This document shows positions 1-64,000 of a stretch of DNA of 64,000 bases, in pieces (the first letter of the stretch is position 1; the number at the start of each line of letters is the position of its first letter). Origin of the DNA: Aeromicrobium sp. Root236 (GTDB taxonomy: Bacteria; Actinomycetota; Actinomycetes; Propionibacteriales; Nocardioidaceae); NCBI RefSeq assembly GCF_001428805.1, contig NZ_LMIS01000001.1, forward strand, positions 2,612,452-2,676,451. Reading direction: 5' to 3'. The notes beneath the pieces are model-generated. The model was not told where the DNA came from. It ran no database searches and saw nothing but the letters and a program-made list of their open reading frames with translations. The position numbers were made by a program, and so were the translations under genes.

Positions 1-847
1 GCCAGTCCGGCGCGCACGACGGGTGGATGCGGGTGACGTGCTCGACGACGATGCGCGCCTCGCCGTCGACGATGCCCTGCACCTCGAAGCGCAGCGCGCC
101 TTGGGTGCCCTTCTCGAACGTCCCCATCGCGGCGTTCTCGACCGTCTCGTCGAGCTCGCGGCGCTCCACGTGCTCGGTGATCTCGTCGACCTCGACGCCC
201 AGCGCCTTGGCGATGAGCCGGACCTGGCCGCCCCACACCATGGTCGGGATCGTCGGCGCCACCATCGGCGGCTCCTCCTCCATTGGCTGGCCCATCCCGA
301 TCAGGTAGCGCACGGAGTCCTGCTGGTCGTACGTCGTGTAGTCGAAGATCTCCTGGCACCGGATCTGGTCGATCGTCGCTGCCAGGCCGCTGATCAGCAC
401 CGGGACGATGTCGTTGCCCCATCCCGGGTCGATGCCGGACACGAACAGCGAGCCACCGCCGGCGGCGATCGCGGCGTGCACCGGGTCGCGGAGCTCCGGA
501 GGTGCCGAGTCGGGGTCGTACATGCCGTAGAGCGACGGCGTCACGACGACGATGCCGAGGGCGATCGCCCGGTTGATGTCGGCGAGCGCCTCGTGGGGCC
601 GGATCTCGCCCGACGCCGCGTAGACGAGGGCGTCGATGCCGCCGAGCGTGCCCTCGATGTCCTCGGTCGCGGCGACCCCGAGCGTACGGTCGAGGTCCGC
701 GAGGTCGCCGGCATCGCGGCCCACCTTGGCGGGGTCGTGGACGATCACGGCACTCAGCTCGAGCCCGGGATGGGCGTCGACGGCGCGGATCGCCGCGCGC
801 CCGACGTTGCCGGTGCCCCACACGGCGGTGCGAATCGGTACGTTCAT
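1..847 (-). CDS. NAD(P)-binding DapB-fold reductase, C-terminus cut by window start
   Basis: About 282 codons are present and the 3' end runs off the window. The protein starts MNVPIRTAVWGTGNVGRAAI, a Rossmann GxGNVG nucleotide-binding loop at residues 11-16. An acidic/hydrophobic Rossmann pattern follows, and near the visible end there is a VTRIHPSCAPDW stretch, which I recall from actinobacterial proteins annotated as dihydrodipicolinate reductase-like or amine dehydrogenase-like. Such genes are common in steroid catabolic clusters and are unlikely to act in lysine synthesis. The start ATG lies 11 bases downstream of a KstR-type operator (859-872), so sterol-responsive repression is likely. 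The substrate is unknown. Confidence 0.8.
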   Translation of the reverse strand, partial: MNVPIRTAVWGTGNVGRAAIRAVDAHPGLELSAVIVHDPAKVGRDAGDLADLDRTLGVAATEDIEGTLGGIDALVYAASGEIRPHEALADINRAIALGIVVVTPSLYGMYDPDSAPPELRDPVHAAIAAGGGSLFVSGIDPGWGNDIVPVLISGLAATIDQIRCQEIFDYTTYDQQDSVRYLIGMGQPMEEEPPMVAPTIPTMVWGGQVRLIAKALGVEVDEITEHVERRELDETVENAAMGTFEKGTQGALRFEVQGIVDGEARIVVEHVTRIHPSCAPDW

Positions 848-858
848 GGGGGCCAATC

Positions 859-872
859 TAGAACGTGTTTCA
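859..872. promoter_or_regulatory. KstR-type operator 1
   Basis: On the minus strand this reads TGAAACACGTTCTA, a full match to TNNAACNNGTTNNA. It lies just upstream of the reductase start at 847, a position suited to repression of that gene. Confidence 0.85.
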
Positions 873-907
873 GTTTTTGAGAAGGTGTCAGTGAACGGCT
901 CACACGC

Positions 908-1693
908 TCAGACGGTGTAGCCGCCGTCGACGTCGAGCTTCTGGCCGGTGATGAACCCGGCCCGCGCCGATGCCAGGAAGCACACGGCCTCCGCGATGTC
1001 GGCGGCGTTGCCGAAGCGCCGCAGCGGGATGTTGCCCCGCGTGATCTCGAGCGCCGCGTCGTCGAGCTCGCCGGACTCGATCAGCCGGGCGGCCATGCCG
1101 TCGGTGAGCATGCCCGGGCCCACGGCATTGACCCGGACACCGAAGCGACCTTCCTCGGCGGCGAGCCCGCGTACGAGCTGCTCGACGGCACCCTTGGGCG
1201 CGGACGAGAGTCCATCCCGTACGGGGAACCGTGCGGTCGCCGCCGTCGTGACGGCGACGATGGAGCCCTTAGCCTCGCGCAGCAACGGCAGGGCCGGGTG
1301 TGCGAGGTTGAAGAACCCGACGGTGTCCTGCCTCAGCTGCTCGGCGAAGTCGGCCGGCGACACCCGCGACAGGTGCACCATCGGCACGTGCGGGCCCGCG
1401 GCGTACACGAGGGTGTGCAGCCCCCCGTACGTCTGCGCGATCTCGGCCAGCAGGGTGGCTGAGTCGTCGGCCGACGTGACGTCGAGCGGGTGGGCCGATG
1501 ACCGTACGCCGAGCTCGGATGCTGCCTCGGCGACCGCGCTGCCGGCATTCGCGTTGCCGCGGTAGGTCACCGCGACGTCGCTGCCGCGAGCCGCGAGCAA
1601 CCGCGCGATCTCGGCGCCCAGGCCGCCGCTACCGCCCACCACGAGCGCGGCGCCGGTCAGGCCGGCGAAGTCGGTCGAGAGGTCGTCACTCAT
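908..1693 (-). CDS. SDR family oxidoreductase with atypical active site
   Basis: A 261-residue classical-length short-chain dehydrogenase. The cofactor loop GGSGGLG is at about residues 17-23, an NNAG-like region reads YAAGPH, and the C-terminus GQKLDVDGGYTV is typical of the family. I chose the ATG at 1693 (MSDDLSTDF) because upstream in-frame codons run into the operator region. The usual YxxxK catalytic pair reads SSAPK, so the Tyr is replaced by Ser as in 2,4-dienoyl-CoA-reductase-type SDRs. That hints at an enoyl/dienoyl-CoA reductase rather than an alcohol dehydrogenase. It is divergent from the DUF1214 operon across a shared KstR-type operator at 1741. The substrate is not known. Confidence 0.85.
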   Translation of the reverse strand: MSDDLSTDFAGLTGAALVVGGSGGLGAEIARLLAARGSDVAVTYRGNANAGSAVAEAASELGVRSSAHPLDVTSADDSATLLAEIAQTYGGLHTLVYAAGPHVPMVHLSRVSPADFAEQLRQDTVGFFNLAHPALPLLREAKGSIVAVTTAATARFPVRDGLSSAPKGAVEQLVRGLAAEEGRFGVRVNAVGPGMLTDGMAARLIESGELDDAALEITRGNIPLRRFGNAADIAEAVCFLASARAGFITGQKLDVDGGYTV

Positions 1694-1740
1694 GAGGTGC
1701 CGAACTCTACCGACCGGTTGTCCGATGTGTGCGAAACTGG

Positions 1741-1754
1741 TAGAACGTGTTCTA
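1741..1754. promoter_or_regulatory. KstR-type operator 2 (divergent promoter)
   Basis: TAGAACGTGTTCTA is a perfect dyad except for the central two bases and fully matches TNNAACNNGTTNNA. It lies between the SDR at 908-1693 and the plus-strand leader/DUF1214 operon and probably controls both. Confidence 0.92.
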
Positions 1755-1774
1755 GATTTCACCGTGGAGGTGGC

Positions 1775-1858
1775 ATGAGCGAGCGCCAGCGAGCGAATCA
1801 AAGGTACGTCGTGCCGACATGTCCGTATCGTGCGTTCTTCACGGACGTGTCGGCATGA
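1775..1858 (+). CDS. Putative 27-residue leader peptide (MSERQ element, copy 1)
   Basis: A short reading frame with the best Shine-Dalgarno of the region (GGAGG at 1766-1770, 4 bases before ATG). It starts MSERQRANQ and ends FFTDVSA followed by TGA. The stop overlaps the ATG of the DUF1214 gene as ATGA at 1855-1858, the form of translational coupling used throughout this cluster. The downstream ATG has no Shine-Dalgarno of its own, so coupling is plausible. A second frame with the same beginning (MSERQ) and end (TDVTA-stop) precedes hsd4A at 43229. It could instead be a DNA repeat that happens to be open. No function is known to me. Confidence 0.5.
   Translation: MSERQRANQRYVVPTCPYRAFFTDVSA
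1812..1855 (+). promoter_or_regulatory. Start-codon hairpin, copy 1
   Basis: The arms TGCCGACATGTCCGT (1812-1826) and ACGGACGTGTCGGCA (1841-1855) pair over 15 positions with one G-U wobble, around a 14-nt loop. The 3' arm ends on the A of the DUF1214 ATG. Copy 2 is at 43297-43344, with the same loop length and a compensatory A-T to T-A change in the stem. Confidence 0.7.
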
Positions 1859-2946
1859 CAGGCGGAGCCGCAGAGGTGTCCTCCGGGCAGGCGTGGACCG
1901 ATTTCTGCCGGGCGCTGGAGCAGGCGGGCGAGGTCATCCTGCGCGATACCGCGCCGGACACGCCCCTCGACCGGGCCGAGGGCTACCGCTACCTGACGCG
2001 CCTGCTGCGGGAGATGCTCTACACGACCGTCGAGAACGCCGACCCCGACTTCCCGAGGCTGCACGAGCTCGACCGGGTCAAGCTCGGCGCCGACAACCCC
2101 GACAACGTCTACCTGTCGGCCAACATCCGCGGCGACCGGACCTACCGGATCACCGGCACCCGTGGCTCGATCGCGTACTTCAGCATCGGCTCCAAGGCCA
2201 ACCGCTACGCGATCGACGGCACCATGGCGTCGACCGGCGAGATCTCCGACCGCGACCTGGTGGTGGAGCCCGACGGCACCGTCGAGATCATCGCCAGCGC
2301 CACGCCGCACGACAAGAACTGGCTGCCGCTCGCGCCGGACTCGACCGGGCTCGTGGTGCGGCAGACGTACCTCGACCGTACGACCGAGGTCCCCGGCCAG
2401 TGGCACATCGAACGGATCGGTGACCCGATCGAGCGCAAGGAGCTCGACCCCGCGCACCTGGCCAAGGCGCTCGCCACGGCTGCGTTCTCGCTGCACGGCA
2501 CGGCGGCGCTGTTCGCGAGCTGGACCGAGATGTTCATGACCCGGCCCAACGAGATGCCCGACTTCGGCCAGGAGATGTTCCAGAAGGCCGGCGGCGATCC
2601 CGAGATCTTCTACCTGCACGGCTACTGGACGCTCGAGCCCGGTCAGGCCTGGGTCATCGAGACCGAGGTGCCGGACTGCCCCTACTGGAACTTCCAGCTC
2701 GACAACTGGTGGATGGAGTCGCTCGACCACGAGCGCAGGATCACGATCAACAAGCACACCGCCGTGCTCGACGACGGCCGGCTCACGATCGTCGTCGCCG
2801 ACAAGGACCCGGGCTGGGGCAACTGGATCGACACCTGCGGCCACACGAGCGGTACGGCGTTGCTGCGCTGGCTCGGCGCCGACCACCACCCCTTGCCCAA
2901 GTGCACTGTGCAGGATCTTGGGCAAATTGACCTGGAGGCACCATGA
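1855..2946 (+). CDS. DUF1214 domain protein (Rv3531c-like)
   Basis: A 363-residue soluble protein with an N-terminal helical part and a C-terminal Trp/Tyr-rich beta region (YWNFQLDNWWMESLDH, then GLGNWIDTCGH-like sequence) typical of DUF1214/DUF1254 proteins. I place the start at the ATG overlapping the leader stop; an alternative in-frame ATG is at 1819 inside the hairpin. From memory, M. tuberculosis Rv3531c-Rv3530c-Rv3529c carry the same three families in the cholesterol regulon. The biochemical role is unknown. It overlaps the next gene by ATGA and is probably KstR-regulated through 1741. Confidence 0.82.
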   Translation: MTGGAAEVSSGQAWTDFCRALEQAGEVILRDTAPDTPLDRAEGYRYLTRLLREMLYTTVENADPDFPRLHELDRVKLGADNPDNVYLSANIRGDRTYRITGTRGSIAYFSIGSKANRYAIDGTMASTGEISDRDLVVEPDGTVEIIASATPHDKNWLPLAPDSTGLVVRQTYLDRTTEVPGQWHIERIGDPIERKELDPAHLAKALATAAFSLHGTAALFASWTEMFMTRPNEMPDFGQEMFQKAGGDPEIFYLHGYWTLEPGQAWVIETEVPDCPYWNFQLDNWWMESLDHERRITINKHTAVLDDGRLTIVVADKDPGWGNWIDTCGHTSGTALLRWLGADHHPLPKCTVQDLGQIDLEAP

Positions 2947-4097
2947 CGACCGCCGAGACCGCCCGCGCGCTGGACGTCGACGGGCTGCTCGCCGCGGCGC
3001 GCGACAAGACCGGCCTCAACGACTACGGCGACGACTGGTTCGTCGAGCCGCTGTCGGTGCTGACCTCGGCGCTCGTCGTCGAGGCCAAGCTGTCGGAGCT
3101 CGGCCTCGACCTGACCCGTCGCCGCCTCGTCGCGTCGCTGGCCGATCGCCTGCGCCTCAAGCAGCTGCAGGCCGAGCACCCCGAGATCCTCGACGAGGAG
3201 GTCGTGGTCGCCGCCGAGATCTGCGGCCTGCCGCGCACGGGATCGACGCTGCTGCATCGTCTCCTCGCCTCGTCGCCGGAGGTCACCTCGACGTTGTCGT
3301 GGGAGACGTCGTACCCGCTTCCGTTCCCCGACGAGAGCCCCGACGCCGAGCTGCGCAAGAAGAAGGCGCGCGACCGCTACGAGATGTTCCTGGAGATGGC
3401 GCCCGACTTCGGCGACATCCACACGATCGAGTGGGACGGTCCCGAGGAGGACGTCATCCTGCTCGACCGCACGTTCACGTCGATGAGCTACGACTCGTTC
3501 TACTGGGTCCCGACGTACGGCTTGTGGCTGCGGGAGTTCGACCAGGCGCCGGCCTATCGCGACCTCAAGGAGTGGCTGCAGGTCCTGCAGTGGCAGAGCC
3601 CCGACCGCGACGGCAAGCCATGGATCCTCAAGTCACCGCACCACCTCACCGCCGTGGACACGGTCCTCGACACGTTCCCCGGCTGCAAGATCGTCATGAC
3701 GCACCGCTCGCCCACCAAGGCCGTGCCCTCGTACGCCTCGATGGTCGGCGCGATCTCGTCGCAGTACAGCAACGACGTCGACCCCAAGGCGGTCGGACCG
3801 TACTGGCGCGACCGCTTCGTCACGGCGCTGCAGGAGTACGCCGTGGTGCGCGCTGCCCGGCCCGACCGGTTCGTCGACGTGACGTTCCAGGACACCGTCT
3901 CGGACCCGGTCGGCACCGCGACCAAGGTCATGGGCGAGCTCGGGCTGCCGGCCGATCGCGAGGCCCTGGAGGCGTACATGGAGCGCAACCAGGAGCAGCG
4001 GCACGGCTCGCACACCTACACCGCCGAGGACTTCGGGCTCACCGAGGCCGGGCTCGAGCAGGACTTCGCGTTCTATGAGAAGGAGCTGTCGTCATGA
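2943..4097 (+). CDS. Sulfotransferase family protein
   Basis: A 384-residue cytosolic protein. The motif CGLPRTGSTLLHRLL at about residues 97-111 is the 5'-phosphosulfate (PAPS) binding loop of sulfotransferases, and a 3'-phosphate-like segment KIVMTHRSPTKAVPS lies near 245-259. Members in sterol clusters (M. tuberculosis Rv3529c, from memory) have no proven substrate; a sterol or CoA thioester intermediate is only a guess. It is the second gene of a four-gene operon and overlaps both neighbours by 4 bases. Confidence 0.88.
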   Translation: MTTAETARALDVDGLLAAARDKTGLNDYGDDWFVEPLSVLTSALVVEAKLSELGLDLTRRRLVASLADRLRLKQLQAEHPEILDEEVVVAAEICGLPRTGSTLLHRLLASSPEVTSTLSWETSYPLPFPDESPDAELRKKKARDRYEMFLEMAPDFGDIHTIEWDGPEEDVILLDRTFTSMSYDSFYWVPTYGLWLREFDQAPAYRDLKEWLQVLQWQSPDRDGKPWILKSPHHLTAVDTVLDTFPGCKIVMTHRSPTKAVPSYASMVGAISSQYSNDVDPKAVGPYWRDRFVTALQEYAVVRAARPDRFVDVTFQDTVSDPVGTATKVMGELGLPADREALEAYMERNQEQRHGSHTYTAEDFGLTEAGLEQDFAFYEKELSS

Positions 4098-4870
4098 TCC
4101 TCAAGGACGAGGTCGTCATCGTGTCGGGCGTCGGAGCCGGACTCGGCGCCAAGCTCGCGACCCGCGCCGCTGCGGAGGGTGCCAAGGTCGTGCTCGCTGC
4201 GCGGTCCGACGGCGTCACCGGGCAGGTCGTCAAGGAGATCACTGCGGCCGGTGGCGACGCCGTCGCGGTGCAGTGCGACGTACGCAAGGAGGAGGACGTC
4301 GAGCGCGTCGTGGCCACCGCCGTCGAGCGCTACGGCAAGGTCAGCGGCCTGGTCAACAGCGCGTACGGGCACCCCGGCTTCACCGACCTGCTCGACACTC
4401 CCGACAAGGCGCTGCGCCGGGCGATGGACATCATCCTCTACGGATCGCTGGGGATGAGCCGCGCTGCCGTGCCGCACATGACGGGCGGCGGTTCGATCGT
4501 CAACGTCGGCACCATGTCCACACGCGTGCCGATGCGTGGCGAGGGCGGGTACGCGATGGCGAAGGCAGCGATGGGCTGTGCCTCCCAGTACATGGCGCTC
4601 GAGCTCGGCGAGAAGGGCATCCGCGTCAACCAGGCGATCATGGGCTGGCTCGACGGTCCCGGCGTGCGGTTCTACCTGACGATGACCGCCGAGGAGAAGG
4701 GCATCACGGAGCAGGAGGTCTACGACGACATCGCGTCGCGCAACCCGCTCGGCCGGATCCCGACCGACGAGGCCTGCGCCGGCGCGATCCTCTACCTGCT
4801 GTCCGACCTGGCCTCGGAGGTCACCGGTGCGGTGCTCGACGTCAACGGCGGGGAGTACATGCCCGCATGA
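4094..4870 (+). CDS. SDR family oxidoreductase (Rv3530c-like)
   Basis: A 258-residue classical SDR: VSGVGAGLG cofactor loop at residues 9-17, DVRKEEDV acid region, catalytic YAMAK, and C-terminal GAVLDVNGGEYMPA. The catalytic Tyr and Lys are both present, so an NAD(P)-dependent hydroxysteroid or hydroxyacyl-CoA dehydrogenase activity is reasonable. Start and stop overlap the sulfotransferase and SRPBCC genes (ATGA both times), placing it firmly in the operon started at 1775. Confidence 0.9.
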   Translation: MILKDEVVIVSGVGAGLGAKLATRAAAEGAKVVLAARSDGVTGQVVKEITAAGGDAVAVQCDVRKEEDVERVVATAVERYGKVSGLVNSAYGHPGFTDLLDTPDKALRRAMDIILYGSLGMSRAAVPHMTGGGSIVNVGTMSTRVPMRGEGGYAMAKAAMGCASQYMALELGEKGIRVNQAIMGWLDGPGVRFYLTMTAEEKGITEQEVYDDIASRNPLGRIPTDEACAGAILYLLSDLASEVTGAVLDVNGGEYMPA

Positions 4871-5328
4871 CCGCGCCGCACATCATCACCTCGGTGACCG
4901 TGGAGATCGAGGCGCCGGCAGCGTTCGTGTGGGACGTGCTGGTCGACTACCCGCGCTACCCGGAGTGGAATCCGTACACGGTCGCGGTCGAGACGAGCCT
5001 GGAGCTCGACGACCGGATCGACCTGACGCTCAACAACCCCGACGGGTCGGAGGGGACGTTCGTCAACCGCGAGTTCATCCGCATCGTCGACCCGCCGCAC
5101 CACCTGCGTTACGACACCGGTGACGAGATGGAGGGCATCCACGCCATCCGCGACCAGTGGATCAACGAGCTCGGCCCTGATCGCTGCTCCTACTACACGA
5201 CCGACACCCTGAGCGGCGAGCACGCGGGCCTGGTCATGGAGCTCAACGGCGAGTGGGTGCGCGCCGGCTTCGACTCGGTGGCGTACGCCCTGAAGGCCCG
5301 AGCCGAAGCGTTGATCCGTACGACCTAG
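4867..5328 (+). CDS. SRPBCC (START-like) domain protein
   Basis: A 153-residue protein of the polyketide cyclase/START-like fold: it begins with the typical ITSVTVEIEAPAAFVWDVL strand-helix, followed by DYPRYPEWNPYT and a C-terminal amphipathic helix (NGEWVRAGFDSVAYALKARAE). Such domains bind hydrophobic ligands in a deep cavity; in this operon a sterol intermediate is a plausible ligand (inference). It is last in the operon, and its TAG stop shares the palindrome CTAG with the stop of the convergent aldehyde dehydrogenase gene. Confidence 0.85.
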   Translation: MTAPHIITSVTVEIEAPAAFVWDVLVDYPRYPEWNPYTVAVETSLELDDRIDLTLNNPDGSEGTFVNREFIRIVDPPHHLRYDTGDEMEGIHAIRDQWINELGPDRCSYYTTDTLSGEHAGLVMELNGEWVRAGFDSVAYALKARAEALIRTT

Positions 5329-6881
5329 CGCAGGCGGGTCTTGCGCATCCACCGCAGGCCCGACTGGGTCTGCTTCGCGTAGGCCTCGTACGACTGACCG
5401 GCCTTCGGCTCCATGACCTGCTTCTTGAGCAGGGCGATGTTCTGGGCGTCGGTGTACTTCAGCAGCCCCTGGTCGCCGTGGCGGGCGCCGACGCCGGACT
5501 GCTTCAGGCCGCCCGACGGTGAGCCCTTGGAGGCGTACGCGGTGGCGAGGATGTCGTTGACGTTGACGTTGCCCGAGTCGATGCGCCGGGCGACCGCCAG
5601 GCCGCGCTTGACGTCCTTGCTCCAGACGCTGGCGTTGAGGCCGTAGTCGGTGTCGTTGGCGAGGGCGATCGCCTCGTCCTCGGTCGAGAAGCGGTAGAGC
5701 CCGACGACGGGGCCGAACGTCTCGGTCGAGCCGGCCAGCATGTCCTGGGTGACGCCCTCGAGGATCGTGGGCTCGTAGAACGCGGGGCCGAGGTCGGGCC
5801 GCGCCTTGCCACCGGTCAGGACCGTCGCACCCTTGGCGCGGGCGTCGTCGACGTGCGAGGCGACGCGGTCACGGTGGTCGACCGAGACGAGCGAACCGAT
5901 GTCGGGGCCGAAGTCGTACGTGGCGCCGATCTGCATCGCCTCGGTGGCGGCGACGAACTTGTCGCGGAACTCGTCGTAGATCGAGTCGTGCACGTACAGG
6001 CGCTCGATGTGCATGCAGATCTGGCCGGAGTTGCCGAAGCCGCCGAACAGCGCCGCGTGCACGGCCTCGTCGACGTTGGCGTCCTCGAGGACCAGCATGG
6101 GGTTCTTGCCGCCGAGCTCCAGGCAGGCGCCGATGAGATGCTTGCCGGCGAGCTCGCCGATAATTCGTCCGGTGGCGGTCGAGCCGGTGAACATGACGTA
6201 GTCGGCGTTCTCCAGCATCGGGCCGCCGACGTCGGGTCCTTCGCCGCAGATGACCTGCACGAGTCCCTTGGGCATGCCGGCCTGCTCCAGCAGTCGTACG
6301 CCGAACAGCGGCGAGAGGGCCGTCTTGTTGTCGGGCTTCACCACGACACCGTTGCCGGCGATCAGCGCCGGGATCGTGTCGGAGATGCCGGTGGCGAACG
6401 GGAAGTTCCAGGGCGCGATGATCGCGACGACGCCCTTGGGGCGCCGCACCTCGGTCGAGTGCGACAGGACGGGGATCGGGCCGGCGTGCTTGCGGTCCTT
6501 GAGCACCGACGGCGCGCGCTTGATGTAGTGGCTCGTGCCCATCGGCACGTCGCAGGACTCCTCGAACGCCATCCGCCGGTTCTTGCCACTCTCGGCCTGG
6601 ATGAGGTCGGTGATGAGGTACTGGTTGTCGAGCACGAGTGCGTGGAACTTCTTCAGCACCTTGAGCCGCTTGCGCAGCGACCACGAGCCCCAGACCTGCT
6701 GCGCCGCGCGCGCGGCGTCGAAGGCCTGCTTGATGTCAGCGGGGGACGACTGCGGCAGCTCGACGAGCAGGTCGCCGGTGTAGACCTCCGTCAGCTTCCA
6801 CGTGTTGCCGGTCGTGCCGGGCACGCGCTGGACGAGGCCGTCGAGGAACTCCGGCGTCAGGCTCGCAGGTCGCGTGGTCAT
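5325..6881 (-). CDS. gabD2: Succinic-semialdehyde dehydrogenase-type aldehyde dehydrogenase
   Basis: A 518-residue aldehyde dehydrogenase. It shows the APWNFPF oxyanion region, the NAD loop FTGSTATG, the general base Glu in CLELGGKNP and the nucleophile Cys in GNSGQICMHIE. The length and C-terminal layout resemble actinobacterial GabD2. It is the last gene of the thiolase-GMC-ALDH operon behind the operator at 9686, and its ATG overlaps the GMC stop (ATGA). Oxidation of a sterol-derived aldehyde made by the neighbouring GMC enzyme is an attractive inference; a housekeeping semialdehyde substrate is the alternative. Confidence 0.87.
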   Translation of the reverse strand: MTTRPASLTPEFLDGLVQRVPGTTGNTWKLTEVYTGDLLVELPQSSPADIKQAFDAARAAQQVWGSWSLRKRLKVLKKFHALVLDNQYLITDLIQAESGKNRRMAFEESCDVPMGTSHYIKRAPSVLKDRKHAGPIPVLSHSTEVRRPKGVVAIIAPWNFPFATGISDTIPALIAGNGVVVKPDNKTALSPLFGVRLLEQAGMPKGLVQVICGEGPDVGGPMLENADYVMFTGSTATGRIIGELAGKHLIGACLELGGKNPMLVLEDANVDEAVHAALFGGFGNSGQICMHIERLYVHDSIYDEFRDKFVAATEAMQIGATYDFGPDIGSLVSVDHRDRVASHVDDARAKGATVLTGGKARPDLGPAFYEPTILEGVTQDMLAGSTETFGPVVGLYRFSTEDEAIALANDTDYGLNASVWSKDVKRGLAVARRIDSGNVNVNDILATAYASKGSPSGGLKQSGVGARHGDQGLLKYTDAQNIALLKKQVMEPKAGQSYEAYAKQTQSGLRWMRKTRLR

Positions 6882-8497
6882 CGCAGGATCAGCTCCGCAG
6901 CCTGGTCGCCGATCATGATCGACGGTGCGTTGGTGTTGCCGCCGATGATCGACGGCATGATCGATGCGTCGGCGACGCGGAGGCCGTCGATGCCCCGGAC
7001 CTTGAGGTCAGGACCGACGACGGCGCGCTCGTCGACGCCCATGCGGCACGTGCCCACACCGTGATAGACGCTGGTGGCGCGGTTGAGCACCTCGGTCTTC
7101 ATCGCCGCGGCGTCGAGCTTGACGCCGGGGTGAAGCTCGGACTTCACGTTGTCGCCGAAGGCGGCCGACTTCATGATCTCGCGGATCATCTCGACGCCTT
7201 CGAGGAGGACCTGTCGGTCACCGGCCTCGGCCAGGTAGTTCATGTCGATGAGCGGAGCCGCACTCGGATCGTTGGACGCGAGCCGCAACGTGCCGCGGCT
7301 GCGCGGATAGATGAGCGTCGACATCACGGTCAGAGCCGCACGCGTGTCGACCTGGTGGCGGATCGGCGCGTCCTGGTTGGGCGACGGGTACGCCCAGGGG
7401 AGCACGTGGATCTGGAGGTCTGGCACGTCGGTGGCCAGCGACGTACGGACGAAGGCCACCGTCTCGAACACGGAGTTCTCGAGGAAGGAGCCGCCACGGG
7501 TGAGCTCCTTGGCGAGGCCGCGTGCGAAGTAGGACGCCTTGCCGCGGTGGAGAGCGTTCGGCATGACCCACGTGGTCGGCACGAACATGTGGTCGTGCAG
7601 GTTGTCGCCGACGGGGAGGTCGGCCTTGACCTCGATGCCGTGCTCGGCGAGGTGCCCGGCTGGACCGACACCCGAGAGCATCAACAGCTGTGCGGAGCCG
7701 AACACGCCGGCCGAGAGGATGACCTCCTTGCCGGCGCGGACCGTGCGGGTCCTGCCGCGCTTGTCCACGACCTCGACGCCGGTGGCTCGACCGTTCTCGA
7801 TCACGACGCGCTGCACCGTGATCTCGGGCTGCACGCTGAGCGTCGGCCGGTCCGCCTCGGTGATGTAGCCGCGCGACGAGGAGTAGCGCTTGCCGCCCCC
7901 GGCGCTCTGCTGGAACGTGCTCACGCCCTCCTGCTCGGCAGCGTTGTAGTCCTTGAGGATCTTGACGCCCAACGTGTCGGCGGCGGCCTGCTGGAACTGC
8001 AGCGACGCCTCGGTCGGCTGGGTGTGGCGCGAGACCTTGATCGGCCCGCCGGCGCCGCGGTAGTCGTTGGCGCCGTCCTCGAAGTCCTCGACGCGCTTGT
8101 ACGCCGTGTTGACCGAGTCGGCGTCCCAGCCGGTGTTGCCCTCGGCCGCCCAGGAGTCGTAGTTGGCGCGGTGTCCGCGCACCCAGAGGAGGCCGTTGAT
8201 CGAGCTCGAGCCGCCGACGACCTTGCCACGCGGCTGCGGCAGCTTGCGACCGTTGAGGTGCTCCTGCGGGGTCGTGTAGTAGCCCCAGTCGACGGTCTTC
8301 TTGAGCTGGGGGACGGCGTGCATTGGCCCGATCATCCCAGGCTTCGTGACGAGGAACGCCGAGTCCTTCTTGCCCGCCTCGAGCAGGATGACCGAGGCGC
8401 CGGAGGCGGCGAGTCGCGACGCGACGGCGGAGCCTGCGCTGCCGGCGCCCACGACGACGTAGTCGGCCTCGTCGCGCAGGGAGTTCTTGTCGGTCAT
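6878..8497 (-). CDS. GMC family FAD-dependent oxidoreductase
   Basis: A 539-residue choline-dehydrogenase-like flavoprotein. The FAD loop VGAGSAGSAVASRL is at about residues 13-26, the GMC signature PRGKVVGGSSSING follows near 80-95, and the C-terminal active-site segment includes SVYHGVGTCRMG (His) and GGNTNAPS (Asn). Start ATG 8497 is preceded by an AAGGA-like ribosome site. It lies 14 bases after the thiolase gene and overlaps gabD2. Unlike cholesterol oxidase ChoD it has no export signal. Oxidation of a sterol side-chain or primary alcohol is inferred from the operon only. Confidence 0.88.
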   Translation of the reverse strand: MTDKNSLRDEADYVVVGAGSAGSAVASRLAASGASVILLEAGKKDSAFLVTKPGMIGPMHAVPQLKKTVDWGYYTTPQEHLNGRKLPQPRGKVVGGSSSINGLLWVRGHRANYDSWAAEGNTGWDADSVNTAYKRVEDFEDGANDYRGAGGPIKVSRHTQPTEASLQFQQAAADTLGVKILKDYNAAEQEGVSTFQQSAGGGKRYSSSRGYITEADRPTLSVQPEITVQRVVIENGRATGVEVVDKRGRTRTVRAGKEVILSAGVFGSAQLLMLSGVGPAGHLAEHGIEVKADLPVGDNLHDHMFVPTTWVMPNALHRGKASYFARGLAKELTRGGSFLENSVFETVAFVRTSLATDVPDLQIHVLPWAYPSPNQDAPIRHQVDTRAALTVMSTLIYPRSRGTLRLASNDPSAAPLIDMNYLAEAGDRQVLLEGVEMIREIMKSAAFGDNVKSELHPGVKLDAAAMKTEVLNRATSVYHGVGTCRMGVDERAVVGPDLKVRGIDGLRVADASIMPSIIGGNTNAPSIMIGDQAAELILR

Positions 8498-8511
8498 GGC
8501 AGTCCTTCTGG

Positions 8512-9684
<1,173 letters not shown>

Positions 9685-9685
9685 C

Positions 9686-9699
9686 TAGAACACGTTCTC
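9686..9699. promoter_or_regulatory. KstR-type operator 3
   Basis: TAGAACACGTTCTC matches TNNAACNNGTTNNA at all but the last position. It sits 10 bases upstream of the thiolase start, with AT-rich flanks (AAAAC..), and is one of two operators in the thiolase/cyp125 divergent region. Confidence 0.85.
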
Positions 9700-9746
9700 G
9701 TCTTGCACAAGCCTTCCGAATCGCCGCAAGTCGTGTCAGGATGAAC

Positions 9747-9760
9747 TAGAACGTGTTATA
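9747..9760. promoter_or_regulatory. KstR-type operator 4
   Basis: TAGAACGTGTTATA is a full consensus match 18 bases upstream of the cyp125 start; it probably controls cyp125, with operator 3 for the divergent thiolase operon. Confidence 0.88.
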
Positions 9761-9777
9761 GAAATCTAGGAGCCCAT

Positions 9778-11022
9778 GTGACCGCGTCGCCCGCTGCCCC
9801 CGCCATTCCCGCCGGTTTCGACCCCACCGACCCTGACCTCTGTCAGACGGGTGTGCCGCTCGACGAGTTCGCGGAGCTGAGGCGTACGGCCCCGGTGTGG
9901 TGGGTCGAGCAGGCGCCGGAGTCCCGCGCCGGCTTCAACGGCGAAGGTTTCTGGGCCGTCAGCAAGCACGCCGACGTGTCCGCGGTGTCCAAGGACAGCA
10001 AGAACTTCTCGAGCCAGGAGAACGGTGCGATCATCCGGTTCGCCCCGGACATGACCCGCGAGCAGGTCGAGCTGCAGGGCATCATGCTGATCAACCAGGA
10101 TCCGCCGGACCACACCAAGATCCGCCAGATCATCAGCCGCGGCTTCACCCCGCGCTCGATCAACGCCCAGCACGACGTCCTCGTCCAGCGCGCCAACAAC
10201 ATCGTCGACGAGGCCATCGCCAAGGGCTCGGGCGACTTCGTCAACGAGGTCGCGTCGGAGCTGCCGCTGCAGGCGATCGCCGACCTGATGGGCGTACCGC
10301 AGGAGGATCGCGGCAAGCTCTTCGATTGGTCCAACACGATGATGTCGTTCGACGACCCCGACTTCGAGGGCAACCCCGACGAGGCCGCCGCCGAGATCCT
10401 GGTCTACGCCATGGGCCTCGCCGAAGAGCGTCGCAAGAACCCGCAGGACGACATCATCACCAAGCTCATCACCGCCGACGTCGACGGCCACGGCCAGCTC
10501 GGCGAGGACGAGTTCGGCTACTTCGTCATCATGCTGGCGGTCGCCGGCAACGAGACCACCCGCAACGCGATCACGCACGGCATGAACGCGTTCTTCCAGC
10601 ACCCCGACCAGTGGGAGCTGTGGAAGGCCGAGCGTCCCTCGACCATGGTCGACGAAGTCATCCGCTGGGCCACCCCGGTCACGACGTTCCAGCGCACCGC
10701 GATCAACGACGTGATGGTCGGCGACGTCGAGGTCAAGAAGGGCGAGCGCGTGGGCCTCTACTACGCCAGCGCCAACCACGACGAAGAGGTCTTCACCGAC
10801 CCCAACACGTTCGACATCACCCGCAGCCCCAACCCGCACCTCTCGTTCGGCGGCCACGGTGCGCACTACTGCATCGGCGCCAACCTGGCCCGGCTCGAGG
10901 TCGAGATCATGTTCAACACACTCGCCGACCGGTTGCCCGACATCAAGCAGCTCGGCGAGGCCAAGCGCCTCCGCCACGGCTGGATCAACGGCATCAAGGA
11001 GCTCCCGGTCCAGTACGTCTAG
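9778..11022 (+). CDS. cyp125: Cytochrome P450 CYP125, steroid C26-monooxygenase
   Basis: A 414-residue cytosolic bacterial P450. The I-helix AGNETTRNAITHG starts at about residue 255, followed by an ExxR helix (VDEVIRWATPV) and the haem loop SFGGHGAHYCIGANLARLE with the Cys ligand near residue 364. LQGIMLINQDPPDHTKIR and the overall length fit CYP125, which oxidises C26 of cholest-4-en-3-one to the acid. The start is GTG: an ATG two bases upstream is followed directly by TGA, and AGGAG lies 5-6 bases before GTG. It is controlled by the operator at 9747; the partner redox proteins are probably elsewhere, although fdxD is a candidate. Confidence 0.93.
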   Translation: MTASPAAPAIPAGFDPTDPDLCQTGVPLDEFAELRRTAPVWWVEQAPESRAGFNGEGFWAVSKHADVSAVSKDSKNFSSQENGAIIRFAPDMTREQVELQGIMLINQDPPDHTKIRQIISRGFTPRSINAQHDVLVQRANNIVDEAIAKGSGDFVNEVASELPLQAIADLMGVPQEDRGKLFDWSNTMMSFDDPDFEGNPDEAAAEILVYAMGLAEERRKNPQDDIITKLITADVDGHGQLGEDEFGYFVIMLAVAGNETTRNAITHGMNAFFQHPDQWELWKAERPSTMVDEVIRWATPVTTFQRTAINDVMVGDVEVKKGERVGLYYASANHDEEVFTDPNTFDITRSPNPHLSFGGHGAHYCIGANLARLEVEIMFNTLADRLPDIKQLGEAKRLRHGWINGIKELPVQYV

Positions 11023-11236
11023 AGTCCCCGAGATTTGGCCGCAGATGTCTGCGGACCAGTGCGTCGGTTCGCGTCGTCTCTATCGTCAACGATGACTCCG
11101 CCGCAGCTACTATTGGGCGACGTGTGTCGGATGGGTGTGAGTCAGACTATTCCGGCACGGACCGGCTTCTGCGACGATAACCTTCTTCCGTGACAGACCT
11201 AGGTGCGCGGACGGCAGTCGCGCGTGGCCGCACGAT
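11023..11236. other. Lower-G+C spacer at left edge of the inserted segment
   Basis: 214 bases without a convincing gene. A short palindrome CCGCAGATGTCTGCGG (11039-11054) just after cyp125 may form a weak hairpin without a T-tract. From about 11080 the base composition drops and no KstR site is present, so the next gene probably uses its own promoter, which I cannot place. Confidence 0.5.
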
Positions 11237-13924
11237 ATGAAATGGCGCGGCGTCTCATTCCTTGCATTTGCGTTCGTGCTGAGCGTCGTGCTGCTTGCCT
11301 TGGCGCACTACGGGGGCGACCTATGTTGGCTAAAGCAGCACATGCCCGCTTCGAGGGGTGGAGACGGAATTCTGTGGCAGGTGCAGACGACTTTCCTGTC
11401 GGTCGGATTCGCGGGTCTCGCTATCGCCGCCCAACTGTTCGCCGAGGCGCCGTTGGCCATCGGGGCGTCCCGAGGGCGGGTTCTGGACTACATATGGGCG
11501 GGCTGGTTCGTTGGTGTAGGGCTAGTCGCGAACGCAGTCATTGCTATCGAAACGATCTGGTTGCCGAGCGGCCTCGGTGTGGTCGGGGTTGCGTTGACCT
11601 GGTTCAGTCCCACGGTTGTCTTGCTCGTTTTGTCGACCGTAAGGCTGATGAAACTATTCGGCCACCCGTCGCTGCTCGACGAGGTTGTTCGGCTGTCACT
11701 CGTGGAAACTCTGTCCAGTCGCCTGGACTCGGTGTCTCGCAAATACGCCGACGCGCGAAAGCAGCTTGAGGGGCTTGTCACCTCGTCGCCTACGTTTGGA
11801 AGTTTGAAGGGCTCGACGGTCTCTCTGCGGGTGCAGGTTCCGCAGGCTGGTCTAGTCGTGAAAACCATCAAACCCAAGATTCTCCGTCGAGCACTCGACT
11901 CCCTCGGGCCACGTGCGACCGAAGATGGCCCGACTTCGAGCGAGGATGCGGATCTCTACACTCCGCCTGAGATCGCGCTGTTCATCGAACCGGGCGACCG
12001 TACCCGTCCGGGCGAGACGGCTTTCAATGTAAGCACCTCCCAGGAGCTCGACGACGCGGCCCAAGTTGAACTGGTTCGGCTACTTCAATCAGCGATTGAG
12101 TTTGAGGTTTCGGGCTCGGTCACACCCGACGAGGAGACCGACCGAGAGATCGCCAACTTGAAGGACGCCATCGGAACGAACCTGCGCACTGGAGCTTTTG
12201 CCACTGCGGAAAGGGCGATGGAGTTGCTTGCGCAAGTTGTCCGGGGTGTCTGGCTGGCACAGCTCGAGGGTCCCGATCCGTCGCGCCGTGCTTCATTTAC
12301 TCGCCGCGACTGGCTCTTCCGCAGTATTGGTGAAGTTGAGCAGGACGCCTTGCTGTCGCCGCGGGCAGCCGGACTATTCATCACTCAAGCGATGACTCGT
12401 GCGCTTGAGGCACCTCAGGCCGGATCGACGGAGTATGTGGATGAGTGCCTGAGAAGTTTCACGAGGCTGTGGTTCGACCTCCTCCGCTACGGAGGCAGTG
12501 AGTTCGAGTCCTTGCCTTCACGTATCTCGACTTGTGTTCAGAATCTGGCCGCGTATTCATACTCGGCTGTCGACGATCGAGAGGATCTCCACGTTCGGGC
12601 GACGTGGGCGATGGTCGAGCTTGTGAAGTTGGGCCTTGACGCTCGTGACGTGAAAGCCGCCAAGTTGGCAGCCGAGGAGTTGAGCGGACTCTTCGAATTC
12701 GCCGATCGTCACGGCTCGGGCCGCGACCACGTTCGAGCTGGCCAACTGGTTCTCTCAGGATGGATGGAATACCTGGCTGACAAGAATGACGAGCGTAATC
12801 CCGCCGATCCCGAGCTTCGATTGTTGGTGACACCACGTGGCAACTGGTCAGAAATCCTAAGGGCGCGGACGTTGGCCGAGCGTGGGGTAGCGCCGTTCAG
12901 TCGCTGGGACTGGTGGGAGATGACGGTCTCGGGATCGAGCCGCGCGCAGGCGCTCCAGCTCTCTCACTACATCGATCGTGCGGAGGTTGCCGCACTCGCC
13001 TCGTCGCACGGGTCACTGCCGCCAGCAGAGGATCAGGAAACGGCGTCTGAATACAAACGTTTCCTGCAACTTCTCTCTGACGCTGAGCATGACCTGACTG
13101 CTCAAGAGCACCTTTTGAAGCAGAAGTTCATGGAGGAGATCGAGAAGTGGGACCATCTCGAGGATGCGGGGCTGGCTGAAGAGCCGATCTCGGCGGACCG
13201 GGTCGAGGCACTCGCAAACGCTATCCGCGAGACGATGGATACGGGTCAACGGCTCGCCGCTCTAATCCCAGACGTGAGCGACGTTCCGGAATTGGCTGAT
13301 GAATCGGTGCCTATCCTTGGGATGAACTTCCGGGTTCCCAAGAACTATCTCGTCGACAAAATGTTCAACCAGACGTACGCCGATCCGAAGGATCTCGGCG
13401 AGATCATCGCTCGCGGCTTCGCTGATGGTGAAGAGCGGAAGATTATTGACGAACTCCGCTCGCTCCAGGGCGGACTTCTTGACCCTTCTGCCCAGGCCAT
13501 CATCGACAGGATCAACACCCTCGAGGACGAAGCTCAGCACTACATCTTGCTGACCCCCTACGGGGGACTAATGGACATCGGTGGATGGTACTCGGCCGAG
13601 TTTCGGGACGCACTCGCCCGGGTTACACACATCGAAAGCGCCGTCCTCGATCGTGAGGCGATCCTCTTTGACCGACGAACCACGCTGGCCTCCAGTCGGG
13701 GTCCGGAGGAGAAGGAAGGCCTCACGCCGGTCGGCGAAACGTCGATCGCCCTCGGAGTGTTCGAGGATGTCCTTGGTGGGGACCAGCCGCAAGTGCGGGT
13801 CGAGACTGGCGAGTATTTCGTTGTGTGGCCCGGCGAGGCTCCGCGGGTGTTCCGATTTGGGGTCGCACAAACCGTCGAACAGGAACCTGGCGGTGGTAAC
13901 CCCGACGCGGACTCGGTGGGCTGA
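11237..13924 (+). CDS. Large membrane-anchored protein of unknown function, foreign-looking
   Basis: An 895-residue protein that I do not recognise. Four hydrophobic segments occupy about residues 5-24, 46-68, 83-108 and 112-136. A mostly helical, charged cytosolic part of about 750 residues follows, with coiled-coil-like stretches (for example 560-610) and a beta-looking end (YFVVWPGEAPRVFRFG). Codon use is unlike its neighbours (many A/T third positions; TTT, AAA, TCT present) and it has no partner genes, no KstR operator and no obvious Shine-Dalgarno before ATG 11237. It interrupts a conserved catabolic cluster, suggesting horizontal acquisition. A defence, signalling or surface role would be speculation. 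Confidence 0.75.
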   Translation: MKWRGVSFLAFAFVLSVVLLALAHYGGDLCWLKQHMPASRGGDGILWQVQTTFLSVGFAGLAIAAQLFAEAPLAIGASRGRVLDYIWAGWFVGVGLVANAVIAIETIWLPSGLGVVGVALTWFSPTVVLLVLSTVRLMKLFGHPSLLDEVVRLSLVETLSSRLDSVSRKYADARKQLEGLVTSSPTFGSLKGSTVSLRVQVPQAGLVVKTIKPKILRRALDSLGPRATEDGPTSSEDADLYTPPEIALFIEPGDRTRPGETAFNVSTSQELDDAAQVELVRLLQSAIEFEVSGSVTPDEETDREIANLKDAIGTNLRTGAFATAERAMELLAQVVRGVWLAQLEGPDPSRRASFTRRDWLFRSIGEVEQDALLSPRAAGLFITQAMTRALEAPQAGSTEYVDECLRSFTRLWFDLLRYGGSEFESLPSRISTCVQNLAAYSYSAVDDREDLHVRATWAMVELVKLGLDARDVKAAKLAAEELSGLFEFADRHGSGRDHVRAGQLVLSGWMEYLADKNDERNPADPELRLLVTPRGNWSEILRARTLAERGVAPFSRWDWWEMTVSGSSRAQALQLSHYIDRAEVAALASSHGSLPPAEDQETASEYKRFLQLLSDAEHDLTAQEHLLKQKFMEEIEKWDHLEDAGLAEEPISADRVEALANAIRETMDTGQRLAALIPDVSDVPELADESVPILGMNFRVPKNYLVDKMFNQTYADPKDLGEIIARGFADGEERKIIDELRSLQGGLLDPSAQAIIDRINTLEDEAQHYILLTPYGGLMDIGGWYSAEFRDALARVTHIESAVLDREAILFDRRTTLASSRGPEEKEGLTPVGETSIALGVFEDVLGGDQPQVRVETGEYFVVWPGEAPRVFRFGVAQTVEQEPGGGNPDADSVG

Positions 13925-14007
13925 TCTCCGGCCGCGCCGATCTCAACGGGCGCGAGGGATTGAGTCTGGCCAGGCGTTTGATGGGCAAGCCGGCCAACAC
14001 TGGTGAT

Positions 14008-15174
14008 TCAGTGACTCGGCTTGTCGGCTCCGACGACCCACATCGCGAAGAACTGGGAGCCGCCGCCGTACGCGTGGCCCAGCGCCTTGCGGGCGCCGTC
14101 GACCTGGTGCTCGCCGGCCTCGCCCATGACCTGCAGCGCTGCCTCGCCGAACCGCAGCATGCCGCTCGCGCCGATCGGGTTGGACGACAGCACGCCGCCG
14201 CTCATGTTGACCGGGATGCGGCCCTCGATGCGGGTCTCGCCGGCCTCGGTGAGCTTCCACCCGCCGCCCTGCTCGGCGAATCCGAGGTTCTCCAGCCACA
14301 TGGGCTCGAACCACGAGAACGGCACGTAGATCTCGGCGCAGTCGATCTCGTCGATCGGTGAGGTGATGCCGGCCTGCTTCCAGAGCGCGGCGGCAGCCTC
14401 GCGGCCGGCGTGCGGGTTGACCTGATCGCGCTCGGCCGCCGTCGTCGGCTCACTGCGCATCTGGGTGCCGTGGATCCAGGCCGGGTTCTTGATGCCGGAC
14501 CGCTCGACGGCCGCCTCTGAGGCGATGACCAGTGCGCACGCGCCGTCGGAGGAGGGGCACGTCTCGTCGTAGCGGATCGGGTCCCACAGCATCTGTGACG
14601 CCATGACCGACTCGACCGTGGTGTCGGGGTTTTGCAGGTGGGCGAACGGGTTCTTGACAGCGTTCTGCCGATCCTTCGCCGCGACGATCGCACCGATGTG
14701 CGTGGGTGCGCCGGAGCGGCGGATGTACGACCGCACGTGGGGCGCGAAGTAGCCGCCCGCGCCGGCGTGCACCGGCATGATGAACGGCACCGCGATCGAC
14801 AGCGCCCACATGGCGTTGGACTCCGACTGCTTCTCGAACGCCACGGTCAGCACGCGTTCGTGGATGCCGGCCTCGACGAGCGATGCCGCGACGATCGCCG
14901 TCGATCCGCCGACCGAGCCGGCGGTGTGCACCCGCAGCAGTGGCTTGCCGGCAGCTCCGAGCGCCTCGGCGAGGTAGAGCTCGGGCATCATGACGCCCTC
15001 GAACAGGTCGGGCGCCTTGCCGATGACGATCGCGTCGATGTCGGCGAACGTCAGCTCGGCGTCGGCGAGGGCGCGGTCGACCGCCTCCCGCAGGAGCCCG
15101 GCCATCGACACGTCCCCGCGCTTCGCCCGGTGGTGGGTCTGGCCCACGCCGACCACTGCAGCCAACGTGCTCAT
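14008..15174 (-). CDS. ltp3: Thiolase-like lipid-transfer protein Ltp3, steroid aldolase candidate
   Basis: A 388-residue SCP-x/thiolase-fold protein without the standard thiolase Cys motif. It has AAVVGVGQTHH at the N-terminus, HTAGSVGGSTAIVAA where thiolases carry the nucleophile, YDETCPSSDGACALVIAS in the middle and a GHAYGGGSQFFAMW C-terminus. Ltp3/Ltp4-type proteins are known as aldol-lyases in side-chain removal of C24-branched sterols and work with DUF35 partners. It is the third gene of the DUF35-ltp4-ltp3 operon; its ATG overlaps the ltp4 stop by one base. Confidence 0.87.
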   Translation of the reverse strand: MSTLAAVVGVGQTHHRAKRGDVSMAGLLREAVDRALADAELTFADIDAIVIGKAPDLFEGVMMPELYLAEALGAAGKPLLRVHTAGSVGGSTAIVAASLVEAGIHERVLTVAFEKQSESNAMWALSIAVPFIMPVHAGAGGYFAPHVRSYIRRSGAPTHIGAIVAAKDRQNAVKNPFAHLQNPDTTVESVMASQMLWDPIRYDETCPSSDGACALVIASEAAVERSGIKNPAWIHGTQMRSEPTTAAERDQVNPHAGREAAAALWKQAGITSPIDEIDCAEIYVPFSWFEPMWLENLGFAEQGGGWKLTEAGETRIEGRIPVNMSGGVLSSNPIGASGMLRFGEAALQVMGEAGEHQVDGARKALGHAYGGGSQFFAMWVVGADKPSH

Positions 15175-16229
15175 CAGCGAGCCTCCATCGTCATCACGAG
15201 ATTCTGTTGCAGGGCGGGACCCGAGGTGGCGTGCGCGAGGGCGCGCTGCGACGAGCCGGCCCAGATCTGCCGTGCCGCCTCGCCGATCCGGTTGAGCCCG
15301 GCGGTGAACATGGGGTTGGCGGTCAGCGCGCCGCCCGACGGGTTGACCCGTACGTCGTCGCCGAGGCCCAGGGCCGAGCCCAGGATTAGCTCCTGGTGGG
15401 AGAACGGGGCGTGCAGCTCGGCGAGGTCGACGCCGTCGACACCGACGGCCGCTCCGGCAGAAGCGGTGCTGGTCGACACCGTGAGGTCGCGGTTGCTGAG
15501 CGCGCCCGGCTCGATGCGGTGCTCGATGCCGGTGATCCACGCGGCGGGGCCGTTGAGCCGGTCGAACGCCGGTGCGTCGGAGGCTGAGATGACGATCGCC
15601 GCGGCGCCGTCGGAGACCGGCGCGCAGTCCCAGCGGCGGAGCGGGTCGGCGTACACGGGCTGGGCCAGCACGTCCTCGACCGATGTGGCCTTGGATCGTA
15701 TGGCGTGCTCGTTGCCGGTCGCGTCGCTCATCGAACGGGCGACCACCGCTGCCATCTGGTCCTGGTCCCAGACGCCGCCCTCGAGCCCGGAGCGGGCCTG
15801 CATCGCGGCGACGGACACGGCATCGGCCCACAGAGGTGTCACGGTGTACGGGTCCATCTGCAGCGACATGATGCGGCGCAGCTGACCGGCGCTGGACTTG
15901 CCGAAGCCGTAGACGAGCGCCGTGTCGACGAGTCCGGTCTGGATCTTGACCCAGGCCTCGTAGAGCGCCCACGCGGCGTCCATCTCGACGTGCGACTCCA
16001 TGACGGGCGGCAGGGCGCCGATCGCGTCGACGGCCGACACGAACGAGAACGATCGGCCGGCGAGGTAGTCGCTCGATCCCGAGCACCAGAAGCCGATGTC
16101 CGACTTGGTCCAGCCGGTCTGCTCGAACAGCTCCGCGAAGATCGGCACGAGCAGCTCGACGCAGGTGGGAGACCCGTCGAACTCCTTCATCTGCCGCTGG
16201 GCAAAGCCAACAACCGCTACATCTCTCAC
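15174..16229 (-). CDS. ltp4: Thiolase-like lipid-transfer protein Ltp4, steroid aldolase candidate
   Basis: A 351-residue thiolase-fold protein beginning MRDVAVVGFAQRQM from a GTG at 16229 that overlaps the DUF35 stop (GTGA). Central PVSDGAAAIVISASD and the C-terminal VNPSGGALTANPMFTAGLNRIGEAARQI are typical of the Ltp family. The classic nucleophile Cys is not evident; the corresponding region reads FWCSGSSDYLAG, with a Cys that may be structural. Order and families match M. tuberculosis Rv3521-Rv3522-Rv3523 (from memory). It probably forms a complex with the adjacent DUF35 protein. Confidence 0.87.
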   Translation of the reverse strand: MRDVAVVGFAQRQMKEFDGSPTCVELLVPIFAELFEQTGWTKSDIGFWCSGSSDYLAGRSFSFVSAVDAIGALPPVMESHVEMDAAWALYEAWVKIQTGLVDTALVYGFGKSSAGQLRRIMSLQMDPYTVTPLWADAVSVAAMQARSGLEGGVWDQDQMAAVVARSMSDATGNEHAIRSKATSVEDVLAQPVYADPLRRWDCAPVSDGAAAIVISASDAPAFDRLNGPAAWITGIEHRIEPGALSNRDLTVSTSTASAGAAVGVDGVDLAELHAPFSHQELILGSALGLGDDVRVNPSGGALTANPMFTAGLNRIGEAARQIWAGSSQRALAHATSGPALQQNLVMTMEAR

Positions 16230-17185
16230 AGGTGCACCTTGTATGTCTCGAAGTCGGCGTCCGGTTCCCCGGTCGGCTCGAAGTGGCTGATGTTCTCGAT
16301 CGTGGTGCCCCACTCATCGCGGGGCTTCCAGACCGCCTTGACCCGCATCCCCATGCGTACGTCCGCAGGATCCACGCCGAGCAGGAGGTGCAGGAACGCG
16401 ATGTCGGCGCCGTCGAGCAGCATGTAGGCCGAGACGTACGGCGGCGTGATCTTCTGGCCGAGGAACGGCACGTTGACGATGCAGAACGTCGTGACGATGC
16501 CGGTGTCCGGCACCTCGACCTCGGTCGTCGTCGGCACCCCGTCGACGGGGCATGCGCCGCGCGGCGGGACGTACACCTTGCCGCACGTGGGGCACCGCTG
16601 GCCGAGGATCTTGCCCTCGGCGAGGCCGCGGAAGAACTTCGACTCCTCGGGGGAGGCGGCGAAGTCGTACGCGAGGTGCACCGGCGAGATGATGCCGGTG
16701 ACCTCCTCGCCGCCTTCGGGTCCGGGCGTGGTCGCGGCGGCATCGCTCGCCGGCTCGAACCAGCGGATGTCGGTGATGGCTCCGACCGGCTCGTCGGCCC
16801 AGACGGCCTGTACGCGCAGCCCGGTCTCGATCTGGTCCGGCGAGTCGACCGCGACCGCGTGGAGCAGCGGACGGTCGGCGCCGTCGAGCAGGATGTGGGC
16901 GAACGCGAACGGCCGGTCGAGCGGCTGGCCGGCCACCGGCTCGGGCACCCAGGCCCAGGTCTGCACGACGCCGACGTCCTGCACCGGCACCATCTCGGTG
17001 ATCGGCTCGTACGTCTCGGCGTCGAACTCGGGGGGAGGTACGGCGATGGTCCCGTCGGACAGCACGCCGCCGAGGATCTGCCGGCGCTTGAGGCCGGTCA
17101 TGAACTCAGAGAGCGTGGGTCCGAGGGACCGGGTGTAGTCGAACTCGACCTTCATCGGTGCATGCAAGGTCCCGGTCTCAGTCAT
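16226..17185 (-). CDS. Double DUF35 OB-fold protein, Ltp partner
   Basis: A 319-residue protein made of two DUF35/OB-fold halves. The N-terminal half (about 1-150) lacks a zinc ribbon. The C-terminal half has a rubredoxin-like ribbon CPTCGKVYVPPRGACP near residues 205-220, then the OB-fold (VTTFCIVNVPFLGQKITPPY). DUF35 proteins bind and activate thiolase-like aldolases such as Ltp2. The start ATG 17185 (MTETGTLHAPMKVEF) lies 10 bases from operator 17195; a longer in-frame start would run through the operator and was rejected. First gene of the DUF35-ltp4-ltp3 operon. Confidence 0.88.
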   Translation of the reverse strand: MTETGTLHAPMKVEFDYTRSLGPTLSEFMTGLKRRQILGGVLSDGTIAVPPPEFDAETYEPITEMVPVQDVGVVQTWAWVPEPVAGQPLDRPFAFAHILLDGADRPLLHAVAVDSPDQIETGLRVQAVWADEPVGAITDIRWFEPASDAAATTPGPEGGEEVTGIISPVHLAYDFAASPEESKFFRGLAEGKILGQRCPTCGKVYVPPRGACPVDGVPTTTEVEVPDTGIVTTFCIVNVPFLGQKITPPYVSAYMLLDGADIAFLHLLLGVDPADVRMGMRVKAVWKPRDEWGTTIENISHFEPTGEPDADFETYKVHL

Positions 17186-17194
17186 GGACCAAAG

Positions 17195-17208
17195 TGAAAC
17201 ATGTTCTA
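17195..17208. promoter_or_regulatory. KstR-type operator 5
   Basis: TGAAACATGTTCTA, a full consensus match, 10 bases from the DUF35 start on the minus strand. It is one of two operators in a 70-base divergent region. Confidence 0.88.
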
Positions 17209-17239
17209 GTTTTGGCGGCAAGTGGACATTCCTCAAAAC

Positions 17240-17253
17240 TGGAACGTGTTCTA
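17240..17253. promoter_or_regulatory. KstR-type operator 6
   Basis: TGGAACGTGTTCTA, a full consensus match that ends 2 bases before the ATG at 17256. No Shine-Dalgarno fits in between, so the downstream transcript may be leaderless, or the ATG at 17265 is used. Confidence 0.88.
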
Positions 17254-17255
17254 GT

Positions 17256-17726
17256 ATGACGAGCATGATCTCGTCCGACGCCATCACGTGGAACGCGCCC
17301 AACGATCCGCATCCGGCCCGCTCCGGCTCGCAACGCTCCTACTCCGCCGTCGCCAAGGGCGACCTCGACGAGTGGCTGACGGTGTACGCCGAGGACGCGG
17401 TCATCGAGGACCCCGTAGGGCCGTCGATGTTCGACCCCGACGGCAAGGGACACCGGGGCCACGACGGCATCAGCGCGTTCTGGAACGCCGCCATCGCCCC
17501 GATCGACCGGTTCGCGTTCGAGATCAACGACTCGTTCGCCAACCCCGGGAGCAACACCTGCGCCAACATCGGCCGCATCAAGACGACGTTCCCAGACGGC
17601 AGCTACAGCACGACCGACCTGATCATGGTCTACGTCGTGAACGATGACGGGCGCGTGGCGTCGATGAAGGCGTACTGGGAGCCGGAACGCGCGATGGCGT
17701 CGTTCACGAAGGGGGAGTCCGCATGA
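17256..17726 (+). CDS. NTF2/SnoaL-like fold protein
   Basis: A 156-residue cystatin-like alpha+beta cone protein: HPARSGSQRSYSAVAKGDLDEWLTVYAEDAVIEDPVGPS is the usual N-terminal helix pair followed by the first strand, with an acidic pocket residue in EDAVIEDP. The family includes ketosteroid isomerase and limonene-epoxide hydrolase, so a steroid isomerase or hydratase role is possible but the catalytic residues cannot be assigned by eye. The start abuts operator 17240 with no ribosome site. Its stop overlaps the next SDR (ATGA). Confidence 0.78.
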   Translation: MTSMISSDAITWNAPNDPHPARSGSQRSYSAVAKGDLDEWLTVYAEDAVIEDPVGPSMFDPDGKGHRGHDGISAFWNAAIAPIDRFAFEINDSFANPGSNTCANIGRIKTTFPDGSYSTTDLIMVYVVNDDGRVASMKAYWEPERAMASFTKGESA

Positions 17727-18571
17727 CCGTGTTCGGAGAGAACATCCTCGAGGGCAAAGTCGCGTACGTCGCCGGTGGCACGCGCGGCTTCAACCTCGCG
17801 ATCGCCAAGCGTTACGCCGAGCAGGGTGCCAAGGTCGTGGTGATGAGCCGCGACGTCGAGCGCTGCGCGTCGGCGGCCAAGGAGATCCGCGAGGCCGGCG
17901 GCGAGGCCCTGGGCCTGCCCGCTGACGCCCGCGACTACGACCGCATCGCCGAGACGATGCAGGAGACCGCCGACACGTTCGGCGGCATCGACATCGTGGT
18001 CGCCGGGCAGGCCGGCAACTTCTACGCACCGGCGCTGGGCATGTCGTCCAAGGCGTTCCAGTCCGTCGTCGACATCGACCTCATGGGCACGTTCAACCTC
18101 TACCGCGCGAGCTTCGAGCACCTCCGCGCTCCGGGTGCGTCGCTGATCGCCATCACGGCGCCCGAGGCGGTCAAGCCGCTCGCGTTCCAGAGCCACGTGT
18201 GCGCGTCCAAGGCGGCGGTCAACATGCTGACCAAGTGCCTCGCGATCGAGTGGGGACCCGCGGGCGTACGCGTCAACGGCATCAGCCCCGGCCCGATCGA
18301 GGACACCTGGGGCATGGACAACGTCATCGCGACGATGCCGGGGATCAAGGAGACCATCACGGCCTCGACGCCGCTGCGCCGCTGGGGCACGCACGCCGAC
18401 ATCGCGGATGCCGCACTGTTCCTGGCCTCGGACGCCTCGTCGTACGTCACCGGCACGATCCTCGACGTCGACGGCGGCATCACGATCAACACCGTCGGCG
18501 CCTCGGAGCGCGACGCGATCAACTTCAAGGACGATCCACGGGTCAAGGGCCCGGGCAAGGGAGCACGCTAG
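17723..18571 (+). CDS. 2,4-dienoyl-CoA reductase-like SDR
   Basis: A 282-residue SDR with GGTRGFN cofactor loop and DVDGG C-terminal signature. The active-site helix reads AFQSHVCASKAAVNMLTK, followed by CLAIEWGPAGVRVNGISPGPI. The YxxxK Tyr is absent and the stretch closely resembles peroxisomal 2,4-dienoyl-CoA reductase (DECR2), which reduces dienoyl-CoA thioesters. Reduction of an unsaturated sterol side-chain or ring-derived CoA ester is therefore a better guess than alcohol oxidation. A GGGGGAG ribosome site precedes the ATG; it sits in the operon from operator 17240. Confidence 0.85.
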   Translation: MTVFGENILEGKVAYVAGGTRGFNLAIAKRYAEQGAKVVVMSRDVERCASAAKEIREAGGEALGLPADARDYDRIAETMQETADTFGGIDIVVAGQAGNFYAPALGMSSKAFQSVVDIDLMGTFNLYRASFEHLRAPGASLIAITAPEAVKPLAFQSHVCASKAAVNMLTKCLAIEWGPAGVRVNGISPGPIEDTWGMDNVIATMPGIKETITASTPLRRWGTHADIADAALFLASDASSYVTGTILDVDGGITINTVGASERDAINFKDDPRVKGPGKGAR

Positions 18572-20140
18572 ATGACACTCGATCCGGACATCCACCGCGG
18601 ACCGCACTCGGGGCAGATGCTCCTCGACTCCCTCAAGCGCCACCGCGAGGCCTCGGTCCTCCAGCTCGGCGATCGCAACATCACCGGCCAGGAGATGGCC
18701 GACGAGATGAGCCGGTACGTCCGGGCGCTCGAGGATTTGGGCGCCGGCACCGGCGCAGCGGTGGGACTGCTCGCTGCCAACCGGCCCGAGGTGCTGTTCC
18801 TCATCGGCGCGGGCCAGACCCAGGGCTACCGGCGTACGGCGTTGCACCCGCTCGGCTCGCTCGACGACCACGCGTACGTGCTCGACGACGCCGGTGCGAC
18901 GGCGCTGATCGTCGACAACATCCCGACGTTCCTCGAGCGGGCCGAGGCTCTGCAGGAGAAGGTGCCGTCGCTCACGACCGTCATCACGATAGACGACCTG
19001 GCCGCCAAGGCCGCGACGTACGACGTGCAGCCGCTCGTCGCGAAGGACCTGCCGCCGGATCACGTCGTCGGCATCACGTACACCGGCGGCACGACCGGCA
19101 AGCCCAAGGGCGTCATCGGCACGGCCTCGAGCATCGCCGCGATGACGCAGGTCCAGCTCGCCGAGTGGGAGTGGCCCGAGGCGCCGACGTTCCTCATCTG
19201 CACGCCGCTGTCGCACGCCGGCGCGGCGTTCTTCGCGCCGACGGTCGCCAAGGGGGGCCGGCTCGTGGTGCTGCCGGGATTCGACCCGGCGACGGTGCTG
19301 CGCACGATCGAGGAGGAACGGATCACCGCGACAATGCTCGTGCCGAGCATGCTGTACGCCCTGATGGACCACCCGGACTCGCACACGCGTGACCTGTCGA
19401 GCCTCGAGACCGTCTACTACGGTGCGGCGGCGATCAACCCGACGCGGCTGGCCGAGGCGATCGACCGGTTCGGCAAGATCTTCGCCCAGTACTTCGGGCA
19501 GTCCGAGTGCCCCATGGTCATCTCCTACCTCGCCAAGGCCGACCACACGCCTGAGCGGCTCGCGAGCTGCGGGCGTCCCAGCGCATTCCTGCGCACAGCC
19601 CTTCTCGGGGAGGACGGTCAGCCGGTGGAGCCGGGCCAGCCCGGTGAGATCTGCGTGGCCGGTCCCGTGCTGGCCGGCGGCTACTGGAACAAGCCCGAGG
19701 AGACCGCCGAGGCGTTCCACGACGGCTGGCTGCACACGGGTGACGTGGCCCGCGAGGACGAGGACGGCTTCTGGTACATCGTCGACCGCATCAAGGACAT
19801 GATCGTCAGCGGTGGCTTCAACGTCTTCCCCCGTGAGGTCGAGGACGTCGTGGCCGAGCACCCGGCCGTCGCCCAGGTCGGCGTCATCGGCACCCCGCAC
19901 GAGAAGTTCGGCGAGGCTGTCACCGCGATCGTCGTGCTGCGCGAGGATGCGAAGCGCGATGGCCGGTCCGTCGCCGACCTCAAGGCCGAGATCCAGGCGC
20001 TGGTCAAGGAGCGCAAGGGTGCCGTGCAGGCGCCCAAGGAGGTCATCGTCGCGGACTCGCTGCCGCTGACCCCGCTCGGCAAGCCTGACAAGAAGGCCCT
20101 CCGTGCCAAGTTCTGGACGGGCGACCGAGCCGTCGGCTGA
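18572..20140 (+). CDS. Acyl-CoA synthetase (AMP-forming), FadD family
   Basis: A 522-residue ANL-family adenylating enzyme. The P-loop YTGGTTGKPKGVIG lies near residue 170, YGAAAINP and YFGQSECPM form the adenine/A5 region, GWLHTGDVA and VDRIKDMIVSGGFNVFP are the hinge motifs, and the catalytic Lys is in TPLGKPDKKALR. It starts directly after the SDR stop. The operon and KstR control point to a sterol-derived acid (side chain or ring-degradation propanoate, FadD3-like) but the substrate cannot be read from sequence. Confidence 0.87.
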   Translation: MTLDPDIHRGPHSGQMLLDSLKRHREASVLQLGDRNITGQEMADEMSRYVRALEDLGAGTGAAVGLLAANRPEVLFLIGAGQTQGYRRTALHPLGSLDDHAYVLDDAGATALIVDNIPTFLERAEALQEKVPSLTTVITIDDLAAKAATYDVQPLVAKDLPPDHVVGITYTGGTTGKPKGVIGTASSIAAMTQVQLAEWEWPEAPTFLICTPLSHAGAAFFAPTVAKGGRLVVLPGFDPATVLRTIEEERITATMLVPSMLYALMDHPDSHTRDLSSLETVYYGAAAINPTRLAEAIDRFGKIFAQYFGQSECPMVISYLAKADHTPERLASCGRPSAFLRTALLGEDGQPVEPGQPGEICVAGPVLAGGYWNKPEETAEAFHDGWLHTGDVAREDEDGFWYIVDRIKDMIVSGGFNVFPREVEDVVAEHPAVAQVGVIGTPHEKFGEAVTAIVVLREDAKRDGRSVADLKAEIQALVKERKGAVQAPKEVIVADSLPLTPLGKPDKKALRAKFWTGDRAVG

Positions 20141-20144
20141 CCCG

Positions 20145-20211
20145 ACCGAGATGTGGATCGCGCTGCACCACGATCACGCGGTGGGTGGTGCACTGGCATC
20201 CAAATCTCGGT
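20145..20211. terminator. Long imperfect hairpin between convergent genes
   Basis: Two arms pair as 8 bp (ACCGAGAT/ATCTCGGT), a 1x1 mismatch, 5 bp (TGGAT/ATCCA), a 5x5 internal loop, then 8 bp (TGCACCAC/GTGGTGCA). It lies between the stops of the ligase and the convergent P450 and could stop transcription from both sides, though there is no T-tract. Confidence 0.6.
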
Positions 20212-20221
20212 GCGTGGGCGG

Positions 20222-21580
20222 CTAGCGGGCGGTCACCTGGGCCCGGATCGGGCCTCCGGCGGTCATCGTGAACGGGAGGCTGACGGGGAAGTCGTCGTCG
20301 AGCGCCTCGATCCGCGCGGCACGCATGATCGTGGCGACCCCGAGGGTGGCCTCCAGCATCGCGAAGTGATCACCGACGCACGACCGCGGACCCGCGCCGA
20401 ACGGCAGGAACTGCCAGCGGCTGCGTCCGGCGCTGCGCTCCGGGCTGAACCGGTCGGGGTCGAAGCGCTCAGGGTCGTCCCACAGTGCCGGATCGCGATG
20501 CAGCGCGTACGCCCCGACGACGACGTTGGTGCCCGCCGGGATCCGGAAGCCACCGACGACGACCTCGCGCATGGCGAGCCGGCCGAACGCCGGAGCGGGC
20601 GGGCACAGCCGCAGGGCCTCGTGCAGCACCTGCACTGTCAACGGCAGGTGGGAGACGTCGTCGATCGTCAACGGACGGTTGCCCAGTGAGCTGATCTCCG
20701 TCGCCACCCGGTCCTGGAGCGCCTGGTCGCGGCCAAGTGCCCACAGCGTGTAGCTCAGCGTCGTGGCGGTGGTGTCGTGCCCCGCGATGATGAACACGAT
20801 GAGCTCGTCGCGGATCTGGGCCCTGGACAACGGCTTGCCGGTGACCGGGTCGACCGCCTCCTGGAGCAGCCGGATCAACCCGCTGTCCTCGGACTCGGCA
20901 GCGTGATCGATCGCGTCGTCAACCACACCGTGCACGGCCTTCAGGGCCTGGCGGAACCGCCACCGCGCCGGTGTCGGGAGCCACAGCGGTGCGCGGACCG
21001 GCCGCAGGGAGCGGCTGGTGTTCCAGCGCAGCATCCGGTTGACCGGAGGGCCGAGCTCCTCGGCCCGTTCACCGAGGTCGAGGCCGAGCACGGACCGACC
21101 GAGCACCTGCAACGTCATGTGCCTCATCTCGACGTCCAGGTCGACGGCGCCGGCGCTCGTCAACGCCGTCGCTGTCGCCTGGGCAGCCACCGCCATGTGC
21201 CCGGCGTACGTGCTGACCTGCTTCTTGGTGAAGACGGGCTGGATGGTGCGCCGCCTCGGCTTCCATCGTTCGTGGGGCAGGTTGAACAAGTTGTCGCCGA
21301 ACGTCCGGTTCTGGACGTGGACGATCATCTCCTTGTCGAACGCCCCGTCAGACGCGGCGAGGACGTCGTGCGCACCCTCCGGTGAGGTCACCACGGCGAA
21401 CGCCGGGACCAGCCGGCGCGGCCCGAGCCGCACCATCGTCACCGGGCCGCCGGCATCCCTGAACCGTCCCGGTCCGGTGTGGAACTGCTGGACGGTTCTC
21501 AACCGCTCCCGGAACCCCATCGGCACGTCGGGCGCGAGGGGCGCGGTCGACACATCAGTCGTCGCTTCGGGAGTGGTCAT
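20222..21580 (-). CDS. Cytochrome P450 of the CYP4-like/long-chain type
   Basis: A 452-residue P450. I-helix IVFIIAGHDTTATTLSYTLWALG, ExxR in VQVLHEALRLCPPAP, PERF region DPERFDPDRF and haem loop FLPFGAGPRSCVGDHFAMLEA are all intact. These motifs resemble bacterial class proteins related to eukaryotic CYP4/CYP102-type enzymes rather than CYP125 or CYP142. No KstR site precedes it (21581-21640), so its regulation may differ from the cluster. A lipid or terpenoid hydroxylase is likely; the substrate is unknown. Confidence 0.87.
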   Translation of the reverse strand: MTTPEATTDVSTAPLAPDVPMGFRERLRTVQQFHTGPGRFRDAGGPVTMVRLGPRRLVPAFAVVTSPEGAHDVLAASDGAFDKEMIVHVQNRTFGDNLFNLPHERWKPRRRTIQPVFTKKQVSTYAGHMAVAAQATATALTSAGAVDLDVEMRHMTLQVLGRSVLGLDLGERAEELGPPVNRMLRWNTSRSLRPVRAPLWLPTPARWRFRQALKAVHGVVDDAIDHAAESEDSGLIRLLQEAVDPVTGKPLSRAQIRDELIVFIIAGHDTTATTLSYTLWALGRDQALQDRVATEISSLGNRPLTIDDVSHLPLTVQVLHEALRLCPPAPAFGRLAMREVVVGGFRIPAGTNVVVGAYALHRDPALWDDPERFDPDRFSPERSAGRSRWQFLPFGAGPRSCVGDHFAMLEATLGVATIMRAARIEALDDDFPVSLPFTMTAGGPIRAQVTAR

Positions 21581-21647
21581 GCCGATCTCCTACGAGATGG
21601 GTGAGCCCCCGATGACCTCAATGTGTCACGAGAAACCTGTGCCGTCT

Positions 21648-22442
21648 CTACTTTCCCTGGAACTGCGGGGCGCGGCGCTCGGCGAAGGCGCGCGGACCCT
21701 CCTTGGCGTCCTCGGACGCGAACACCGCGGCACCGACCTCGGCGTCGGCCTTCCAGCAGTCGTCCTCGTGCTTGCCCTCGGAGTCGCGGATCGTCTTCAG
21801 CACGGCCTGCACGGCGAGCGGCCCGTTCGCGGCGATCATGTCGGCGATCTCGTGAGCCTTGGCGAGCGCCTCGCCGTCCGGGACGACGTGCCCGATCAGC
21901 CCGATCTCCTTGGCCTCCGGCGCCTTGATGTGCCGGCCGGTCAGCAGCAGGTCGGCCGCCACGGTGTACGGGAGCTGGCGCGGCAGGCGTACGGCCGAAC
22001 CGCCGAGGGGATAGAGACCCCACTTGGGCTCGGAGACGCCGAACCGGGCGGACTCGCCCGCGACACGGATGTCGGTGGCCTGGAGGATCTCGGTGCCGCC
22101 CGCGATCGCGGGACCCTCGACGGCGGCGATGAGCGGCTTGGTCAGCCGGAAGCCCTTGAGCAGCGGCTTGATGATCGTGGGGTCGAACTCGCCGGACTCG
22201 AACTTGTCCGAGGGCGACGAGGACGACATCGACTTGAGGTCGGCACCTGCGCAGAAGTAGCCGCCCGCACCGGTCAGGATCACGACCTTGACGTCGGGGT
22301 CGGAGTTGGTCCGGTCCCACGCCTCGCCCATGATCTGGAGCATCTCGCCGGACAGCGCGTTGCGGGCCTCCGGCCGGTTCATGGTGACGACGAGGGTGTT
22401 GCCCTCGAGCTCGACGAGGCAGTGGGCAGCGTTGGTGGACAT
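21648..22442 (-). CDS. echA19: Steroid enoyl-CoA hydratase EchA19
   Basis: A 264-residue crotonase. Oxyanion-hole segment [12 protein letters not shown], conserved [17 protein letters not shown] and [21 protein letters not shown] fit hydratases, with Glu residues in GGTE and SEPK positions. EchA19 hydrates the C22-C24 enoyl-CoA of the sterol side chain. It is divergent from fadD19 over one operator, the arrangement I recall in M. tuberculosis Rv3515c-Rv3516. Start ATG 22442 (MSTNAAHC) was chosen over an upstream one at 22460 that would touch the operator. Confidence 0.88.
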
Positions 22443-22464
22443 GTGGGAGAGCGTAGTCAAAAAC

Positions 22465-22478
22465 GAGAACGTGTTCTA
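22465..22478. promoter_or_regulatory. KstR-type operator 7 (divergent promoter)
   Basis: GAGAACGTGTTCTA matches the consensus except for the first base. It lies 11 bases from the fadD19 ATG and 22 from the echA19 start and can serve both. Confidence 0.87.
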
Positions 22479-22489
22479 GTCTTGGGCTC

Positions 22490-24121
22490 ATGCCACTGAA
22501 CATTGCCGACTTGTTCGAGCACGCCGTCGACGCCGTACCGGACCGACCGATCCTCCAGGTCGGGAGCCGCAAGCTGACCTACGCCGAGCTGGAGGCGCAG
22601 TCCAACCAGCTCGCGCACTTCCTGTCATCGCAGGGAATCGGCAAGGGCGACCACGTCGGGATCTATGCCAAGAACAGCATCGAGCACGTCGTGGCCCTCC
22701 TGGCGATCTTCAAGATCCGGGCGGTCGCGATCAACGTCAACTACCGCTACGTCGAGAACGAGCTCAGCTACCTCATCGAGAACTCCGACATGGTCGCGCT
22801 GCTGCACGAGCGCCCGTACGCCGGCATGGTCGCCCGCACGGTGCTGAAGCACCCGGCCGTCAAGACGATCGTGGCGATGCCCGACCCGACGGACCCGGGC
22901 AACCAGGACGACCTCACGCCGTTCGGCGGGATCACGTGGGAGGACGCGCTGGCCGGGCAGAGCGCCGACCGCGACTTCGAGGCACGCAGCGGCGACGACC
23001 TCTACATCGTCTACACCGGTGGCACGACCGGCTTCCCCAAGGGCGTCATGTGGCGTCACGAGGACTTCTGGCGCGTGCTCGGTGGCGGCATCGACTTCAT
23101 GACCGGCGAGCGGATCGAGGAGTTCACGCAGTCCGAGAACGCCAAGACCACCGACCCGATGGTGACGTTCCCGCTCAGCCCGCTGATGCACGGCGGCGCG
23201 CAGGCCGCGATGCTGATGCACCTGTTCGCGGGGCACCTCACGATCCTCGAGCCCACGTTCAACGCCGAGGAGACGTGGCGGATCATCGACCGCGAGAAGG
23301 TCCAGCTGATCTTCATGACCGGCGACGCCATGGCGCGACCGCTCATCGAGGCGTACGGGAACGGCGGCTACGACGGCAGCTCGCTCGTCGCGATCGCCAG
23401 CAGCGCCGCGATCTTCAGCCGGCCGGTCAAGGAGGTCTGGATGAAGGCGTTCCCCAACGCGTTCTTCACCGACTCGATCGGATCGTCCGAGACCGGCTTC
23501 TCCGGCACGGGCCTGCAGGACAGCGACAACATCCAGGGCCAGGGCCCCGTCGTCGCCCTCGGCGCCGAGACCGTCGTGCTCAACGACCACAACCAGCCGA
23601 TCGACCCGAGCAACATCGGCGCGATCGGCCGGCTCGCCCGCTCCGGCAGCGTGCCGCTCGGCTACTACCGCGACGAGGAGAAGTCCGCGCGTACGTTCCT
23701 CGAGGTCGACGGCGTCCGCTACTCGGTGCCGGGTGACTACGCCCGCATCGAGAAGGACAACAAGGTGACGCTGCTGGGCCGCGGCTCCAACTGCATCAAC
23801 ACCGGCGGCGAGAAGGTCTACCCCGAAGAGGTCGAGATGGCGCTCAAGAGCCACCCCGACGTCTACGACGCCCTCGTCGTCGGGCTGCCCGACGAGAAGT
23901 GGGGCCACCACGTCTCGGCGGTCATCCAGTCGCGCTCCGACGAGCCGCCCACGCTGGAGGACCTGCAGACGCATCTCCGCACGTTGCTGTCGGGCTACAA
24001 GCTGCCCCGCTCCGTCGCGTACGTCGACGAGATCCCGCGCACCGCCACGGGCAAGGCCAACTACCCGGCCGCCAAGGACATCGCCGAAGCCGCACAGGGA
24101 GTCGTGGCCGATGCGCACTGA
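22490..24121 (+). CDS. fadD19: Steroid side-chain CoA ligase FadD19
   Basis: A 543-residue AMP-forming ligase starting MPLNIADLFEHAVDAVPDR. Motifs: YTGGTTGFPKGVMW near residue 175, SIGSSETGFSGTG, VPGDYARIEKDNKVTLLGRG, and the catalytic Lys in PRTATGKANYP. The length and the distinctive TGFPKGVMWRHEDFW segment fit FadD19, which activates C26/C24 sterol carboxylates, including those of C24-branched sterols. No clear ribosome site lies between operator and ATG, so a short or leaderless mRNA is possible. Its end overlaps the next gene by 11 bases. Confidence 0.9.
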   Translation: MPLNIADLFEHAVDAVPDRPILQVGSRKLTYAELEAQSNQLAHFLSSQGIGKGDHVGIYAKNSIEHVVALLAIFKIRAVAINVNYRYVENELSYLIENSDMVALLHERPYAGMVARTVLKHPAVKTIVAMPDPTDPGNQDDLTPFGGITWEDALAGQSADRDFEARSGDDLYIVYTGGTTGFPKGVMWRHEDFWRVLGGGIDFMTGERIEEFTQSENAKTTDPMVTFPLSPLMHGGAQAAMLMHLFAGHLTILEPTFNAEETWRIIDREKVQLIFMTGDAMARPLIEAYGNGGYDGSSLVAIASSAAIFSRPVKEVWMKAFPNAFFTDSIGSSETGFSGTGLQDSDNIQGQGPVVALGAETVVLNDHNQPIDPSNIGAIGRLARSGSVPLGYYRDEEKSARTFLEVDGVRYSVPGDYARIEKDNKVTLLGRGSNCINTGGEKVYPEEVEMALKSHPDVYDALVVGLPDEKWGHHVSAVIQSRSDEPPTLEDLQTHLRTLLSGYKLPRSVAYVDEIPRTATGKANYPAAKDIAEAAQGVVADAH

Positions 24122-25208
24122 GCTCTGCGAACGGTTCGGGATCCAGTACCCGATCTTCGCCTTCACCCCGTCCGAGCACGTCGCCGCGGCGGTCTCGCGC
24201 GCCGGCGGCCTGGGCGTCCTCGGCGCCGTACGTTTCAACGAGGCCGACGAGCTCGACCGCACGCTTGACTGGCTCGACGACAACACGGACGGCAAGCCGT
24301 ACGGCGTCGACGTCGTGATGCCGATGAAGGTGCCGACCGAGGGCAAGGCCATCGACCTCAAGGCGATGATCCCCGACGAGCACATCAGCTTCGTCGAGCG
24401 CACCCTGCAGCAGCTCGGCGTGCCTCCGCTGCCCGAGGGTGAGGGCCGTGACGGCGTCCTGGGCTGGCTGCACTCCGTCGCCCGGTCCCACGTCGACGTG
24501 GCGCTCAACCACCGACCGGTGCTGATCGCCAACGCGCTCGGCTCGCCGCCCAAGGACGTCATCGACCAGGCCCACGCTGCCGGCGTGCAGGTCGCGGCGC
24601 TGGCCGGAGCGGCGAAGCACGCGCTGTCGCACGTCGCCAACGGCGTCGACATCATCATCGCCCAGGGCTACGAGGCCGGCGGGCACACCGGCGAGATCGC
24701 CAGCATGGTGCTCACACCCGAGATCGTCGACGCGGTCGGACCCGACGTCGCGGTGCTGGGTGCCGGTGGCATCGGTCGCGGTCGCCAGGTCGCGGCGTCG
24801 CTCGCCCTCGGCGCGCAAGGCGTCTGGACGGGCTCGGTGTGGCTGACGACCGAGGAGTACCAGAACCTCAACACCAACGCCGGCATGACCGAGGCGTTCC
24901 TGCGGGCGTCGAGCGCCGACACCGTGCGTACGCGCATCTACACCGGCAAGCCCGCCCGCCTGCTCAAGACCAAGTGGACGGAGGCGTGGGACGAGGCGGA
25001 GGCCCCGTCGCCGCTGCCGATGCCGCTGCAGAACCTGCTCGTGGCCGACGCACACAGCCGGATGAACTCCGCCGGCAACCCCGACGTCATCTCGATGCCG
25101 GTGGGCCAGATCGTCGGCTCGATGAACGAGGTGCGCCCCGTCGCCGAGGTCATGGCCGACCTGGTCAACGAGTACGAGGAGACGGTCAAGCGGCTCTCGA
25201 GCCTCTAG
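24111..25208 (+). CDS. Nitronate monooxygenase family flavoprotein (IpdC-like candidate)
   Basis: A 365-residue FMN-dependent TIM-barrel protein: N-terminal CERFGIQYPIFAFTP, GGLGVLGA, central DIIIAQGYEAGGHTGEIAS and VLGAGGIGRGRQVAASLALGAQGVWTG phosphate-binding loops. The family includes nitronate monooxygenases and IpdC of steroid CD-ring degradation; position after fadD19 suggests a steroid CoA substrate but does not prove it is IpdC. It overlaps fadD19 by 11 bases and its TAG stop shares CTAG with the convergent fadD17. Confidence 0.83.
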   Translation: MRTELCERFGIQYPIFAFTPSEHVAAAVSRAGGLGVLGAVRFNEADELDRTLDWLDDNTDGKPYGVDVVMPMKVPTEGKAIDLKAMIPDEHISFVERTLQQLGVPPLPEGEGRDGVLGWLHSVARSHVDVALNHRPVLIANALGSPPKDVIDQAHAAGVQVAALAGAAKHALSHVANGVDIIIAQGYEAGGHTGEIASMVLTPEIVDAVGPDVAVLGAGGIGRGRQVAASLALGAQGVWTGSVWLTTEEYQNLNTNAGMTEAFLRASSADTVRTRIYTGKPARLLKTKWTEAWDEAEAPSPLPMPLQNLLVADAHSRMNSAGNPDVISMPVGQIVGSMNEVRPVAEVMADLVNEYEETVKRLSSL

Positions 25209-26743
25209 CGGTAGGCCGTGCCGCGTTCTTCCCTCGTCCACGTGACGTCGGCGGTGCCGGCTGCCGTCAGCTCGCGGTGCAGCACCTTGTGCGTCGCCGT
25301 GCGGGGAAGGTCGTCGACGAGGCGTACGTAGCGCGGCCGTGCCTTGGGTGACAGGTCCGCCTGCTCGTCGAGGAAGCGCTCGAAGTCATCCGCGCCGAGC
25401 TCGCCCCGGAGCACCAGCGCTGCAGCCACTTGGTCGCCGGACCGTTCGTCGGGCACGGCGTAGACGGCGGCCTGGTCGATCGCGGGGTGCCGCAGCAGGA
25501 TCCGCTCGATCGGCGCGCACGCGAGGTTCTCGCCGTCGACCCGGAGCCACGCGGCCGTACGCCCGGCGAACCAGACCCAGCCGTCGGCGTCCCGATACGC
25601 GAGATCGCCCGACCAGTACATGCCGCCGCGCATCCGCTCGGCGGTCGCCTCGTCGTCGTTGTAGTAGCCCGCGAACTGGCCGGCACCCGTCGTGTTGACG
25701 AGCTCTCCGACGCACTCGTCGAGGTTCAGCACCTTGCCGTCGGGGTCGAGCTCGGCGCGGGGGCACTCGATACCGGTCTCGGGATCGAGCACCGCGACAC
25801 CGTCGCCGGGCCAGCCCAGCGCACCGGCCGGAGTGCCCTCGATCCGGCTGACGATGACGGCGTTCTCGGTCGAGCCGAACCCGTCGACCACGACGCACCC
25901 GAACCGCTCGGCGAAGGCGCGGATGTCACGATCGCCGGCCTCGTTGCCGAACACGAGACGCAACGGGTTGTCAGCGTCATCCGGGCGCTCGGGCGTGGCC
26001 AGCACGTACGTCAGGGGCTTCCCGACGTATGACGCGTAGGTCGCGCCGAAGCGGCGCACGTCGGACAGGAACTCCGACGCCGAGAACTTCTCGCGCAGGG
26101 CCACGGCGGCACCCGTGACGAGCGCGGGCGCCCAGCCCGCCATGACGGCGTTGGAGTGGAACAGCGGCATCGCGACGTAGTGCACGTCGTCGGCGGTGAG
26201 CCCGAAGCGCTCGCTGAGGTACGCCCCGGGGTAGGTCACCTTCTCGTGCGTGATGCGGACCGCCTTGGGCCGGCCGCTGGTGCCCGACGTGAAGATCAGC
26301 ATGAAGAGCGAGCTGTCGGTCGGCGTCGCGTCAACGACCGTGCCGGTCCTTGAGCTTGTCGAAAGGTCGTCGGTGTCGAGCACCTGGATGCCCGGCAGAT
26401 CGAGCCCGTCCAGCAGGTGCCGCTGGGTCGCGTCGGTGAGCAGCACCTGCACGTCCGCCCGCTCGAGGTCGGCGACGATCGCCTCGCCGCGTCGCGTGCT
26501 GTTGATCCCCACGGCGACGTGCCCGCCAAGACCCGCAGCGGCCAGGCCGAGGAGCATCTCCGGGGTGTTGTCCATCAGCAGGCCGACGTGCGGCGGCCGC
26601 TCCGGGTCGAGCAGCCGCTCCAGCGCCGCAGCGCGCGCCGAGGCATCGGCGACGAGCTCCCGCCACGTCCACGTACGTTCGTGGGTCAGCAGCGCCGGGC
26701 TGTCCTGCTCGGCTCGCGACAGGAGGAGGTCGCGTATGGTCAC
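25205..26743 (-). CDS. fadD17: Acyl-CoA ligase FadD17-like
   Basis: A 512-residue adenylating enzyme from a GTG at 26743 that overlaps the fadE27 stop (GTGA). Motifs: FTSGTSGRPKAVRITH, GFGSTENAV, YWSGDLAYRDADGWVWFAGR and the catalytic Lys in RTATHKVLHREL. It is the third gene after fadE26-fadE27, as in M. tuberculosis fadE26-fadE27-fadD17. A short actinobacterial interspersed-repeat-like sequence (26343-26369) is read in frame near residues 125-133 as a DDLSTSSRTG loop, a likely tolerated insertion. Confidence 0.87.
   Translation of the reverse strand: MTIRDLLLSRAEQDSPALLTHERTWTWRELVADASARAAALERLLDPERPPHVGLLMDNTPEMLLGLAAAGLGGHVAVGINSTRRGEAIVADLERADVQVLLTDATQRHLLDGLDLPGIQVLDTDDLSTSSRTGTVVDATPTDSSLFMLIFTSGTSGRPKAVRITHEKVTYPGAYLSERFGLTADDVHYVAMPLFHSNAVMAGWAPALVTGAAVALREKFSASEFLSDVRRFGATYASYVGKPLTYVLATPERPDDADNPLRLVFGNEAGDRDIRAFAERFGCVVVDGFGSTENAVIVSRIEGTPAGALGWPGDGVAVLDPETGIECPRAELDPDGKVLNLDECVGELVNTTGAGQFAGYYNDDEATAERMRGGMYWSGDLAYRDADGWVWFAGRTAAWLRVDGENLACAPIERILLRHPAIDQAAVYAVPDERSGDQVAAALVLRGELGADDFERFLDEQADLSPKARPRYVRLVDDLPRTATHKVLHRELTAAGTADVTWTREERGTAYR
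26343..26369. repeat. Interspersed-repeat-like sequence inside fadD17
   Basis: The minus strand contains TTTCGACAAGCTCAAGGACC. This resembles a short TTCGACAAGCTCA-type repeat that I know as frequent between genes of many actinobacteria. Here it is inside the coding frame without interrupting it. Only one clear copy was seen in the window. Confidence 0.55.
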
Positions 26744-27822
26744 GCGGGTCCGGCGGCCAGGAGCCGGCCGAGGCGCAGCGCCTGCTCCGTCGCGCCGCCG
26801 TACTGCTGCTCCCAGCGCGTCGCTGCGGTGAAGTAGCGGTGCGCGACGCCGTCGAGGTCGACGCCCACGCCGCCGTGGACGTGCACCGTCGTGTGCGCGA
26901 TGCGGTGCCCGGCGTCGGCGGCCCAGAGCTTGGCCGTCGCGATGGCCTCCTCGGCGGGGAGTCCCTCGGCGAGCTGCCAGGCCGCCTGCCACAGCGTGAG
27001 GCCCTGGAAGCGGGTGTCGATGTAGCCGTCGGCGAGCCGCTGCGAGACCGCCTGGAACGTCGCGATCGGCCGGTCGAACTGCTGTCGCGTCTTGGCGTAC
27101 TCGGCGGTCAGAGCGACCGCACCCTCTGTCACGCCGAGCTGCACGGCGCACGAGGCGACGGTCAGCAGGTCGACCAGACGGGATGCTCCGTCGAGGCGCC
27201 GGTCGGCCGGCACGCGTACGTCGGTGAGCTCCACGAGGCCGACGACGTCTCCGTCGCTCAGGTGCTGGTCCTGCACGCTGAGGCCGGCGGTGCCGGCGTC
27301 GACGAGGAACACGGCGGTGCCATCAGGCGTCGACGCGCTCACCAGGAACGCGGTCGCGACGGTGGCCGCCGGGACGAGGTACTTGGTGCCGGTCAGGACG
27401 TACGCCGCACCGTCCGCGACCGCCGTGGTCGTCGGCGAGGTGGGGGCGTGGTCGTGCTCCTCGGTGATCGCGCAGCTCAGCACGTCGGCGGCGAAGCCGG
27501 TGCGCTGCTGCTCGGCGCTGCCGTGCTCGCTGAGGAACAGGCGGGCGGCGGCGTCCGTCGCGAGCGGCACCGGAGCCACCGTGCGGCCGACCTCGACGAG
27601 CACCCGGCACAGCTCGACGAAGCCGAGGCCCGCGCCGTCGTACGCCTCGGGGGTCGTCAGGCTGCGCAGGCCGGCGTCGCCGAGCGCACGCCACAGCACG
27701 GGGTCGAAGCGGTTGCCGGCGGCCTCGACCTCGGCCAGCCGCTCGGGCTTGGTGTGGTCGGCCAGGATCGTCGCCGCCAAGGTGGCGGCGTCGTCGGCCT
27801 CGGGGGAGAAGGTGAAGTCCAT
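26740..27822 (-). CDS. fadE27: Acyl-CoA dehydrogenase subunit FadE27 (ChsE5)
   Basis: A 360-residue acyl-CoA dehydrogenase-fold protein starting MDFTFSPEADDAATLAATIL. It has the FAD-binding domain pieces YVLTGTKYLVPAA and AYAKTRQQFDRPIATFQAVSQRLAD, and HVHGGVGVDLDGVAHRYF in the C-terminal helices. It is the beta-type partner of FadE26; the known ChsE4-ChsE5 heterotetramer dehydrogenates 3-oxocholest-4-en-26-oyl-CoA. The start lies 8 bases after fadE26; the end overlaps fadD17. Confidence 0.88.
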   Translation of the reverse strand: MDFTFSPEADDAATLAATILADHTKPERLAEVEAAGNRFDPVLWRALGDAGLRSLTTPEAYDGAGLGFVELCRVLVEVGRTVAPVPLATDAAARLFLSEHGSAEQQRTGFAADVLSCAITEEHDHAPTSPTTTAVADGAAYVLTGTKYLVPAATVATAFLVSASTPDGTAVFLVDAGTAGLSVQDQHLSDGDVVGLVELTDVRVPADRRLDGASRLVDLLTVASCAVQLGVTEGAVALTAEYAKTRQQFDRPIATFQAVSQRLADGYIDTRFQGLTLWQAAWQLAEGLPAEEAIATAKLWAADAGHRIAHTTVHVHGGVGVDLDGVAHRYFTAATRWEQQYGGATEQALRLGRLLAAGPA

Positions 27823-27830
27823 GTCGCTCC

Positions 27831-29015
27831 TCAGCGCTGCGCGGCCGGGAGGCCGAGTCCGACGTAGCCGATGATGTCGCGCTGGATCTCGTTGGTGCCG
27901 CCACCGAACGTCATGACGAGCGACGAGCGGAAGTAGCGCTCGAGCCGGCCGGCGAGCACGGCGCCGGGGGAGTCCGCGGCGATGCCGGCAGCGGGTCCGA
28001 CGACCTCCTTCAACGCGCGGTAGACCTCGATCGCGAGCTCCGAGCCGTAGACCTTGATCGCCGACGCATCGGCAGGCGAGAGCGTATCGATCTCGGTCGC
28101 GAGCTTCCAACCCATCAGCGTCAGCGCGTCGGTGCGTGCCTGCGCCCGGCCCAGCAGGATCTGCACCCACTCGTGGTCGATGACGCGTACGCCGTTGGCG
28201 TCCTTGGTCTGCTGCGCCCAGTCGGTGACGAGCTCGATCGAGTGCACGAGCGGCGCCGACGAGGTCAGGGCGACCCGCTCGCGGTTGAGCTGGTTGGTGA
28301 TCAGCGCCCAGCCGCCGCCGCGACCGCCGATGAGGTTGTCGGCCGGCACGCGTACGTCGTCGTAGTAGGTCGCGCTCGTGCCGACGCCCGCGATCGTGTG
28401 GACCGGCGTGTAGGAGAAGCCCTCGGCGTCGGCAGGCACGAGGATCATCGACAGGCCCTTGTGCCGCGGCAGATCGGGATCGGTGCGGCACGCCATCCAG
28501 ATCCAGTCGGCGTACTGGATCAGCGAGGTCCACATCTTCTGGCCGTTGATGACCCACTCGCCGGTCGCCTCGTCGAGCTCGGCCCGCGTACGTAGCGAGG
28601 CCAGGTCGGTGCCGGATCCGGGCTCGGAGTAGCCGATCGAGAAGTGCAGCTCGCCCTGGACGATCCGGGGCAGGAAGTACTCCTTCTGCTCCTGCGTGCC
28701 GTAGCGCATGATCGTCGGGCCGACCGTGTTGAGCGTCAGGTAGGGGATCGGCACGCCCGCGACCGCGGCGACGTTGGTGAAGATCAGCTCGTCGACCATG
28801 GAGCGGTTCTGCCCGCCCCACTCCTCGGGCCAGCCCATGCCGAGCCAGCCGTCGGCGCCGAGCTGGCGGATGACGTCCTTGTAGACCGTGACGTCGCCGA
28901 ACTCCCCGGAGGACGCGGCGAGGGCGGCCCTTCGCTCGGGGGTGACCAGCTCGGAGAAGTAGCCCTTCAGCTCGTCACGAAGGCGGAGCTGGTCGGCTGT
29001 CAGGGCGACGTACAT
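27831..29015 (-). CDS. fadE26: Acyl-CoA dehydrogenase subunit FadE26 (ChsE4)
   Basis: A 394-residue acyl-CoA dehydrogenase: FSIGYSEPGSGTDLASLRT (substrate/FAD loop), WVINGQKMWTSLIQYADWIW, and FGGGTNEIQRDIIGYVGLGLP at the C-terminus that holds FAD. The pair with fadE27 matches ChsE4-ChsE5, which starts the first side-chain beta-oxidation cycle. It is first in the fadE26-fadE27-fadD17 operon; ATG 29015 lies 10 bases from operator 29026, divergent to kshA. Confidence 0.9.
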   Translation of the reverse strand: MYVALTADQLRLRDELKGYFSELVTPERRAALAASSGEFGDVTVYKDVIRQLGADGWLGMGWPEEWGGQNRSMVDELIFTNVAAVAGVPIPYLTLNTVGPTIMRYGTQEQKEYFLPRIVQGELHFSIGYSEPGSGTDLASLRTRAELDEATGEWVINGQKMWTSLIQYADWIWMACRTDPDLPRHKGLSMILVPADAEGFSYTPVHTIAGVGTSATYYDDVRVPADNLIGGRGGGWALITNQLNRERVALTSSAPLVHSIELVTDWAQQTKDANGVRVIDHEWVQILLGRAQARTDALTLMGWKLATEIDTLSPADASAIKVYGSELAIEVYRALKEVVGPAAGIAADSPGAVLAGRLERYFRSSLVMTFGGGTNEIQRDIIGYVGLGLPAAQR

Positions 29016-29025
29016 GTGGTAAAAC

Positions 29026-29039
29026 TATAACGTGTTCTC
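29026..29039. promoter_or_regulatory. KstR-type operator 8 (divergent promoter)
   Basis: TATAACGTGTTCTC matches the consensus except for the last base. It lies between the fadE26 and kshA starts and is the only such site for both operons. Confidence 0.85.
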
Positions 29040-29078
29040 GTTTTGGTCCACTACGGCCCGTGATTTCGGAGGCAAATC

Positions 29079-30245
29079 GTGACTGAGACCCGCGTACTCG
29101 ACGCCGGCTCCGTGCCGCAGCGCTTCGCCCGTGGCTGGCACTGCCTCGGCCTCGAACGGGACTTCACCGACGGCAAGCCGCACTCCGTGCAGGCGTTCGG
29201 CGGCAAGCTCGTGGTGTGGAGCGACTCCCAAGGCGAGCTGCACGTCCTCGACGGCTACTGCCGGCACATGGGCGGCGACCTCACGCAGGGCACCGTCAAG
29301 GGCGACGAGATCGCCTGCCCGTTCCACGACTGGCGCTGGGGCGGCGACGGCAAGTGCAAGGCCATCCCCTACGCCAAGCGCGTACCCCTCCGTGCCCGGA
29401 CGCAGCGCTACGAGAGCGTTGTCCGCAACGGCATGCTGATGATCTGGCACGACCCGGAGGGCAGCGCCGCCGATCACGAGGCCCTGCCGCCGGTGCTCGA
29501 GGGCGTCGGCACCGACAAGTACACCGAGTGGACCTGGAACGTCATCGAGGTCGACAACGCGCACTGCCGCGAGATCATCGACAACGTCGTCGACATGGCG
29601 CACTTCTTCTACATCCACTTCGCGTTCCCCACGAACTTCCGCAACGTGTTCGAGGGCGACAAGGCGACGCAGTTCATGGAGTCGACCGGCCGGCCCGACA
29701 TGAAGGCCGAGGGCTACGGCGACGAGGACCTCGTGCTCAAGTCCGAGGCGACCTACTTCGGGCCGTCCTACATGATCAACTGGCTCGACACCGACTACAA
29801 GGGGTTCCTGACCAAGGTCATCCTGATCAACTGCCACATCCCGACGGGCCCCAACTCGTTCAACCTCCAGTACGGCCTCTGCGTCGAGAAGCCCGAGGGC
29901 GTCGACGAGGCCACCGCGAAGTACATCGGTGACAAGTACGCCGAGACGTTCGAGCAGGGGTTCCTGCAGGACGTCGCGATCTGGCAGAACAAGGCGCCGG
30001 TGCAGAACCCGCTGCTGTGCGAGGAGGACGGCCCGGTCTACCAGCTGCGCCGCTGGTACGAGCAGTTCTACGTCGACAAGGCCGACATCGAGCCCGAGAT
30101 GGTCGAGCGGTTCGAGTTCGAGGTCGACACCACCAAGGCCAACGAGAACTGGCGGGCCGAGGTCGCCGAGAACCTCGCACGCAAGGAGGCCGAGGATCGC
30201 GCCGCCGCGGAGAACGACAGCGCCGTCGAGACGGCTGACGCCTGA
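29079..30245 (+). CDS. kshA: 3-Ketosteroid 9-alpha-hydroxylase oxygenase subunit KshA
   Basis: A 388-residue Rieske oxygenase. The Rieske [2Fe-2S] ligands are Cys61-x-His63 and Cys80-x2-His83 (CRHMGG, CPFHDW). The mononuclear iron site is in DNVVDMAHFFYIHF with Asp172, His175 and His180. KshA hydroxylates C9 of androstadienedione or its CoA-bearing forms, leading to ring B opening with KstD. Start is GTG 29079 with GGAGG at 29068-29072. KstR-regulated from 29026. It is followed without a gap by a small gene and then kshB, so oxygenase and reductase are co-transcribed here. Confidence 0.95.
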   Translation: MTETRVLDAGSVPQRFARGWHCLGLERDFTDGKPHSVQAFGGKLVVWSDSQGELHVLDGYCRHMGGDLTQGTVKGDEIACPFHDWRWGGDGKCKAIPYAKRVPLRARTQRYESVVRNGMLMIWHDPEGSAADHEALPPVLEGVGTDKYTEWTWNVIEVDNAHCREIIDNVVDMAHFFYIHFAFPTNFRNVFEGDKATQFMESTGRPDMKAEGYGDEDLVLKSEATYFGPSYMINWLDTDYKGFLTKVILINCHIPTGPNSFNLQYGLCVEKPEGVDEATAKYIGDKYAETFEQGFLQDVAIWQNKAPVQNPLLCEEDGPVYQLRRWYEQFYVDKADIEPEMVERFEFEVDTTKANENWRAEVAENLARKEAEDRAAAENDSAVETADA

Positions 30246-30580
30246 TGGCGTACATCGTTCCCACGCTCCGGGAGACCCTGGAGGACCGGCAGCTCTACAC
30301 CCGCAGCAGCCTGTCGGAGGTGACCTGCCGGCAGTGCCAGGCGCGGGTCATGGTGCGCAAGAACAGCGAGCACCACACCTCCATCCAGTGGACCCGTGAA
30401 GCCGTCGAGACCTGCGCGGTCTTCTCCGACCTCGACCAGCGCGAGGACGGCCGACCGGTCCACACCGCGTGCCCGCAGCTCGTGGCGTCGATCGAGTACG
30501 CCGTGAGCGAGGGCATGGTCACGGTCGGCACCGGAGTCGACCCGGCCGGCTCCGACCGGGACCTCCAGGCCGATGACTGA
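30245..30580 (+). CDS. Small cysteine-containing protein between kshA and kshB
   Basis: A 111-residue protein that I do not recognise. Four cysteines, Cys28, Cys31 (CRQC), Cys57 and Cys76, plus His43/44 and His73 could form a metal site or Fe-S/zinc knuckle. The rest is a mixed alpha/beta sequence with an acidic tail. Its ATG overlaps the kshA stop by one base (TGATG) and its end overlaps kshB by 8 bases, so it is tightly coupled to the hydroxylase. An assembly factor or electron-transfer helper for KshAB is an inference from position. Confidence 0.75.
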   Translation: MAYIVPTLRETLEDRQLYTRSSLSEVTCRQCQARVMVRKNSEHHTSIQWTREAVETCAVFSDLDQREDGRPVHTACPQLVASIEYAVSEGMVTVGTGVDPAGSDRDLQADD

Positions 30581-31643
30581 CGACTCCTTCGAGCTGGAAG
30601 TGCTCGACGTCATCGAGGAGACCACCGAAGCCCGCTCGGTCGTCCTCGACCCCGGCGAGCACCGCGAGCACTTCGGCTACACGCCCGGACAGTTCCTCAC
30701 CGTCGCCGTGCCCAGCGACCGCACGGGCCTCGTCGCGCGCAGCTACTCCTTGTCGTCGACCCCGGCCGAGGACGGTCCGCTGACCATCACGGTCAAGCGC
30801 ACACCTGATGGGTACGCCTCGGGGTGGATCTGCTCCGAGCTGCGCCCGGGCGACCGGCTCCGGGTGCTCCCGCCGAGCGGCATCTTCACGCCCAAGAACC
30901 TCGACGCCGACCTGCTGCTGTTCGCCGGCGGCAGCGGCATCACCCCGGTCATCTCGATCATCCGTACGTGCCTGGCCCGCGGGTCCGGCCGCATCGTGCT
31001 GTTCTACGCCAACCGCGACGAGCGCTCCGTGATCTTCGGGTCAGCGCTCAAGGAGCTCGCCGCCGAGCACCCTGACCGCCTGCAGGTCGTTCACTGGCTC
31101 GAGTCCGTGCAGGGCCTGCCGTCGCAGGACCAGCTGCGGGCATTCGCCGCCCAGTACGTCGACCGCGACGCGTTCGTGTGCGGTCCGGCACCGTTCATGG
31201 CGGCGACCGTGGCCGCGCTCAAGGAGCTCGAGTTCCCCCGTGAGCGTCGGCACCAGGAGAAGTTCGTCTCGCTCGGCGGCAACCCGTTCGAGACCTCCGC
31301 CGAGCGCGAGCCCGGTGCTGACGACGCCGAGGACGAGGCGCCGGCTGCTGCGCCGTCGTCGATCGGACAGGTGCACCTGCAGGTCGACCTCGACGGCGTC
31401 GACTACGAGTTCGACGACTGGCGGCCCGGCACGACGTTGCTGGAGCACCTCGAGAGCAAGGGCATCAAGGCGCCCTACTCGTGCCGTGAGGGCGAGTGCT
31501 CCGCGTGCGCGATCCGGCTGCTGGAGGGCGAGGTCACGATGCGCGCCAACGACATCCTCGAGGACGAGGACCTGGCCGACGGCATCCGCCTCGGCTGCCA
31601 GAGCGAGCCGGCGTCCGAGAAGGTCCGGGTGACCTACTCGTGA
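30573..31643 (+). CDS. kshB: 3-Ketosteroid 9-alpha-hydroxylase reductase subunit KshB
   Basis: A 356-residue three-domain oxidoreductase: FAD-binding RSYSLSS near residue 56, NAD-binding FAGGSGITPV near 115, and a C-terminal plant-type [2Fe-2S] domain with CREGECSAC at about 304-312 and the fourth Cys in LGCQSEP near 342. An acidic/Ala linker (about 245-265) joins the domains. It passes electrons from NADH to KshA. It overlaps the upstream small gene by 8 bases and the downstream flavoprotein by GTGA. Confidence 0.94.
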   Translation: MTDDSFELEVLDVIEETTEARSVVLDPGEHREHFGYTPGQFLTVAVPSDRTGLVARSYSLSSTPAEDGPLTITVKRTPDGYASGWICSELRPGDRLRVLPPSGIFTPKNLDADLLLFAGGSGITPVISIIRTCLARGSGRIVLFYANRDERSVIFGSALKELAAEHPDRLQVVHWLESVQGLPSQDQLRAFAAQYVDRDAFVCGPAPFMAATVAALKELEFPRERRHQEKFVSLGGNPFETSAEREPGADDAEDEAPAAAPSSIGQVHLQVDLDGVDYEFDDWRPGTTLLEHLESKGIKAPYSCREGECSACAIRLLEGEVTMRANDILEDEDLADGIRLGCQSEPASEKVRVTYS

Positions 31644-33244
31644 CCGAGAAGCCGCAGAACACCGAGATCCCCGCAGCCCTGGCCGCCGGTGACGTCACGT
31701 CGTGGTCGGACGAGGTCGACGTGCTCGTCATCGGCGCGGGCATGGCAGGCACGGCTGCGGCGATCGAGGCGGCCACCGCCGGGGCGCGGGTCCTGGTCAT
31801 CGACCGCGGCGGCCCCCTCTCGTGCACCAGTGCCATGGCCGGCGGTCACTTCTACCTCGGCGGCGGCACCCCGGTGCAGCAGGTCTCGGGCTACGACGAC
31901 AGCCCCGAGGAGATGGCCAAGTACCTCCAGGCGGTCTCGCCCGACTGCGACCCCGAGAAGATCCGGCTCTACAGCGAGGACAGCGTCGAGCACTTCGGCT
32001 GGCTCGAGTCGCTGGGCTTCGAGTTCGAGCGCTCGTTCTACCCCGACAAGAGCGTCATGGCGCCAGGCACGCAGGGCGTCATGTTCACCGGCAACGAGAA
32101 GGTCTGGCCGTTCCACGACATCGCGAAGCCCGCACCGCGTGGCCACCAGCCCCCGGTCGTGGGCGACTCGGGTGGCGGCGCGCTGGTGCTCGACCTCGCG
32201 CTCAAGAAGCTCGACGAGCTCGGTGTCGAGGTCCGCTTCGAGACCGGGGCGACGGCGCTGGTCACGGAAGGTGATCGTGTCGTCGGGGTGACCTGGAAGC
32301 GATTCACCGAGACCGGTGCCATCAGCGCCGGCGCGGTGGTCATCGCCGCGGGCGGCTTCGTCATGAACCCCGACATGGTGCACGCGTTCGCGCCGCCGCT
32401 CGAAGCGCTGCTCGCCCGTGGCATGGCGCTCGGCAACACGTACGACGACGGCCTCGGCATCCGGCTCGGCGAGTCGGTCGGCGGCGCGACTGAGCACATG
32501 GACGGCGCCTTCCTGACCGCGCCGTTCTATCCACCCGGTCACCTCGTCTCCGGGATCTGCGTCAACAACCGGGGCGAGCGCTTCGTCGCCGAGGACTCCT
32601 ACCACTCACGGACCTCGGCGTTCGTCTTCGACCAGCCCGAGCAGAAGGCGTGGCTGATCCTCGACTCCGAGCAGATGGCCGAGCCGGCGTACGGGCTGCA
32701 GCCGCTGGTCGACGGCTGGGAGACCGTCGCCGAGATGGAGGTGGGCCTCGGCGTGCCGGAGGGCTCGCTGGCCCGCACGCTCGACGACTACAACACGGCG
32801 GCGCGCGACGGCAAGGACCCGGCGTTCCACAAGGCGGCGGAGTACGTCGTGCCGCTCGACCAGCCGCCCTACGGCGCGTACGACCTGACGCCGGGGCAGG
32901 CGTTCTACTCCGGCTTCACGTGCGGCGGGCTGCGTGTCGACCACGACGGACAGGTGCTGCGCGACGACCGCAGCGTCGTCTCCGGCCTCTACGCCGCAGG
33001 CGCCTGCGCCTCCAACATCGCGGTCGACGGCAAGGGCTACGCGTCCGGGACCCAGCTCGGCGAGGCCTCGTTCTTCGGTCGCCGGGCCGGGCGTCACGCG
33101 GCGAGCAGAACCGCCAAAGACGTAACGCAGGTCACATCAGGTCGTTACTCTTCTGAAGTCGCCACGGCACCATCGACAGGCGTTCTCCCCAGCGGGTCCC
33201 GTCACCCCGGAGCCGACGGACCACAGGAGGAGCCATGGGTCTGA
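31640..33244 (+). CDS. FAD-dependent 3-ketosteroid dehydrogenase-like flavoprotein
   Basis: A 534-residue FAD_binding_2 family protein from a GTG overlapping the kshB stop. The dinucleotide loop VLVIGAGMAGTAAAIEAA is at about 31-48 and the FAD-binding end is YASGTQLGEASFFGRRAGRHAA. The family includes KstD (delta-1) and Kst4D/TesI-type (delta-4) steroid dehydrogenases. The C-terminal signature differs from KstD's GPGGTIGPAMTFG, so a delta-4-type or other activity is more likely. About 45 extra C-terminal residues (GRYSSEVATAP...) look unlike the family and overlap the yrbE4A start by 10 bases. Confidence 0.83.
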   Translation: MTEKPQNTEIPAALAAGDVTSWSDEVDVLVIGAGMAGTAAAIEAATAGARVLVIDRGGPLSCTSAMAGGHFYLGGGTPVQQVSGYDDSPEEMAKYLQAVSPDCDPEKIRLYSEDSVEHFGWLESLGFEFERSFYPDKSVMAPGTQGVMFTGNEKVWPFHDIAKPAPRGHQPPVVGDSGGGALVLDLALKKLDELGVEVRFETGATALVTEGDRVVGVTWKRFTETGAISAGAVVIAAGGFVMNPDMVHAFAPPLEALLARGMALGNTYDDGLGIRLGESVGGATEHMDGAFLTAPFYPPGHLVSGICVNNRGERFVAEDSYHSRTSAFVFDQPEQKAWLILDSEQMAEPAYGLQPLVDGWETVAEMEVGLGVPEGSLARTLDDYNTAARDGKDPAFHKAAEYVVPLDQPPYGAYDLTPGQAFYSGFTCGGLRVDHDGQVLRDDRSVVSGLYAAGACASNIAVDGKGYASGTQLGEASFFGRRAGRHAASRTAKDVTQVTSGRYSSEVATAPSTGVLPSGSRHPGADGPQEEPWV

Positions 33245-34008
33245 GCGTCGCATCCGTGGTCCGTGGACCCGGACACATCGCCGCGATGGCGTGGGACGTC
33301 CTCAAGCTGACGTTCACCACGCGCTTCCAGTTCCGCGAGTACGTCGAGCAGGCCTGGTTCGTCGCGAGCGTGACGCTGATGCCGACGATCCTCGTCTCGA
33401 TCCCGTTCGGCGCGGTCATCGCGCTCCAGGTCGGCAACCTCACCGGACAGCTCGGCGCCCAGTCGTTCGCCGGTGCCACCGCGGTACTCGCGACGGTGCG
33501 TGAGGCGGCACCGATCGCCGCCGCGCTGATCATCGCGGGCGCGGCCGGCTCGGCGATCTGCTCCGACCTCGGCGCGCGCAAGATGCGCGAGGAGATCGAC
33601 GCCATGGAGACCCTCGGCATCGACCCCATCGCCCGGCTCGTCGTGCCGCGCGCCCTCGCGACCGTCACCGTGGCGGTGCTCATGAACGGCATCGTCATCA
33701 CCGCGGGCATCGCGGGTGGCTACTACTTCACCGTCATCGTGCAGGGCGGCTCCGCCGGCGCGTTCCTCGCCTCGTTCACGGCCCTGGCCACGCTGCCGGA
33801 CATCTACGTCTCGATGATCAAGGCGGCGATGTTCGGCTTCCTCGCGGCGATCGTCGGGTCCTACAAGGGCCTCAGTGCCGGAGGCGGTCCCGCCGGTGTC
33901 GGCCGGGCCGTCAACGAGTCGGTGATCCTCTCGTTCATGCTGCTGTTCCTGCTGAACTCGATCATCACGGCGCTCTACTTCCAGTTCGTCCCCCAGGCAG
34001 GCCTCTGA
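33235..34008 (+). CDS. yrbE4A: Mce4 ABC transporter permease YrbE4A
   Basis: A 257-residue MlaE-family integral membrane protein with about five to six hydrophobic segments. The typical permease loop EEIDAMETLGIDPIARLVVPRALA lies near residues 120-145, and the C-terminal GPAGVGRAVNESV matches YrbE proteins. It forms the inner-membrane core of the Mce4 sterol importer with YrbE4B and a separately encoded MceG-type ATPase (not in window). The ribosome site AGGAGGAG is strong. No KstR site was found directly upstream; transcription may come from kshA or from within the preceding gene's tail. Confidence 0.93.
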   Translation: MGLSVASVVRGPGHIAAMAWDVLKLTFTTRFQFREYVEQAWFVASVTLMPTILVSIPFGAVIALQVGNLTGQLGAQSFAGATAVLATVREAAPIAAALIIAGAAGSAICSDLGARKMREEIDAMETLGIDPIARLVVPRALATVTVAVLMNGIVITAGIAGGYYFTVIVQGGSAGAFLASFTALATLPDIYVSMIKAAMFGFLAAIVGSYKGLSAGGGPAGVGRAVNESVILSFMLLFLLNSIITALYFQFVPQAGL

Positions 34009-34847
34009 TGAGCGTCCTCACCGAGATCCGCACGTCGGCCGTCAAGTCCGGGCGCACGCGCCTGGAGACGATGGGCGACCAGCTGCTGTTCTACGCCCGC
34101 GCGCTGAGCTGGGTACCCAAGGTGGTGAGCAGCTATCGCAAGGAGGTCGCCAAGACGCTGGCCGAGGTCGTGTTCGGTGTCGGCGCCCTGTCCGTCATCG
34201 CCGGCACGGTGGGCGTCATCGCGTTCCTCGCCTTCTTCGCCGGCACCGAGGTCGGCCTCCAGGGCTACGCCTCGCTGAGCCAGATCGGCGTCGCCAAGTT
34301 CACGGCGTTCATCTCGGCCTACTTCAACACCCGCGAGGTGGCACCGCTGGTCTCGTCGATCGCCCTGGCGGCGACCGTCGGCTGCGGCTACACCGCCCGG
34401 CTCGGCGCGATGCGGATCTCGGAGGAGATCGACGCCCTCGAGGTCATGGGCGTCCCGTCGTTGCCGTTCCTCGTGACGACCCGCATGATCGCCGGCTTCA
34501 TCGCGGTGATCCCGCTCTACACCGTCGCACTGCTGGCCTCCTACCTCTCGCCGCGGCTCATCACCGTCATGATCTACGGCGAGTCGGCGGGCACCTACGA
34601 CCACTACTTCCGGCAGTTCCTGCCGCCCGTCGACATCCTGTGGTCGTTCGGCAAGATGCTCGTCCTGGCGATCGCGATCATCCTGATCCACTGCTACTAC
34701 GGCTACACCGCGTCGGGCGGTCCCGCCGGGGTCGGCCTGGCGGTCGGCAAGGCGATCCGCTCGTCGATCGTCACCGTCGTGGTCGCCAACTTCTTCCTGA
34801 GCTTCGCGATCTGGGGCTCGACGACGACCGTGCGGATCACGGGGTAG
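34008..34847 (+). CDS. yrbE4B: Mce4 ABC transporter permease YrbE4B
   Basis: A 279-residue MlaE-family permease, paralogous to YrbE4A: SEEIDALEVMGVPSLPFLVTTRMIAGFIAV is the conserved cytoplasmic loop and SGGPAGVGLAVGKAIRSS is near the C-terminus. The start overlaps the yrbE4A stop by one base (TGATG). It completes the permease pair of the Mce4 sterol uptake system. Confidence 0.93.
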   Translation: MSVLTEIRTSAVKSGRTRLETMGDQLLFYARALSWVPKVVSSYRKEVAKTLAEVVFGVGALSVIAGTVGVIAFLAFFAGTEVGLQGYASLSQIGVAKFTAFISAYFNTREVAPLVSSIALAATVGCGYTARLGAMRISEEIDALEVMGVPSLPFLVTTRMIAGFIAVIPLYTVALLASYLSPRLITVMIYGESAGTYDHYFRQFLPPVDILWSFGKMLVLAIAIILIHCYYGYTASGGPAGVGLAVGKAIRSSIVTVVVANFFLSFAIWGSTTTVRITG

Positions 34848-34849
34848 CC

Positions 34850-35992
34850 ATGCTGGTCAACCTCGTCCACGACACTCCCCGGGAGCACCGACGGCTCTGG
34901 CTCGCCGGTGTGACCTACCTCGTCTCGATCGCGCTGCTGATCGGGTTGTCGATCGCGATCTACGACAAGGCGTTCACCTCCAGCACCAACGTGACGGTCG
35001 TGGCCGATCGTGCCGGACTGCAGCTGGCGAGGTTCAGCGACGTACGCCTGCACGGTGCCCTCGTGGGCCACGTCAAGAGCATCGCGAGCGACGGCAAGCG
35101 GGCTCGCATCACGCTCGCGCTCAACCCCGACTCCGCGCGCACGATCCCCAGCAACGTCGAGGTGCAGATCCTGCCGACGACGCTGTTCGGCCGCAACTAC
35201 ATCGAGCTGATCCCGCCCAAGACCGGCACGGCAACAGGCCAGACCCTCCGCGACGGCTCGGTCGTCCCGCACGAGCGGGTCACGACCAACGTCGCGCTGC
35301 AGAGCATCCTCGCCAACCTCTTCCCGTTGCTGCGCTCCGTGCGGCCCGCCGACCTCAACGCGACGTTGTACGCCATCGCGCACGGCCTGCAGGGCAAGGG
35401 CGACCAGCTCGGCGACACGTTCGAGGTGCTGGACGACTACCTCAACCGGGTCAACGTCAAGCTGCCCACCCTCAAGAAGGACCTGTCGCTGCTGTCGGAG
35501 GTCTCCCAGACGTACGACCTGGCCGCACCCGACCTCATCCGGCTGCTGCGCAACGCGACCGTGACGGCCAAGACCCTGACCGACAAGCAGGGCCAGCTCG
35601 ACCGGGCGCTCGGCAGCATCACCGGGCTCGCCACGACCGCGCGCGTCACGCTGGCCGAGAACGAGAAGGCGTTGATCGCGCAGACCCAGTCGGGCCGTCC
35701 GCTGCTCAGGCTCCTCGACACCTACTCGCCGGAGCTCAAGTGCGTGCTGGTGGGTCTCGACCGGCAGCGGCCGAACGCCACCAACGTCTTCCAGGGCGGC
35801 ATCATCCACCAGACACTCGAGCTGGGTGCGCCTCAGCGCACCGCCTACACGGCGGCTGACGCACCGGAGTACGGCGAGGTCGGCCACGGTCCGTGGTGCC
35901 TCGGCCTGCCCGACAACTACAAGGTGCCGGCTCCGTTCCTGCCCCTCAAGGACGGCTCCAACAAGGACGATCCCGACGGCGGCATCAAATGA
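34850..35992 (+). CDS. mce4A: Mce4A, sterol importer MCE-domain subunit
   Basis: A 380-residue protein with one N-terminal membrane anchor (VTYLVSIALLIGLSIAIYDKAF, about 22-43), an MCE/MlaD beta-barrel domain (about 46-125, VRLHGALVGHVKSIAS and LFGRNYIELIPP), and a long helical needle-forming region. The ATG at 34850 follows the yrbE4B stop by 2 bases. MCE subunits A-F assemble into a hollow tube that carries lipid across the envelope. Confidence 0.92.
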   Translation: MLVNLVHDTPREHRRLWLAGVTYLVSIALLIGLSIAIYDKAFTSSTNVTVVADRAGLQLARFSDVRLHGALVGHVKSIASDGKRARITLALNPDSARTIPSNVEVQILPTTLFGRNYIELIPPKTGTATGQTLRDGSVVPHERVTTNVALQSILANLFPLLRSVRPADLNATLYAIAHGLQGKGDQLGDTFEVLDDYLNRVNVKLPTLKKDLSLLSEVSQTYDLAAPDLIRLLRNATVTAKTLTDKQGQLDRALGSITGLATTARVTLAENEKALIAQTQSGRPLLRLLDTYSPELKCVLVGLDRQRPNATNVFQGGIIHQTLELGAPQRTAYTAADAPEYGEVGHGPWCLGLPDNYKVPAPFLPLKDGSNKDDPDGGIK

Positions 35993-37056
35993 CAAGCCGT
36001 GACACGACGTTCGCCATCGCGGCGATCAAGCTGGGGATCTTCACGCTGGTCTCGGTCCTGGTGACCGCCGGCCTGGTCGTGATCATGGGCGGCTTCGGGC
36101 TCGGCTCCCAGGTCGAGTACAAAGCCGTGTTCACGAGTGCCTCGGAGCTGACCTCAGGTGACGACGTCCGCATCGCCGGCGTCATCGTCGGCAAGGTCAA
36201 GGACGTCAAGATCTACCACCGCGACCAGGCGCTCGTGACGTTCAAGGTCCAGGACGACGTCCCCATCACGGAGGACACCCACGCGAGCATCCGGTTCCTC
36301 AACCTGATCGGCGACCGCTACATGTCCCTGACGGAGGGCAAGGAAGGCGCGACGCGGCTGCGCCCCTCGGCGACCCTGCCGGTCGACCGCACCACCCCGG
36401 CGCTCAACCTGACGGAGCTCTTCCAGGGCTTCCAGCCATTGTTCGCGGCGCTGCGCCCCGAGGACGTCAACGAGCTGTCGCTCAACCTCATCCAGGTGCT
36501 CCAGGGTGAGGGCGGCACCGTGCAGCAGCTGCTGGCCAACACGGCGTCACTGACCGACACGCTGGCCGACCGCGACCAGCTCATCGGCGACGTGATCACC
36601 AACCTGAGCACCTTGATGACGACGGTCGACGACCACCACCAGCAGCTCGACGAGCTGTTGACGAGCATGCGCTCGTGGTTCGGCGACCTGTCCAAGGACC
36701 GCAAGGTCATCGGGTCGTCCCTGACCAACATCTCCGCGGTCAGCAAGTCGGTCGCCGACCTGCTGACCGACGGCCGGCCGCTCCTCAAGCAGGACGTCGC
36801 CCAGCTGCGGCGCCTCTTCACGGTGCTCGCGAAGCCGCAGAACAAGGCGTACCTCGACAAGACCCTCGACGAGCTGCCGTCGATGCTCGCCAAGCAGACC
36901 CGCATCGGTGTCTACGGGTCTTGGTACAACTACTACCTCTGTGAGTTCCACGGCGGCGTGGTCCTGCCGAGCGCGATCATGGACGCGATGCCGGCCGAGG
37001 CGCGCAAGCAGATGACGGACTTCACGATCTACAGCCAGGCAAAGAGGTGTCAGTGA
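35989..37056 (+). CDS. mce4B: Mce4B, MCE-domain subunit
   Basis: A 355-residue protein: N-terminal anchor (AIKLGIFTLVSVLVTAGLVVIM, about 12-33), MCE domain with DDVRIAGVIVGKVKDVKI and FLNLIGDRYMSLTEG, then alpha-helical repeats rich in Leu/Asp. It starts at the ATGA overlap with mce4A and ends SQAKRCQ. It is a component of the Mce4 sterol uptake tunnel. Confidence 0.92.
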   Translation: MTSRDTTFAIAAIKLGIFTLVSVLVTAGLVVIMGGFGLGSQVEYKAVFTSASELTSGDDVRIAGVIVGKVKDVKIYHRDQALVTFKVQDDVPITEDTHASIRFLNLIGDRYMSLTEGKEGATRLRPSATLPVDRTTPALNLTELFQGFQPLFAALRPEDVNELSLNLIQVLQGEGGTVQQLLANTASLTDTLADRDQLIGDVITNLSTLMTTVDDHHQQLDELLTSMRSWFGDLSKDRKVIGSSLTNISAVSKSVADLLTDGRPLLKQDVAQLRRLFTVLAKPQNKAYLDKTLDELPSMLAKQTRIGVYGSWYNYYLCEFHGGVVLPSAIMDAMPAEARKQMTDFTIYSQAKRCQ

Positions 37057-38048
37057 TGGCACGTCGCAATGACTCCCGCATCCTCCAGATCGGCATCATC
37101 TCCCTCGCGGTGCTGCTGCTCGTGATGGTCGCGTCGTTCAACCTGCAGAAGCTGCCCTGGCTGCGCGGCACGACCTATCACGCCGAGCTCACCGACGCGT
37201 CCGGCCTGCGCACGGGCAGCGAGGTCCAGGTCGCCGGCATCCGCGTCGGCCGGGTCAACAAGATGCGGATCGGCACCAAGAAGGTCATCGTCGACTTCGA
37301 CGTCTCGGGGGCGACCCTGGGCCGCTCGACGCGCGCCAGCGTCGAGGTCAAGAGCCTGCTGGGCGAGAAGTTCCTCAACATCAAGCCTCAGGGCAGCGGC
37401 ACGATGGCGGCCGGCGCGACGATCCCGTTGTCACGCACCGACGTCACGTTCGACATCGTCAGCACGCTGGGTGAGCTGACGACGCAGACCGAGCAGACCA
37501 ACAAGAAGAACCTCACGACAGCCCTCGACTCGCTCGCCGAGGTCGTGAACTCGGCGGCCCCCGAGGTGCACACGAGCTTCAGCGGACTGTCCCGCCTCTC
37601 CAAGACGATCGCGTCGCGCGACGAGGAGATCGAGAAGCTGCTGCAGCGCTCGAGCAACGTCACCAAGCTCCTCGACGAGCGCAAGGGCGACCTCGTGACG
37701 CTGATGAAGGAAGCCAACCTCGTCTTCCAGGAGCTGCAGGCGCGCAAGCAGACGATCCACGAGCTGCTCATCAACGCCAACAACCTGGCCGCCGAGCTGA
37801 AGGGCCTGGTCAAGGACAACCGCGAGCAGCTCAAGCCGACCCTCGACAAGCTCGAGAACGTGCTGTCGTTCCTGCACGCCCGCGAGGACCAGATCGAGAC
37901 GCTCGTCCACAACTATGGCCCGTACGTCAACATCCTCGGCAACATCGTCGGCAGCGGCCCGTGGTTCGACGCGTACGTCCCCAACATCACGGGCGTGTTC
38001 ACCGGCGAGTTCCTGCCGTCCAAGCCGAAGCCCGGGGGTGGCAAATGA
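37056..38048 (+). CDS. mce4C: Mce4C, MCE-domain subunit
   Basis: A 330-residue protein: anchor (IGIISLAVLLLVMVASFNL), MCE domain with SEVQVAGIRVGRVNKMRIG and SLLGEKFLNIKPQG, then coiled helices and a short Pro/Gly/Lys end (PSKPKPGGGK). I place the start at ATG 37056, which overlaps the mce4B stop (TGATG) and has AGAGG 8 bases upstream, rather than the GTG at 37047. Confidence 0.91.
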   Translation: MARRNDSRILQIGIISLAVLLLVMVASFNLQKLPWLRGTTYHAELTDASGLRTGSEVQVAGIRVGRVNKMRIGTKKVIVDFDVSGATLGRSTRASVEVKSLLGEKFLNIKPQGSGTMAAGATIPLSRTDVTFDIVSTLGELTTQTEQTNKKNLTTALDSLAEVVNSAAPEVHTSFSGLSRLSKTIASRDEEIEKLLQRSSNVTKLLDERKGDLVTLMKEANLVFQELQARKQTIHELLINANNLAAELKGLVKDNREQLKPTLDKLENVLSFLHAREDQIETLVHNYGPYVNILGNIVGSGPWFDAYVPNITGVFTGEFLPSKPKPGGGK

Positions 38049-39247
38049 GGGGCTTGAGCACGCGCATGCAGGTCGTCGGCGCAGCGGTCGTCGCGGCGAT
38101 GCTGCTGCTCGTCGCCTGGGTCGTCGTGCCCGGCGAGCCGTCGCGCACCGTCACGGTCCACTTCGATCGCGCGGTCGGCGTCTATCCCGGCACGCACCTG
38201 AGGATCATGGGCGTACGCGTCGGTGAGGTCACCTCGGTGGTCCCGGAGGGCAGCAGTGTCCGGGTCACGATGACGTACGACTCCGAGTACAAGCTGCCGG
38301 CCGACGCCAAGGCCGCGGTCGTGACCCCGACCCTCGTGGCCGACCGCTACGTCCAGGTCTTCCCTGCGTACTCCAAGGGCCCGGCGATGCCGGACCACGG
38401 CGACATCCCGCTCTCGCGCACCCAGACGCCGATCGAGCTCGACCGGATGTTCAAGTCGCTCGACGACCTCGCAGTGACCCTGGGCCCGAAGTCGGGGTCG
38501 ACCAAGGGCGCGCTCGACAACCTGCTGTCGGCCGGCGCCAAGGCGCTCGACGGCAACGGCGCTCTCGGCTCCAAGACGATCCGCAACCTGTCGAACGCCG
38601 CCGAGGTGTTCGCCGACAACCGCGGCCCGCTGTTCGACAACGTCCGAGCCTTGGCGCAGATCACCGACACGCTCGCCGAGAACGACACCACCGTGCAGAC
38701 GTTCGTCAAGGACTTGTCGTCCGTCTCGGGCCAGCTCGCGGGCGAGCGTGACGAGCTCAAGGACGTCCTGGCGTCGCTCGCCAACGTGCTCGGGACGGTG
38801 CAGGGCTTCGTGCACGAGAACCGCGCGACGCTCGGCAAGGACATCAACCTGCTGGGCAGCCTGCTCGAGCGGGTGGACCGGCAGAAGGACGCCCTCGGCC
38901 TCGTCGTCCAGAAGGGCTCGCTGGCGATGAGCAACCTGGCCCTCGCGTTCGAGCCGAGCACGGGCACGTACGGGTCCCGCGTGCAGATCGCACCGGGACT
39001 GCAGTTCCGTCCCGACCAGTTCCTGTGCCAGACGTTGGTCAACATCGGTACGCCCGAGGCGATCTGCTCGACCATCACCAACCTGCTCCAGCCGATCCTC
39101 CCTGCGACGTCGGGCAAGTCGGCGACGCCGCAGAAGCCGGCCGCGAAGCCCGACGCCACGGCGCCGGCGCCCACGCCGCAGCAGCCCTCGTCGGGCCCCA
39201 AGAGTGGCCTGCCGGCACTGCTCGAGCTGCTGGGAGGTGGCGCATGA
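38045..39247 (+). CDS. mce4D: Mce4D, MCE-domain subunit
   Basis: A 400-residue protein: anchor (VVGAAVVAAMLLLVAWVVV), MCE domain with THLRIMGVRVGEVTSVVPEG and TLVADRYVQVFPAY, helical region, and a Pro/Ala-rich disordered tail from about residue 355 (KPAAKPDATAPAPTPQQP) ending in a hydrophobic LPALLELLGGGA. It has ATGA overlaps on both sides within the mce4 operon. Confidence 0.91.
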   Translation: MRGLSTRMQVVGAAVVAAMLLLVAWVVVPGEPSRTVTVHFDRAVGVYPGTHLRIMGVRVGEVTSVVPEGSSVRVTMTYDSEYKLPADAKAAVVTPTLVADRYVQVFPAYSKGPAMPDHGDIPLSRTQTPIELDRMFKSLDDLAVTLGPKSGSTKGALDNLLSAGAKALDGNGALGSKTIRNLSNAAEVFADNRGPLFDNVRALAQITDTLAENDTTVQTFVKDLSSVSGQLAGERDELKDVLASLANVLGTVQGFVHENRATLGKDINLLGSLLERVDRQKDALGLVVQKGSLAMSNLALAFEPSTGTYGSRVQIAPGLQFRPDQFLCQTLVNIGTPEAICSTITNLLQPILPATSGKSATPQKPAAKPDATAPAPTPQQPSSGPKSGLPALLELLGGGA

Positions 39248-40572
39248 GGAAGCTCCGACTCGGCGCCGTCATGGGCACGCTGCTGGCGCTCCTGCTCAGC
39301 GGCTGCGGCTTCAGCGGCATCTACGACGTCCCGCTGCCCGGCAACAAGGTCAACCACGACAACGGGTTCACGGTCAAGGCCGACTTCGCCGACGCGCTCA
39401 ACCTCGTCCCGCGTTCCTCCGTGATGGTCGGCGACGTGCCGGTGGGCCAGGTCGAGTCGGTCACCCGGGTCGGCTGGCACGCCCGTGTCACGATGCTGGT
39501 CCGCAAGGACGTCATCCTGCCTGCCGACGCCGAGGCGCAGATCCGTCAGACCAGCCTGCTCGGCGAGAAGTTCGTCGCGCTGTCCGCGCCTCCGGCCGAT
39601 CCCGAGGGCAAGCCCGCCGCCACCGAACGGCTCGGTCCCAACGACCTCATCCCCATCGCTCGCACGGGCCGCAACCCTGAGGTCGAGGAAGTCCTCGGCG
39701 CCCTGTCACTCGTGCTGACGGGCGGTGGCGTCGGCCAGATCCAGAGCATCACCCACGAGCTCAACAAGATGATGGACGGTCGTACGGGCAAGATCCGCGA
39801 CGTCCTGGGCCAGGTCGGCACCCTCGTCAGGACGCTGAACTCGCAGAAGGGCGACATCGTCCAGGCGATGGAGTCGATCAACGGGCTCAGCAGCACCCTC
39901 GTCGCCGAGAAGCAGACCATCGGCGACGCCCTCGACGCCGCCGGCCCTGCGATCAACGTCCTGCGCGAGCAGCACACGCAGCTGGTCAAGATGCTGTCGG
40001 AGCTAGACAGCCTCGGCGACGTCGGCACCCGCGTGATCAACGAGACCAAGGACGACCTGATCGCGGAGCTGGCCCACCTCGAGCCGGTCCTCCGCGAGCT
40101 GTCCGACACCGGCGACTCGCTCGTACCGGGTCTCGTCGCCGCCGCCAGCTACCCGTTCCCCATGGACGCGGCCGCCGCCATCAAGGGCGACTTCGCCAAC
40201 GTCGTGTTCAAGCTGCAGATCAAGCTCACCCCGGTCAGCGAGGGCGGCCTGATCCCGACGACCCTGCAGGACGTCGTCACGTTGTGCCGCGCCACACCGC
40301 TCGCCCCGATCTGCTCACCCGCAGGCGATGCCGTGGAGCAGCTGTGCTCGGTGCTCGGCTCGCTGCCGCTCTGCAAGGACACCGATGCCAGCGAGGTCGC
40401 CGCCGCGTTGGCCAACCTCGAGAAGGGCTCCGGCACCAAGAAGCCGCCCGCCTCGTCGGGCTCCCCGGACAAGCCGGGCACCACGACACCCACGCCGGGG
40501 GCAACCGGCGGCGGTTCGGGCGGGACGCTGGCGCAGCTGCTCGAAGGACTGCTGGGAGGCGGATCGTCATGA
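39244..40572 (+). CDS. mce4E: Mce4E, lipoprotein MCE-domain subunit
   Basis: A 442-residue protein with a lipoprotein signal: MRKLRLGAVMGTLLALLLSG then the lipobox Cys21, as expected for the E (Lpr) subunit of actinobacterial Mce operons. The MCE domain has SSVMVGDVPVGQVESVTRV and SLLGEKFVALSAPP; Cys residues in CRATPLAPICSP and LCSVLGSLPLC may form disulfides. The C-terminus is Pro/Thr/Gly-rich and ends LAQLLEGLLGGGSS, echoing the Mce4D tail. Confidence 0.92.
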   Translation: MRKLRLGAVMGTLLALLLSGCGFSGIYDVPLPGNKVNHDNGFTVKADFADALNLVPRSSVMVGDVPVGQVESVTRVGWHARVTMLVRKDVILPADAEAQIRQTSLLGEKFVALSAPPADPEGKPAATERLGPNDLIPIARTGRNPEVEEVLGALSLVLTGGGVGQIQSITHELNKMMDGRTGKIRDVLGQVGTLVRTLNSQKGDIVQAMESINGLSSTLVAEKQTIGDALDAAGPAINVLREQHTQLVKMLSELDSLGDVGTRVINETKDDLIAELAHLEPVLRELSDTGDSLVPGLVAAASYPFPMDAAAAIKGDFANVVFKLQIKLTPVSEGGLIPTTLQDVVTLCRATPLAPICSPAGDAVEQLCSVLGSLPLCKDTDASEVAAALANLEKGSGTKKPPASSGSPDKPGTTTPTPGATGGGSGGTLAQLLEGLLGGGSS

Positions 40573-41702
40573 GGCGAGGCATCAAGGTCAGGCTCATCGC
40601 GTTCGTGCTCCTGAGCGCGCTCGGCACGCTCTACATCGGCGCGTCCTACCTCGGCTTCGTCGACCAGGCACTGGGCCGCGGCTACACGGTGCACGTGCTC
40701 CTGCCGAGCTCCGGCGGCCTCTACGAGGGCAGCGAGGTCACGTATCGCGGCGTCAGGATCGGCAAGGTCGCCAAGATGGACGTCGACAACGACGGCCTGA
40801 AGGTCGACCTCGCGCTCGAGCACGGCACCAAGGTGCCGGTCGGCTCGCCGGTGTTCGTGCACAACCTCAGCGTCGTGGGGGAGCAGTACGTCTCGTTCGA
40901 GCCGACCTCCAAGAAGGGCCCCGTGCTCAAGGACGGCGACACGGTGCACGGCACCAAGGAGAGCCTCCCGCTGGGTGAGGACGTCCTCCTGCAGGACCTC
41001 AGCCACTTCGTCTCGAGCCTCGACGGCAGCGAGCTCAACACCGTCGTCACCGAGCTCGGCACGATGTTCCGCGACAACGCCAGCCCGATCCGGTCCATGG
41101 TGGACAGCGCGCAGGAGTTCATCGAGTCGGCCGCGGCCAACGAGTCGGCGACGATGGACCTGCTGGACAACGCCCAGACCGTCCTCCAGACCCAGCAGGA
41201 CCACTCGGCCGAGATCCGCTCGTTCGCCCGCGACCTCTCCGCCCTGACCGGTACGCTCGCGGCCTCGGACAGCGACATCCGGCGCATCCTCGCCAAGGGT
41301 GGCCCAGCCGCTGACGAGCTGAGGAGGTTGGTGAGCACGCTGCGCACTGAGCTGCCCCCGGCCCTCAAGCACCTGACGAGCGTCACCGAGGTGCTCGACG
41401 CCCGGCTGCCCGCCCTCGAGCAGCTGCTCGTCACGTTCCCGCGACTGATCGCGGCCGGGCCGTCGGCGCTGACCCCCGGCGACCAGAAGTTCGGCCGGGT
41501 CAACCTCAACCTCAACCAGAGTCCGGCCGCGTGCACCGAGGGATACCTGCCTCCCGGACAATGGCAGCCAACGTCGAAGGAGAGCTTCTTGCCGTACTAC
41601 CCGGCCGAGTGCGCGTCCGGCCCACCGGTGAACATGCGTGGCATGAAGTACGCGCCCGACCCGATCGACTGGAAGAAAGAGCTCGCTGGGGGCGACGAGT
41701 GA
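40569..41702 (+). CDS. mce4F: Mce4F, MCE-domain subunit
   Basis: A 377-residue protein: anchor (RLIAFVLLSALGTLYIGASYLG), MCE domain with SEVTYRGVRIGKVAKMDVDN and SVVGEQYVSFEPTS, then a helical needle region and a Tyr/Pro/Cys-containing C-terminus (YLPPGQWQPT, YYPAECASGPP) typical of F subunits. It is the last of the six MCE subunits; ATGA from mce4E and GTGA into the next gene. Confidence 0.92.
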   Translation: MRRGIKVRLIAFVLLSALGTLYIGASYLGFVDQALGRGYTVHVLLPSSGGLYEGSEVTYRGVRIGKVAKMDVDNDGLKVDLALEHGTKVPVGSPVFVHNLSVVGEQYVSFEPTSKKGPVLKDGDTVHGTKESLPLGEDVLLQDLSHFVSSLDGSELNTVVTELGTMFRDNASPIRSMVDSAQEFIESAAANESATMDLLDNAQTVLQTQQDHSAEIRSFARDLSALTGTLAASDSDIRRILAKGGPAADELRRLVSTLRTELPPALKHLTSVTEVLDARLPALEQLLVTFPRLIAAGPSALTPGDQKFGRVNLNLNQSPAACTEGYLPPGQWQPTSKESFLPYYPAECASGPPVNMRGMKYAPDPIDWKKELAGGDE

Positions 41703-42205
41703 GCCGTACGTCCGTGGTCAACGCGGTGCTCGGCGTGGTCCTGGTGGTGTTGTGCGCGTGGCTGGTGGTGTTCGTCGTGAGCGGTGACAAGGCTGCCCCG
41801 GGCACGACACCCGCGGAGTCCGTGGCCTCGGAGTACTCCGACATCACGCGGGCCGCGCGCGCCGAGACGATGGCATTCCTCTCGGTCGACCACAAGAAGA
41901 TGGACGAGCTGACCGCTCGCGTCCTCGAAGGTGCCGCCGGGACGTTCAAGAAGCAGTACCAGTCGTCCGTGAAGTCGCTCAAGGACACCGCGATCGCCCA
42001 GGAGTCGATCTCCAAGGGCAGCGTCAACGAGATCGGGCTGAGCGAGGTCGACTCAGACGCCGCGACGGTCTTCGTCGCCGCGGCCAGCAAGGTGCAGAAC
42101 AAGGGCACCAAGGGCAAGGTCGAGGACCGGGCCTGGCGGATCAAGCTCTCCATGGTCAAGCAGGGCGACCGTTGGCTCGTCTCCCAGCTCGAGTTCGTGG
42201 GCTGA
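41699..42205 (+). CDS. Mce-associated membrane protein (Mas4A-like)
   Basis: A 168-residue protein from a GTG that overlaps the mce4F stop. One N-terminal membrane segment (AVLGVVLVVLCAWLVVFVV, about 9-27) is followed by an SnoaL/VirB8-like extracytoplasmic domain ending WRIKLSMVKQGDRWLVSQLEFVG, the usual end of Mce-associated proteins. Such proteins stabilise the Mce complex in mycobacteria. Confidence 0.87.
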   Translation: MSRTSVVNAVLGVVLVVLCAWLVVFVVSGDKAAPGTTPAESVASEYSDITRAARAETMAFLSVDHKKMDELTARVLEGAAGTFKKQYQSSVKSLKDTAIAQESISKGSVNEIGLSEVDSDAATVFVAAASKVQNKGTKGKVEDRAWRIKLSMVKQGDRWLVSQLEFVG

Positions 42206-42206
42206 C

Positions 42207-42980
42207 ATGGCGAAGGTGAAGCGCGACGAACGCGTCTGTCCGTTCTGCGCCGAGACGATCAAGGCGTCGGCGATCCGCTGCCGCTTCTGCCACTCGGACG
42301 TGACCCCGTTGGTCGAGCCCGAAGCGGCTGCGAAACCGCAGGTCAGGTCCCGGCCCAAGGCGCGAGCGGCCGCCGTCGAGCCGCCCGAGGCCGATGAGCC
42401 GGAGACCGAGGAGGCGGACGAGGCCGAGGCGTCCACGGCGTCGCCGAGAGCCCGGCTCGCGACCCTCTCGCTCCACCAGCGGCTGACCGTCGTGCTGGCC
42501 CTGCTCGTCGCGCTGGCCGCCGCGGGCGTCGGCACGATGTGGTGGCAGGCCGAGCATGGCTCCGCCACGGTCGCGCCCGGCGGCACGCTGGTCGGCGAGG
42601 ACGCCCGCACCGAGGTGCTGGTCGCCGGCGCCGATCTCGCGCAGCGCACCCTGTCGTACGACTACAAGACGCTGGCCAACGACATGGAGGTCGCCCGCGC
42701 CCGGATGACGCCGTCGTTCCGCAAGCAGTACGACTCCACGATGGCCGAGGTCCGCGCCAACACGACGAAGAACAAGATCGTGCTCCAGACCGTGGCCGTC
42801 TCGTCCGCGATCATCAGCGCGACCGAGCACAAGGCGAGGGTCCTAGTGTTCGTCAACCAGACCACGACCGCCGGCACCGGCAAGAACGCCAACCAGCAGG
42901 CCCTCCAGAGCAGCCTCGTCATCACGCTGACCCGAGGCGGCGGCGACTGGGCCATATCCAAACTGAAGATGCTCGGCTAG
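42207..42980 (+). CDS. Mce-associated protein with N-terminal zinc ribbon
   Basis: A 257-residue three-part protein. Residues 10-27 form a zinc ribbon (CPFCAETIKASAIRCRFC). A Pro/Glu-rich acidic linker (about 35-80) leads to one membrane segment (LTVVLALLVALAAAGVGTMWW, about 92-112), and the outer domain ends LVITLTRGGGDWAISKLKMLG like the preceding Mce-associated protein. The ribbon would sit in the cytoplasm. It is last in the mce4 operon, one base after its neighbour's stop, and ends just before operator 42983. Confidence 0.85.
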   Translation: MAKVKRDERVCPFCAETIKASAIRCRFCHSDVTPLVEPEAAAKPQVRSRPKARAAAVEPPEADEPETEEADEAEASTASPRARLATLSLHQRLTVVLALLVALAAAGVGTMWWQAEHGSATVAPGGTLVGEDARTEVLVAGADLAQRTLSYDYKTLANDMEVARARMTPSFRKQYDSTMAEVRANTTKNKIVLQTVAVSSAIISATEHKARVLVFVNQTTTAGTGKNANQQALQSSLVITLTRGGGDWAISKLKMLG

Positions 42981-42982
42981 GC

Positions 42983-42996
42983 TAGAACACGTTCTA
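42983..42996. promoter_or_regulatory. KstR-type operator 9
   Basis: TAGAACACGTTCTA, a full consensus match with extended symmetry CTAG..CTAG, starts 2 bases after the mce4 operon's last stop and precedes fdxD, giving fdxD-hsd4A its own regulated promoter. Confidence 0.92.
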
Positions 42997-43031
42997 GTTC
43001 TGGTCCTGTGAAGCGAGGAGGCGGATCGCTG

Positions 43032-43232
43032 ATGGCAAGGGTTGAGGTCGATTTCGACGCGTGTGAGTCGAACGCCCTGTGTGAGGCAATGGCACCCGAC
43101 ATGTTCTTCGTCGACGACGACGACCTGCTGCAGGTCGAGGACCCGACGGTGACGGACGACAACCGGTCGCGCGTCGAGCGCGCCGTGGCCTCCTGCCCCA
43201 AGTCGGCGCTGCGCATCGTGGACGGCGCATGA
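43032..43232 (+). CDS. fdxD: Ferredoxin FdxD, [3Fe-4S] type
   Basis: A 66-residue acidic ferredoxin with Cys11, Cys17 and Cys55 (CESNALC...ASCPKSALR), the three-cysteine pattern of [3Fe-4S] ferredoxins that serve actinobacterial P450s. ATG 43032 has GAGGAGG upstream at 43015-43021; a GTG at 43008 is less likely. It is first gene after operator 42983 and could deliver electrons to CYP125. Its stop overlaps the start of the second MSERQ leader frame (ATGA). Confidence 0.9.
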   Translation: MARVEVDFDACESNALCEAMAPDMFFVDDDDLLQVEDPTVTDDNRSRVERAVASCPKSALRIVDGA

Positions 43233-43345
43233 GCGAGCGCCAGCTGGGGGTCCCCCCACGAGCCCTGCGAGTAGGGGGCGCGAACGGACGAAGTGTCATG
43301 CCGTCGCGTCCGTACGCTGCTCTTCTCACGGACGTGACGGCATGA
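43229..43345 (+). CDS. Putative 38-residue leader peptide (MSERQ element, copy 2)
   Basis: The reading frame starts at the ATGA overlap with fdxD and ends at the ATGA overlap with hsd4A, so all three are chained. It begins MSERQ and ends VMPSRPYAALLTDVTA, closely matching copy 1 at 1775 (VVPTCPYRAFFTDVSA). The middle carries an extra G/C-rich repeat-like segment (GGGGGTCCCCCC, 43246-43257). hsd4A has no ribosome site of its own, so this frame would couple it to fdxD. A non-coding repeat is the alternative. Confidence 0.5.
   Translation: MSERQLGVPPRALRVGGANGRSVMPSRPYAALLTDVTA
43297..43344 (+). promoter_or_regulatory. Start-codon hairpin, copy 2
   Basis: The arms CATGCCGTCGCGTCCGT (43297-43313) and ACGGACGTGACGGCATG (43328-43344) pair over 17 positions with one G-U wobble around a 14-nt loop. 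The 3' arm contains the whole hsd4A ATG. Compared with copy 1 the fifth C-G-flanked pair is inverted (A-T versus T-A), so pairing is preserved. Confidence 0.72.
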
Positions 43346-44235
43346 CGAGCACGTCCCTCGACGGCAAGGTCGCCGTCGTCACTGGGGCAGGCGCGGGCCT
43401 GGGCCGCGCCGAGGCGATCGCCCTGGCGACCGCCGGCGCGCGTGTCGTCCTCAACGACCTGCCGGGTGCCGCGGACGATGCAGCCTCGGAGATCAAGTCG
43501 CTCGGCGGCGAGGTGGCGGTCGCCGCCGGCGACGTGGGGGAGCGGTCGACCGCCGACCTGATGATGCAGACCGCCCTCGAGTCGTTCGGTGGCCTGGACA
43601 TCGTGGTCAACAACGCAGGCGTGACCCGCGACCGGATGCTGTTCAACATGTCCGACGAGGAGTTCGACCTCGTGGTCCGCATCCACCTGCGCGGCCACTT
43701 CCTGCTCTCCCGCAACGCCGCCGCCCACTGGCGCCAGGTGGCCAAGGAGACGGGTGGCACGGTCGACGCGAGCGTCATCAACACCGCGTCCGAGGCGTTC
43801 CTCACGGGCTCACCCGGCCAGGCCAACTACGCCGCGGCCAAGGGCGGCATCGCCGCGCTGACCTTGACCACCGCGCGCGGGCTGTCCCGCATCGGCGTAC
43901 GAGCCAATGCCATCTGTCCCCGCGCCCGCACAGCCATGACGGCCGACGTCTTCGGGCCTGACGAGTCCGGCAGCGCGGTCGATCCCTACAGCGCCGACCA
44001 CGTGGCGCCCCTGGTCGCCTACCTCGCGTCGCCGGCCGCCAGCCGCATCAGCGGACAGGTGTTCGTCGTCTACGGCGGCATGGTCGCCCTCCTGGCGGCT
44101 CCTGTGGTCGAGCAGCGCTTCGACACCGAGGGCGATCTCTGGTCGGCCGACGAGCTCGACCGTACGCTCGGCGGCTTCTTCGCCGATCGCGACCCCGAGG
44201 TCTCGTTCGCCGCCGACTCGGTCCTCTCGCTCTAG
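43342..44235 (+). CDS. hsd4A: 17-beta-hydroxysteroid / hydroxyacyl-CoA dehydrogenase Hsd4A
   Basis: A 297-residue SDR: VTGAGAGLG cofactor loop, VNNAGV, catalytic YAAAK in GQANYAAAKGG, and an extended C-terminus (EGDLWSADELDRTLGGFF) characteristic of MFE-2-like 3-hydroxyacyl-CoA dehydrogenases. Hsd4A acts on C17-hydroxy steroids and on the 22-hydroxy side-chain CoA esters. The fdxD-hsd4A pair occurs beside mce4 in M. tuberculosis too (from memory), there upstream and here downstream of the transporter. Confidence 0.88.
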   Translation: MTSTSLDGKVAVVTGAGAGLGRAEAIALATAGARVVLNDLPGAADDAASEIKSLGGEVAVAAGDVGERSTADLMMQTALESFGGLDIVVNNAGVTRDRMLFNMSDEEFDLVVRIHLRGHFLLSRNAAAHWRQVAKETGGTVDASVINTASEAFLTGSPGQANYAAAKGGIAALTLTTARGLSRIGVRANAICPRARTAMTADVFGPDESGSAVDPYSADHVAPLVAYLASPAASRISGQVFVVYGGMVALLAAPVVEQRFDTEGDLWSADELDRTLGGFFADRDPEVSFAADSVLSL

Positions 44236-44266
44236 CCCATCCACCCCACCTTCACTGAGGAGCACG

Positions 44267-45046
44267 ATGTCCCGTCTCAAGGACAAGCACGCGATCATCA
44301 CCGGCGCAGCCCAAGGACAGGGCGCCGCCATCGCGCGCGCGTTCGTCGGTGAGGGCGCCCGCGTCATCATCGCCGACGTCGCCGACGGCGAGGCCCTGGC
44401 CGAGGAGCTCGGCGAAGCAGCGGCCTACTGCCGCCACGACGTCAGCGATCCCGCCTCGTGGGACCAGCTCATGACCGACGCCGAGGGTCTGCTCGGTGCA
44501 CCGATCAACGTCCTGGTCAACAACGCCGGCGTGCTGCGGTTCGGTGAGGTCGACACGATGCCGCTCGAGGACCTCGACCTGCTGATCAACGTCAACATGC
44601 GGGGCTGCTTCCTCGGCATGCGGGCCGTGTCGCCGGCGATGAAGCGCAACCGGCAGGGCTCGATCATCAACTGCTCGTCGGTCGAGGGGCTCGCCGGCAT
44701 GGCGTCCCTGACGGCGTACACCGGCACCAAGTTCGCGATCCGCGGCATGACCAAGGCGGCGGCCGTCGAGCTCGGCGCCTACGGCGTACGGGTCAACTCG
44801 GTGCACCCGGGCATGATCGACACCGGCATGACCCGTGACGTCGGCGGTGAGGCCGCGATGCAGTGGGGAGCGACCCGCGTGCCCCTCGAGCGCGTGGGCA
44901 CGCCGGACGACGTCGCGCCGCTGTACGTCTACCTCGCCGGCGACGAGAGCGGCTACACGACCGGCGGTGAGTTCGCGGTCGACGGCGGCGTCACGGCCAC
45001 GCATTCGTTCTATCCCGGCAACAGCGGGCAGGGCGGCGCGTCGTGA
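44267..45046 (+). CDS. 3-alpha/20-beta-hydroxysteroid dehydrogenase-like SDR
   Basis: A 259-residue SDR with ITGAAQGQG, NNAGVL, SSVEGLAG and catalytic YTGTK. The stretch RGSIINCSSVEGLAGMASLTAYTGTKFAIRGMTKAAAVELG-like region and VDGG end closely follow 3-alpha,20-beta-HSD/FabG3-type enzymes. Start ATG has a GAGG ribosome site 8-10 bases upstream; it lies 31 bases after hsd4A and may share its transcript. It closes the sterol cluster. Confidence 0.86.
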   Translation: MSRLKDKHAIITGAAQGQGAAIARAFVGEGARVIIADVADGEALAEELGEAAAYCRHDVSDPASWDQLMTDAEGLLGAPINVLVNNAGVLRFGEVDTMPLEDLDLLINVNMRGCFLGMRAVSPAMKRNRQGSIINCSSVEGLAGMASLTAYTGTKFAIRGMTKAAAVELGAYGVRVNSVHPGMIDTGMTRDVGGEAAMQWGATRVPLERVGTPDDVAPLYVYLAGDESGYTTGGEFAVDGGVTATHSFYPGNSGQGGAS

Positions 45047-45073
45047 GATGAGCGCCTCATCGAGGAGGCGCGT

Positions 45074-45092
45074 CGTTGACGATGTGTCAACG
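45074..45092. promoter_or_regulatory. Inverted repeat before glycosyltransferase operon
   Basis: CGTTGAC-GATGT-GTCAACG is a perfect 7-bp inverted repeat with a 5-bp spacer about 43 bases upstream of the TTG start at 45135. It has the size of a repressor operator; the regulator is unknown. Confidence 0.5.
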
Positions 45093-45134
45093 AGTGATAC
45101 AACTCAGTTTCAGCCAGTCAACCGGAGGCGGCCC

Positions 45135-46400
45135 TTGCGCATCGCACTCATGTCCTACCGCAGCAAGCCACACTGCGGCGGTCAGGGCGTCTACGTACGC
45201 CACCTCAGTCGCGAGCTGGTGGCGCTGGGGCACACCGTCGAGGTGTTCTCCGGGCAGCCCTATCCGGAGCTCGACGAGGGCGTCACGCTGACCAAGGTCC
45301 CGTCGCTCGACCTCTACCGCGAGCCCGACCCTTTCCGCACCCCCTGGCCCAACGAGTACCGCGACCTCATCGACGTCGAGGAGGTCCTGACGATGTGGAC
45401 CGCGGGCTTCCCCGAGCCCAGGACGTTCAGCAAGCGCGTGGCCCGGCTGCTCAAGGGCCGCCGGGACGACTTCGACATCGTCCACGACAACCAGACGCTC
45501 GGCACCGGCATGCTCGACATCGCCGAGCAGGGCTTCCCGTTGATCACGACGATCCACCACCCGATCACGTTCGACCGGCGCATCGACATCGCCAACGCGC
45601 CGACCCTCCGCAAGAAGCTGAGCCTGCGGCGTTGGTACGGCTTCCTAGGCATGCAGAAGAAGGTCGCCCGGCAGCTGCCCAAGATCCTGACGGTCTCCGA
45701 GTCGAGCCGGCGCGACATCGTCACCGACTTCGGCGTCGACCCGTCCCGCCTCGAGGTCATCACGCTCGGCGTCGACGACGTGTTCGTCCCGCCGACCGCG
45801 CCGCGCGTGCCCGGCCGCATCGTGGCGATGGCCAGCGCCGACGCCCCGATGAAGGGCATCGCCACGCTGCTCGAGGCGTTCGCCAAGCTGCGCACCGAGC
45901 GCGACGTCGAGCTGCTCCTGGTCACGACCCTCAAGGCCGGTGGCCGCACCGAGCGACTCATCGACGAGCTGGGCATCGCCGAGCACGTGTCGTTCGTCAA
46001 CGGCATCACGGACGCCGAGCTGGTCGACGTCATGGGTTCGGCCGAGGTCGCCTGCGTGCCGTCGCTCTACGAGGGCTTCTCCCTCCCGACCGCCGAGCTC
46101 ATGGCCTGCGCCACGCCGCTGGTCGTCAGCCGGGCCGGTGCGATCCCGGAAGTGGTCGGCGAGGACGGCGTCTGCGCCACGCTCGTGACCCCGGGTGACG
46201 TCGGAGAGCTCGAGGCCGCGATCGAGGAGCTGCTCGACGACCCGGCACGCCGTGAGGCGATGGGCCGGGCCGGTCGCGAGCGCGTCCTGGAGAAATTCAG
46301 CTGGCGGGCCGTCGCGAGTGCGACTGCCGCGGCGTACGAAGAGGTCATCGCCGCGAATGCGGCATCGGAACACAAGGGAGACAACCGTGCTGACGATTGA
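45135..46400 (+). CDS. GT4-family glycosyltransferase
   Basis: A 421-residue GT-B glycosyltransferase. The N-terminal domain begins MRIALMSYRSKPHCGGQGVY, with a Gly-rich loop for nucleotide sugar; the C-terminal domain has VPSLYEGFSLPTAELMACATPLVVSRAG, the EX7E motif of GT4 enzymes. I chose TTG 45135 with GGAGG 6 bases upstream; ATG 45150 is the alternative. It overlaps the methyltransferase gene by 14 bases. Substrate unknown; the operon with a prenyltransferase-like protein suggests a glycolipid or polyprenyl-linked product. Confidence 0.87.
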   Translation: MRIALMSYRSKPHCGGQGVYVRHLSRELVALGHTVEVFSGQPYPELDEGVTLTKVPSLDLYREPDPFRTPWPNEYRDLIDVEEVLTMWTAGFPEPRTFSKRVARLLKGRRDDFDIVHDNQTLGTGMLDIAEQGFPLITTIHHPITFDRRIDIANAPTLRKKLSLRRWYGFLGMQKKVARQLPKILTVSESSRRDIVTDFGVDPSRLEVITLGVDDVFVPPTAPRVPGRIVAMASADAPMKGIATLLEAFAKLRTERDVELLLVTTLKAGGRTERLIDELGIAEHVSFVNGITDAELVDVMGSAEVACVPSLYEGFSLPTAELMACATPLVVSRAGAIPEVVGEDGVCATLVTPGDVGELEAAIEELLDDPARREAMGRAGRERVLEKFSWRAVASATAAAYEEVIAANAASEHKGDNRADD

Positions 46401-47112
46401 TTTCGACCGCCTGGGCCTGCGCCCGGGCGACCGGGTGATCGACATGGGGTGTGGCGCCGGCCGCCACGCGTTCGAGATGTATCGCCGTGGCGCGGACGTC
46501 ATCGCGTTCGACCAGGATGCCGACGAGCTGGCCGGCGTGCTCGAGCTGTTCGGCGCCATGAAGGAGGCCGGCGAGGTCCCTGAAGGCGCCTCCGCCGACA
46601 TCAAGGAGGGCGATGCCTTGTCGCTGCCCTTCGCCGACGGCGAGTTCGACCGGGTCGTCGCCTCCGAGGTGCTCGAGCACATCCCCGCCGACATCCAGGC
46701 GATCGGTGAGCTCGTACGCGTGCTGCGCCCCGGCGGCACGATGGCCGTGACGGTGCCCCGCTGGCTGCCCGAGGTGGTCTGCTGGAAGCTGTCCGACGAC
46801 TATCACAACACCCCCGGCGGCCACATCCGGATCTACTCCGACAAGGAGCTGATCGGCAAGCTCCAGAACGCCGGCATGACCTTCGAGGGCATCGACTACG
46901 CGCACGGCCTGCACTCGCCCTACTGGTGGCTCAAGTGTGCCGTCGGGGTCACCAACGACGACCACCCGCTCGTGAAGGCGTACCACCAGGTGCTGGTCTG
47001 GGACATCATGAAGACGCGGGGCTACAGCACCGCGACCCGCCTGGCCGAGAAGGCGCTCAACCCGCTGATCGGCAAGAGCATGGTCCTCTACCTCCGCAAG
47101 CCCGAGGCCTGA
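46387..47112 (+). CDS. Class I SAM-dependent methyltransferase
   Basis: A 241-residue methyltransferase from GTG 46387 (GGAG upstream). SAM loop RVIDMGCGAGRHAFEM at about 17-32, post-motif II EFDRVVASEVLEHIP, and VLRPGGTMAVTVPRW. Methyltransf_11 family. It is translationally chained: overlaps the glycosyltransferase by 14 bases and the next gene by one (TGATG). Acceptor not identifiable. Confidence 0.87.
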   Translation: MLTIDFDRLGLRPGDRVIDMGCGAGRHAFEMYRRGADVIAFDQDADELAGVLELFGAMKEAGEVPEGASADIKEGDALSLPFADGEFDRVVASEVLEHIPADIQAIGELVRVLRPGGTMAVTVPRWLPEVVCWKLSDDYHNTPGGHIRIYSDKELIGKLQNAGMTFEGIDYAHGLHSPYWWLKCAVGVTNDDHPLVKAYHQVLVWDIMKTRGYSTATRLAEKALNPLIGKSMVLYLRKPEA

Positions 47113-48191
47113 TGCTGACCCCCGACCAGATCGCCCAGACGGCTGCCGGCATCGCTGCGATGCAGGAGCCCGACGGGGCGATCCCGTGGACCATCGGCGA
47201 GCACACCGACGCCTGGAACCACGTCGAAGGCGCCATGGCGCTCGTGGTCGGCGGGCAGCTGGAGGCCGCGGCGGCGGCGTACGACTGGTGCGCCCGCACG
47301 CAGCGTCCCGACGGGTCCTGGCCCATGAAGATCGTCGGTGGCCGGGTCGAGGACGCCAGCAGCGAGTCCAACATGGCGGCCTACATCGCCGTCGGGGTCC
47401 TGCACCACTGGGCGATCCGCCAGGACCGGGCGTTCGTCGACCGCATGTGGCCCGTCGTACGCCGCGCGCTCGACCTCGTCGTCGACCTGCAGCTCCCGTT
47501 CGGCGGCATCGCGTGGTCGCGGGAGTGGGACGCCGACGGTCCGGCCACGGTCAACCGTGAGGCCCTCCTAGCCGGCAGCTCGAGCATCTACCAGTCGCTG
47601 CGCTGTGGCGTCGTCCTGGCCGAGCTGATGGGGGAGCCGCAGCCGGAGTGGGAGCTCGCCGGCGGCCGGCTCGGTCACGCGCTCCGCGAGCATCGCGACC
47701 GGTTTCTCGACAAGTCGACATTTTCGATGGACTGGTACTACCCCGTGCTGGGTGGGGCGGTGCGCAGTCCGGCAGCCGAGGCGCTGCTCGCGTCGGAGTG
47801 GGACACGTTCGTCGTCGACGGGCTCGGGATCCGTTGCGTCAGCACCAACCCCTGGGTCACGGGTGCCGAGACGTGCGAGCTGGCCATGGCGCTCAAGGCG
47901 ATCGGCGACGACCGGGCCGAGCAGCTGTTCGCCGACATGCAGCACCTCCGCACCGAGAGCGGTGACTACTGGACCGGCTTCGTCTTCCCCGAGAACGTCA
48001 ACTGGCCTGCTGAGCAGACGACCTACACCGCGGCGGCGATGATCCTCGCGTGGGACGTGCTCACCGGCACGACACCGGGCGCCGGCGTGATGACCGGCCA
48101 CGAGATCGGGGTCGACTTCGACGGCATCGCGTTCGAGTGCGACTGCCCGTCATCCGACCGGTTCGCCGGCGTCTCCCCGGGTACGCGCTAG
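47112..48191 (+). CDS. Prenyltransferase/squalene-cyclase-repeat-like protein
   Basis: A 359-residue all-helical protein with repeats of the alpha/alpha-toroid kind: MQEPDGAIPW, RTQRPDGSWPMKIVGG, DLQLPFGGIAWSREWDADG and a Cys/Asp-rich end ECDCPSSDRFAG. The QxxDGxW signatures are those of prenyltransferase/squalene cyclase-like or six-hairpin proteins. The DXDD cyclase motif was not seen, so terpene cyclisation is not supported. Third gene of the operon; its last 42 bases overlap the convergent methyltransferase gene. Confidence 0.8.
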   Translation: MLTPDQIAQTAAGIAAMQEPDGAIPWTIGEHTDAWNHVEGAMALVVGGQLEAAAAAYDWCARTQRPDGSWPMKIVGGRVEDASSESNMAAYIAVGVLHHWAIRQDRAFVDRMWPVVRRALDLVVDLQLPFGGIAWSREWDADGPATVNREALLAGSSSIYQSLRCGVVLAELMGEPQPEWELAGGRLGHALREHRDRFLDKSTFSMDWYYPVLGGAVRSPAAEALLASEWDTFVVDGLGIRCVSTNPWVTGAETCELAMALKAIGDDRAEQLFADMQHLRTESGDYWTGFVFPENVNWPAEQTTYTAAAMILAWDVLTGTTPGAGVMTGHEIGVDFDGIAFECDCPSSDRFAGVSPGTR

Positions 48192-48806
48192 CACCCGCAT
48201 CGAGCCGACCGTCTCGCGCGGCTCGAACGCCCCGGAGGCAACCGCCCGCTGCCACACGTGGAACGGGGCCTGGCCGCCGTCCTCCGGCCGCTCGAAGACG
48301 TCGTGGATCACCAGGGCGCCGCCGGGGATGAGCCAGTGGGCGAAGCCGGTGTAGTCGTTCTGGGCGTGCACCTCGGCATGGCCGCCGTCGATGAACAGCA
48401 GGCTGACCGGGGTGCGCCACCACGTCGAGACGCTCGTCGAACGGCCGACGACCGCGGTCACCTGGTCCTCGAGCCCCGCCCGGGCGATCGTCCTGCGGAA
48501 CACGGGCAGCGTGTCCATGAGGCCGAACTCGTCGTCGACGAGGGATGCGTCGTGATGCTCCCAGCCGGACTGGTTCTCCTCCGAACCCCGGTGGTGGTCG
48601 ATCGTGAGCACGACCCCGCCGACCTCGCGTGCTGCGGCGCCGAGGTAGATCGCCGACTTGCCGCAATACGTACCGATCTCGAGAGCGGGTCCGTGGGGGA
48701 GCCGCTCGCGGGCGACGCGGTGCAGGAACGCGCCCTCGTCCTCCGGCATGAAGCCCTTGGCCGCGACGGCGTGGGCGAGCAGGTCAGCGGGCATCTCCGG
48801 GCTCAT
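48150..48806 (-). CDS. Class I SAM-dependent methyltransferase (Methyltransf_24 type)
   Basis: A 218-residue protein: ALEIGTYCGKSAIYLGAAAREVGGVVLTIDHHRGSEE is the SAM loop and acidic motif, and LLFIDGGHAEVHAQNDY is the metal/SAM segment seen in CmcI/Methyltransf_24-like and O-methyltransferase-3-like enzymes. The start at ATG 48806 (MSPEMPADLLAHAV) is likely; upstream in-frame codons collide with the next minus-strand gene. The 3' end overlaps the convergent prenyltransferase-like gene by 42 bases. Confidence 0.84.
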   Translation of the reverse strand: MSPEMPADLLAHAVAAKGFMPEDEGAFLHRVARERLPHGPALEIGTYCGKSAIYLGAAAREVGGVVLTIDHHRGSEENQSGWEHHDASLVDDEFGLMDTLPVFRRTIARAGLEDQVTAVVGRSTSVSTWWRTPVSLLFIDGGHAEVHAQNDYTGFAHWLIPGGALVIHDVFERPEDGGQAPFHVWQRAVASGAFEPRETVGSMRVLARTRGDAGEPVG

Positions 48807-48828
48807 GGGGACAGTCTGCCCGCTGCGA

Positions 48829-49083
48829 TCACTTGCGGGTGTGCCGGCCGCGACGCAGGGAGCGCGACTTCCGCAGCCGGGGCTGCCCCTCCTGGGTCTC
48901 GACGACGCCGGGGGGCAGCTCATGCGACTCGACCTGGCGCCATTCTCCGCCGAACCGCACCTCGGCGGCGAGGAGCGGGTCGGGCACCCAGCGCCCGGTC
49001 TTGGTCTCGAAGTAGGCCGCTGACCCACCGCTCAGGCGGACGACCTCGTCGCCGGCGGGCGTGCTCAGCAGGTAGTAGCGCAT
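48829..49083 (-). CDS. Small conserved-looking hypothetical protein
   Basis: An 84-residue protein starting MRYYLLSTPAGDEVVRLSGG, with a beta-rich first half and a very basic C-terminus (RLRKSRSLRRGRHTRK). No family recognised. It lies 22 bases before the methyltransferase on the same strand and may be its operon partner. Confidence 0.65.
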   Translation of the reverse strand: MRYYLLSTPAGDEVVRLSGGSAAYFETKTGRWVPDPLLAAEVRFGGEWRQVESHELPPGVVETQEGQPRLRKSRSLRRGRHTRK

Positions 49084-49465
49084 GCCGCCGCCTCATCACG
49101 TGTCCCCACGATCGCAAGCATGCCTCGCCCTTTCAACCCACCCTGCGCCCATTCTTCTGCATCCGGCGCGGTTTTGGAGTCAGTCTGTTCATATTTGACG
49201 GAGATCACACCGGGAATTGCCGGCCGACCCCAATCTGCGTATTTGCTGGCGAACCCGCAGGTCAGAGGAATACCGTGAACGAGTCAAGAGGGAGCTTGGC
49301 ATGTCATGTAGCCCGTGACTGCGGTCCGCCGAAGGGAGATCCGGCCTCGGCCGGATTCGTCGGATCGACGTCGCGAGTCAACGTTCAGGCAGCTGAGGGA
49401 CGTACGTGCATGCACCGAGGCGGGGGCCACCCTCTTGGTGACGACCAACCGAGAGGGAGCAACCA
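49084..49465. other. 382-base upstream region of the GH16 pair
   Basis: It contains an A/T-richer patch (49170-49250) that may hold the promoter, a perfect 8-bp palindrome ATCCGGCC-TC-GGCCGGAT (49339-49356), a possible 64-residue frame from GTG 49275 (CAGAGGAA upstream) whose TGA overlaps the GH16 ATG, and a hairpin over the GH16 ribosome site. No established riboswitch was recognised. Confidence 0.5.
49430..49457 (+). promoter_or_regulatory. Possible Shine-Dalgarno-sequestering hairpin
   Basis: CCCTCT (49430-49435) and TGGT pair with ACCA and AGAGGG (49452-49457), leaving a GACG loop and a 4-nt bulge. AGAGGG is the ribosome site of the GH16 gene starting at 49466. Translation of the upstream frame ending at 49469 could open it. 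Confidence 0.45.
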
Positions 49466-50362
49466 ATGATCCGAGCAACTCAGATGAGACGGGCAGCCCT
49501 GGCGCTGGCCGGGGCAGTCACCATGATCGTGGCGACCACGGCACCGGCGAGCGCCGTGTGGTGGTGGCCGACGTCTCCGCCGCCTTCGTGCGGCGACACG
49601 ATCTACAAGGCCAACGGCACCGCCTGGAAGTGCACGTTCGCCGACGACTTCAACAATGGCGTGCTGGACGGCAAGAAGTGGTCGGTGCAGCAGACCGCCG
49701 CCACCGGGATGCACGTCGGACCGGAGTGCCTGGTCAACAACAGCCGCAACGTCTCGGTGTCGAGCGGCAGCCTGCACCTGACGACCCGCAAGGAGTCGTC
49801 GGAGTTCACCTGCAAGAACCCCTACGGCGACTACCGGACGCAGTACACCAGCGGTGGCGTCACCACGACCGGCAAGTTCGCGCAGACGTACGGACGCTTC
49901 GAGTTCCGCGCGAAGTTCCCGAGCCTCAAGGTCCCCGGCGTGCAGTCGGCGCTGTGGCTCTACCCGGCGACCCAGAAGTACGGCGGCTGGCCCGCCTCGG
50001 GCGAGATCGACGTCGCGGAGTTCTACAGCCAGTACCCCGACCGCTCGATCCCCTACATCCACTACAACGCCGCGAGCGACGCCGGACCGGTGACCAACTG
50101 GTCGTGCAAGCTCGACCCGGCGGTGTTCCACACGTACGTGGCGGAGTGGACGGCGACGGGCATGACGATCAGCAACGACGGCGTGGTGTGCCTGACGCAC
50201 ACGTTCGCCCCGGCTTCACCGCTGACCGCGCCGCAGCCGTTCGACCAGCCGTTCTCGGTCCTGCTGACGCAGGTGCTGGGCACCGCGACGAACGCGTTCA
50301 GCCCGACGGCCACCACGTTGCCGGCGACGACTGACGTCGACTGGGTCCGGGTCTGGTCGTGA
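49466..50362 (+). CDS. Secreted glycoside hydrolase family 16 protein (copy 1)
   Basis: A 298-residue secreted protein with a Sec signal (MRRAALALAGAVTMIVATTAPASA, cleavage about residue 30). The GH16 catalytic motif is ASGEIDVAEFYSQYPD with nucleophile and acid/base Glu in E-I-D-V-A-E, and the jelly-roll strands include YGRFEFRAKFPS and DVDWVRVWS at the end. GH16 enzymes cut beta-1,3/1,4-glucans, laminarin or galactans; which one is unclear. A close paralogue follows 140 bases downstream. Confidence 0.88.
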   Translation: MIRATQMRRAALALAGAVTMIVATTAPASAVWWWPTSPPPSCGDTIYKANGTAWKCTFADDFNNGVLDGKKWSVQQTAATGMHVGPECLVNNSRNVSVSSGSLHLTTRKESSEFTCKNPYGDYRTQYTSGGVTTTGKFAQTYGRFEFRAKFPSLKVPGVQSALWLYPATQKYGGWPASGEIDVAEFYSQYPDRSIPYIHYNAASDAGPVTNWSCKLDPAVFHTYVAEWTATGMTISNDGVVCLTHTFAPASPLTAPQPFDQPFSVLLTQVLGTATNAFSPTATTLPATTDVDWVRVWS

Positions 50363-50453
50363 GCCACGACACGATCCGCCAAGCCCCTCCCCGAAGCGGT
50401 CCGGGAGCGCTATCGTCATTCCATCGAGAGCGCAGGGCGGCTCGCTGACCTGC

Positions 50454-50484
50454 GGCGACGCGGTCGCGCTGCGGCCGCGTCGCC
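50454..50484 (+). promoter_or_regulatory. Hairpin upstream of second GH16 gene
   Basis: The arms GGCGACGCGG (50454-50463) and CCGCGTCGCC (50475-50484) are perfectly complementary over 10 bp with an 11-nt loop, 18 bases before the ATG at 50503. It has no T-tract, so it may be a processing or translation-control element rather than a terminator of copy 1. Confidence 0.5.
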
Positions 50485-50502
50485 CATCACGAGGGAGCCG
50501 CC

Positions 50503-51396
50503 ATGAACCGTCGTCGCACGCGAGCCATGGCGCTCGGCGCCGCGCTGGCGGGCCTGCTGCTCACGGCGACGGCTGTCTCGCCCGAGGCCGTGACCGCGGC
50601 ACCGGGGCCGTGCGGGCCCACGATCTACAAGTCCAACGGCACTCCGTGGAGGTGCACGTTCGCGGACGACTTCAGCGGGAGCGCCCTCGACGGCCGCAAG
50701 TGGTTGCCGCAGCGGACCGCGACGACCGGGATGCGGGTCGGTCGCGAGTGCCTGGTCAACAGCGGTCGCAACGTGGCGGTGTCCGGGGGCCGGCTGCACC
50801 TGACCACACGCAAGGAGGCCGCCTGGTTCCGGTGCAAGAGCCCGTTCGGCAGCTACTCCTCGCAATGGACCAGCGGTGGCGTCACGACGAACGGCAGGTT
50901 CGCGCAGACGTACGGACGCTTCGAGTTCCGCGCGAAGTTCCCGGCCGCCAAGGTGCGGGGACTGCAGGGAGCGCTCTGGCTCTATCCGACGAAGATGACC
51001 TACGGCGCTTGGCCCGCCTCGGGTGAGATCGACGTCGCGGAGTTCTACAGCCAGTACCCGGACCGCACGATCCCCTACATCCACTACCGGTCGTCGAGCC
51101 GTGGCTCACCGGTCACCAACCTGTCCTGCAAGCTCGACCCCTCGGTGTTCCACACGTACGTCGCGGTGTGGACCCCGAGGTCCATCACGATCAGCAACGA
51201 CGGCGTCGTGTGCGTAAGCCACACGATCAAGCCGGCCGGGGGACTGTTCCGCCACCTGACGGCACCCCAGCCGTTCGACCAGCCGTTCGCGGTCCTGATC
51301 ACGCAGGTGCTCGGCACGGGCACGAACGCCTTCAAGTCCACCGCGACGCCGCTGCCGGCGACGACCGACGTCGACTGGGTCCGCGTCTGGTCGTGA
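50503..51396 (+). CDS. Secreted glycoside hydrolase family 16 protein (copy 2)
   Basis: A 297-residue tandem paralogue of the preceding gene with a Sec signal (ALGAALAGLLLTATAVSPEAVTA). It has the same core: TIYKSNGTPWRCTFADDF, AQTYGRFEFRAKFP, catalytic ASGEIDVAEFYSQYPD and end DVDWVRVWS. A short insertion (IKPAGGLFRHL) distinguishes it. The Arg/Ser-rich changes suggest a diverged substrate preference. Ribosome site GAGGGAG. Confidence 0.88.
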   Translation: MNRRRTRAMALGAALAGLLLTATAVSPEAVTAAPGPCGPTIYKSNGTPWRCTFADDFSGSALDGRKWLPQRTATTGMRVGRECLVNSGRNVAVSGGRLHLTTRKEAAWFRCKSPFGSYSSQWTSGGVTTNGRFAQTYGRFEFRAKFPAAKVRGLQGALWLYPTKMTYGAWPASGEIDVAEFYSQYPDRTIPYIHYRSSSRGSPVTNLSCKLDPSVFHTYVAVWTPRSITISNDGVVCVSHTIKPAGGLFRHLTAPQPFDQPFAVLITQVLGTGTNAFKSTATPLPATTDVDWVRVWS

Positions 51397-51399
51397 CCG

Positions 51400-52377
51400 T
51401 CAGAACTCGGGGAGCCGCGGCACGTACGGGGCCTCGAGCCTGGCGATCTCGTCATCGCTCAGCGTGAGGTCCAGCGAGGCGACGGCATCGGCCAGGTGCA
51501 AAGGCTTGGTGGCCCCGACGATCGGCGCCGTGACGACCTCGTGCTGCCGCACCCACGCCAGCGCGACCTGCGCGCGGGACACCCCGCGCTCGGCGGCGAT
51601 CTCGCCGACCGCCGCCGCGATCGCCCGGTCGGAGTCCTCGGCCTGCTGGTAGTAGCCCTTGGCGACCTCGTCGCCGTCGCTGCGTGTCGTGCTCAGGTCA
51701 TCCCAGTCGCGGGTGAGACGGCCACGCGCGAGGGGGCTCCACGGGATCACGCCGATGCCCTCGTCGAGGCAGAACGGGTGCATCTCGCGCTCCTCCTCGC
51801 GTTGGACGAGGTTGTACTGGTCCTGCATCGAGATGAACGGGGTCCAGCCGTTGAGGTCGGCGGCGTGCTGGGCCTGGGCGAGCTGCCAGGCGTACATCGA
51901 GGAGGCGCCGATGAAGCGCGCCTTGCCGGCCCTGACGACCTCGTCGAGCGCCTCCATGGTCTCCTCGATCGGGACCTCGGGGTCCCAGCGGTGGATCTGG
52001 TAGAGGTCGACGTAGTCCGTGCCGAGCCGCCGCAGGCTCGCGTCGATCTGGGTCAGCACCGCGGTGCGCGACAGTCCACCGGTCGAGGGGTCGCCGCCCA
52101 TCGGGTAGAACAGCTTGGTCGCGATGACGACGTCCTCGCGCCGGGCGAAGTCGGCCAGCGCGCGGCCGACGATCTCCTCGCTGGTGCCGTCGGAGTACAT
52201 GTTGGCGGTGTCGAACGTCGTGATGCCGGCGTCGAGCGCCTGCTGGATGAAGGGCCGGCTCTGGTCCTCCGGCAGCGACCAGGGGTGCGTACCGCGATCC
52301 GGGTCGCCGTAGCTCATGCAGCCGAGGATGATGCTCGACACCTCGAGGTCGCTGGTTCCCAGCGTGACGCGGTCCAT
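51400..52377 (-). CDS. Aldo/keto reductase
   Basis: A 325-residue (beta/alpha)8 NADPH-dependent reductase: catalytic Asp/Tyr in [10 protein letters not shown], Lys in VVIATKLF, His in DLYQIHRWD, and C-terminal NADPH-binding [14 protein letters not shown]. Length and the [18 protein letters not shown] insertion resemble the YajO/AKR11-like group. It is monocistronic, ends 3 bases from the convergent GH16 stop and diverges from the nitroreductase-family gene. Substrate unknown. Confidence 0.88.
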
Positions 52378-52434
52378 GACCCGATCATGCCGTGCCCCGC
52401 CAGCAGGTGTTGGGAGGTCTGGCAGTCTGGAGGC

Positions 52435-52872
52435 ATGCCATTGACCGGAGAGTACGCACCGAGCACGTCCGACTGGGCCCGCGAGCAGGCCGAGCTGTTC
52501 GAGAGCACCAACGGCGCCGAGGGCAACACGTTGCAAGGGCGCCCGATCATCCTGCTGACGACACTCGGCGCGACCTCGGGCAAGCTCCGCAAGACCGCGC
52601 TGATGCGGGTCGAGCACGACGGCCAGTACGCCATCGTCGCCTCACGAGGTGGAGCGCCGAAGCACCCGAGCTGGTACTACAACGTCGTCAACGCGCCGTT
52701 GGTCGAGCTGCAGGACGGCCCGGTCCGCAAGGACTACGTGCCGCGCGAGCTCAGCGGCGAGGAGCGGGACATCTGGTGGGCCCGGGCGTTGGAGGTCTGG
52801 CCGGACTACGCGAACTACCAGAAGAAGACCGACCGGATCATCCCGGTCTTCCTGCTGACCCCCGTCGACTGA
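52435..52872 (+). CDS. Deazaflavin (F420)-dependent nitroreductase family protein
   Basis: A 145-residue split-barrel protein: [49 protein letters not shown]-type core is the Ddn/FDOR-A signature, with the TSGKxRKTPL-like loop for F420 binding. Actinobacterial homologues reduce quinones or unsaturated compounds. An AGG ribosome site precedes ATG 52435. It stands alone between divergent and same-strand genes. Confidence 0.87.
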
Positions 52873-52999
52873 CGCGAGGCCGCCTGGTCTCACCCCGCGG
52901 GACGGCTCGTACGACGCCGCCCCGGTGAACCCTGCGTGTGTGAGGATTCCGGTCAACGGATTCCGCGATCCGACCGCCCCTCCACACGAATGGACGACG

Positions 53000-54691
53000 A
53001 TGTCGACGTATCGCGGACCCCTGTCATCAGCCAATGGAATCTCGCGCAGGTCCTTCGTCAGGGCCGCTTCGCTGGCGGTGCCCGTGACGTTCCTCGCCAC
53101 GTCCGGCGCGCCCTTGAGGCTCGGGGAACGTGCCACAGCTGCTTCGGTGGCCACCTCGACGTACACGCACCCCGGGCTCCTGCACACGCTCTCCGACCTC
53201 AACCGCATCTCCGCCCGGACCGGCACCGAGCCGTGGGCGGGGGGCTGGGCCCGGCTCACCGCCAACGGTCGGTCGGGTGCGACCTGGACGCCTCGCCCGG
53301 TCGAGACCGTCATCCGGGGCGGCACCGGACAGAACTACGGGCCGTTGTTCACCGACATCCATGCGGCGTACCAGAACGCCCTGCGGTGGCGCATCTCCGG
53401 CGACGAGGCCCACGGTGTAGCAGCGGTGCGGATCCTCAACGCGTGGTCCGCGACCCTCAAGACGGTCACCGGCAACGCCGACCGGTTCCTCGCCGCGGGC
53501 ATCTACGGCTACCAGTTCGCGAACGCGGCGGAGCTCGTCCGCGACCGTCCTGACTTCGAGCTCGCGCGGTTCCGAGACATGCTGCTCTCGATCTTCCACC
53601 CGATGAACGAGCAGTTCCTCACCGACCACAACGGCGCGGTGATCACGAACTATTGGGCCAACTGGGACCTCTGCAACATGGCCTCGATCCTCGCGATCGG
53701 CATCTTCACCGACCGCGACGACCTCGTCGACCGGGCCGTCGACTACTTCCACACGGGTGCCGGCAACGGCTCCCTCGCGCACGCCGTGCCGTACGTCCAC
53801 GACGAGGGACTCGGGCAGTGGCAGGAGAGCGGCCGGGACCAGGGCCACACCATCATGGGGATCGGCCTCATGGGCGCGTTCTGCGAGATGGCGTGGAACC
53901 AGGGGATCGACTGCTACGGAGCTGACGACAACCGCTTCCTGAAAGGTGCTGAATACGTCGCGAGGTACAACCTCGGCCACGACGTGCCGTTCACGCCGTA
54001 CACCTGGCAGTCGGGGCCGCGCGCGACGACCGCCTCGCACGCCGGTTGGCAGACGCAGACCGTGCCCGGTGCAGGAGGCCGCGGCCAGGGCCGGCCCGTG
54101 TGGGACCAGGTGCTGGGGCACTACTCGGGCCGCATGGGGCTCGACACCCCGTGGGTCGCCGAGATCGCCGCGAGCCTGCGGCCCGACGGCGGCGGCGGGG
54201 ACTACGGGCCGAACTCCGGCGGCTACGACCAGCTGGGCTTCGGCACCCTCACGCAGTACGTCGGCACAACCGGCCGCCGGGTGACGCGGCTACAGAGCTT
54301 CAACAAACCGAGAAGCTACGTGCGGCACGCGGGATCGGTCGTTCGTCTGCAGTCGACGTCCTCGCCGATCAGGCCCTCGGAGTTCCGTGTGGTTGCCGGC
54401 CTTGCAGGCACGTCTCGCGGGCGGGTGTCGTTCGAAGCCGTGAACGCGCCCGGGCACTTCTTGCGGCACCGCGGCTTCGAGCTGCGCCTCGTCCGGAACG
54501 ACCGCTCGAAGGAGTTCGCCGCGCATGCCACGTTCATCCCCGTGGCGGGGCTGGCGGACGTGCGGCTGACGTCCTTCAGGGCGCACAACCTCCCTGATCG
54601 CCACCTCCGGCACAACGGCCTTGGCCTTCGGCTCGACGTGATCCGAAGCGCGACCGCCCGTGCCGACGCGACGTTCCGCATGGTCGACTGA
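53000..54691 (+). CDS. Tat-exported lyase-like protein with C-terminal AbfB domain
   Basis: A 563-residue exported protein. The N-terminus has a Tat signal (ISRRSFVRAASLAVPVTFLATSG). The middle (about 55-420) is a helical (alpha/alpha) domain with conserved Asn/His/Tyr (TNYWANWDLCNM, HTGAGNGSLAHAVPYVHDEGLGQWQESGRDQGHT) like alginate-lyase-type polysaccharide lyases. The C-terminal about 140 residues hold three FN/HxLRH repeats (RSYVRHAG, HFLRHRGF, RHLRHNGL), the beta-trefoil of AbfB/CBM42 that binds arabinofuranose side chains. Polysaccharide degradation is likely; the exact polymer is not. Start ATG 53000 places the twin Arg at 16-17. Confidence 0.83.
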   Translation: MSTYRGPLSSANGISRRSFVRAASLAVPVTFLATSGAPLRLGERATAASVATSTYTHPGLLHTLSDLNRISARTGTEPWAGGWARLTANGRSGATWTPRPVETVIRGGTGQNYGPLFTDIHAAYQNALRWRISGDEAHGVAAVRILNAWSATLKTVTGNADRFLAAGIYGYQFANAAELVRDRPDFELARFRDMLLSIFHPMNEQFLTDHNGAVITNYWANWDLCNMASILAIGIFTDRDDLVDRAVDYFHTGAGNGSLAHAVPYVHDEGLGQWQESGRDQGHTIMGIGLMGAFCEMAWNQGIDCYGADDNRFLKGAEYVARYNLGHDVPFTPYTWQSGPRATTASHAGWQTQTVPGAGGRGQGRPVWDQVLGHYSGRMGLDTPWVAEIAASLRPDGGGGDYGPNSGGYDQLGFGTLTQYVGTTGRRVTRLQSFNKPRSYVRHAGSVVRLQSTSSPIRPSEFRVVAGLAGTSRGRVSFEAVNAPGHFLRHRGFELRLVRNDRSKEFAAHATFIPVAGLADVRLTSFRAHNLPDRHLRHNGLGLRLDVIRSATARADATFRMVD

Positions 54692-54692
54692 G

Positions 54693-55487
54693 TCAGGGCA
54701 CGATCGAGTCGACGTAGCCGCCGTCCACCCGTACGGCGGCGCCTGTCGTCGCGGACGCCAGCGGTGAGCTCAGGTAGGCCACCAGGTTGGCGATCTCCTC
54801 GGGCTCGATCAGGCGCTGCAGCAACGACTGGGGACGGTGGACGCGCATGAACTCGGCCTGCGCCTCGTCCCACGGCAGCTCGTCGCCGACCAGCGACCGT
54901 ACGAAGTCCTCGACGCCACCGGTGTGGGTCGGCCCGGCGATGACGGAGTTGACCGTGACGCCGGAGCCGGCCGCCTCCTTGGCGAAACCTCGCGACACGG
55001 CCAGGAGCGCGGTCTTGGACATCCCGTAGTGCACCATCTCGACCGGGATGACGACGGCCGAGTCGCTGGCGATGTTCTGCACGCGGCCCCAGCCCCGCGC
55101 CATCATGCCGGGCAGATAGGTGCGGATGAGGCGGACGGCGCTCATGACGTTGACGTCGAAGTAGCGGCGCCATTCCTCGTCGGTGATCTCGAGCGCAGGG
55201 CGGGCTTCGAAGATGCCGAGGTTGTTGGTCAGGATGTCGATGTCGGGCAGGAGCGAGACGACTTGTGCCACCCCGTCGTCCGTCGTGACGTCGGCGGCGA
55301 CCTCGACGAGGTCCGCCTCGGGCACCAACCCGCGGATCTCGTCGACCGCGCGGGACACCGAGTCGTCGCTGCGCCCGTTGACGCCGACCCGCGCGCCTGC
55401 ACCGGCGAGAGCCGTGGCGATGGCGAGACCGATGCCCTGGGTCGATCCGGTCACGAGGGCGGTGCGTCCGTTGAGGTCGATCTGCAT
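54693..55487 (-). CDS. SDR family oxidoreductase
   Basis: A 264-residue [12 protein letters not shown] cofactor loop, NNLGIF, catalytic YGMSK in [12 protein letters not shown] and end [16 protein letters not shown]. All catalytic residues are present. It abuts the convergent lyase gene with only one base between stops, and diverges from the aldo/keto reductase at 55573. Typical of 3-oxoacyl reductase-like proteins; substrate unknown. Confidence 0.87.
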
Positions 55488-55572
55488 GCGATCCACTGTG
55501 GCACGCAGCGGCAACGGTGCCGAGTGGCCGGGCGCCCGGAATATCTCGACGCTGAGCCTCCTTGACCCCGGC

Positions 55573-56436
55573 ATGACTTCCACACTCTCCGCAACCACGT
55601 CCGGCACGTTCCAGCTCGGTGGCGACCTCTCGGTCGTACGCCTCGGGTACGGCGCGATGCAGATCACCGGCGACGGCGTCTGGGGCGAGCCCCGCGACCG
55701 CGACGAGGCCGTCAGCGTCCTCCGCCGTGCGGTCGAGCTCGGCGTGACGTTCATCGACACCGCCGACTCCTACGGGCCCAACGTGTCCGAGGAGATCATC
55801 CGTGAGGCGCTGCACCCGTACGCCGACGACGTCGTGGTCGCCACGAAGGCCGGTCTCACCCGCACGGGTCCCGGCGAGTGGATCCCGGTCGGCCGTCCCG
55901 CGTACCTCAAGCAGCAGGTCGAGCTCAGCCTGCGCCGCCTGGGCGTCGACCGCATCGACCTGATCCAGCTGCACCGCATCGACCCCGAGGTCCCGGTCGC
56001 GGACCAGGTCGGCGCGTTCAAGGAGCTGCAGGAGCAGGGCAAGGTGCGCCACATCGGTCTGAGCGAGGTCACCGTCGACGAGCTCAAGGAGGCACAGAAG
56101 ACCGCCGAGATCGTGTCGGTCCAGAACCTCTACAACCTCGCCGACCGGCGTGCCGAGGCGCTGCTCGACCACGTGACGGACGAGGGCATCGCGTTCATCC
56201 CGTGGTTCCCGCTCGCCACAGGTGGCCTGGTCAAGGATGGCGGCCCGCTCGTCGAGATCGCGAAGGAGCAGGGCGCGACGCCGTCGCAGCTCGCCCTCGC
56301 GTGGCTGCTGAAGCGCTCGCCCGTCGTGCTGCCGATCCCGGGCACGTCGACCGTGTCGCACCTGGAGGACAACATCGGCGGCGCGGCGATCGAGTTGACC
56401 GACGAGCAGTTCCAGGCGCTGTCCGACGCTGTCTGA
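55573..56436 (+). CDS. Aldo/keto reductase, oxidoreductase YdbC/AKR13-like
   Basis: A 287-residue aldo/keto reductase with catalytic [10 protein letters not shown] (Asp/Tyr), VVVATKAG (Lys) and LIQLHRID (His), and NADPH-site [14 protein letters not shown]. The short length and [19 protein letters not shown] start fit AKR13-type bacterial enzymes. Start ATG 55573. It stands alone. Confidence 0.87.
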
Positions 56437-56467
56437 CCCGTTGCGGGTGGCCCGACATGATGGGGAC

Positions 56468-57598
56468 ATGCATCCCCTGCGTGAGCTGACCCTCGAGGAC
56501 CTGCGCCGCCGCACGAGCGTGAAGTGGCGGGAGTACGACCCGGACGTGCTGCCCCTGTGGGTCGCCGAGATGGACGTACGTCTCGCCGAGCCGATCGCTC
56601 GTGCGGTCAACGCGGCGGTCGCCGAGGGTGATACGGGCTATCCGCACGGCACGGCGTACGCGGAGGCGTTCGTCGCGTTCGCGAGCCAGAGGTGGTCGTG
56701 GACGGTCGATCCGGGCCGTACGTCACTCGTCGCCGATGTCATGACGGGCATCGTCGAGGCGATCCGCCTGGTGTCCTCGCCCGGTGACCCCGTCGTGGTG
56801 AACCCTCCGGTCTATCCGCCGTTCTTCGGATACGTCGAGCACGCCGGCCGGAATGTCGTCGAGGCGCCGCTCGGCGATCATGGCCGGCTCGACCTCGATG
56901 CGCTCGAGGCGGCGTTCATCCGTGCCGGCTCCGAGGGCCGCCCGGTGACGTACCTCCTGTGCAACCCGCAGAACCCCACGGCTGTCGTGCACACCGCAGA
57001 GGAGCTGGGCGGCGTCGCGGCCCTTGCCCAGACGTACGCGGTGCGGGTCGTGGTCGACGAGATCCACGCACCGCTGGTCGCCGAGGGCTTCGTGCCCTAT
57101 CTGACCGTGCCCGGCGCCGCGAACGCGTTCAGCCTCGTGTCGGCCACCAAGGCCTGGAACCTCGCCGGCATGAAGGCCGCCCTGCTGGTCGCGGGCGAGG
57201 ATGCCGCGGCCGACCTGGCCCGGTTGCCCGAGATCGTGGGCCACGGGCCGAGCCACTTCGGCGACCTGGCGCACACGACGGCGTTCCGTGAAGGCGGCGA
57301 CTGGCTCGACGCCCTGCACGCCGACCTCGCCGACAACCGGAAGCTGCTCGCAGACCTCCTCGCCGAGCACCTCCCGGCAGCCCGTTGGGGCGAGGGCCCC
57401 GGGACGTTCCTCGCGTGGATCGACTGCCGCGACCTGGGCCTCGGCGACGACCCAGCGGAGGCGTTCCTCGAGCGCGGCCGGGTGGCGGTCAACTCCGGCC
57501 TGCCGTTCCACAACGGCGCGGGTCACGTACGCCTCAACTTCGGCACGACGCCCGACGTCCTCACCGAGGCCGTGGAGCGGATGGGCCGCGTCGTCTGA
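56468..57598 (+). CDS. PLP-dependent C-S lyase / aminotransferase, PatB/MalY type
   Basis: A 376-residue fold-type I PLP enzyme. The Schiff-base Lys is in [12 protein letters not shown] near residue 226, with [10 protein letters not shown] and [11 protein letters not shown] (Asp/Tyr-like ring contacts) and the N-terminal [36 protein letters not shown]-type start of MalY/PatB cystathionine beta-lyases. It probably cleaves cystathionine or cysteine conjugates, feeding methionine synthesis or sulfur recovery. Confidence 0.88.
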
Positions 57599-57651
57599 GG
57601 CTGCGTACGACTCGACGTGCCGACCCGGTGAGGGCGACCTAGCGTTGAGGC

Positions 57652-58083
57652 ATGGGTGAGTCACCGAAACCTGAGCACACACGGCCCGAGGGGGTCGACG
57701 ACGTCACGGTCGAGGCGCTGGGCAAGCTGAGCGAGGCCCTCGAGGTCATCGAGGAGGCCCGTGGGCTGCTCTACACGTTCCACCGCCGCACCGGCGAGGC
57801 CGACCTGGCGCTCGACGAGGCGGTCGACCTGTTCCGCCGCGCCGGCCACGACGAGATCGCCGACCGGCTCTCGACCGAGCTGATCGGCCGCAACGTGCTC
57901 GAGGGGCGCTGGACGTTCCAGGTCGTCGAGGAGTACGACGCGGGCTACTACGCCGCCTTCAAGGAGCACGAGAGGTCCGCGCGCGAGGCGCTCGCTGACG
58001 GGCGTACGCACCTGTTCGAGGCCGAGATGAAAGAGGACCGGCGCACGCACGGCCGTCGGCACCACGAGGCGACTCCCGATTGA
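57652..58083 (+). CDS. Conserved hypothetical acidic helical protein
   Basis: A 143-residue soluble protein, strongly helical and charged: TVEALGKLSEALEVIEEARGLLYTFHRRTGEADLALDEAV and a His/Arg-rich end (MKEDRRTHGRRHHEATPD). No family named. Its stop lies inside the putative sigma-B promoter of the next gene. Confidence 0.72.
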   Translation: MGESPKPEHTRPEGVDDVTVEALGKLSEALEVIEEARGLLYTFHRRTGEADLALDEAVDLFRRAGHDEIADRLSTELIGRNVLEGRWTFQVVEEYDAGYYAAFKEHERSAREALADGRTHLFEAEMKEDRRTHGRRHHEATPD

Positions 58084-58086
58084 GGC

Positions 58087-58111
58087 GGTTACGGCTCGGC
58101 GAACCGGGTAC
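58087..58111 (+). promoter_or_regulatory. Putative sigma-B/SigF-type stress promoter
   Basis: GGTT (58087-58090) and GGGTAC (58106-58111), 15 bases apart, match the GGTT..GGGTA pattern of actinobacterial group-3 stress sigma factors. It sits about 30 bases upstream of the csbD-like start. Confidence 0.65.
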
Positions 58112-58141
58112 GTGAAGTGGAGCCGATGAAAGGAGTTCCTC

Positions 58142-58315
58142 ATGGGACTGGATGACAAGCTGAGCAACGCCGCCGAGGACGCCAAGGGCAAGGCCAAGGA
58201 GGCCGTCGGCGGAGCGACCAACGACGACGAGCTCGAGCGCCAGGGCAAGACCGACCAGGCCAAGTCCGACCTCAAGGACGCAGCCGAGAACGTCAAGGAC
58301 GCCTTCAAGCACTGA
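58142..58315 (+). CDS. CsbD family stress protein
   Basis: A 57-residue, very hydrophilic protein rich in Lys, Asp, Glu and Ala: starts MGLDDKLSNAAEDAKGKAKE, and contains the typical KEAVGGATNDDELERQGKTDQ core of CsbD proteins. CsbD is a general-stress protein of unknown biochemistry. AAAGGAG precedes the ATG, a stress-sigma-like promoter lies upstream and a strong terminator follows, so it is a single-gene unit. Confidence 0.9.
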   Translation: MGLDDKLSNAAEDAKGKAKEAVGGATNDDELERQGKTDQAKSDLKDAAENVKDAFKH

Positions 58316-58327
58316 GCAACCCACAAG

Positions 58328-58361
58328 GAGCGCCCCGACCGCCTGGTCGGGGCGCTCTTCT
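58328..58361 (+). terminator. Rho-independent-type terminator after CsbD gene
   Basis: GAGCGCCCCGACC-GCCT-GGTCGGGGCGCTC is a perfect 13-bp stem with a 4-nt loop followed by TTCT, 12 bases after the CsbD stop. Confidence 0.85.
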
Positions 58362-58408
58362 GTACGCCCGAGGGAGCGGTGGGAGAGTCGCCCATCAGGT
58401 TGCCGGAT

Positions 58409-58459
58409 GGGCGAGCAGGTCACCGCTCACCGGCGTGAGGGGCGAGCAGGTCACCGCTC
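58409..58459. repeat. Short tandem-like direct repeat
   Basis: GGGCGAGCAGGTCACCGCTC occurs at 58409-58428 and again at 58440-58459, a 31-base period, just before the end of the minus-strand hydrolase gene. Function unknown; it may be replication slippage. Confidence 0.7.
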
Positions 58460-58463
58460 CGCG

Positions 58464-59207
58464 TCAGGGCAGCGCTTCGAGCACCTCGAGCGTCCGTGCC
58501 CAGGCCGATGACCGAGGCTCGATGACGTCGAAGTGGCCGCCGTCGACCTCGATGAGCTCGGCATCACCGCCGGCGGCGTTCGTCCGGTCGACGTACGTGA
58601 TCGACTGGCTGATCGGCACGGTGTCGTCGTCCGCGGCGTGCACGCACCGGACCGGCACGCCGAGGGGGATCTGGACGCTGGGGTCTGCGTACGTCGTGTC
58701 GGTGTGGTCGCCCATGAACGCCCGCGCAGCACCGCTGCCGAGATGCACTGCCGTGTCGAAGTCGAGCACCCCCGCCTGCGAGATCGCGGCGGTGACCGGC
58801 ACGGCGACGGCAGCCCAGGGCGTACCGGCAAGACCGGGCCGCCCGGCCGCCCACACCGCGAGGTGACCGCCCGCCGAGTGCCCCATCGTGATGACGCGCG
58901 AGGTGTCGAGCCCGTCGACGGAGGCGAGCGCGTCGATGCCCGCTGCGACGTCGTCGAGGGTCTGCGGGTAGCCGCCACCGTTGCCCACCCGGCGGTACTC
59001 CAGGTTGTACGCCGTCCAGCCGTGCTCGACGAGCGACGCCGCGAGCGGGCGACCGAGCGAGAGGTCGTACCTGGCGCGCCAGAATCCACCGTGGACGACG
59101 ACGACCACGCCCTTCGAGGGCCCGTCAGGCCGGCTGAGCTCGCCGAGCTGCTCCGGGTCGTCCCCGTACCGGATGAGATCCACGTCAGCCTCCTGTGCCG
59201 TCGGCAT
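58464..59207 (-). CDS. Alpha/beta hydrolase (dienelactone hydrolase/kynurenine formamidase-like)
   Basis: A 247-residue serine hydrolase: oxyanion-hole VVVVHGGFWRARYD, nucleophile Ser in ITMGHSAGGHLAVW, acid in HAADDDTVPI and His in VDGGHFDVIEP complete the triad. The HGGFW motif is typical of kynurenine formamidase-like esterases. Start ATG 59207 (MPTAQEADVDLIRYG); a longer start at 59252 would overlap the divergent antiporter promoter. Confidence 0.86.
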   Translation of the reverse strand: MPTAQEADVDLIRYGDDPEQLGELSRPDGPSKGVVVVVHGGFWRARYDLSLGRPLAASLVEHGWTAYNLEYRRVGNGGGYPQTLDDVAAGIDALASVDGLDTSRVITMGHSAGGHLAVWAAGRPGLAGTPWAAVAVPVTAAISQAGVLDFDTAVHLGSGAARAFMGDHTDTTYADPSVQIPLGVPVRCVHAADDDTVPISQSITYVDRTNAAGGDAELIEVDGGHFDVIEPRSSAWARTLEVLEALP

Positions 59208-59281
59208 CGTATGCGTACGGTCAGGCGCACGCCCGGCGACCGATAGAATCATGATCCGTCGACACCATGGGAGGAGCCGTC

Positions 59282-60769
59282 ATGGATGCCGACCAGCTCG
59301 ACCAGTTCCTCCTGATCGGCTCCGGTGTCCTCGTGCTGGCGGTGCTCGCCGTACGCGTCTCGGTCACGGCGGGTCTGCCGTCACTGCTCGTCTACCTCTT
59401 CCTCGGCCTGATCCTCGGCAGCTCCGGGCTCGGCATCGAGTTCGCCGACGCCGACCTCGCGCACGCGCTGGGCTTCGGCGGCCTGGTGCTGATCCTCGCC
59501 GAGGGTGGTCTGACCACGAAGTGGGAGCACGTGAGGCCCAACCTCGGCTACGGCCTCCTGCTCGCGACGCTCGGGTCGATCGTCAGTGTCGCGGTCGTCG
59601 CCACTGGTGGGCACTACCTGCTCGACCTGCGGTGGGAGTTCGCGATCCTGCTCGCGGCGGTGCTCACGCCGACCGACGCGGCGGCCGTCTTCTCGGTGCT
59701 GCGCACCGTCCCCTTGCGCCACTCCGTGACCGGGACGCTCGAGGCCGAGTCCGGCCTCAACGACGCCCCGATCGTCGTGGTCGTCGTGGCGATCAGCGCC
59801 GGCGACGCCCTCGACCACGGCATATGGGCGCTGATCGGGCTGGTCGTGTTCGAGCTCATCGCCGGTGGCGCGATCGGCTTCGCCATCGGCTGGATCGGCG
59901 CCTACGGCCTGCGCCGGGTCGCCCTGCCGGCCTCGGGTCTCTACCCGCTCGTCGTGTTCGCCCTGGCGGTGTTCGCGTACGGCTCCGCGGCGTACGTCCA
60001 CGCCAGCGGCTTCGCGGCGGTGTACGTCGCGGCCCTCGTGCTCGGCAACACCGAGCTGCCACACCGCGTGGCGACGCGATCGTTCGTCGAGGGCATCGGC
60101 TGGCTCGCCCAGATCGGCCTGTTCGTGATGCTCGGCCTGCTCGCGAGTCCTGACGAGCTGCGCTGGTGGCACGTCTGGCACGGCCTCGCCGTCGGCGCGA
60201 TCCTCACGTTCGTGGCTCGTCCGCTGTCGGTCGCCGTGTGTGCGCGGTGGTTCAAGCGTGACGTCCGCGAGCAGCTGTTCGTCGGTTGGGCGGGGCTGCG
60301 CGGCGCGGTGCCCATCGTGCTCGCCACGATCCCGCTGGCCGCCGACGTCCCGGGCTCCCGTGACCTCTTCAACATCGTGTTCGTGGCCGTCGTCATCTAC
60401 ACGCTCGTGCAGGCGGCGCCGCTGGCCCGCCTCGCTGCGTGGTGCGGCGTGCTCAGCGACGAGGTGCGTGATGTCGAGGTCGAGGCGGCACCGCTCGAGC
60501 GGGTGTCGGCCGACCTCCTGCAGATCCACGTGCCCAAGGGCTCCCGGCTCGCGGGTGTCGAGATCGGCGAGCTGCGCCTGCCGGTCGGTGCGTCCGTGTC
60601 GATCATGGTCCGCGACGGCACGACGTTCGTGCCCCACCGAACGGACCGGATCGCGATCCACGACGACCTCCTGATCGTGGCCGACCGGGCCGTACGTGAG
60701 CGGGCCGAGGACCGGCTGCGAGCCGTCGGTCGTCACGGCCGTCTCGCCGGCTGGGGCCGGGATGGGTGA
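59282..60769 (+). CDS. K+/H+ antiporter, CPA1 family with RCK_C domain
   Basis: A 495-residue membrane protein: about 12 hydrophobic segments to residue about 390 with the CPA1 signatures LTPTDAAAVFSVL and ESGLNDAPIVV, then a cytosolic RCK_C/TrkA-C domain (about 410-480, LLQIHVPKGSRLAGVEIGELRLPVGASVSIMVRDG). Layout matches NhaP2/CvrA potassium/proton antiporters, used in cation and pH homeostasis. ATG 59282 is preceded by GGAGGAG; ATG 59267 lies before that site and is less likely. Confidence 0.9.
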   Translation: MDADQLDQFLLIGSGVLVLAVLAVRVSVTAGLPSLLVYLFLGLILGSSGLGIEFADADLAHALGFGGLVLILAEGGLTTKWEHVRPNLGYGLLLATLGSIVSVAVVATGGHYLLDLRWEFAILLAAVLTPTDAAAVFSVLRTVPLRHSVTGTLEAESGLNDAPIVVVVVAISAGDALDHGIWALIGLVVFELIAGGAIGFAIGWIGAYGLRRVALPASGLYPLVVFALAVFAYGSAAYVHASGFAAVYVAALVLGNTELPHRVATRSFVEGIGWLAQIGLFVMLGLLASPDELRWWHVWHGLAVGAILTFVARPLSVAVCARWFKRDVREQLFVGWAGLRGAVPIVLATIPLAADVPGSRDLFNIVFVAVVIYTLVQAAPLARLAAWCGVLSDEVRDVEVEAAPLERVSADLLQIHVPKGSRLAGVEIGELRLPVGASVSIMVRDGTTFVPHRTDRIAIHDDLLIVADRAVRERAEDRLRAVGRHGRLAGWGRDG

Positions 60770-60867
60770 AGCGAGCTCTGCGAGGGAGCGCCGAACTCAC
60801 GTTGAGCGATCGCGGCGAAGCCGCCTGATGACGAGACGACGCGAGGGGGCGTGGTGACGCAACAGGT

Positions 60868-61380
60868 CTAGGGCAGGACCGCGGGGACGCAGGCGCTGAT
60901 CTCGCGATCCGACGTGATGCGCGTCGGCGCCTTCTTGTGCAGGCCCGAGTAGTGGTCGCCCACGATCACGATGACACCGCTGTCGACCGTGATGTCGGGC
61001 TTGCGATAGGTGACCTTGTCCTTGAACTGACGCGCCACCAGGCGTACGCGCGGGTCACGCGGGTCGTCGGTCAGGATCGCGACGCGGCTGGGCTTGGTCG
61101 CGCTCTCGCTGTTGCTGATCGTGCCGCCGAGGAAGCCGTTGGTCTGCAGGTTGATCGTGACGCGGTTGGCGAGCCCGGCGCGGTTCGACGCGTTGAACAC
61201 GTTGACCGTGACGAGGTTGCTGTCGAGCCGCTGGCCCTTCTGGACGGTCTTGGTGGTGCACGTGGGCGCCGCGTCGGCGGTGTCGGCGCTCGACGTGAGC
61301 AACCGGAACCCGGTGAGGGCGCCGAACGCGAAGATCGCAGCGGCGACCACCAGCGTGAGCGCCTGATAAGCCCGGGTCAT
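60868..61380 (-). CDS. Membrane-anchored LytR_C domain protein
   Basis: A 170-residue protein with an N-terminal membrane segment (ALTLVVAAAIFAFGALTGFRLL, about 7-28) and an extracellular LytR/CpsA/Psr C-terminal domain: LVTVNVFNASNRAGLANRVTINLQTNGF and a second half ending VIVIVGDHYSGL. These domains are linked to cell-wall polymer attachment. It overlaps the upstream gene's stop as ATGA (61377-61380), so the two are co-translated. Confidence 0.86.
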   Translation of the reverse strand: MTRAYQALTLVVAAAIFAFGALTGFRLLTSSADTADAAPTCTTKTVQKGQRLDSNLVTVNVFNASNRAGLANRVTINLQTNGFLGGTISNSESATKPSRVAILTDDPRDPRVRLVARQFKDKVTYRKPDITVDSGVIVIVGDHYSGLHKKAPTRITSDREISACVPAVLP

Positions 61381-61679
61381 GCCGACTTCTCGATCGAGTG
61401 GACGCGGGCGTGCAGCATGTTGCGCTGCTGCAGGGCGGCGCGCAGCGCGCGGTGCAGGCCGTCCTCGAGGAACAGCTCGCCGTTCCAGCTCACGACGTGC
61501 GCGAACAGGTCGCCGAAGTAGGTCGAGTCGTCATCCAGGAGGTGCTCGAGGTCGAGCTGGGTCTTGGTCGTCGTCAGGTCGTCGAGGCGCACTTGGGACG
61601 GCGAGATCTGCGCCCACGTGCTCGGGGTCAACCCGTGGTCCGGGTAGGGGCGCCCCTCACTCACCCTCCTGAAGATCAC
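61377..61679 (-). CDS. Small conserved actinobacterial protein, VapB-antitoxin-like in name only
   Basis: A 100-residue protein: MIFRRVSEGRPYPDHGLTPSTWAQISPSQVRLDDLTTTK and DDSTYFGDLFAHVVSWNGELFLEDGLHRALRAALQQR. I recall homologues in databases labelled VapB family antitoxin, but no PIN-domain toxin lies beside it; here the partner is a cell-wall LytR_C protein. The function is unknown; a ParB/Srx-like or regulatory fold is possible from the EDGLHRALRA segment. Confidence 0.75.
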   Translation of the reverse strand: MIFRRVSEGRPYPDHGLTPSTWAQISPSQVRLDDLTTTKTQLDLEHLLDDDSTYFGDLFAHVVSWNGELFLEDGLHRALRAALQQRNMLHARVHSIEKSA

Positions 61680-61898
61680 CCGGTCAGTGTAGACAGGCTG
61701 CCCGGAGGTCGGCGGTGGTGCGTGGCCAGATCAGGAACTTGTTCCGAAAACGTCGGTGCGGGACGGTAGTCTCAGGGAACAAATCAGGGTTGTCTCTGGT
61801 TGCCGTAGGCAACAGCCGGCATACAGAGTGACAACAGGAAGGCGCACCTGGGCGCCTTCGGCCGGGCTCCGGCCCGGTATCAAGGCGCAGGAGGCGTG
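61680..61898 (+). ncRNA. Structured leader upstream of PAP2 gene, possible regulatory RNA
   Basis: An outer stem GTTGTC/GACAAC with CTCTG/CAGAG (61789-61798 with 61824-61835) encloses a perfect hairpin GTTGCC-GTA-GGCAAC (61799-61813). Two further perfect hairpins follow: GAAGGCGC/GCGCCTTC (61838-61859) and CCGGGC/GCCCGG (61862-61877), then AGGAGG. No T-tract is present. An inverted repeat GGAAC-TT-GTTCC lies upstream at 61734-61745. The fold is inferred by eye and matches no riboswitch class I could recognise. Confidence 0.45.
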
Positions 61899-62702
61899 AT
61901 GACCCAGTCGTCACAGCAGCAGACAGGGCGTACCGAAGTCGTACGCCGATCTGGTGTGCCCTTGGGCCTCAAGCGTGGCGCGATCGAGCTGACGTTCCTC
62001 GCGATCCTCTACGTCGGTTACAGCGCCTCGCGCCTGCTGGCCTCCAACGACTTCGCCCCGGCCCGTGGCCGCGCGCTCGACGTGCTGTCGTTCGAGAAGT
62101 CGTGGCGCATCGACGCCGAGTCGTGGCTCAACGACAAGTTCGTCCAGTACGACTGGCTGGGCCTGTTCGGCAGCTACTGGTACGCCACGACCCACTACAT
62201 CGCGACCGCGGCGGTCCTCATCTGGATCTATCGCCGCAGCGTGTCGGAATACGTGACCGCCCGCCGCGCCCTGGTGTTCGCCACGATCATCGGCCTCTCG
62301 TTCTACCTCGTGATGCCGACCGCTCCGCCGCGCATGATCAGCGGCATGTACGTCGACGTGCTCAGCCTGCACTCGGCTGCCGGCTGGTGGGGTGCCGACG
62401 CGTCGGCGCCCAAGGGCCTCGGCGGCATGACCAACGAGCTCGCGGCCTTCCCGTCGCTCCACGCGGGCTGGGCGCTCTGGGTCGCGATCGTGCTGATCCG
62501 CGCCGGCGTTCCCAAGATCGTGCAGGCGCTCGGCATCATGTACGCCGCGACCATGACGATCGTGATCGTCGGCACCGGCAACCACTGGGTGCTCGACGCG
62601 GTCGTCGGCTGGATCGTGGTGCTGGCCGCGTTCGGCGGCGTCATCGCCTGGGAGAGACGCAGTCCGGTCGTTGCCCATGAGGACGCAGCACTCACGCTCT
62701 GA
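61899..62702 (+). CDS. PAP2 superfamily membrane phosphatase / inositol-phosphoryl transferase-like
   Basis: A 267-residue membrane protein with about six hydrophobic segments. The PAP2 signature is split as PTAPPRM (motif 1 region), AAFPSLHAGWALW (motif 2, His) and GTGNHWVLDAVVGW (motif 3, His/Asp). The layout, with a long first half, resembles the AUR1/inositol phosphorylceramide synthase-like PAP2_3 group. It acts on a lipid phosphate at the membrane's outer face. ATG 61899 follows AGGAGG by 4 bases. Confidence 0.86.
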   Translation: MTQSSQQQTGRTEVVRRSGVPLGLKRGAIELTFLAILYVGYSASRLLASNDFAPARGRALDVLSFEKSWRIDAESWLNDKFVQYDWLGLFGSYWYATTHYIATAAVLIWIYRRSVSEYVTARRALVFATIIGLSFYLVMPTAPPRMISGMYVDVLSLHSAAGWWGADASAPKGLGGMTNELAAFPSLHAGWALWVAIVLIRAGVPKIVQALGIMYAATMTIVIVGTGNHWVLDAVVGWIVVLAAFGGVIAWERRSPVVAHEDAALTL

Positions 62703-62715
62703 CACAGTCGAGCCT

Positions 62716-63474
62716 GTGAACTCTGTCCTGCACCAAGCCGCGCACGGGGTCAGGTTCGACTGGGGCCCAGTCGGTGGCGCAGCAGTCGCCGAGGGAGCCG
62801 ACGTCGCCGTCGTGGTCGACGTCCTGTCGTTCTCGACGTCGCTCAGCGTCGCGGCCGACCTCGGCATCGTGGTGCTGCCCTATCCCTGGGAGGCCGAGGA
62901 CGCGCCGACCTACGCCGCCCAGCACCGCGCGGTCCTCGCCCTCGGTCGCAGCGTCGCGGGCCCCGGCGAGGTGAGCCTGTCGCCGGTGAGCGTACGCGCG
63001 GCCGAGCCCATGGAGCGGCTCGTCCTCCCATCGCCCAACGGCTCGGCGATCTCGGTGCAGCTGGCCTCCGTCGTGACGACGGTCGTGGGTGCGTCGTTGC
63101 GCAACGCGGCCGCGGTGGCCGACTGGATCGCCCGCGAGCACGACGCCGAGACCGCGTCGATCGCGATCGTCGCCGCCGGCGAACGCTGGCCCGACGGATC
63201 GTTGCGCCCGGCGATCGAGGACCTGTGGGGCGCCGGCGCCGTGCTCGCGGCGCTCGAGGACCATGACTGGCCGGGGCTGTCGCCCGAGGCCGCGATGGCC
63301 GCCGACGCCTACCGGTTGATCGCCGGTCGCGAGGAGTCGCACCTCATGGCGTGTGCCAGTGGCCAGGAGCTCGTCGGGGCCGGCTTCGCCGCCGACGTGG
63401 CGGTCGCCGCCGAGGTCGGCACCAGCACGACGGTGCCGCTGCTCAGCGACCGTGGCTTCATCGCCGCACCCTGA
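62716..63474 (+). CDS. comB: 2-Phosphosulfolactate phosphatase family protein (ComB-like)
   Basis: A 252-residue protein: VVDVLSFSTSLSVAADLG, LPSPNGSAISVQL, GASLRNAAAVADWI and AAGERWPDGSLRPAIEDLWGAGAVL are the ComB motifs (NGS, ERW..G..R...ED). ComB removes phosphate from 2-phosphosulfolactate in coenzyme M synthesis; in actinobacteria, which lack coenzyme M, the true substrate is uncertain. GTG 62716 was chosen as start; ATG 62677 would overlap the PAP2 gene by 26 bases. Confidence 0.84.
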   Translation: MNSVLHQAAHGVRFDWGPVGGAAVAEGADVAVVVDVLSFSTSLSVAADLGIVVLPYPWEAEDAPTYAAQHRAVLALGRSVAGPGEVSLSPVSVRAAEPMERLVLPSPNGSAISVQLASVVTTVVGASLRNAAAVADWIAREHDAETASIAIVAAGERWPDGSLRPAIEDLWGAGAVLAALEDHDWPGLSPEAAMAADAYRLIAGREESHLMACASGQELVGAGFAADVAVAAEVGTSTTVPLLSDRGFIAAP

Positions 63475-63545
63475 TCCGCTCTGGGCTGATCCGCCTGCAG
63501 CAGCAAACCCTGTTGTGCGGCGCCAGGCCTGCGCACGATGGACAC

Positions 63546-64000
63546 ATGGCTGACAACGACAAGACCCACCTGTTCTCCGGGCAGATGCGCCAGCAGCTCC
63601 TGCACCGGCGCGTGCTCGTCCTCGACGGGCCCCTCGACGACGACAACGGCACGCTGCTCGCGACGCAGCTGCTGACGCTGGCGGCGGAGGACCCCGTCGC
63701 CGACGCGGTGCTCTGGATCCACTCGCCGGGCGGCTCCGTGCCGTCGATGCTGGCGATCCGCGACGTCATGCGGCTCGTGCCCTGCGATGTCGCGACCCTC
63801 GCGCTCGGCCTCGCCTGCAGCGCCGGCCAGTTCCTGCTGTCCTCGGGCACCAAGGGCAAGCGGTACGCCCTGCCGCACTCCCGGATCCTCATGCACCAGG
63901 GCTCGGCCGGCATCGGCGGATCCGCGGTCGACGTCGAGCTGCAGGCCGAGGACCTGCGCTACACCCGCGACACCGTGCTCGGGATCATCGCGGACGACAC
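63546..64000 (+). CDS. clpP: ClpP-family protease subunit, cut by window end
   Basis: The first 151 residues are present. The catalytic Ser92 is in GLACSAGQF and His111 in ALPHSRILMHQ; the Asp lies beyond the window. The HSPGGSVPSMLAIRDVM strand-helix and the axial start MADNDKTHLFSGQM resemble a ClpP paralogue encoded apart from the clpP1P2 operon, so it may be a secondary or specialised subunit. No Clp ATPase gene is in view. Confidence 0.88.
   Translation, partial: MADNDKTHLFSGQMRQQLLHRRVLVLDGPLDDDNGTLLATQLLTLAAEDPVADAVLWIHSPGGSVPSMLAIRDVMRLVPCDVATLALGLACSAGQFLLSSGTKGKRYALPHSRILMHQGSAGIGGSAVDVELQAEDLRYTRDTVLGIIADD

Follow-up and report, generated by a model that had tools for sequence, protein, structure and literature searches.

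Comparative evidence for a probable regulated promoter and hairpin-bearing mRNA leader ahead of a PAP2 gene in Aeromicrobium

The region ahead of a PAP2 gene in Aeromicrobium sp. Root236 was analyzed in a stretch of 64,000 nucleotides (nts), hereafter the window, and compared with the corresponding regions of related genomes. The explanation we favor, with slightly better than even confidence, is that a regulated promoter here gives rise to an mRNA with a short, structured 5′ leader. According to this explanation, an activator, probably a response regulator of the OmpR/PhoB type, would bind tandem repeats of 11/12 bp at 61773-61804, which overlap the -35 element, and would recruit RNA polymerase to a weak promoter composed of GGTTG, 18 bp and CAGAGT. 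Transcription would begin near 61835-61838 and give a leader of about 60 nts, so that the PAP2 mRNA would carry hairpin 1 at 0-3 nts from its 5′ end, then hairpin 2, AGGAGG and the ATG at 61899. The 5′-terminal hairpin would shield the mRNA end and, with hairpin 2, space the ribosome site; in this way it would set how long the mRNA lasts or how much protein it yields, and would not act as a ligand sensor. The features are as follows, all on the forward strand.

61734-61745, + strand: GGAAC-TT-GTTCC dyad (GGAACTTGTTCC), remnant of the final codons (..NLFRKRR) of a HerA_C-family gene
61767-61772, + strand: TAGTCT, which may be the -10 of an additional promoter further upstream (P1); TANNNT here in 15/17 orthologues
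61773-61784, 61785-61795 and 61796-61804, + strand: three degenerate tandem direct repeats, probable activator operator; block kept in 17 aligned orthologues
61789-61835, + strand: two-part outer stem with inner hairpin, as drawn in an initial annotation; without support as RNA
61800-61805, + strand: -35-like TTGCCG of promoter P2, within GGTTG, invariant in 17/17
61824-61829, + strand: -10-like CAGAGT of P2, spacer 18; NANNNT at spacer 17/18
61835-61838, + strand: predicted transcription start, 6-9 nts past the -10, deduced from P2 and the start codons of relatives
61838-61859, + strand: hairpin 1, 8 bp with a 6-nt loop, GAAGGCGC-N6-GCGCCTTC; predicted mRNA 5′ end
61861-61878, + strand: hairpin 2, 6-7 bp with a 4-nt loop, CCGGGC-TCCG-GCCCGG (61862-61877); recurs in orthologues
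61889-61894, + strand: Shine-Dalgarno AGGAGG; AGGA invariant in 17/17
61899-62702, + strand: PAP2_3-family gene, a lipid-phosphate phosphatase-like membrane enzyme (Pfam PF14378, E 2.6e-48)

The PAP2 locus and the remains of an upstream gene

The genome holding the window is 3.92 Mb in size, and the genes upstream of PAP2, VapB-like and LytR_C, lie on the other strand. The downstream neighbor (62671-63474) is 2-phosphosulpholactate phosphatase-like (PF04029) and overlaps or abuts the end of PAP2. A PAP2 match at E 1e-10 or better is present in 36 of 49 Aeromicrobium genomes, and the 22 highest-ranking loci (L017-L038, each at E 1.1e-100 or better) were taken as the orthologue set; the nearest named orthologues are from Aeromicrobium sp. 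Root344 (97%), sp. 9AM (94%) and A. ginsengisoli (93%). By eye, a leader and a Shine-Dalgarno sequence precede PAP2 in 20 of the 22 loci, those without being G033 and G022. Alignment A1 contains 17 of the 20 leadered loci, to which G013, G046 and G032 were added afterwards by position, and the loci L022-L024, omitted from alignments A1-A3, A5 and A6, were restored for the 20-orthologue count of boxes and stems. In the PAP2 protein tree, whose rooting is arbitrary, 19 of the 20 leadered loci group with L117, a locus of another genus in which no such conserved block was seen by eye, and L024 falls outside.

ATG at 61899 was preferred over GTG at 61896 as the PAP2 start on inspection of the orthologue alignment by eye. 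The position is ATG in 15 of the 17 aligned orthologues and GTG in G035 and G037, and the preceding codon is GTG in just 8, which makes 61899 the most likely start.

The GGAAC-TT-GTTCC dyad had been taken as a possible operator in the initial annotation, and this role was rejected by comparison with the orthologous loci. In relatives, the bases matching GGAACTTGTTCC sit in codons for ..KNLFRKRR or alike, at the C-terminus of a HerA_C-family protein encoded just upstream of PAP2 (Pfam HerA_C, E 2.5e-155 and 5.2e-154 for two of these genes). Decay of this ATPase gene can be followed as a series, with the frame open in G041, closed to 48 codons in G010, and reduced in the window and G020 to its tail of about nine codons (61734-61760). 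A HerA_C search of the window's genome at E 0.001 gave no match. Since the same bases are coding in relatives, only the tail is left in the window and G020, and HerA_C is absent from the genome at that threshold, the comparison identifies the dyad as what remains of the 3′ terminus of a degraded HerA-like ATPase gene.

The tandem-repeat block and the promoter-like boxes

The consensus of the block over the 17 orthologues is GGAA..TCAGGG..C.GGTTG. When the block was compared with itself, identity at a lag of 11 nts was 0.386 versus 0.243 ± 0.057 in permuted columns (z 2.5, the top of 14 lags), and that at lag 12 was 0.318, a modest signal in keeping with degenerate repeats. Among the homologues, lag-11 identity reaches 0.60-0.64 in G039, G007, G045 and G180 and 0.52 in G022, the block of G033 peaks at lag 12 (0.50), that of G014 is flat, and in G190 and G189 the self-similarity scan gave no lag-11 peak. 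The repeats are a candidate operator, probably of an OmpR/PhoB-type response regulator, whose tandem operators they resemble in period and place only; activation rather than repression would be the mode of control. As in the tandem operators of the PhoB/PhoP type, namely PHO boxes and the PolR site GTTCACnnnnnGTTCaC described in PMC6754071, the PAP2 repeats run head to tail with a period near 11 nts over the -35-like GGTTG. Unlike PHO boxes, the PAP2 unit is TCAGGGT-like and degenerate and does not match the standard PHO box GTTCACC-N4-GTTCACC, whose consensus is given in PMC6754071 and which is found on the coding strand upstream of pstS of the same genome (L125). By eye, 61773-61804 contains no GTTCACC units on an 11-nt period, and identity of the block with a PHO box (PhoP/RegX3) was rejected against this pstS box. 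An MprA-type box, considered from the literature search, is also among the rejected candidates.

The window's genome has 16 Trans_reg_C matches, none of which could be linked to the block. A strict pattern run over the 16 response-regulator loci gave one match, at L081, about 1.25 kb from the matched domain, and this pattern would miss the window's own block. Searching the genome with a regulon pattern gave 62 matches versus 122 for the backward control, that is, no enrichment. The pattern CAGGGTGANCNCNGGG with at most one mismatch matched 24 places (L093-L116) versus 8 for its backward control, and among these 24 stretches a tandem array was seen by eye in one only, L093, which is the same place as L076. 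There, at 1497-1535 of L076, a tandem TCAGGG(T) array with 12 + 11 bp spacing lies before an ABC-transporter ATPase gene and resembles the PAP2 block.

Downstream of the repeats, NANNNT follows TTGNNN at 17 or 18 bp in all 17 aligned orthologues, and in 20/20 when the other three are included. At non-overlapping offsets, NANNNT occurred in at most 2/17 in the offset scan, in which offsets beyond 20 enter the GC-rich hairpin. The first T of TANNNT is absent from this box in all 20 orthologues, and a consensus scan for a sigma-70-type promoter found none. In M. tuberculosis, 73% of primary starts have a TANNNT whose centre lies 7-12 bp ahead of them, and 27% of starts are without it (PMC3898074).

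The start codons of relatives bear on the same box. In G033 and G022, where the hairpins are absent, the block and the box precede PAP2 directly, in the arrangements AAGGAT-7-ATG and CAAGAT-7-ATG, and the start codon lies 6-7 nts past a -10-like hexamer in G039, G007, G014 and G045 and in G180, G190 and G189 of another genus (all by eye). These distances fit leaderless mRNA, as at leaderless actinobacterial promoters, and by comparison support the box as the promoter in the window too, whose clade differs in having a two-hairpin leader and AGGAGG. If the box is the promoter, transcription in the window is predicted to start at about 61835-61838, and the mRNA would then open with hairpin 1.

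Folding of the supposed leader

All the stems named in the initial annotation, as well as the dyad and AGGAGG, are where it placed them, and the region is free of terminator-like T-tracts and densely folded as it described. The predicted folding energy of 61778-61910 is -64.2 kcal/mol versus -48.2 ± 4.1 in 200 dinucleotide shuffles (z -3.9), none of which was as low. The minimum-energy fold departs from the annotated drawing, and the inner hairpin partly re-pairs. In that drawing, the outer stem pairs GTTGTC (61789-61794) with GACAAC (61830-61835) and TCTG (61795-61798) with CAGA (61824-61827), and the inner hairpin pairs GTTGCC (61799-61804) with GGCAAC (61808-61813). Over the 17 orthologues in alignment A6, 62.3% of the cells of the outer stem and inner hairpin are paired versus 62.1% in shuffled columns, and none of five measures exceeded the 500 shuffles; for the inner hairpin alone, 73.5% are paired. 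The drawn register of the outer stem does better than slid registers (37-46%), as stems drawn from a single member tend to, and all ten outer pairs are present in three of the 17 only, namely the window, G020 and G010. As leader RNA, then, the outer stem and inner hairpin show no covariation beyond shuffles, and they overlie the promoter-like block. Because of this overlap, the outer stem is probably outside the main transcript, and one half of what had been read as structured RNA is probably promoter DNA. Apart from the two small hairpins, which look like kept mRNA features, what had been called a leader most likely consists of promoter DNA together with the remains of a gene.

Hairpin 1 gave a different result by the same tests. 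In the 17 leaders, 96.3% of its cells are paired (45-55% in slid registers), double changes occur in six of the eight pairs, and four of the five measures lie above all 500 shuffles, the fifth being reached by 27 of them. When the stem was searched for in each sequence, a stem of at least 6 bp was found after the -10-like box in 19 of 20 orthologues (8.5 on average and 13 at most over 500 shuffles), and the best stem begins 5-12 nts past the box in 19/20. Taken singly, the stems have p 0.05 or less in 13 of the 20 and are not significant in the other 7. In G046 a stem of unrelated sequence stands in the place of hairpin 1, and the stems of G013 and G036 have diverged. Since the stem starts 5-12 nts after the -10 in 19/20, hairpin 1 probably caps the PAP2 mRNA. 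That the place of the stem is constant and its letters change argues for a general structural role at the mRNA end or the ribosome site, not for ligand sensing.

Hairpin 2 was scored per sequence, because MAFFT could not align it well; a covariance model kept that register. A stem of at least 5 bp is present in 12 of the 17 sequences, versus a mean of 7.4 and a maximum of 14 in shuffles of these related sequences, and it is below 5 pairs in G024, G006, G021, G008 and G041. The summed stem score was 92.5 versus 69.7 ± 4.0 and was reached by none of 1000 shuffles, and the summed energy was reached by one of 200. The comparison thus points to a hairpin that recurs, more weakly than hairpin 1 covaries.

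When the first codons were included in the fold, the probability of hairpin 1 was at least 0.70 in nine of the 17 sequences (G024, G036, G044, G047, G008, G002, G035, G021 and G037) and below 0.4 in eight (the window, G020, G010, G041, G034, G006, G048 and G038), in which other pairings win. In the window, the rival pairing joins GGCGCCUU with AAGGCGC (61882-61888), which lies before the Shine-Dalgarno sequence, and in the window and its three nearest relatives the 3′ arm of hairpin 1 pairs with AAGGCGC or alike. The predicted probability that the Shine-Dalgarno sequence is unpaired is 0.84 in the window and ranges from 0.03 to 0.98 across the 17. The window's alternative helix is 67.2% paired in the orthologues (31-46% in slid registers), a value that 46 of 500 shuffles equalled or passed, and one of its seven pairs shows a double change. 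These modeled competing folds of hairpin 1 are the main hint of a switch, and hairpin 1, being local, would be expected to form first during transcription. An RNA switch acting through AAGGCGC finds no support in the covariation of the alternative helix.

The initial annotation had asked for an Rfam scan, and at the gathering cut-off this gave no match in the 64-kb window. A permissive scan of 61650-61960 gave a single match at chance level (E 8), on the other strand. A covariance model of the 17 leaders with both hairpins (R1) recovered these 17 in the 49 genomes, and the next best hit had E 0.0016; below this value, no element shared with other genes was found in the 49 genomes. Searches of the literature for a PAP2 leader RNA or riboswitch in Actinobacteria, for Aeromicrobium RNA motifs and for PAP2 direct repeats gave no report of this leader among the matches listed. 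This pair, in which the covarying hairpin where the mRNA is predicted to start is followed by another, is undescribed in the literature searched, but small and known in kind. The alignment of leaders that had likewise been proposed gave a divided answer, in that hairpin 1 covaries and hairpin 2 recurs more weakly, and the outer stem shows neither. Of the proposed regulatory RNA leader, therefore, a structured 5′ leader with hairpins next to the Shine-Dalgarno sequence is retained, and the ligand-sensing part finds no match in Rfam and is at odds with the unrelated stem of G046.

Alternative explanations and comparison with known systems

If the whole of 61773-61895 were one regulatory RNA, the outer stem would be an aptamer sensing a lipid head group or second messenger, and hairpins 1 and 2 would be its expression platform. 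The excess of folding (z -3.9), the strong sequence conservation of 61773-61804 and the other pairings open to the 3′ arm of hairpin 1, some of them by or over the Shine-Dalgarno sequence and predicted to win in 8/17, speak for this idea. Nevertheless, we consider it highly improbable, as the outer stem does not covary, promoter-like boxes recur at fixed spacing within the conserved block, this block is kept in leaderless relatives, Rfam gave no match at the gathering cut-off and, when relaxed, only the E 8 match on the other strand, and the alternative helix, paired at 67.2%, has a double change in a single pair. A riboswitch was rejected on related grounds, namely the outer stem without covariation, the promoter-like boxes of the block, and the simple stems of hairpins 1 and 2, neither of which looks like a ligand aptamer. 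A narrower version, in which the two-hairpin leader alone is a new small cis-acting RNA of Aeromicrobium PAP2 genes, is less so, but still improbable. Such an element may bind a protein, or may alternate between hairpin 1 and helices that the 3′ arm of this hairpin forms by or over the Shine-Dalgarno sequence (in the window, GGCGCCUU with AAGGCGC around hairpin 2), and its origin may lie in the gain of a leader by a gene that had none. If so, a lipid-phosphate enzyme would be controlled both at transcription start and through the fate of its mRNA.

Tandem GC-rich stems have a shape like that of actinobacterial terminators. Hairpins 1 and 2, as perfect GC-rich stems in tandem, could accordingly be T-less terminators forming a conditional attenuator of PAP2, which seems quite unlikely: a search for a GC-rich stem with a T-run in 61700-61920 found none, 61836-61895 contains by eye no ATG, GTG or TTG for a leader peptide, no antiterminator pairing is well supported, and hairpin 2 is shorter than 5 bp in 5/17. 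It is also unlikely, though less so, that P1 (TAGTCT, 61767-61772) is the main promoter, with a leader beginning in the repeats and a bound protein or RNA controlling readthrough. In 15 of 17 orthologues a TANNNT precedes the repeats, versus 7.1 expected from mononucleotide shuffles, mostly at two distances (about 6-9 or 33-35 nts before the repeats), and the stretch from GGTTG to hairpin 1 has excess folding, with a summed energy of -163.0 versus -128.6 ± 9.7 and none of 200 shuffles as low. By eye, however, no such box was seen in the corresponding part of G033 and G022, whose start codons agree with P2 alone; G008 and G035 likewise have none there. The spacing between P2 and either the first stem or the start codon of leaderless genes is also less variable. 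Of the alternatives, we regard as the least improbable, but still rather unlikely, that the hairpins serve mainly to lower or buffer translation, or as a site of processing by RNase III or RNase E, and not to protect the 5′ end. The spread of predicted Shine-Dalgarno accessibility among orthologues (0.03 to 0.98) is consistent with this, as is the deletion of a double 5′ UTR hairpin in M. smegmatis, which raised protein and left half-life unchanged (PMC11728522). The place of the stem near the predicted mRNA end is, however, fairly constant, and a translation damper needs no such constancy.

For the favored explanation, a regulated promoter with a hairpin-capped leader, the closest precedents are 5′-terminal stem-loops that can block 5′-end-dependent decay, with E. 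coli ompA and papA and B. subtilis aprE as classical cases (cited in PMC3997798); stem-loops are also said to block pyrophosphohydrolases in PMC4681348. As in these stabilizers, the PAP2 stem-loop lies near the (predicted) mRNA 5′ end and upstream of the ribosome site, and its stem is kept while its letters change. It differs in that the PAP2 start is a prediction, and in the one actinobacterial test found, that of the M. smegmatis esxB 5′ UTR, the double stem-loop did not stabilize the reporter mRNA, and protein was highest without both hairpins (PMC11728522). This direct test was negative for mRNA life. The PAP2 genes form a natural series within one gene and one family, comprising leaderless, hairpin-capped and swapped-hairpin members, which could be used to test the importance of a 5′-terminal hairpin in actinobacteria. 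They also illustrate that what looks like the densest section of an RNA leader may in fact be promoter DNA, and offer a simple comparative way to tell the two apart.

The more distant relatives are not all leaderless. Among the 19 Nocardioides loci L170-L188, of which all but L172 were viewed, 11 have a Shine-Dalgarno sequence of their own and a single hairpin. In these 11 (L171, L173, L174, L176, L177, L179, L180, L182, L183, L184 and L188), a conserved block around GACCCTGGTGTTG lies about 65 nts before the PAP2 start and is followed by the short hairpin and the Shine-Dalgarno sequence. The gene before this block resembles lexA. In the hairpin of the GACCCTGGTGTTG group, double changes occur in two of the five predicted pairs.
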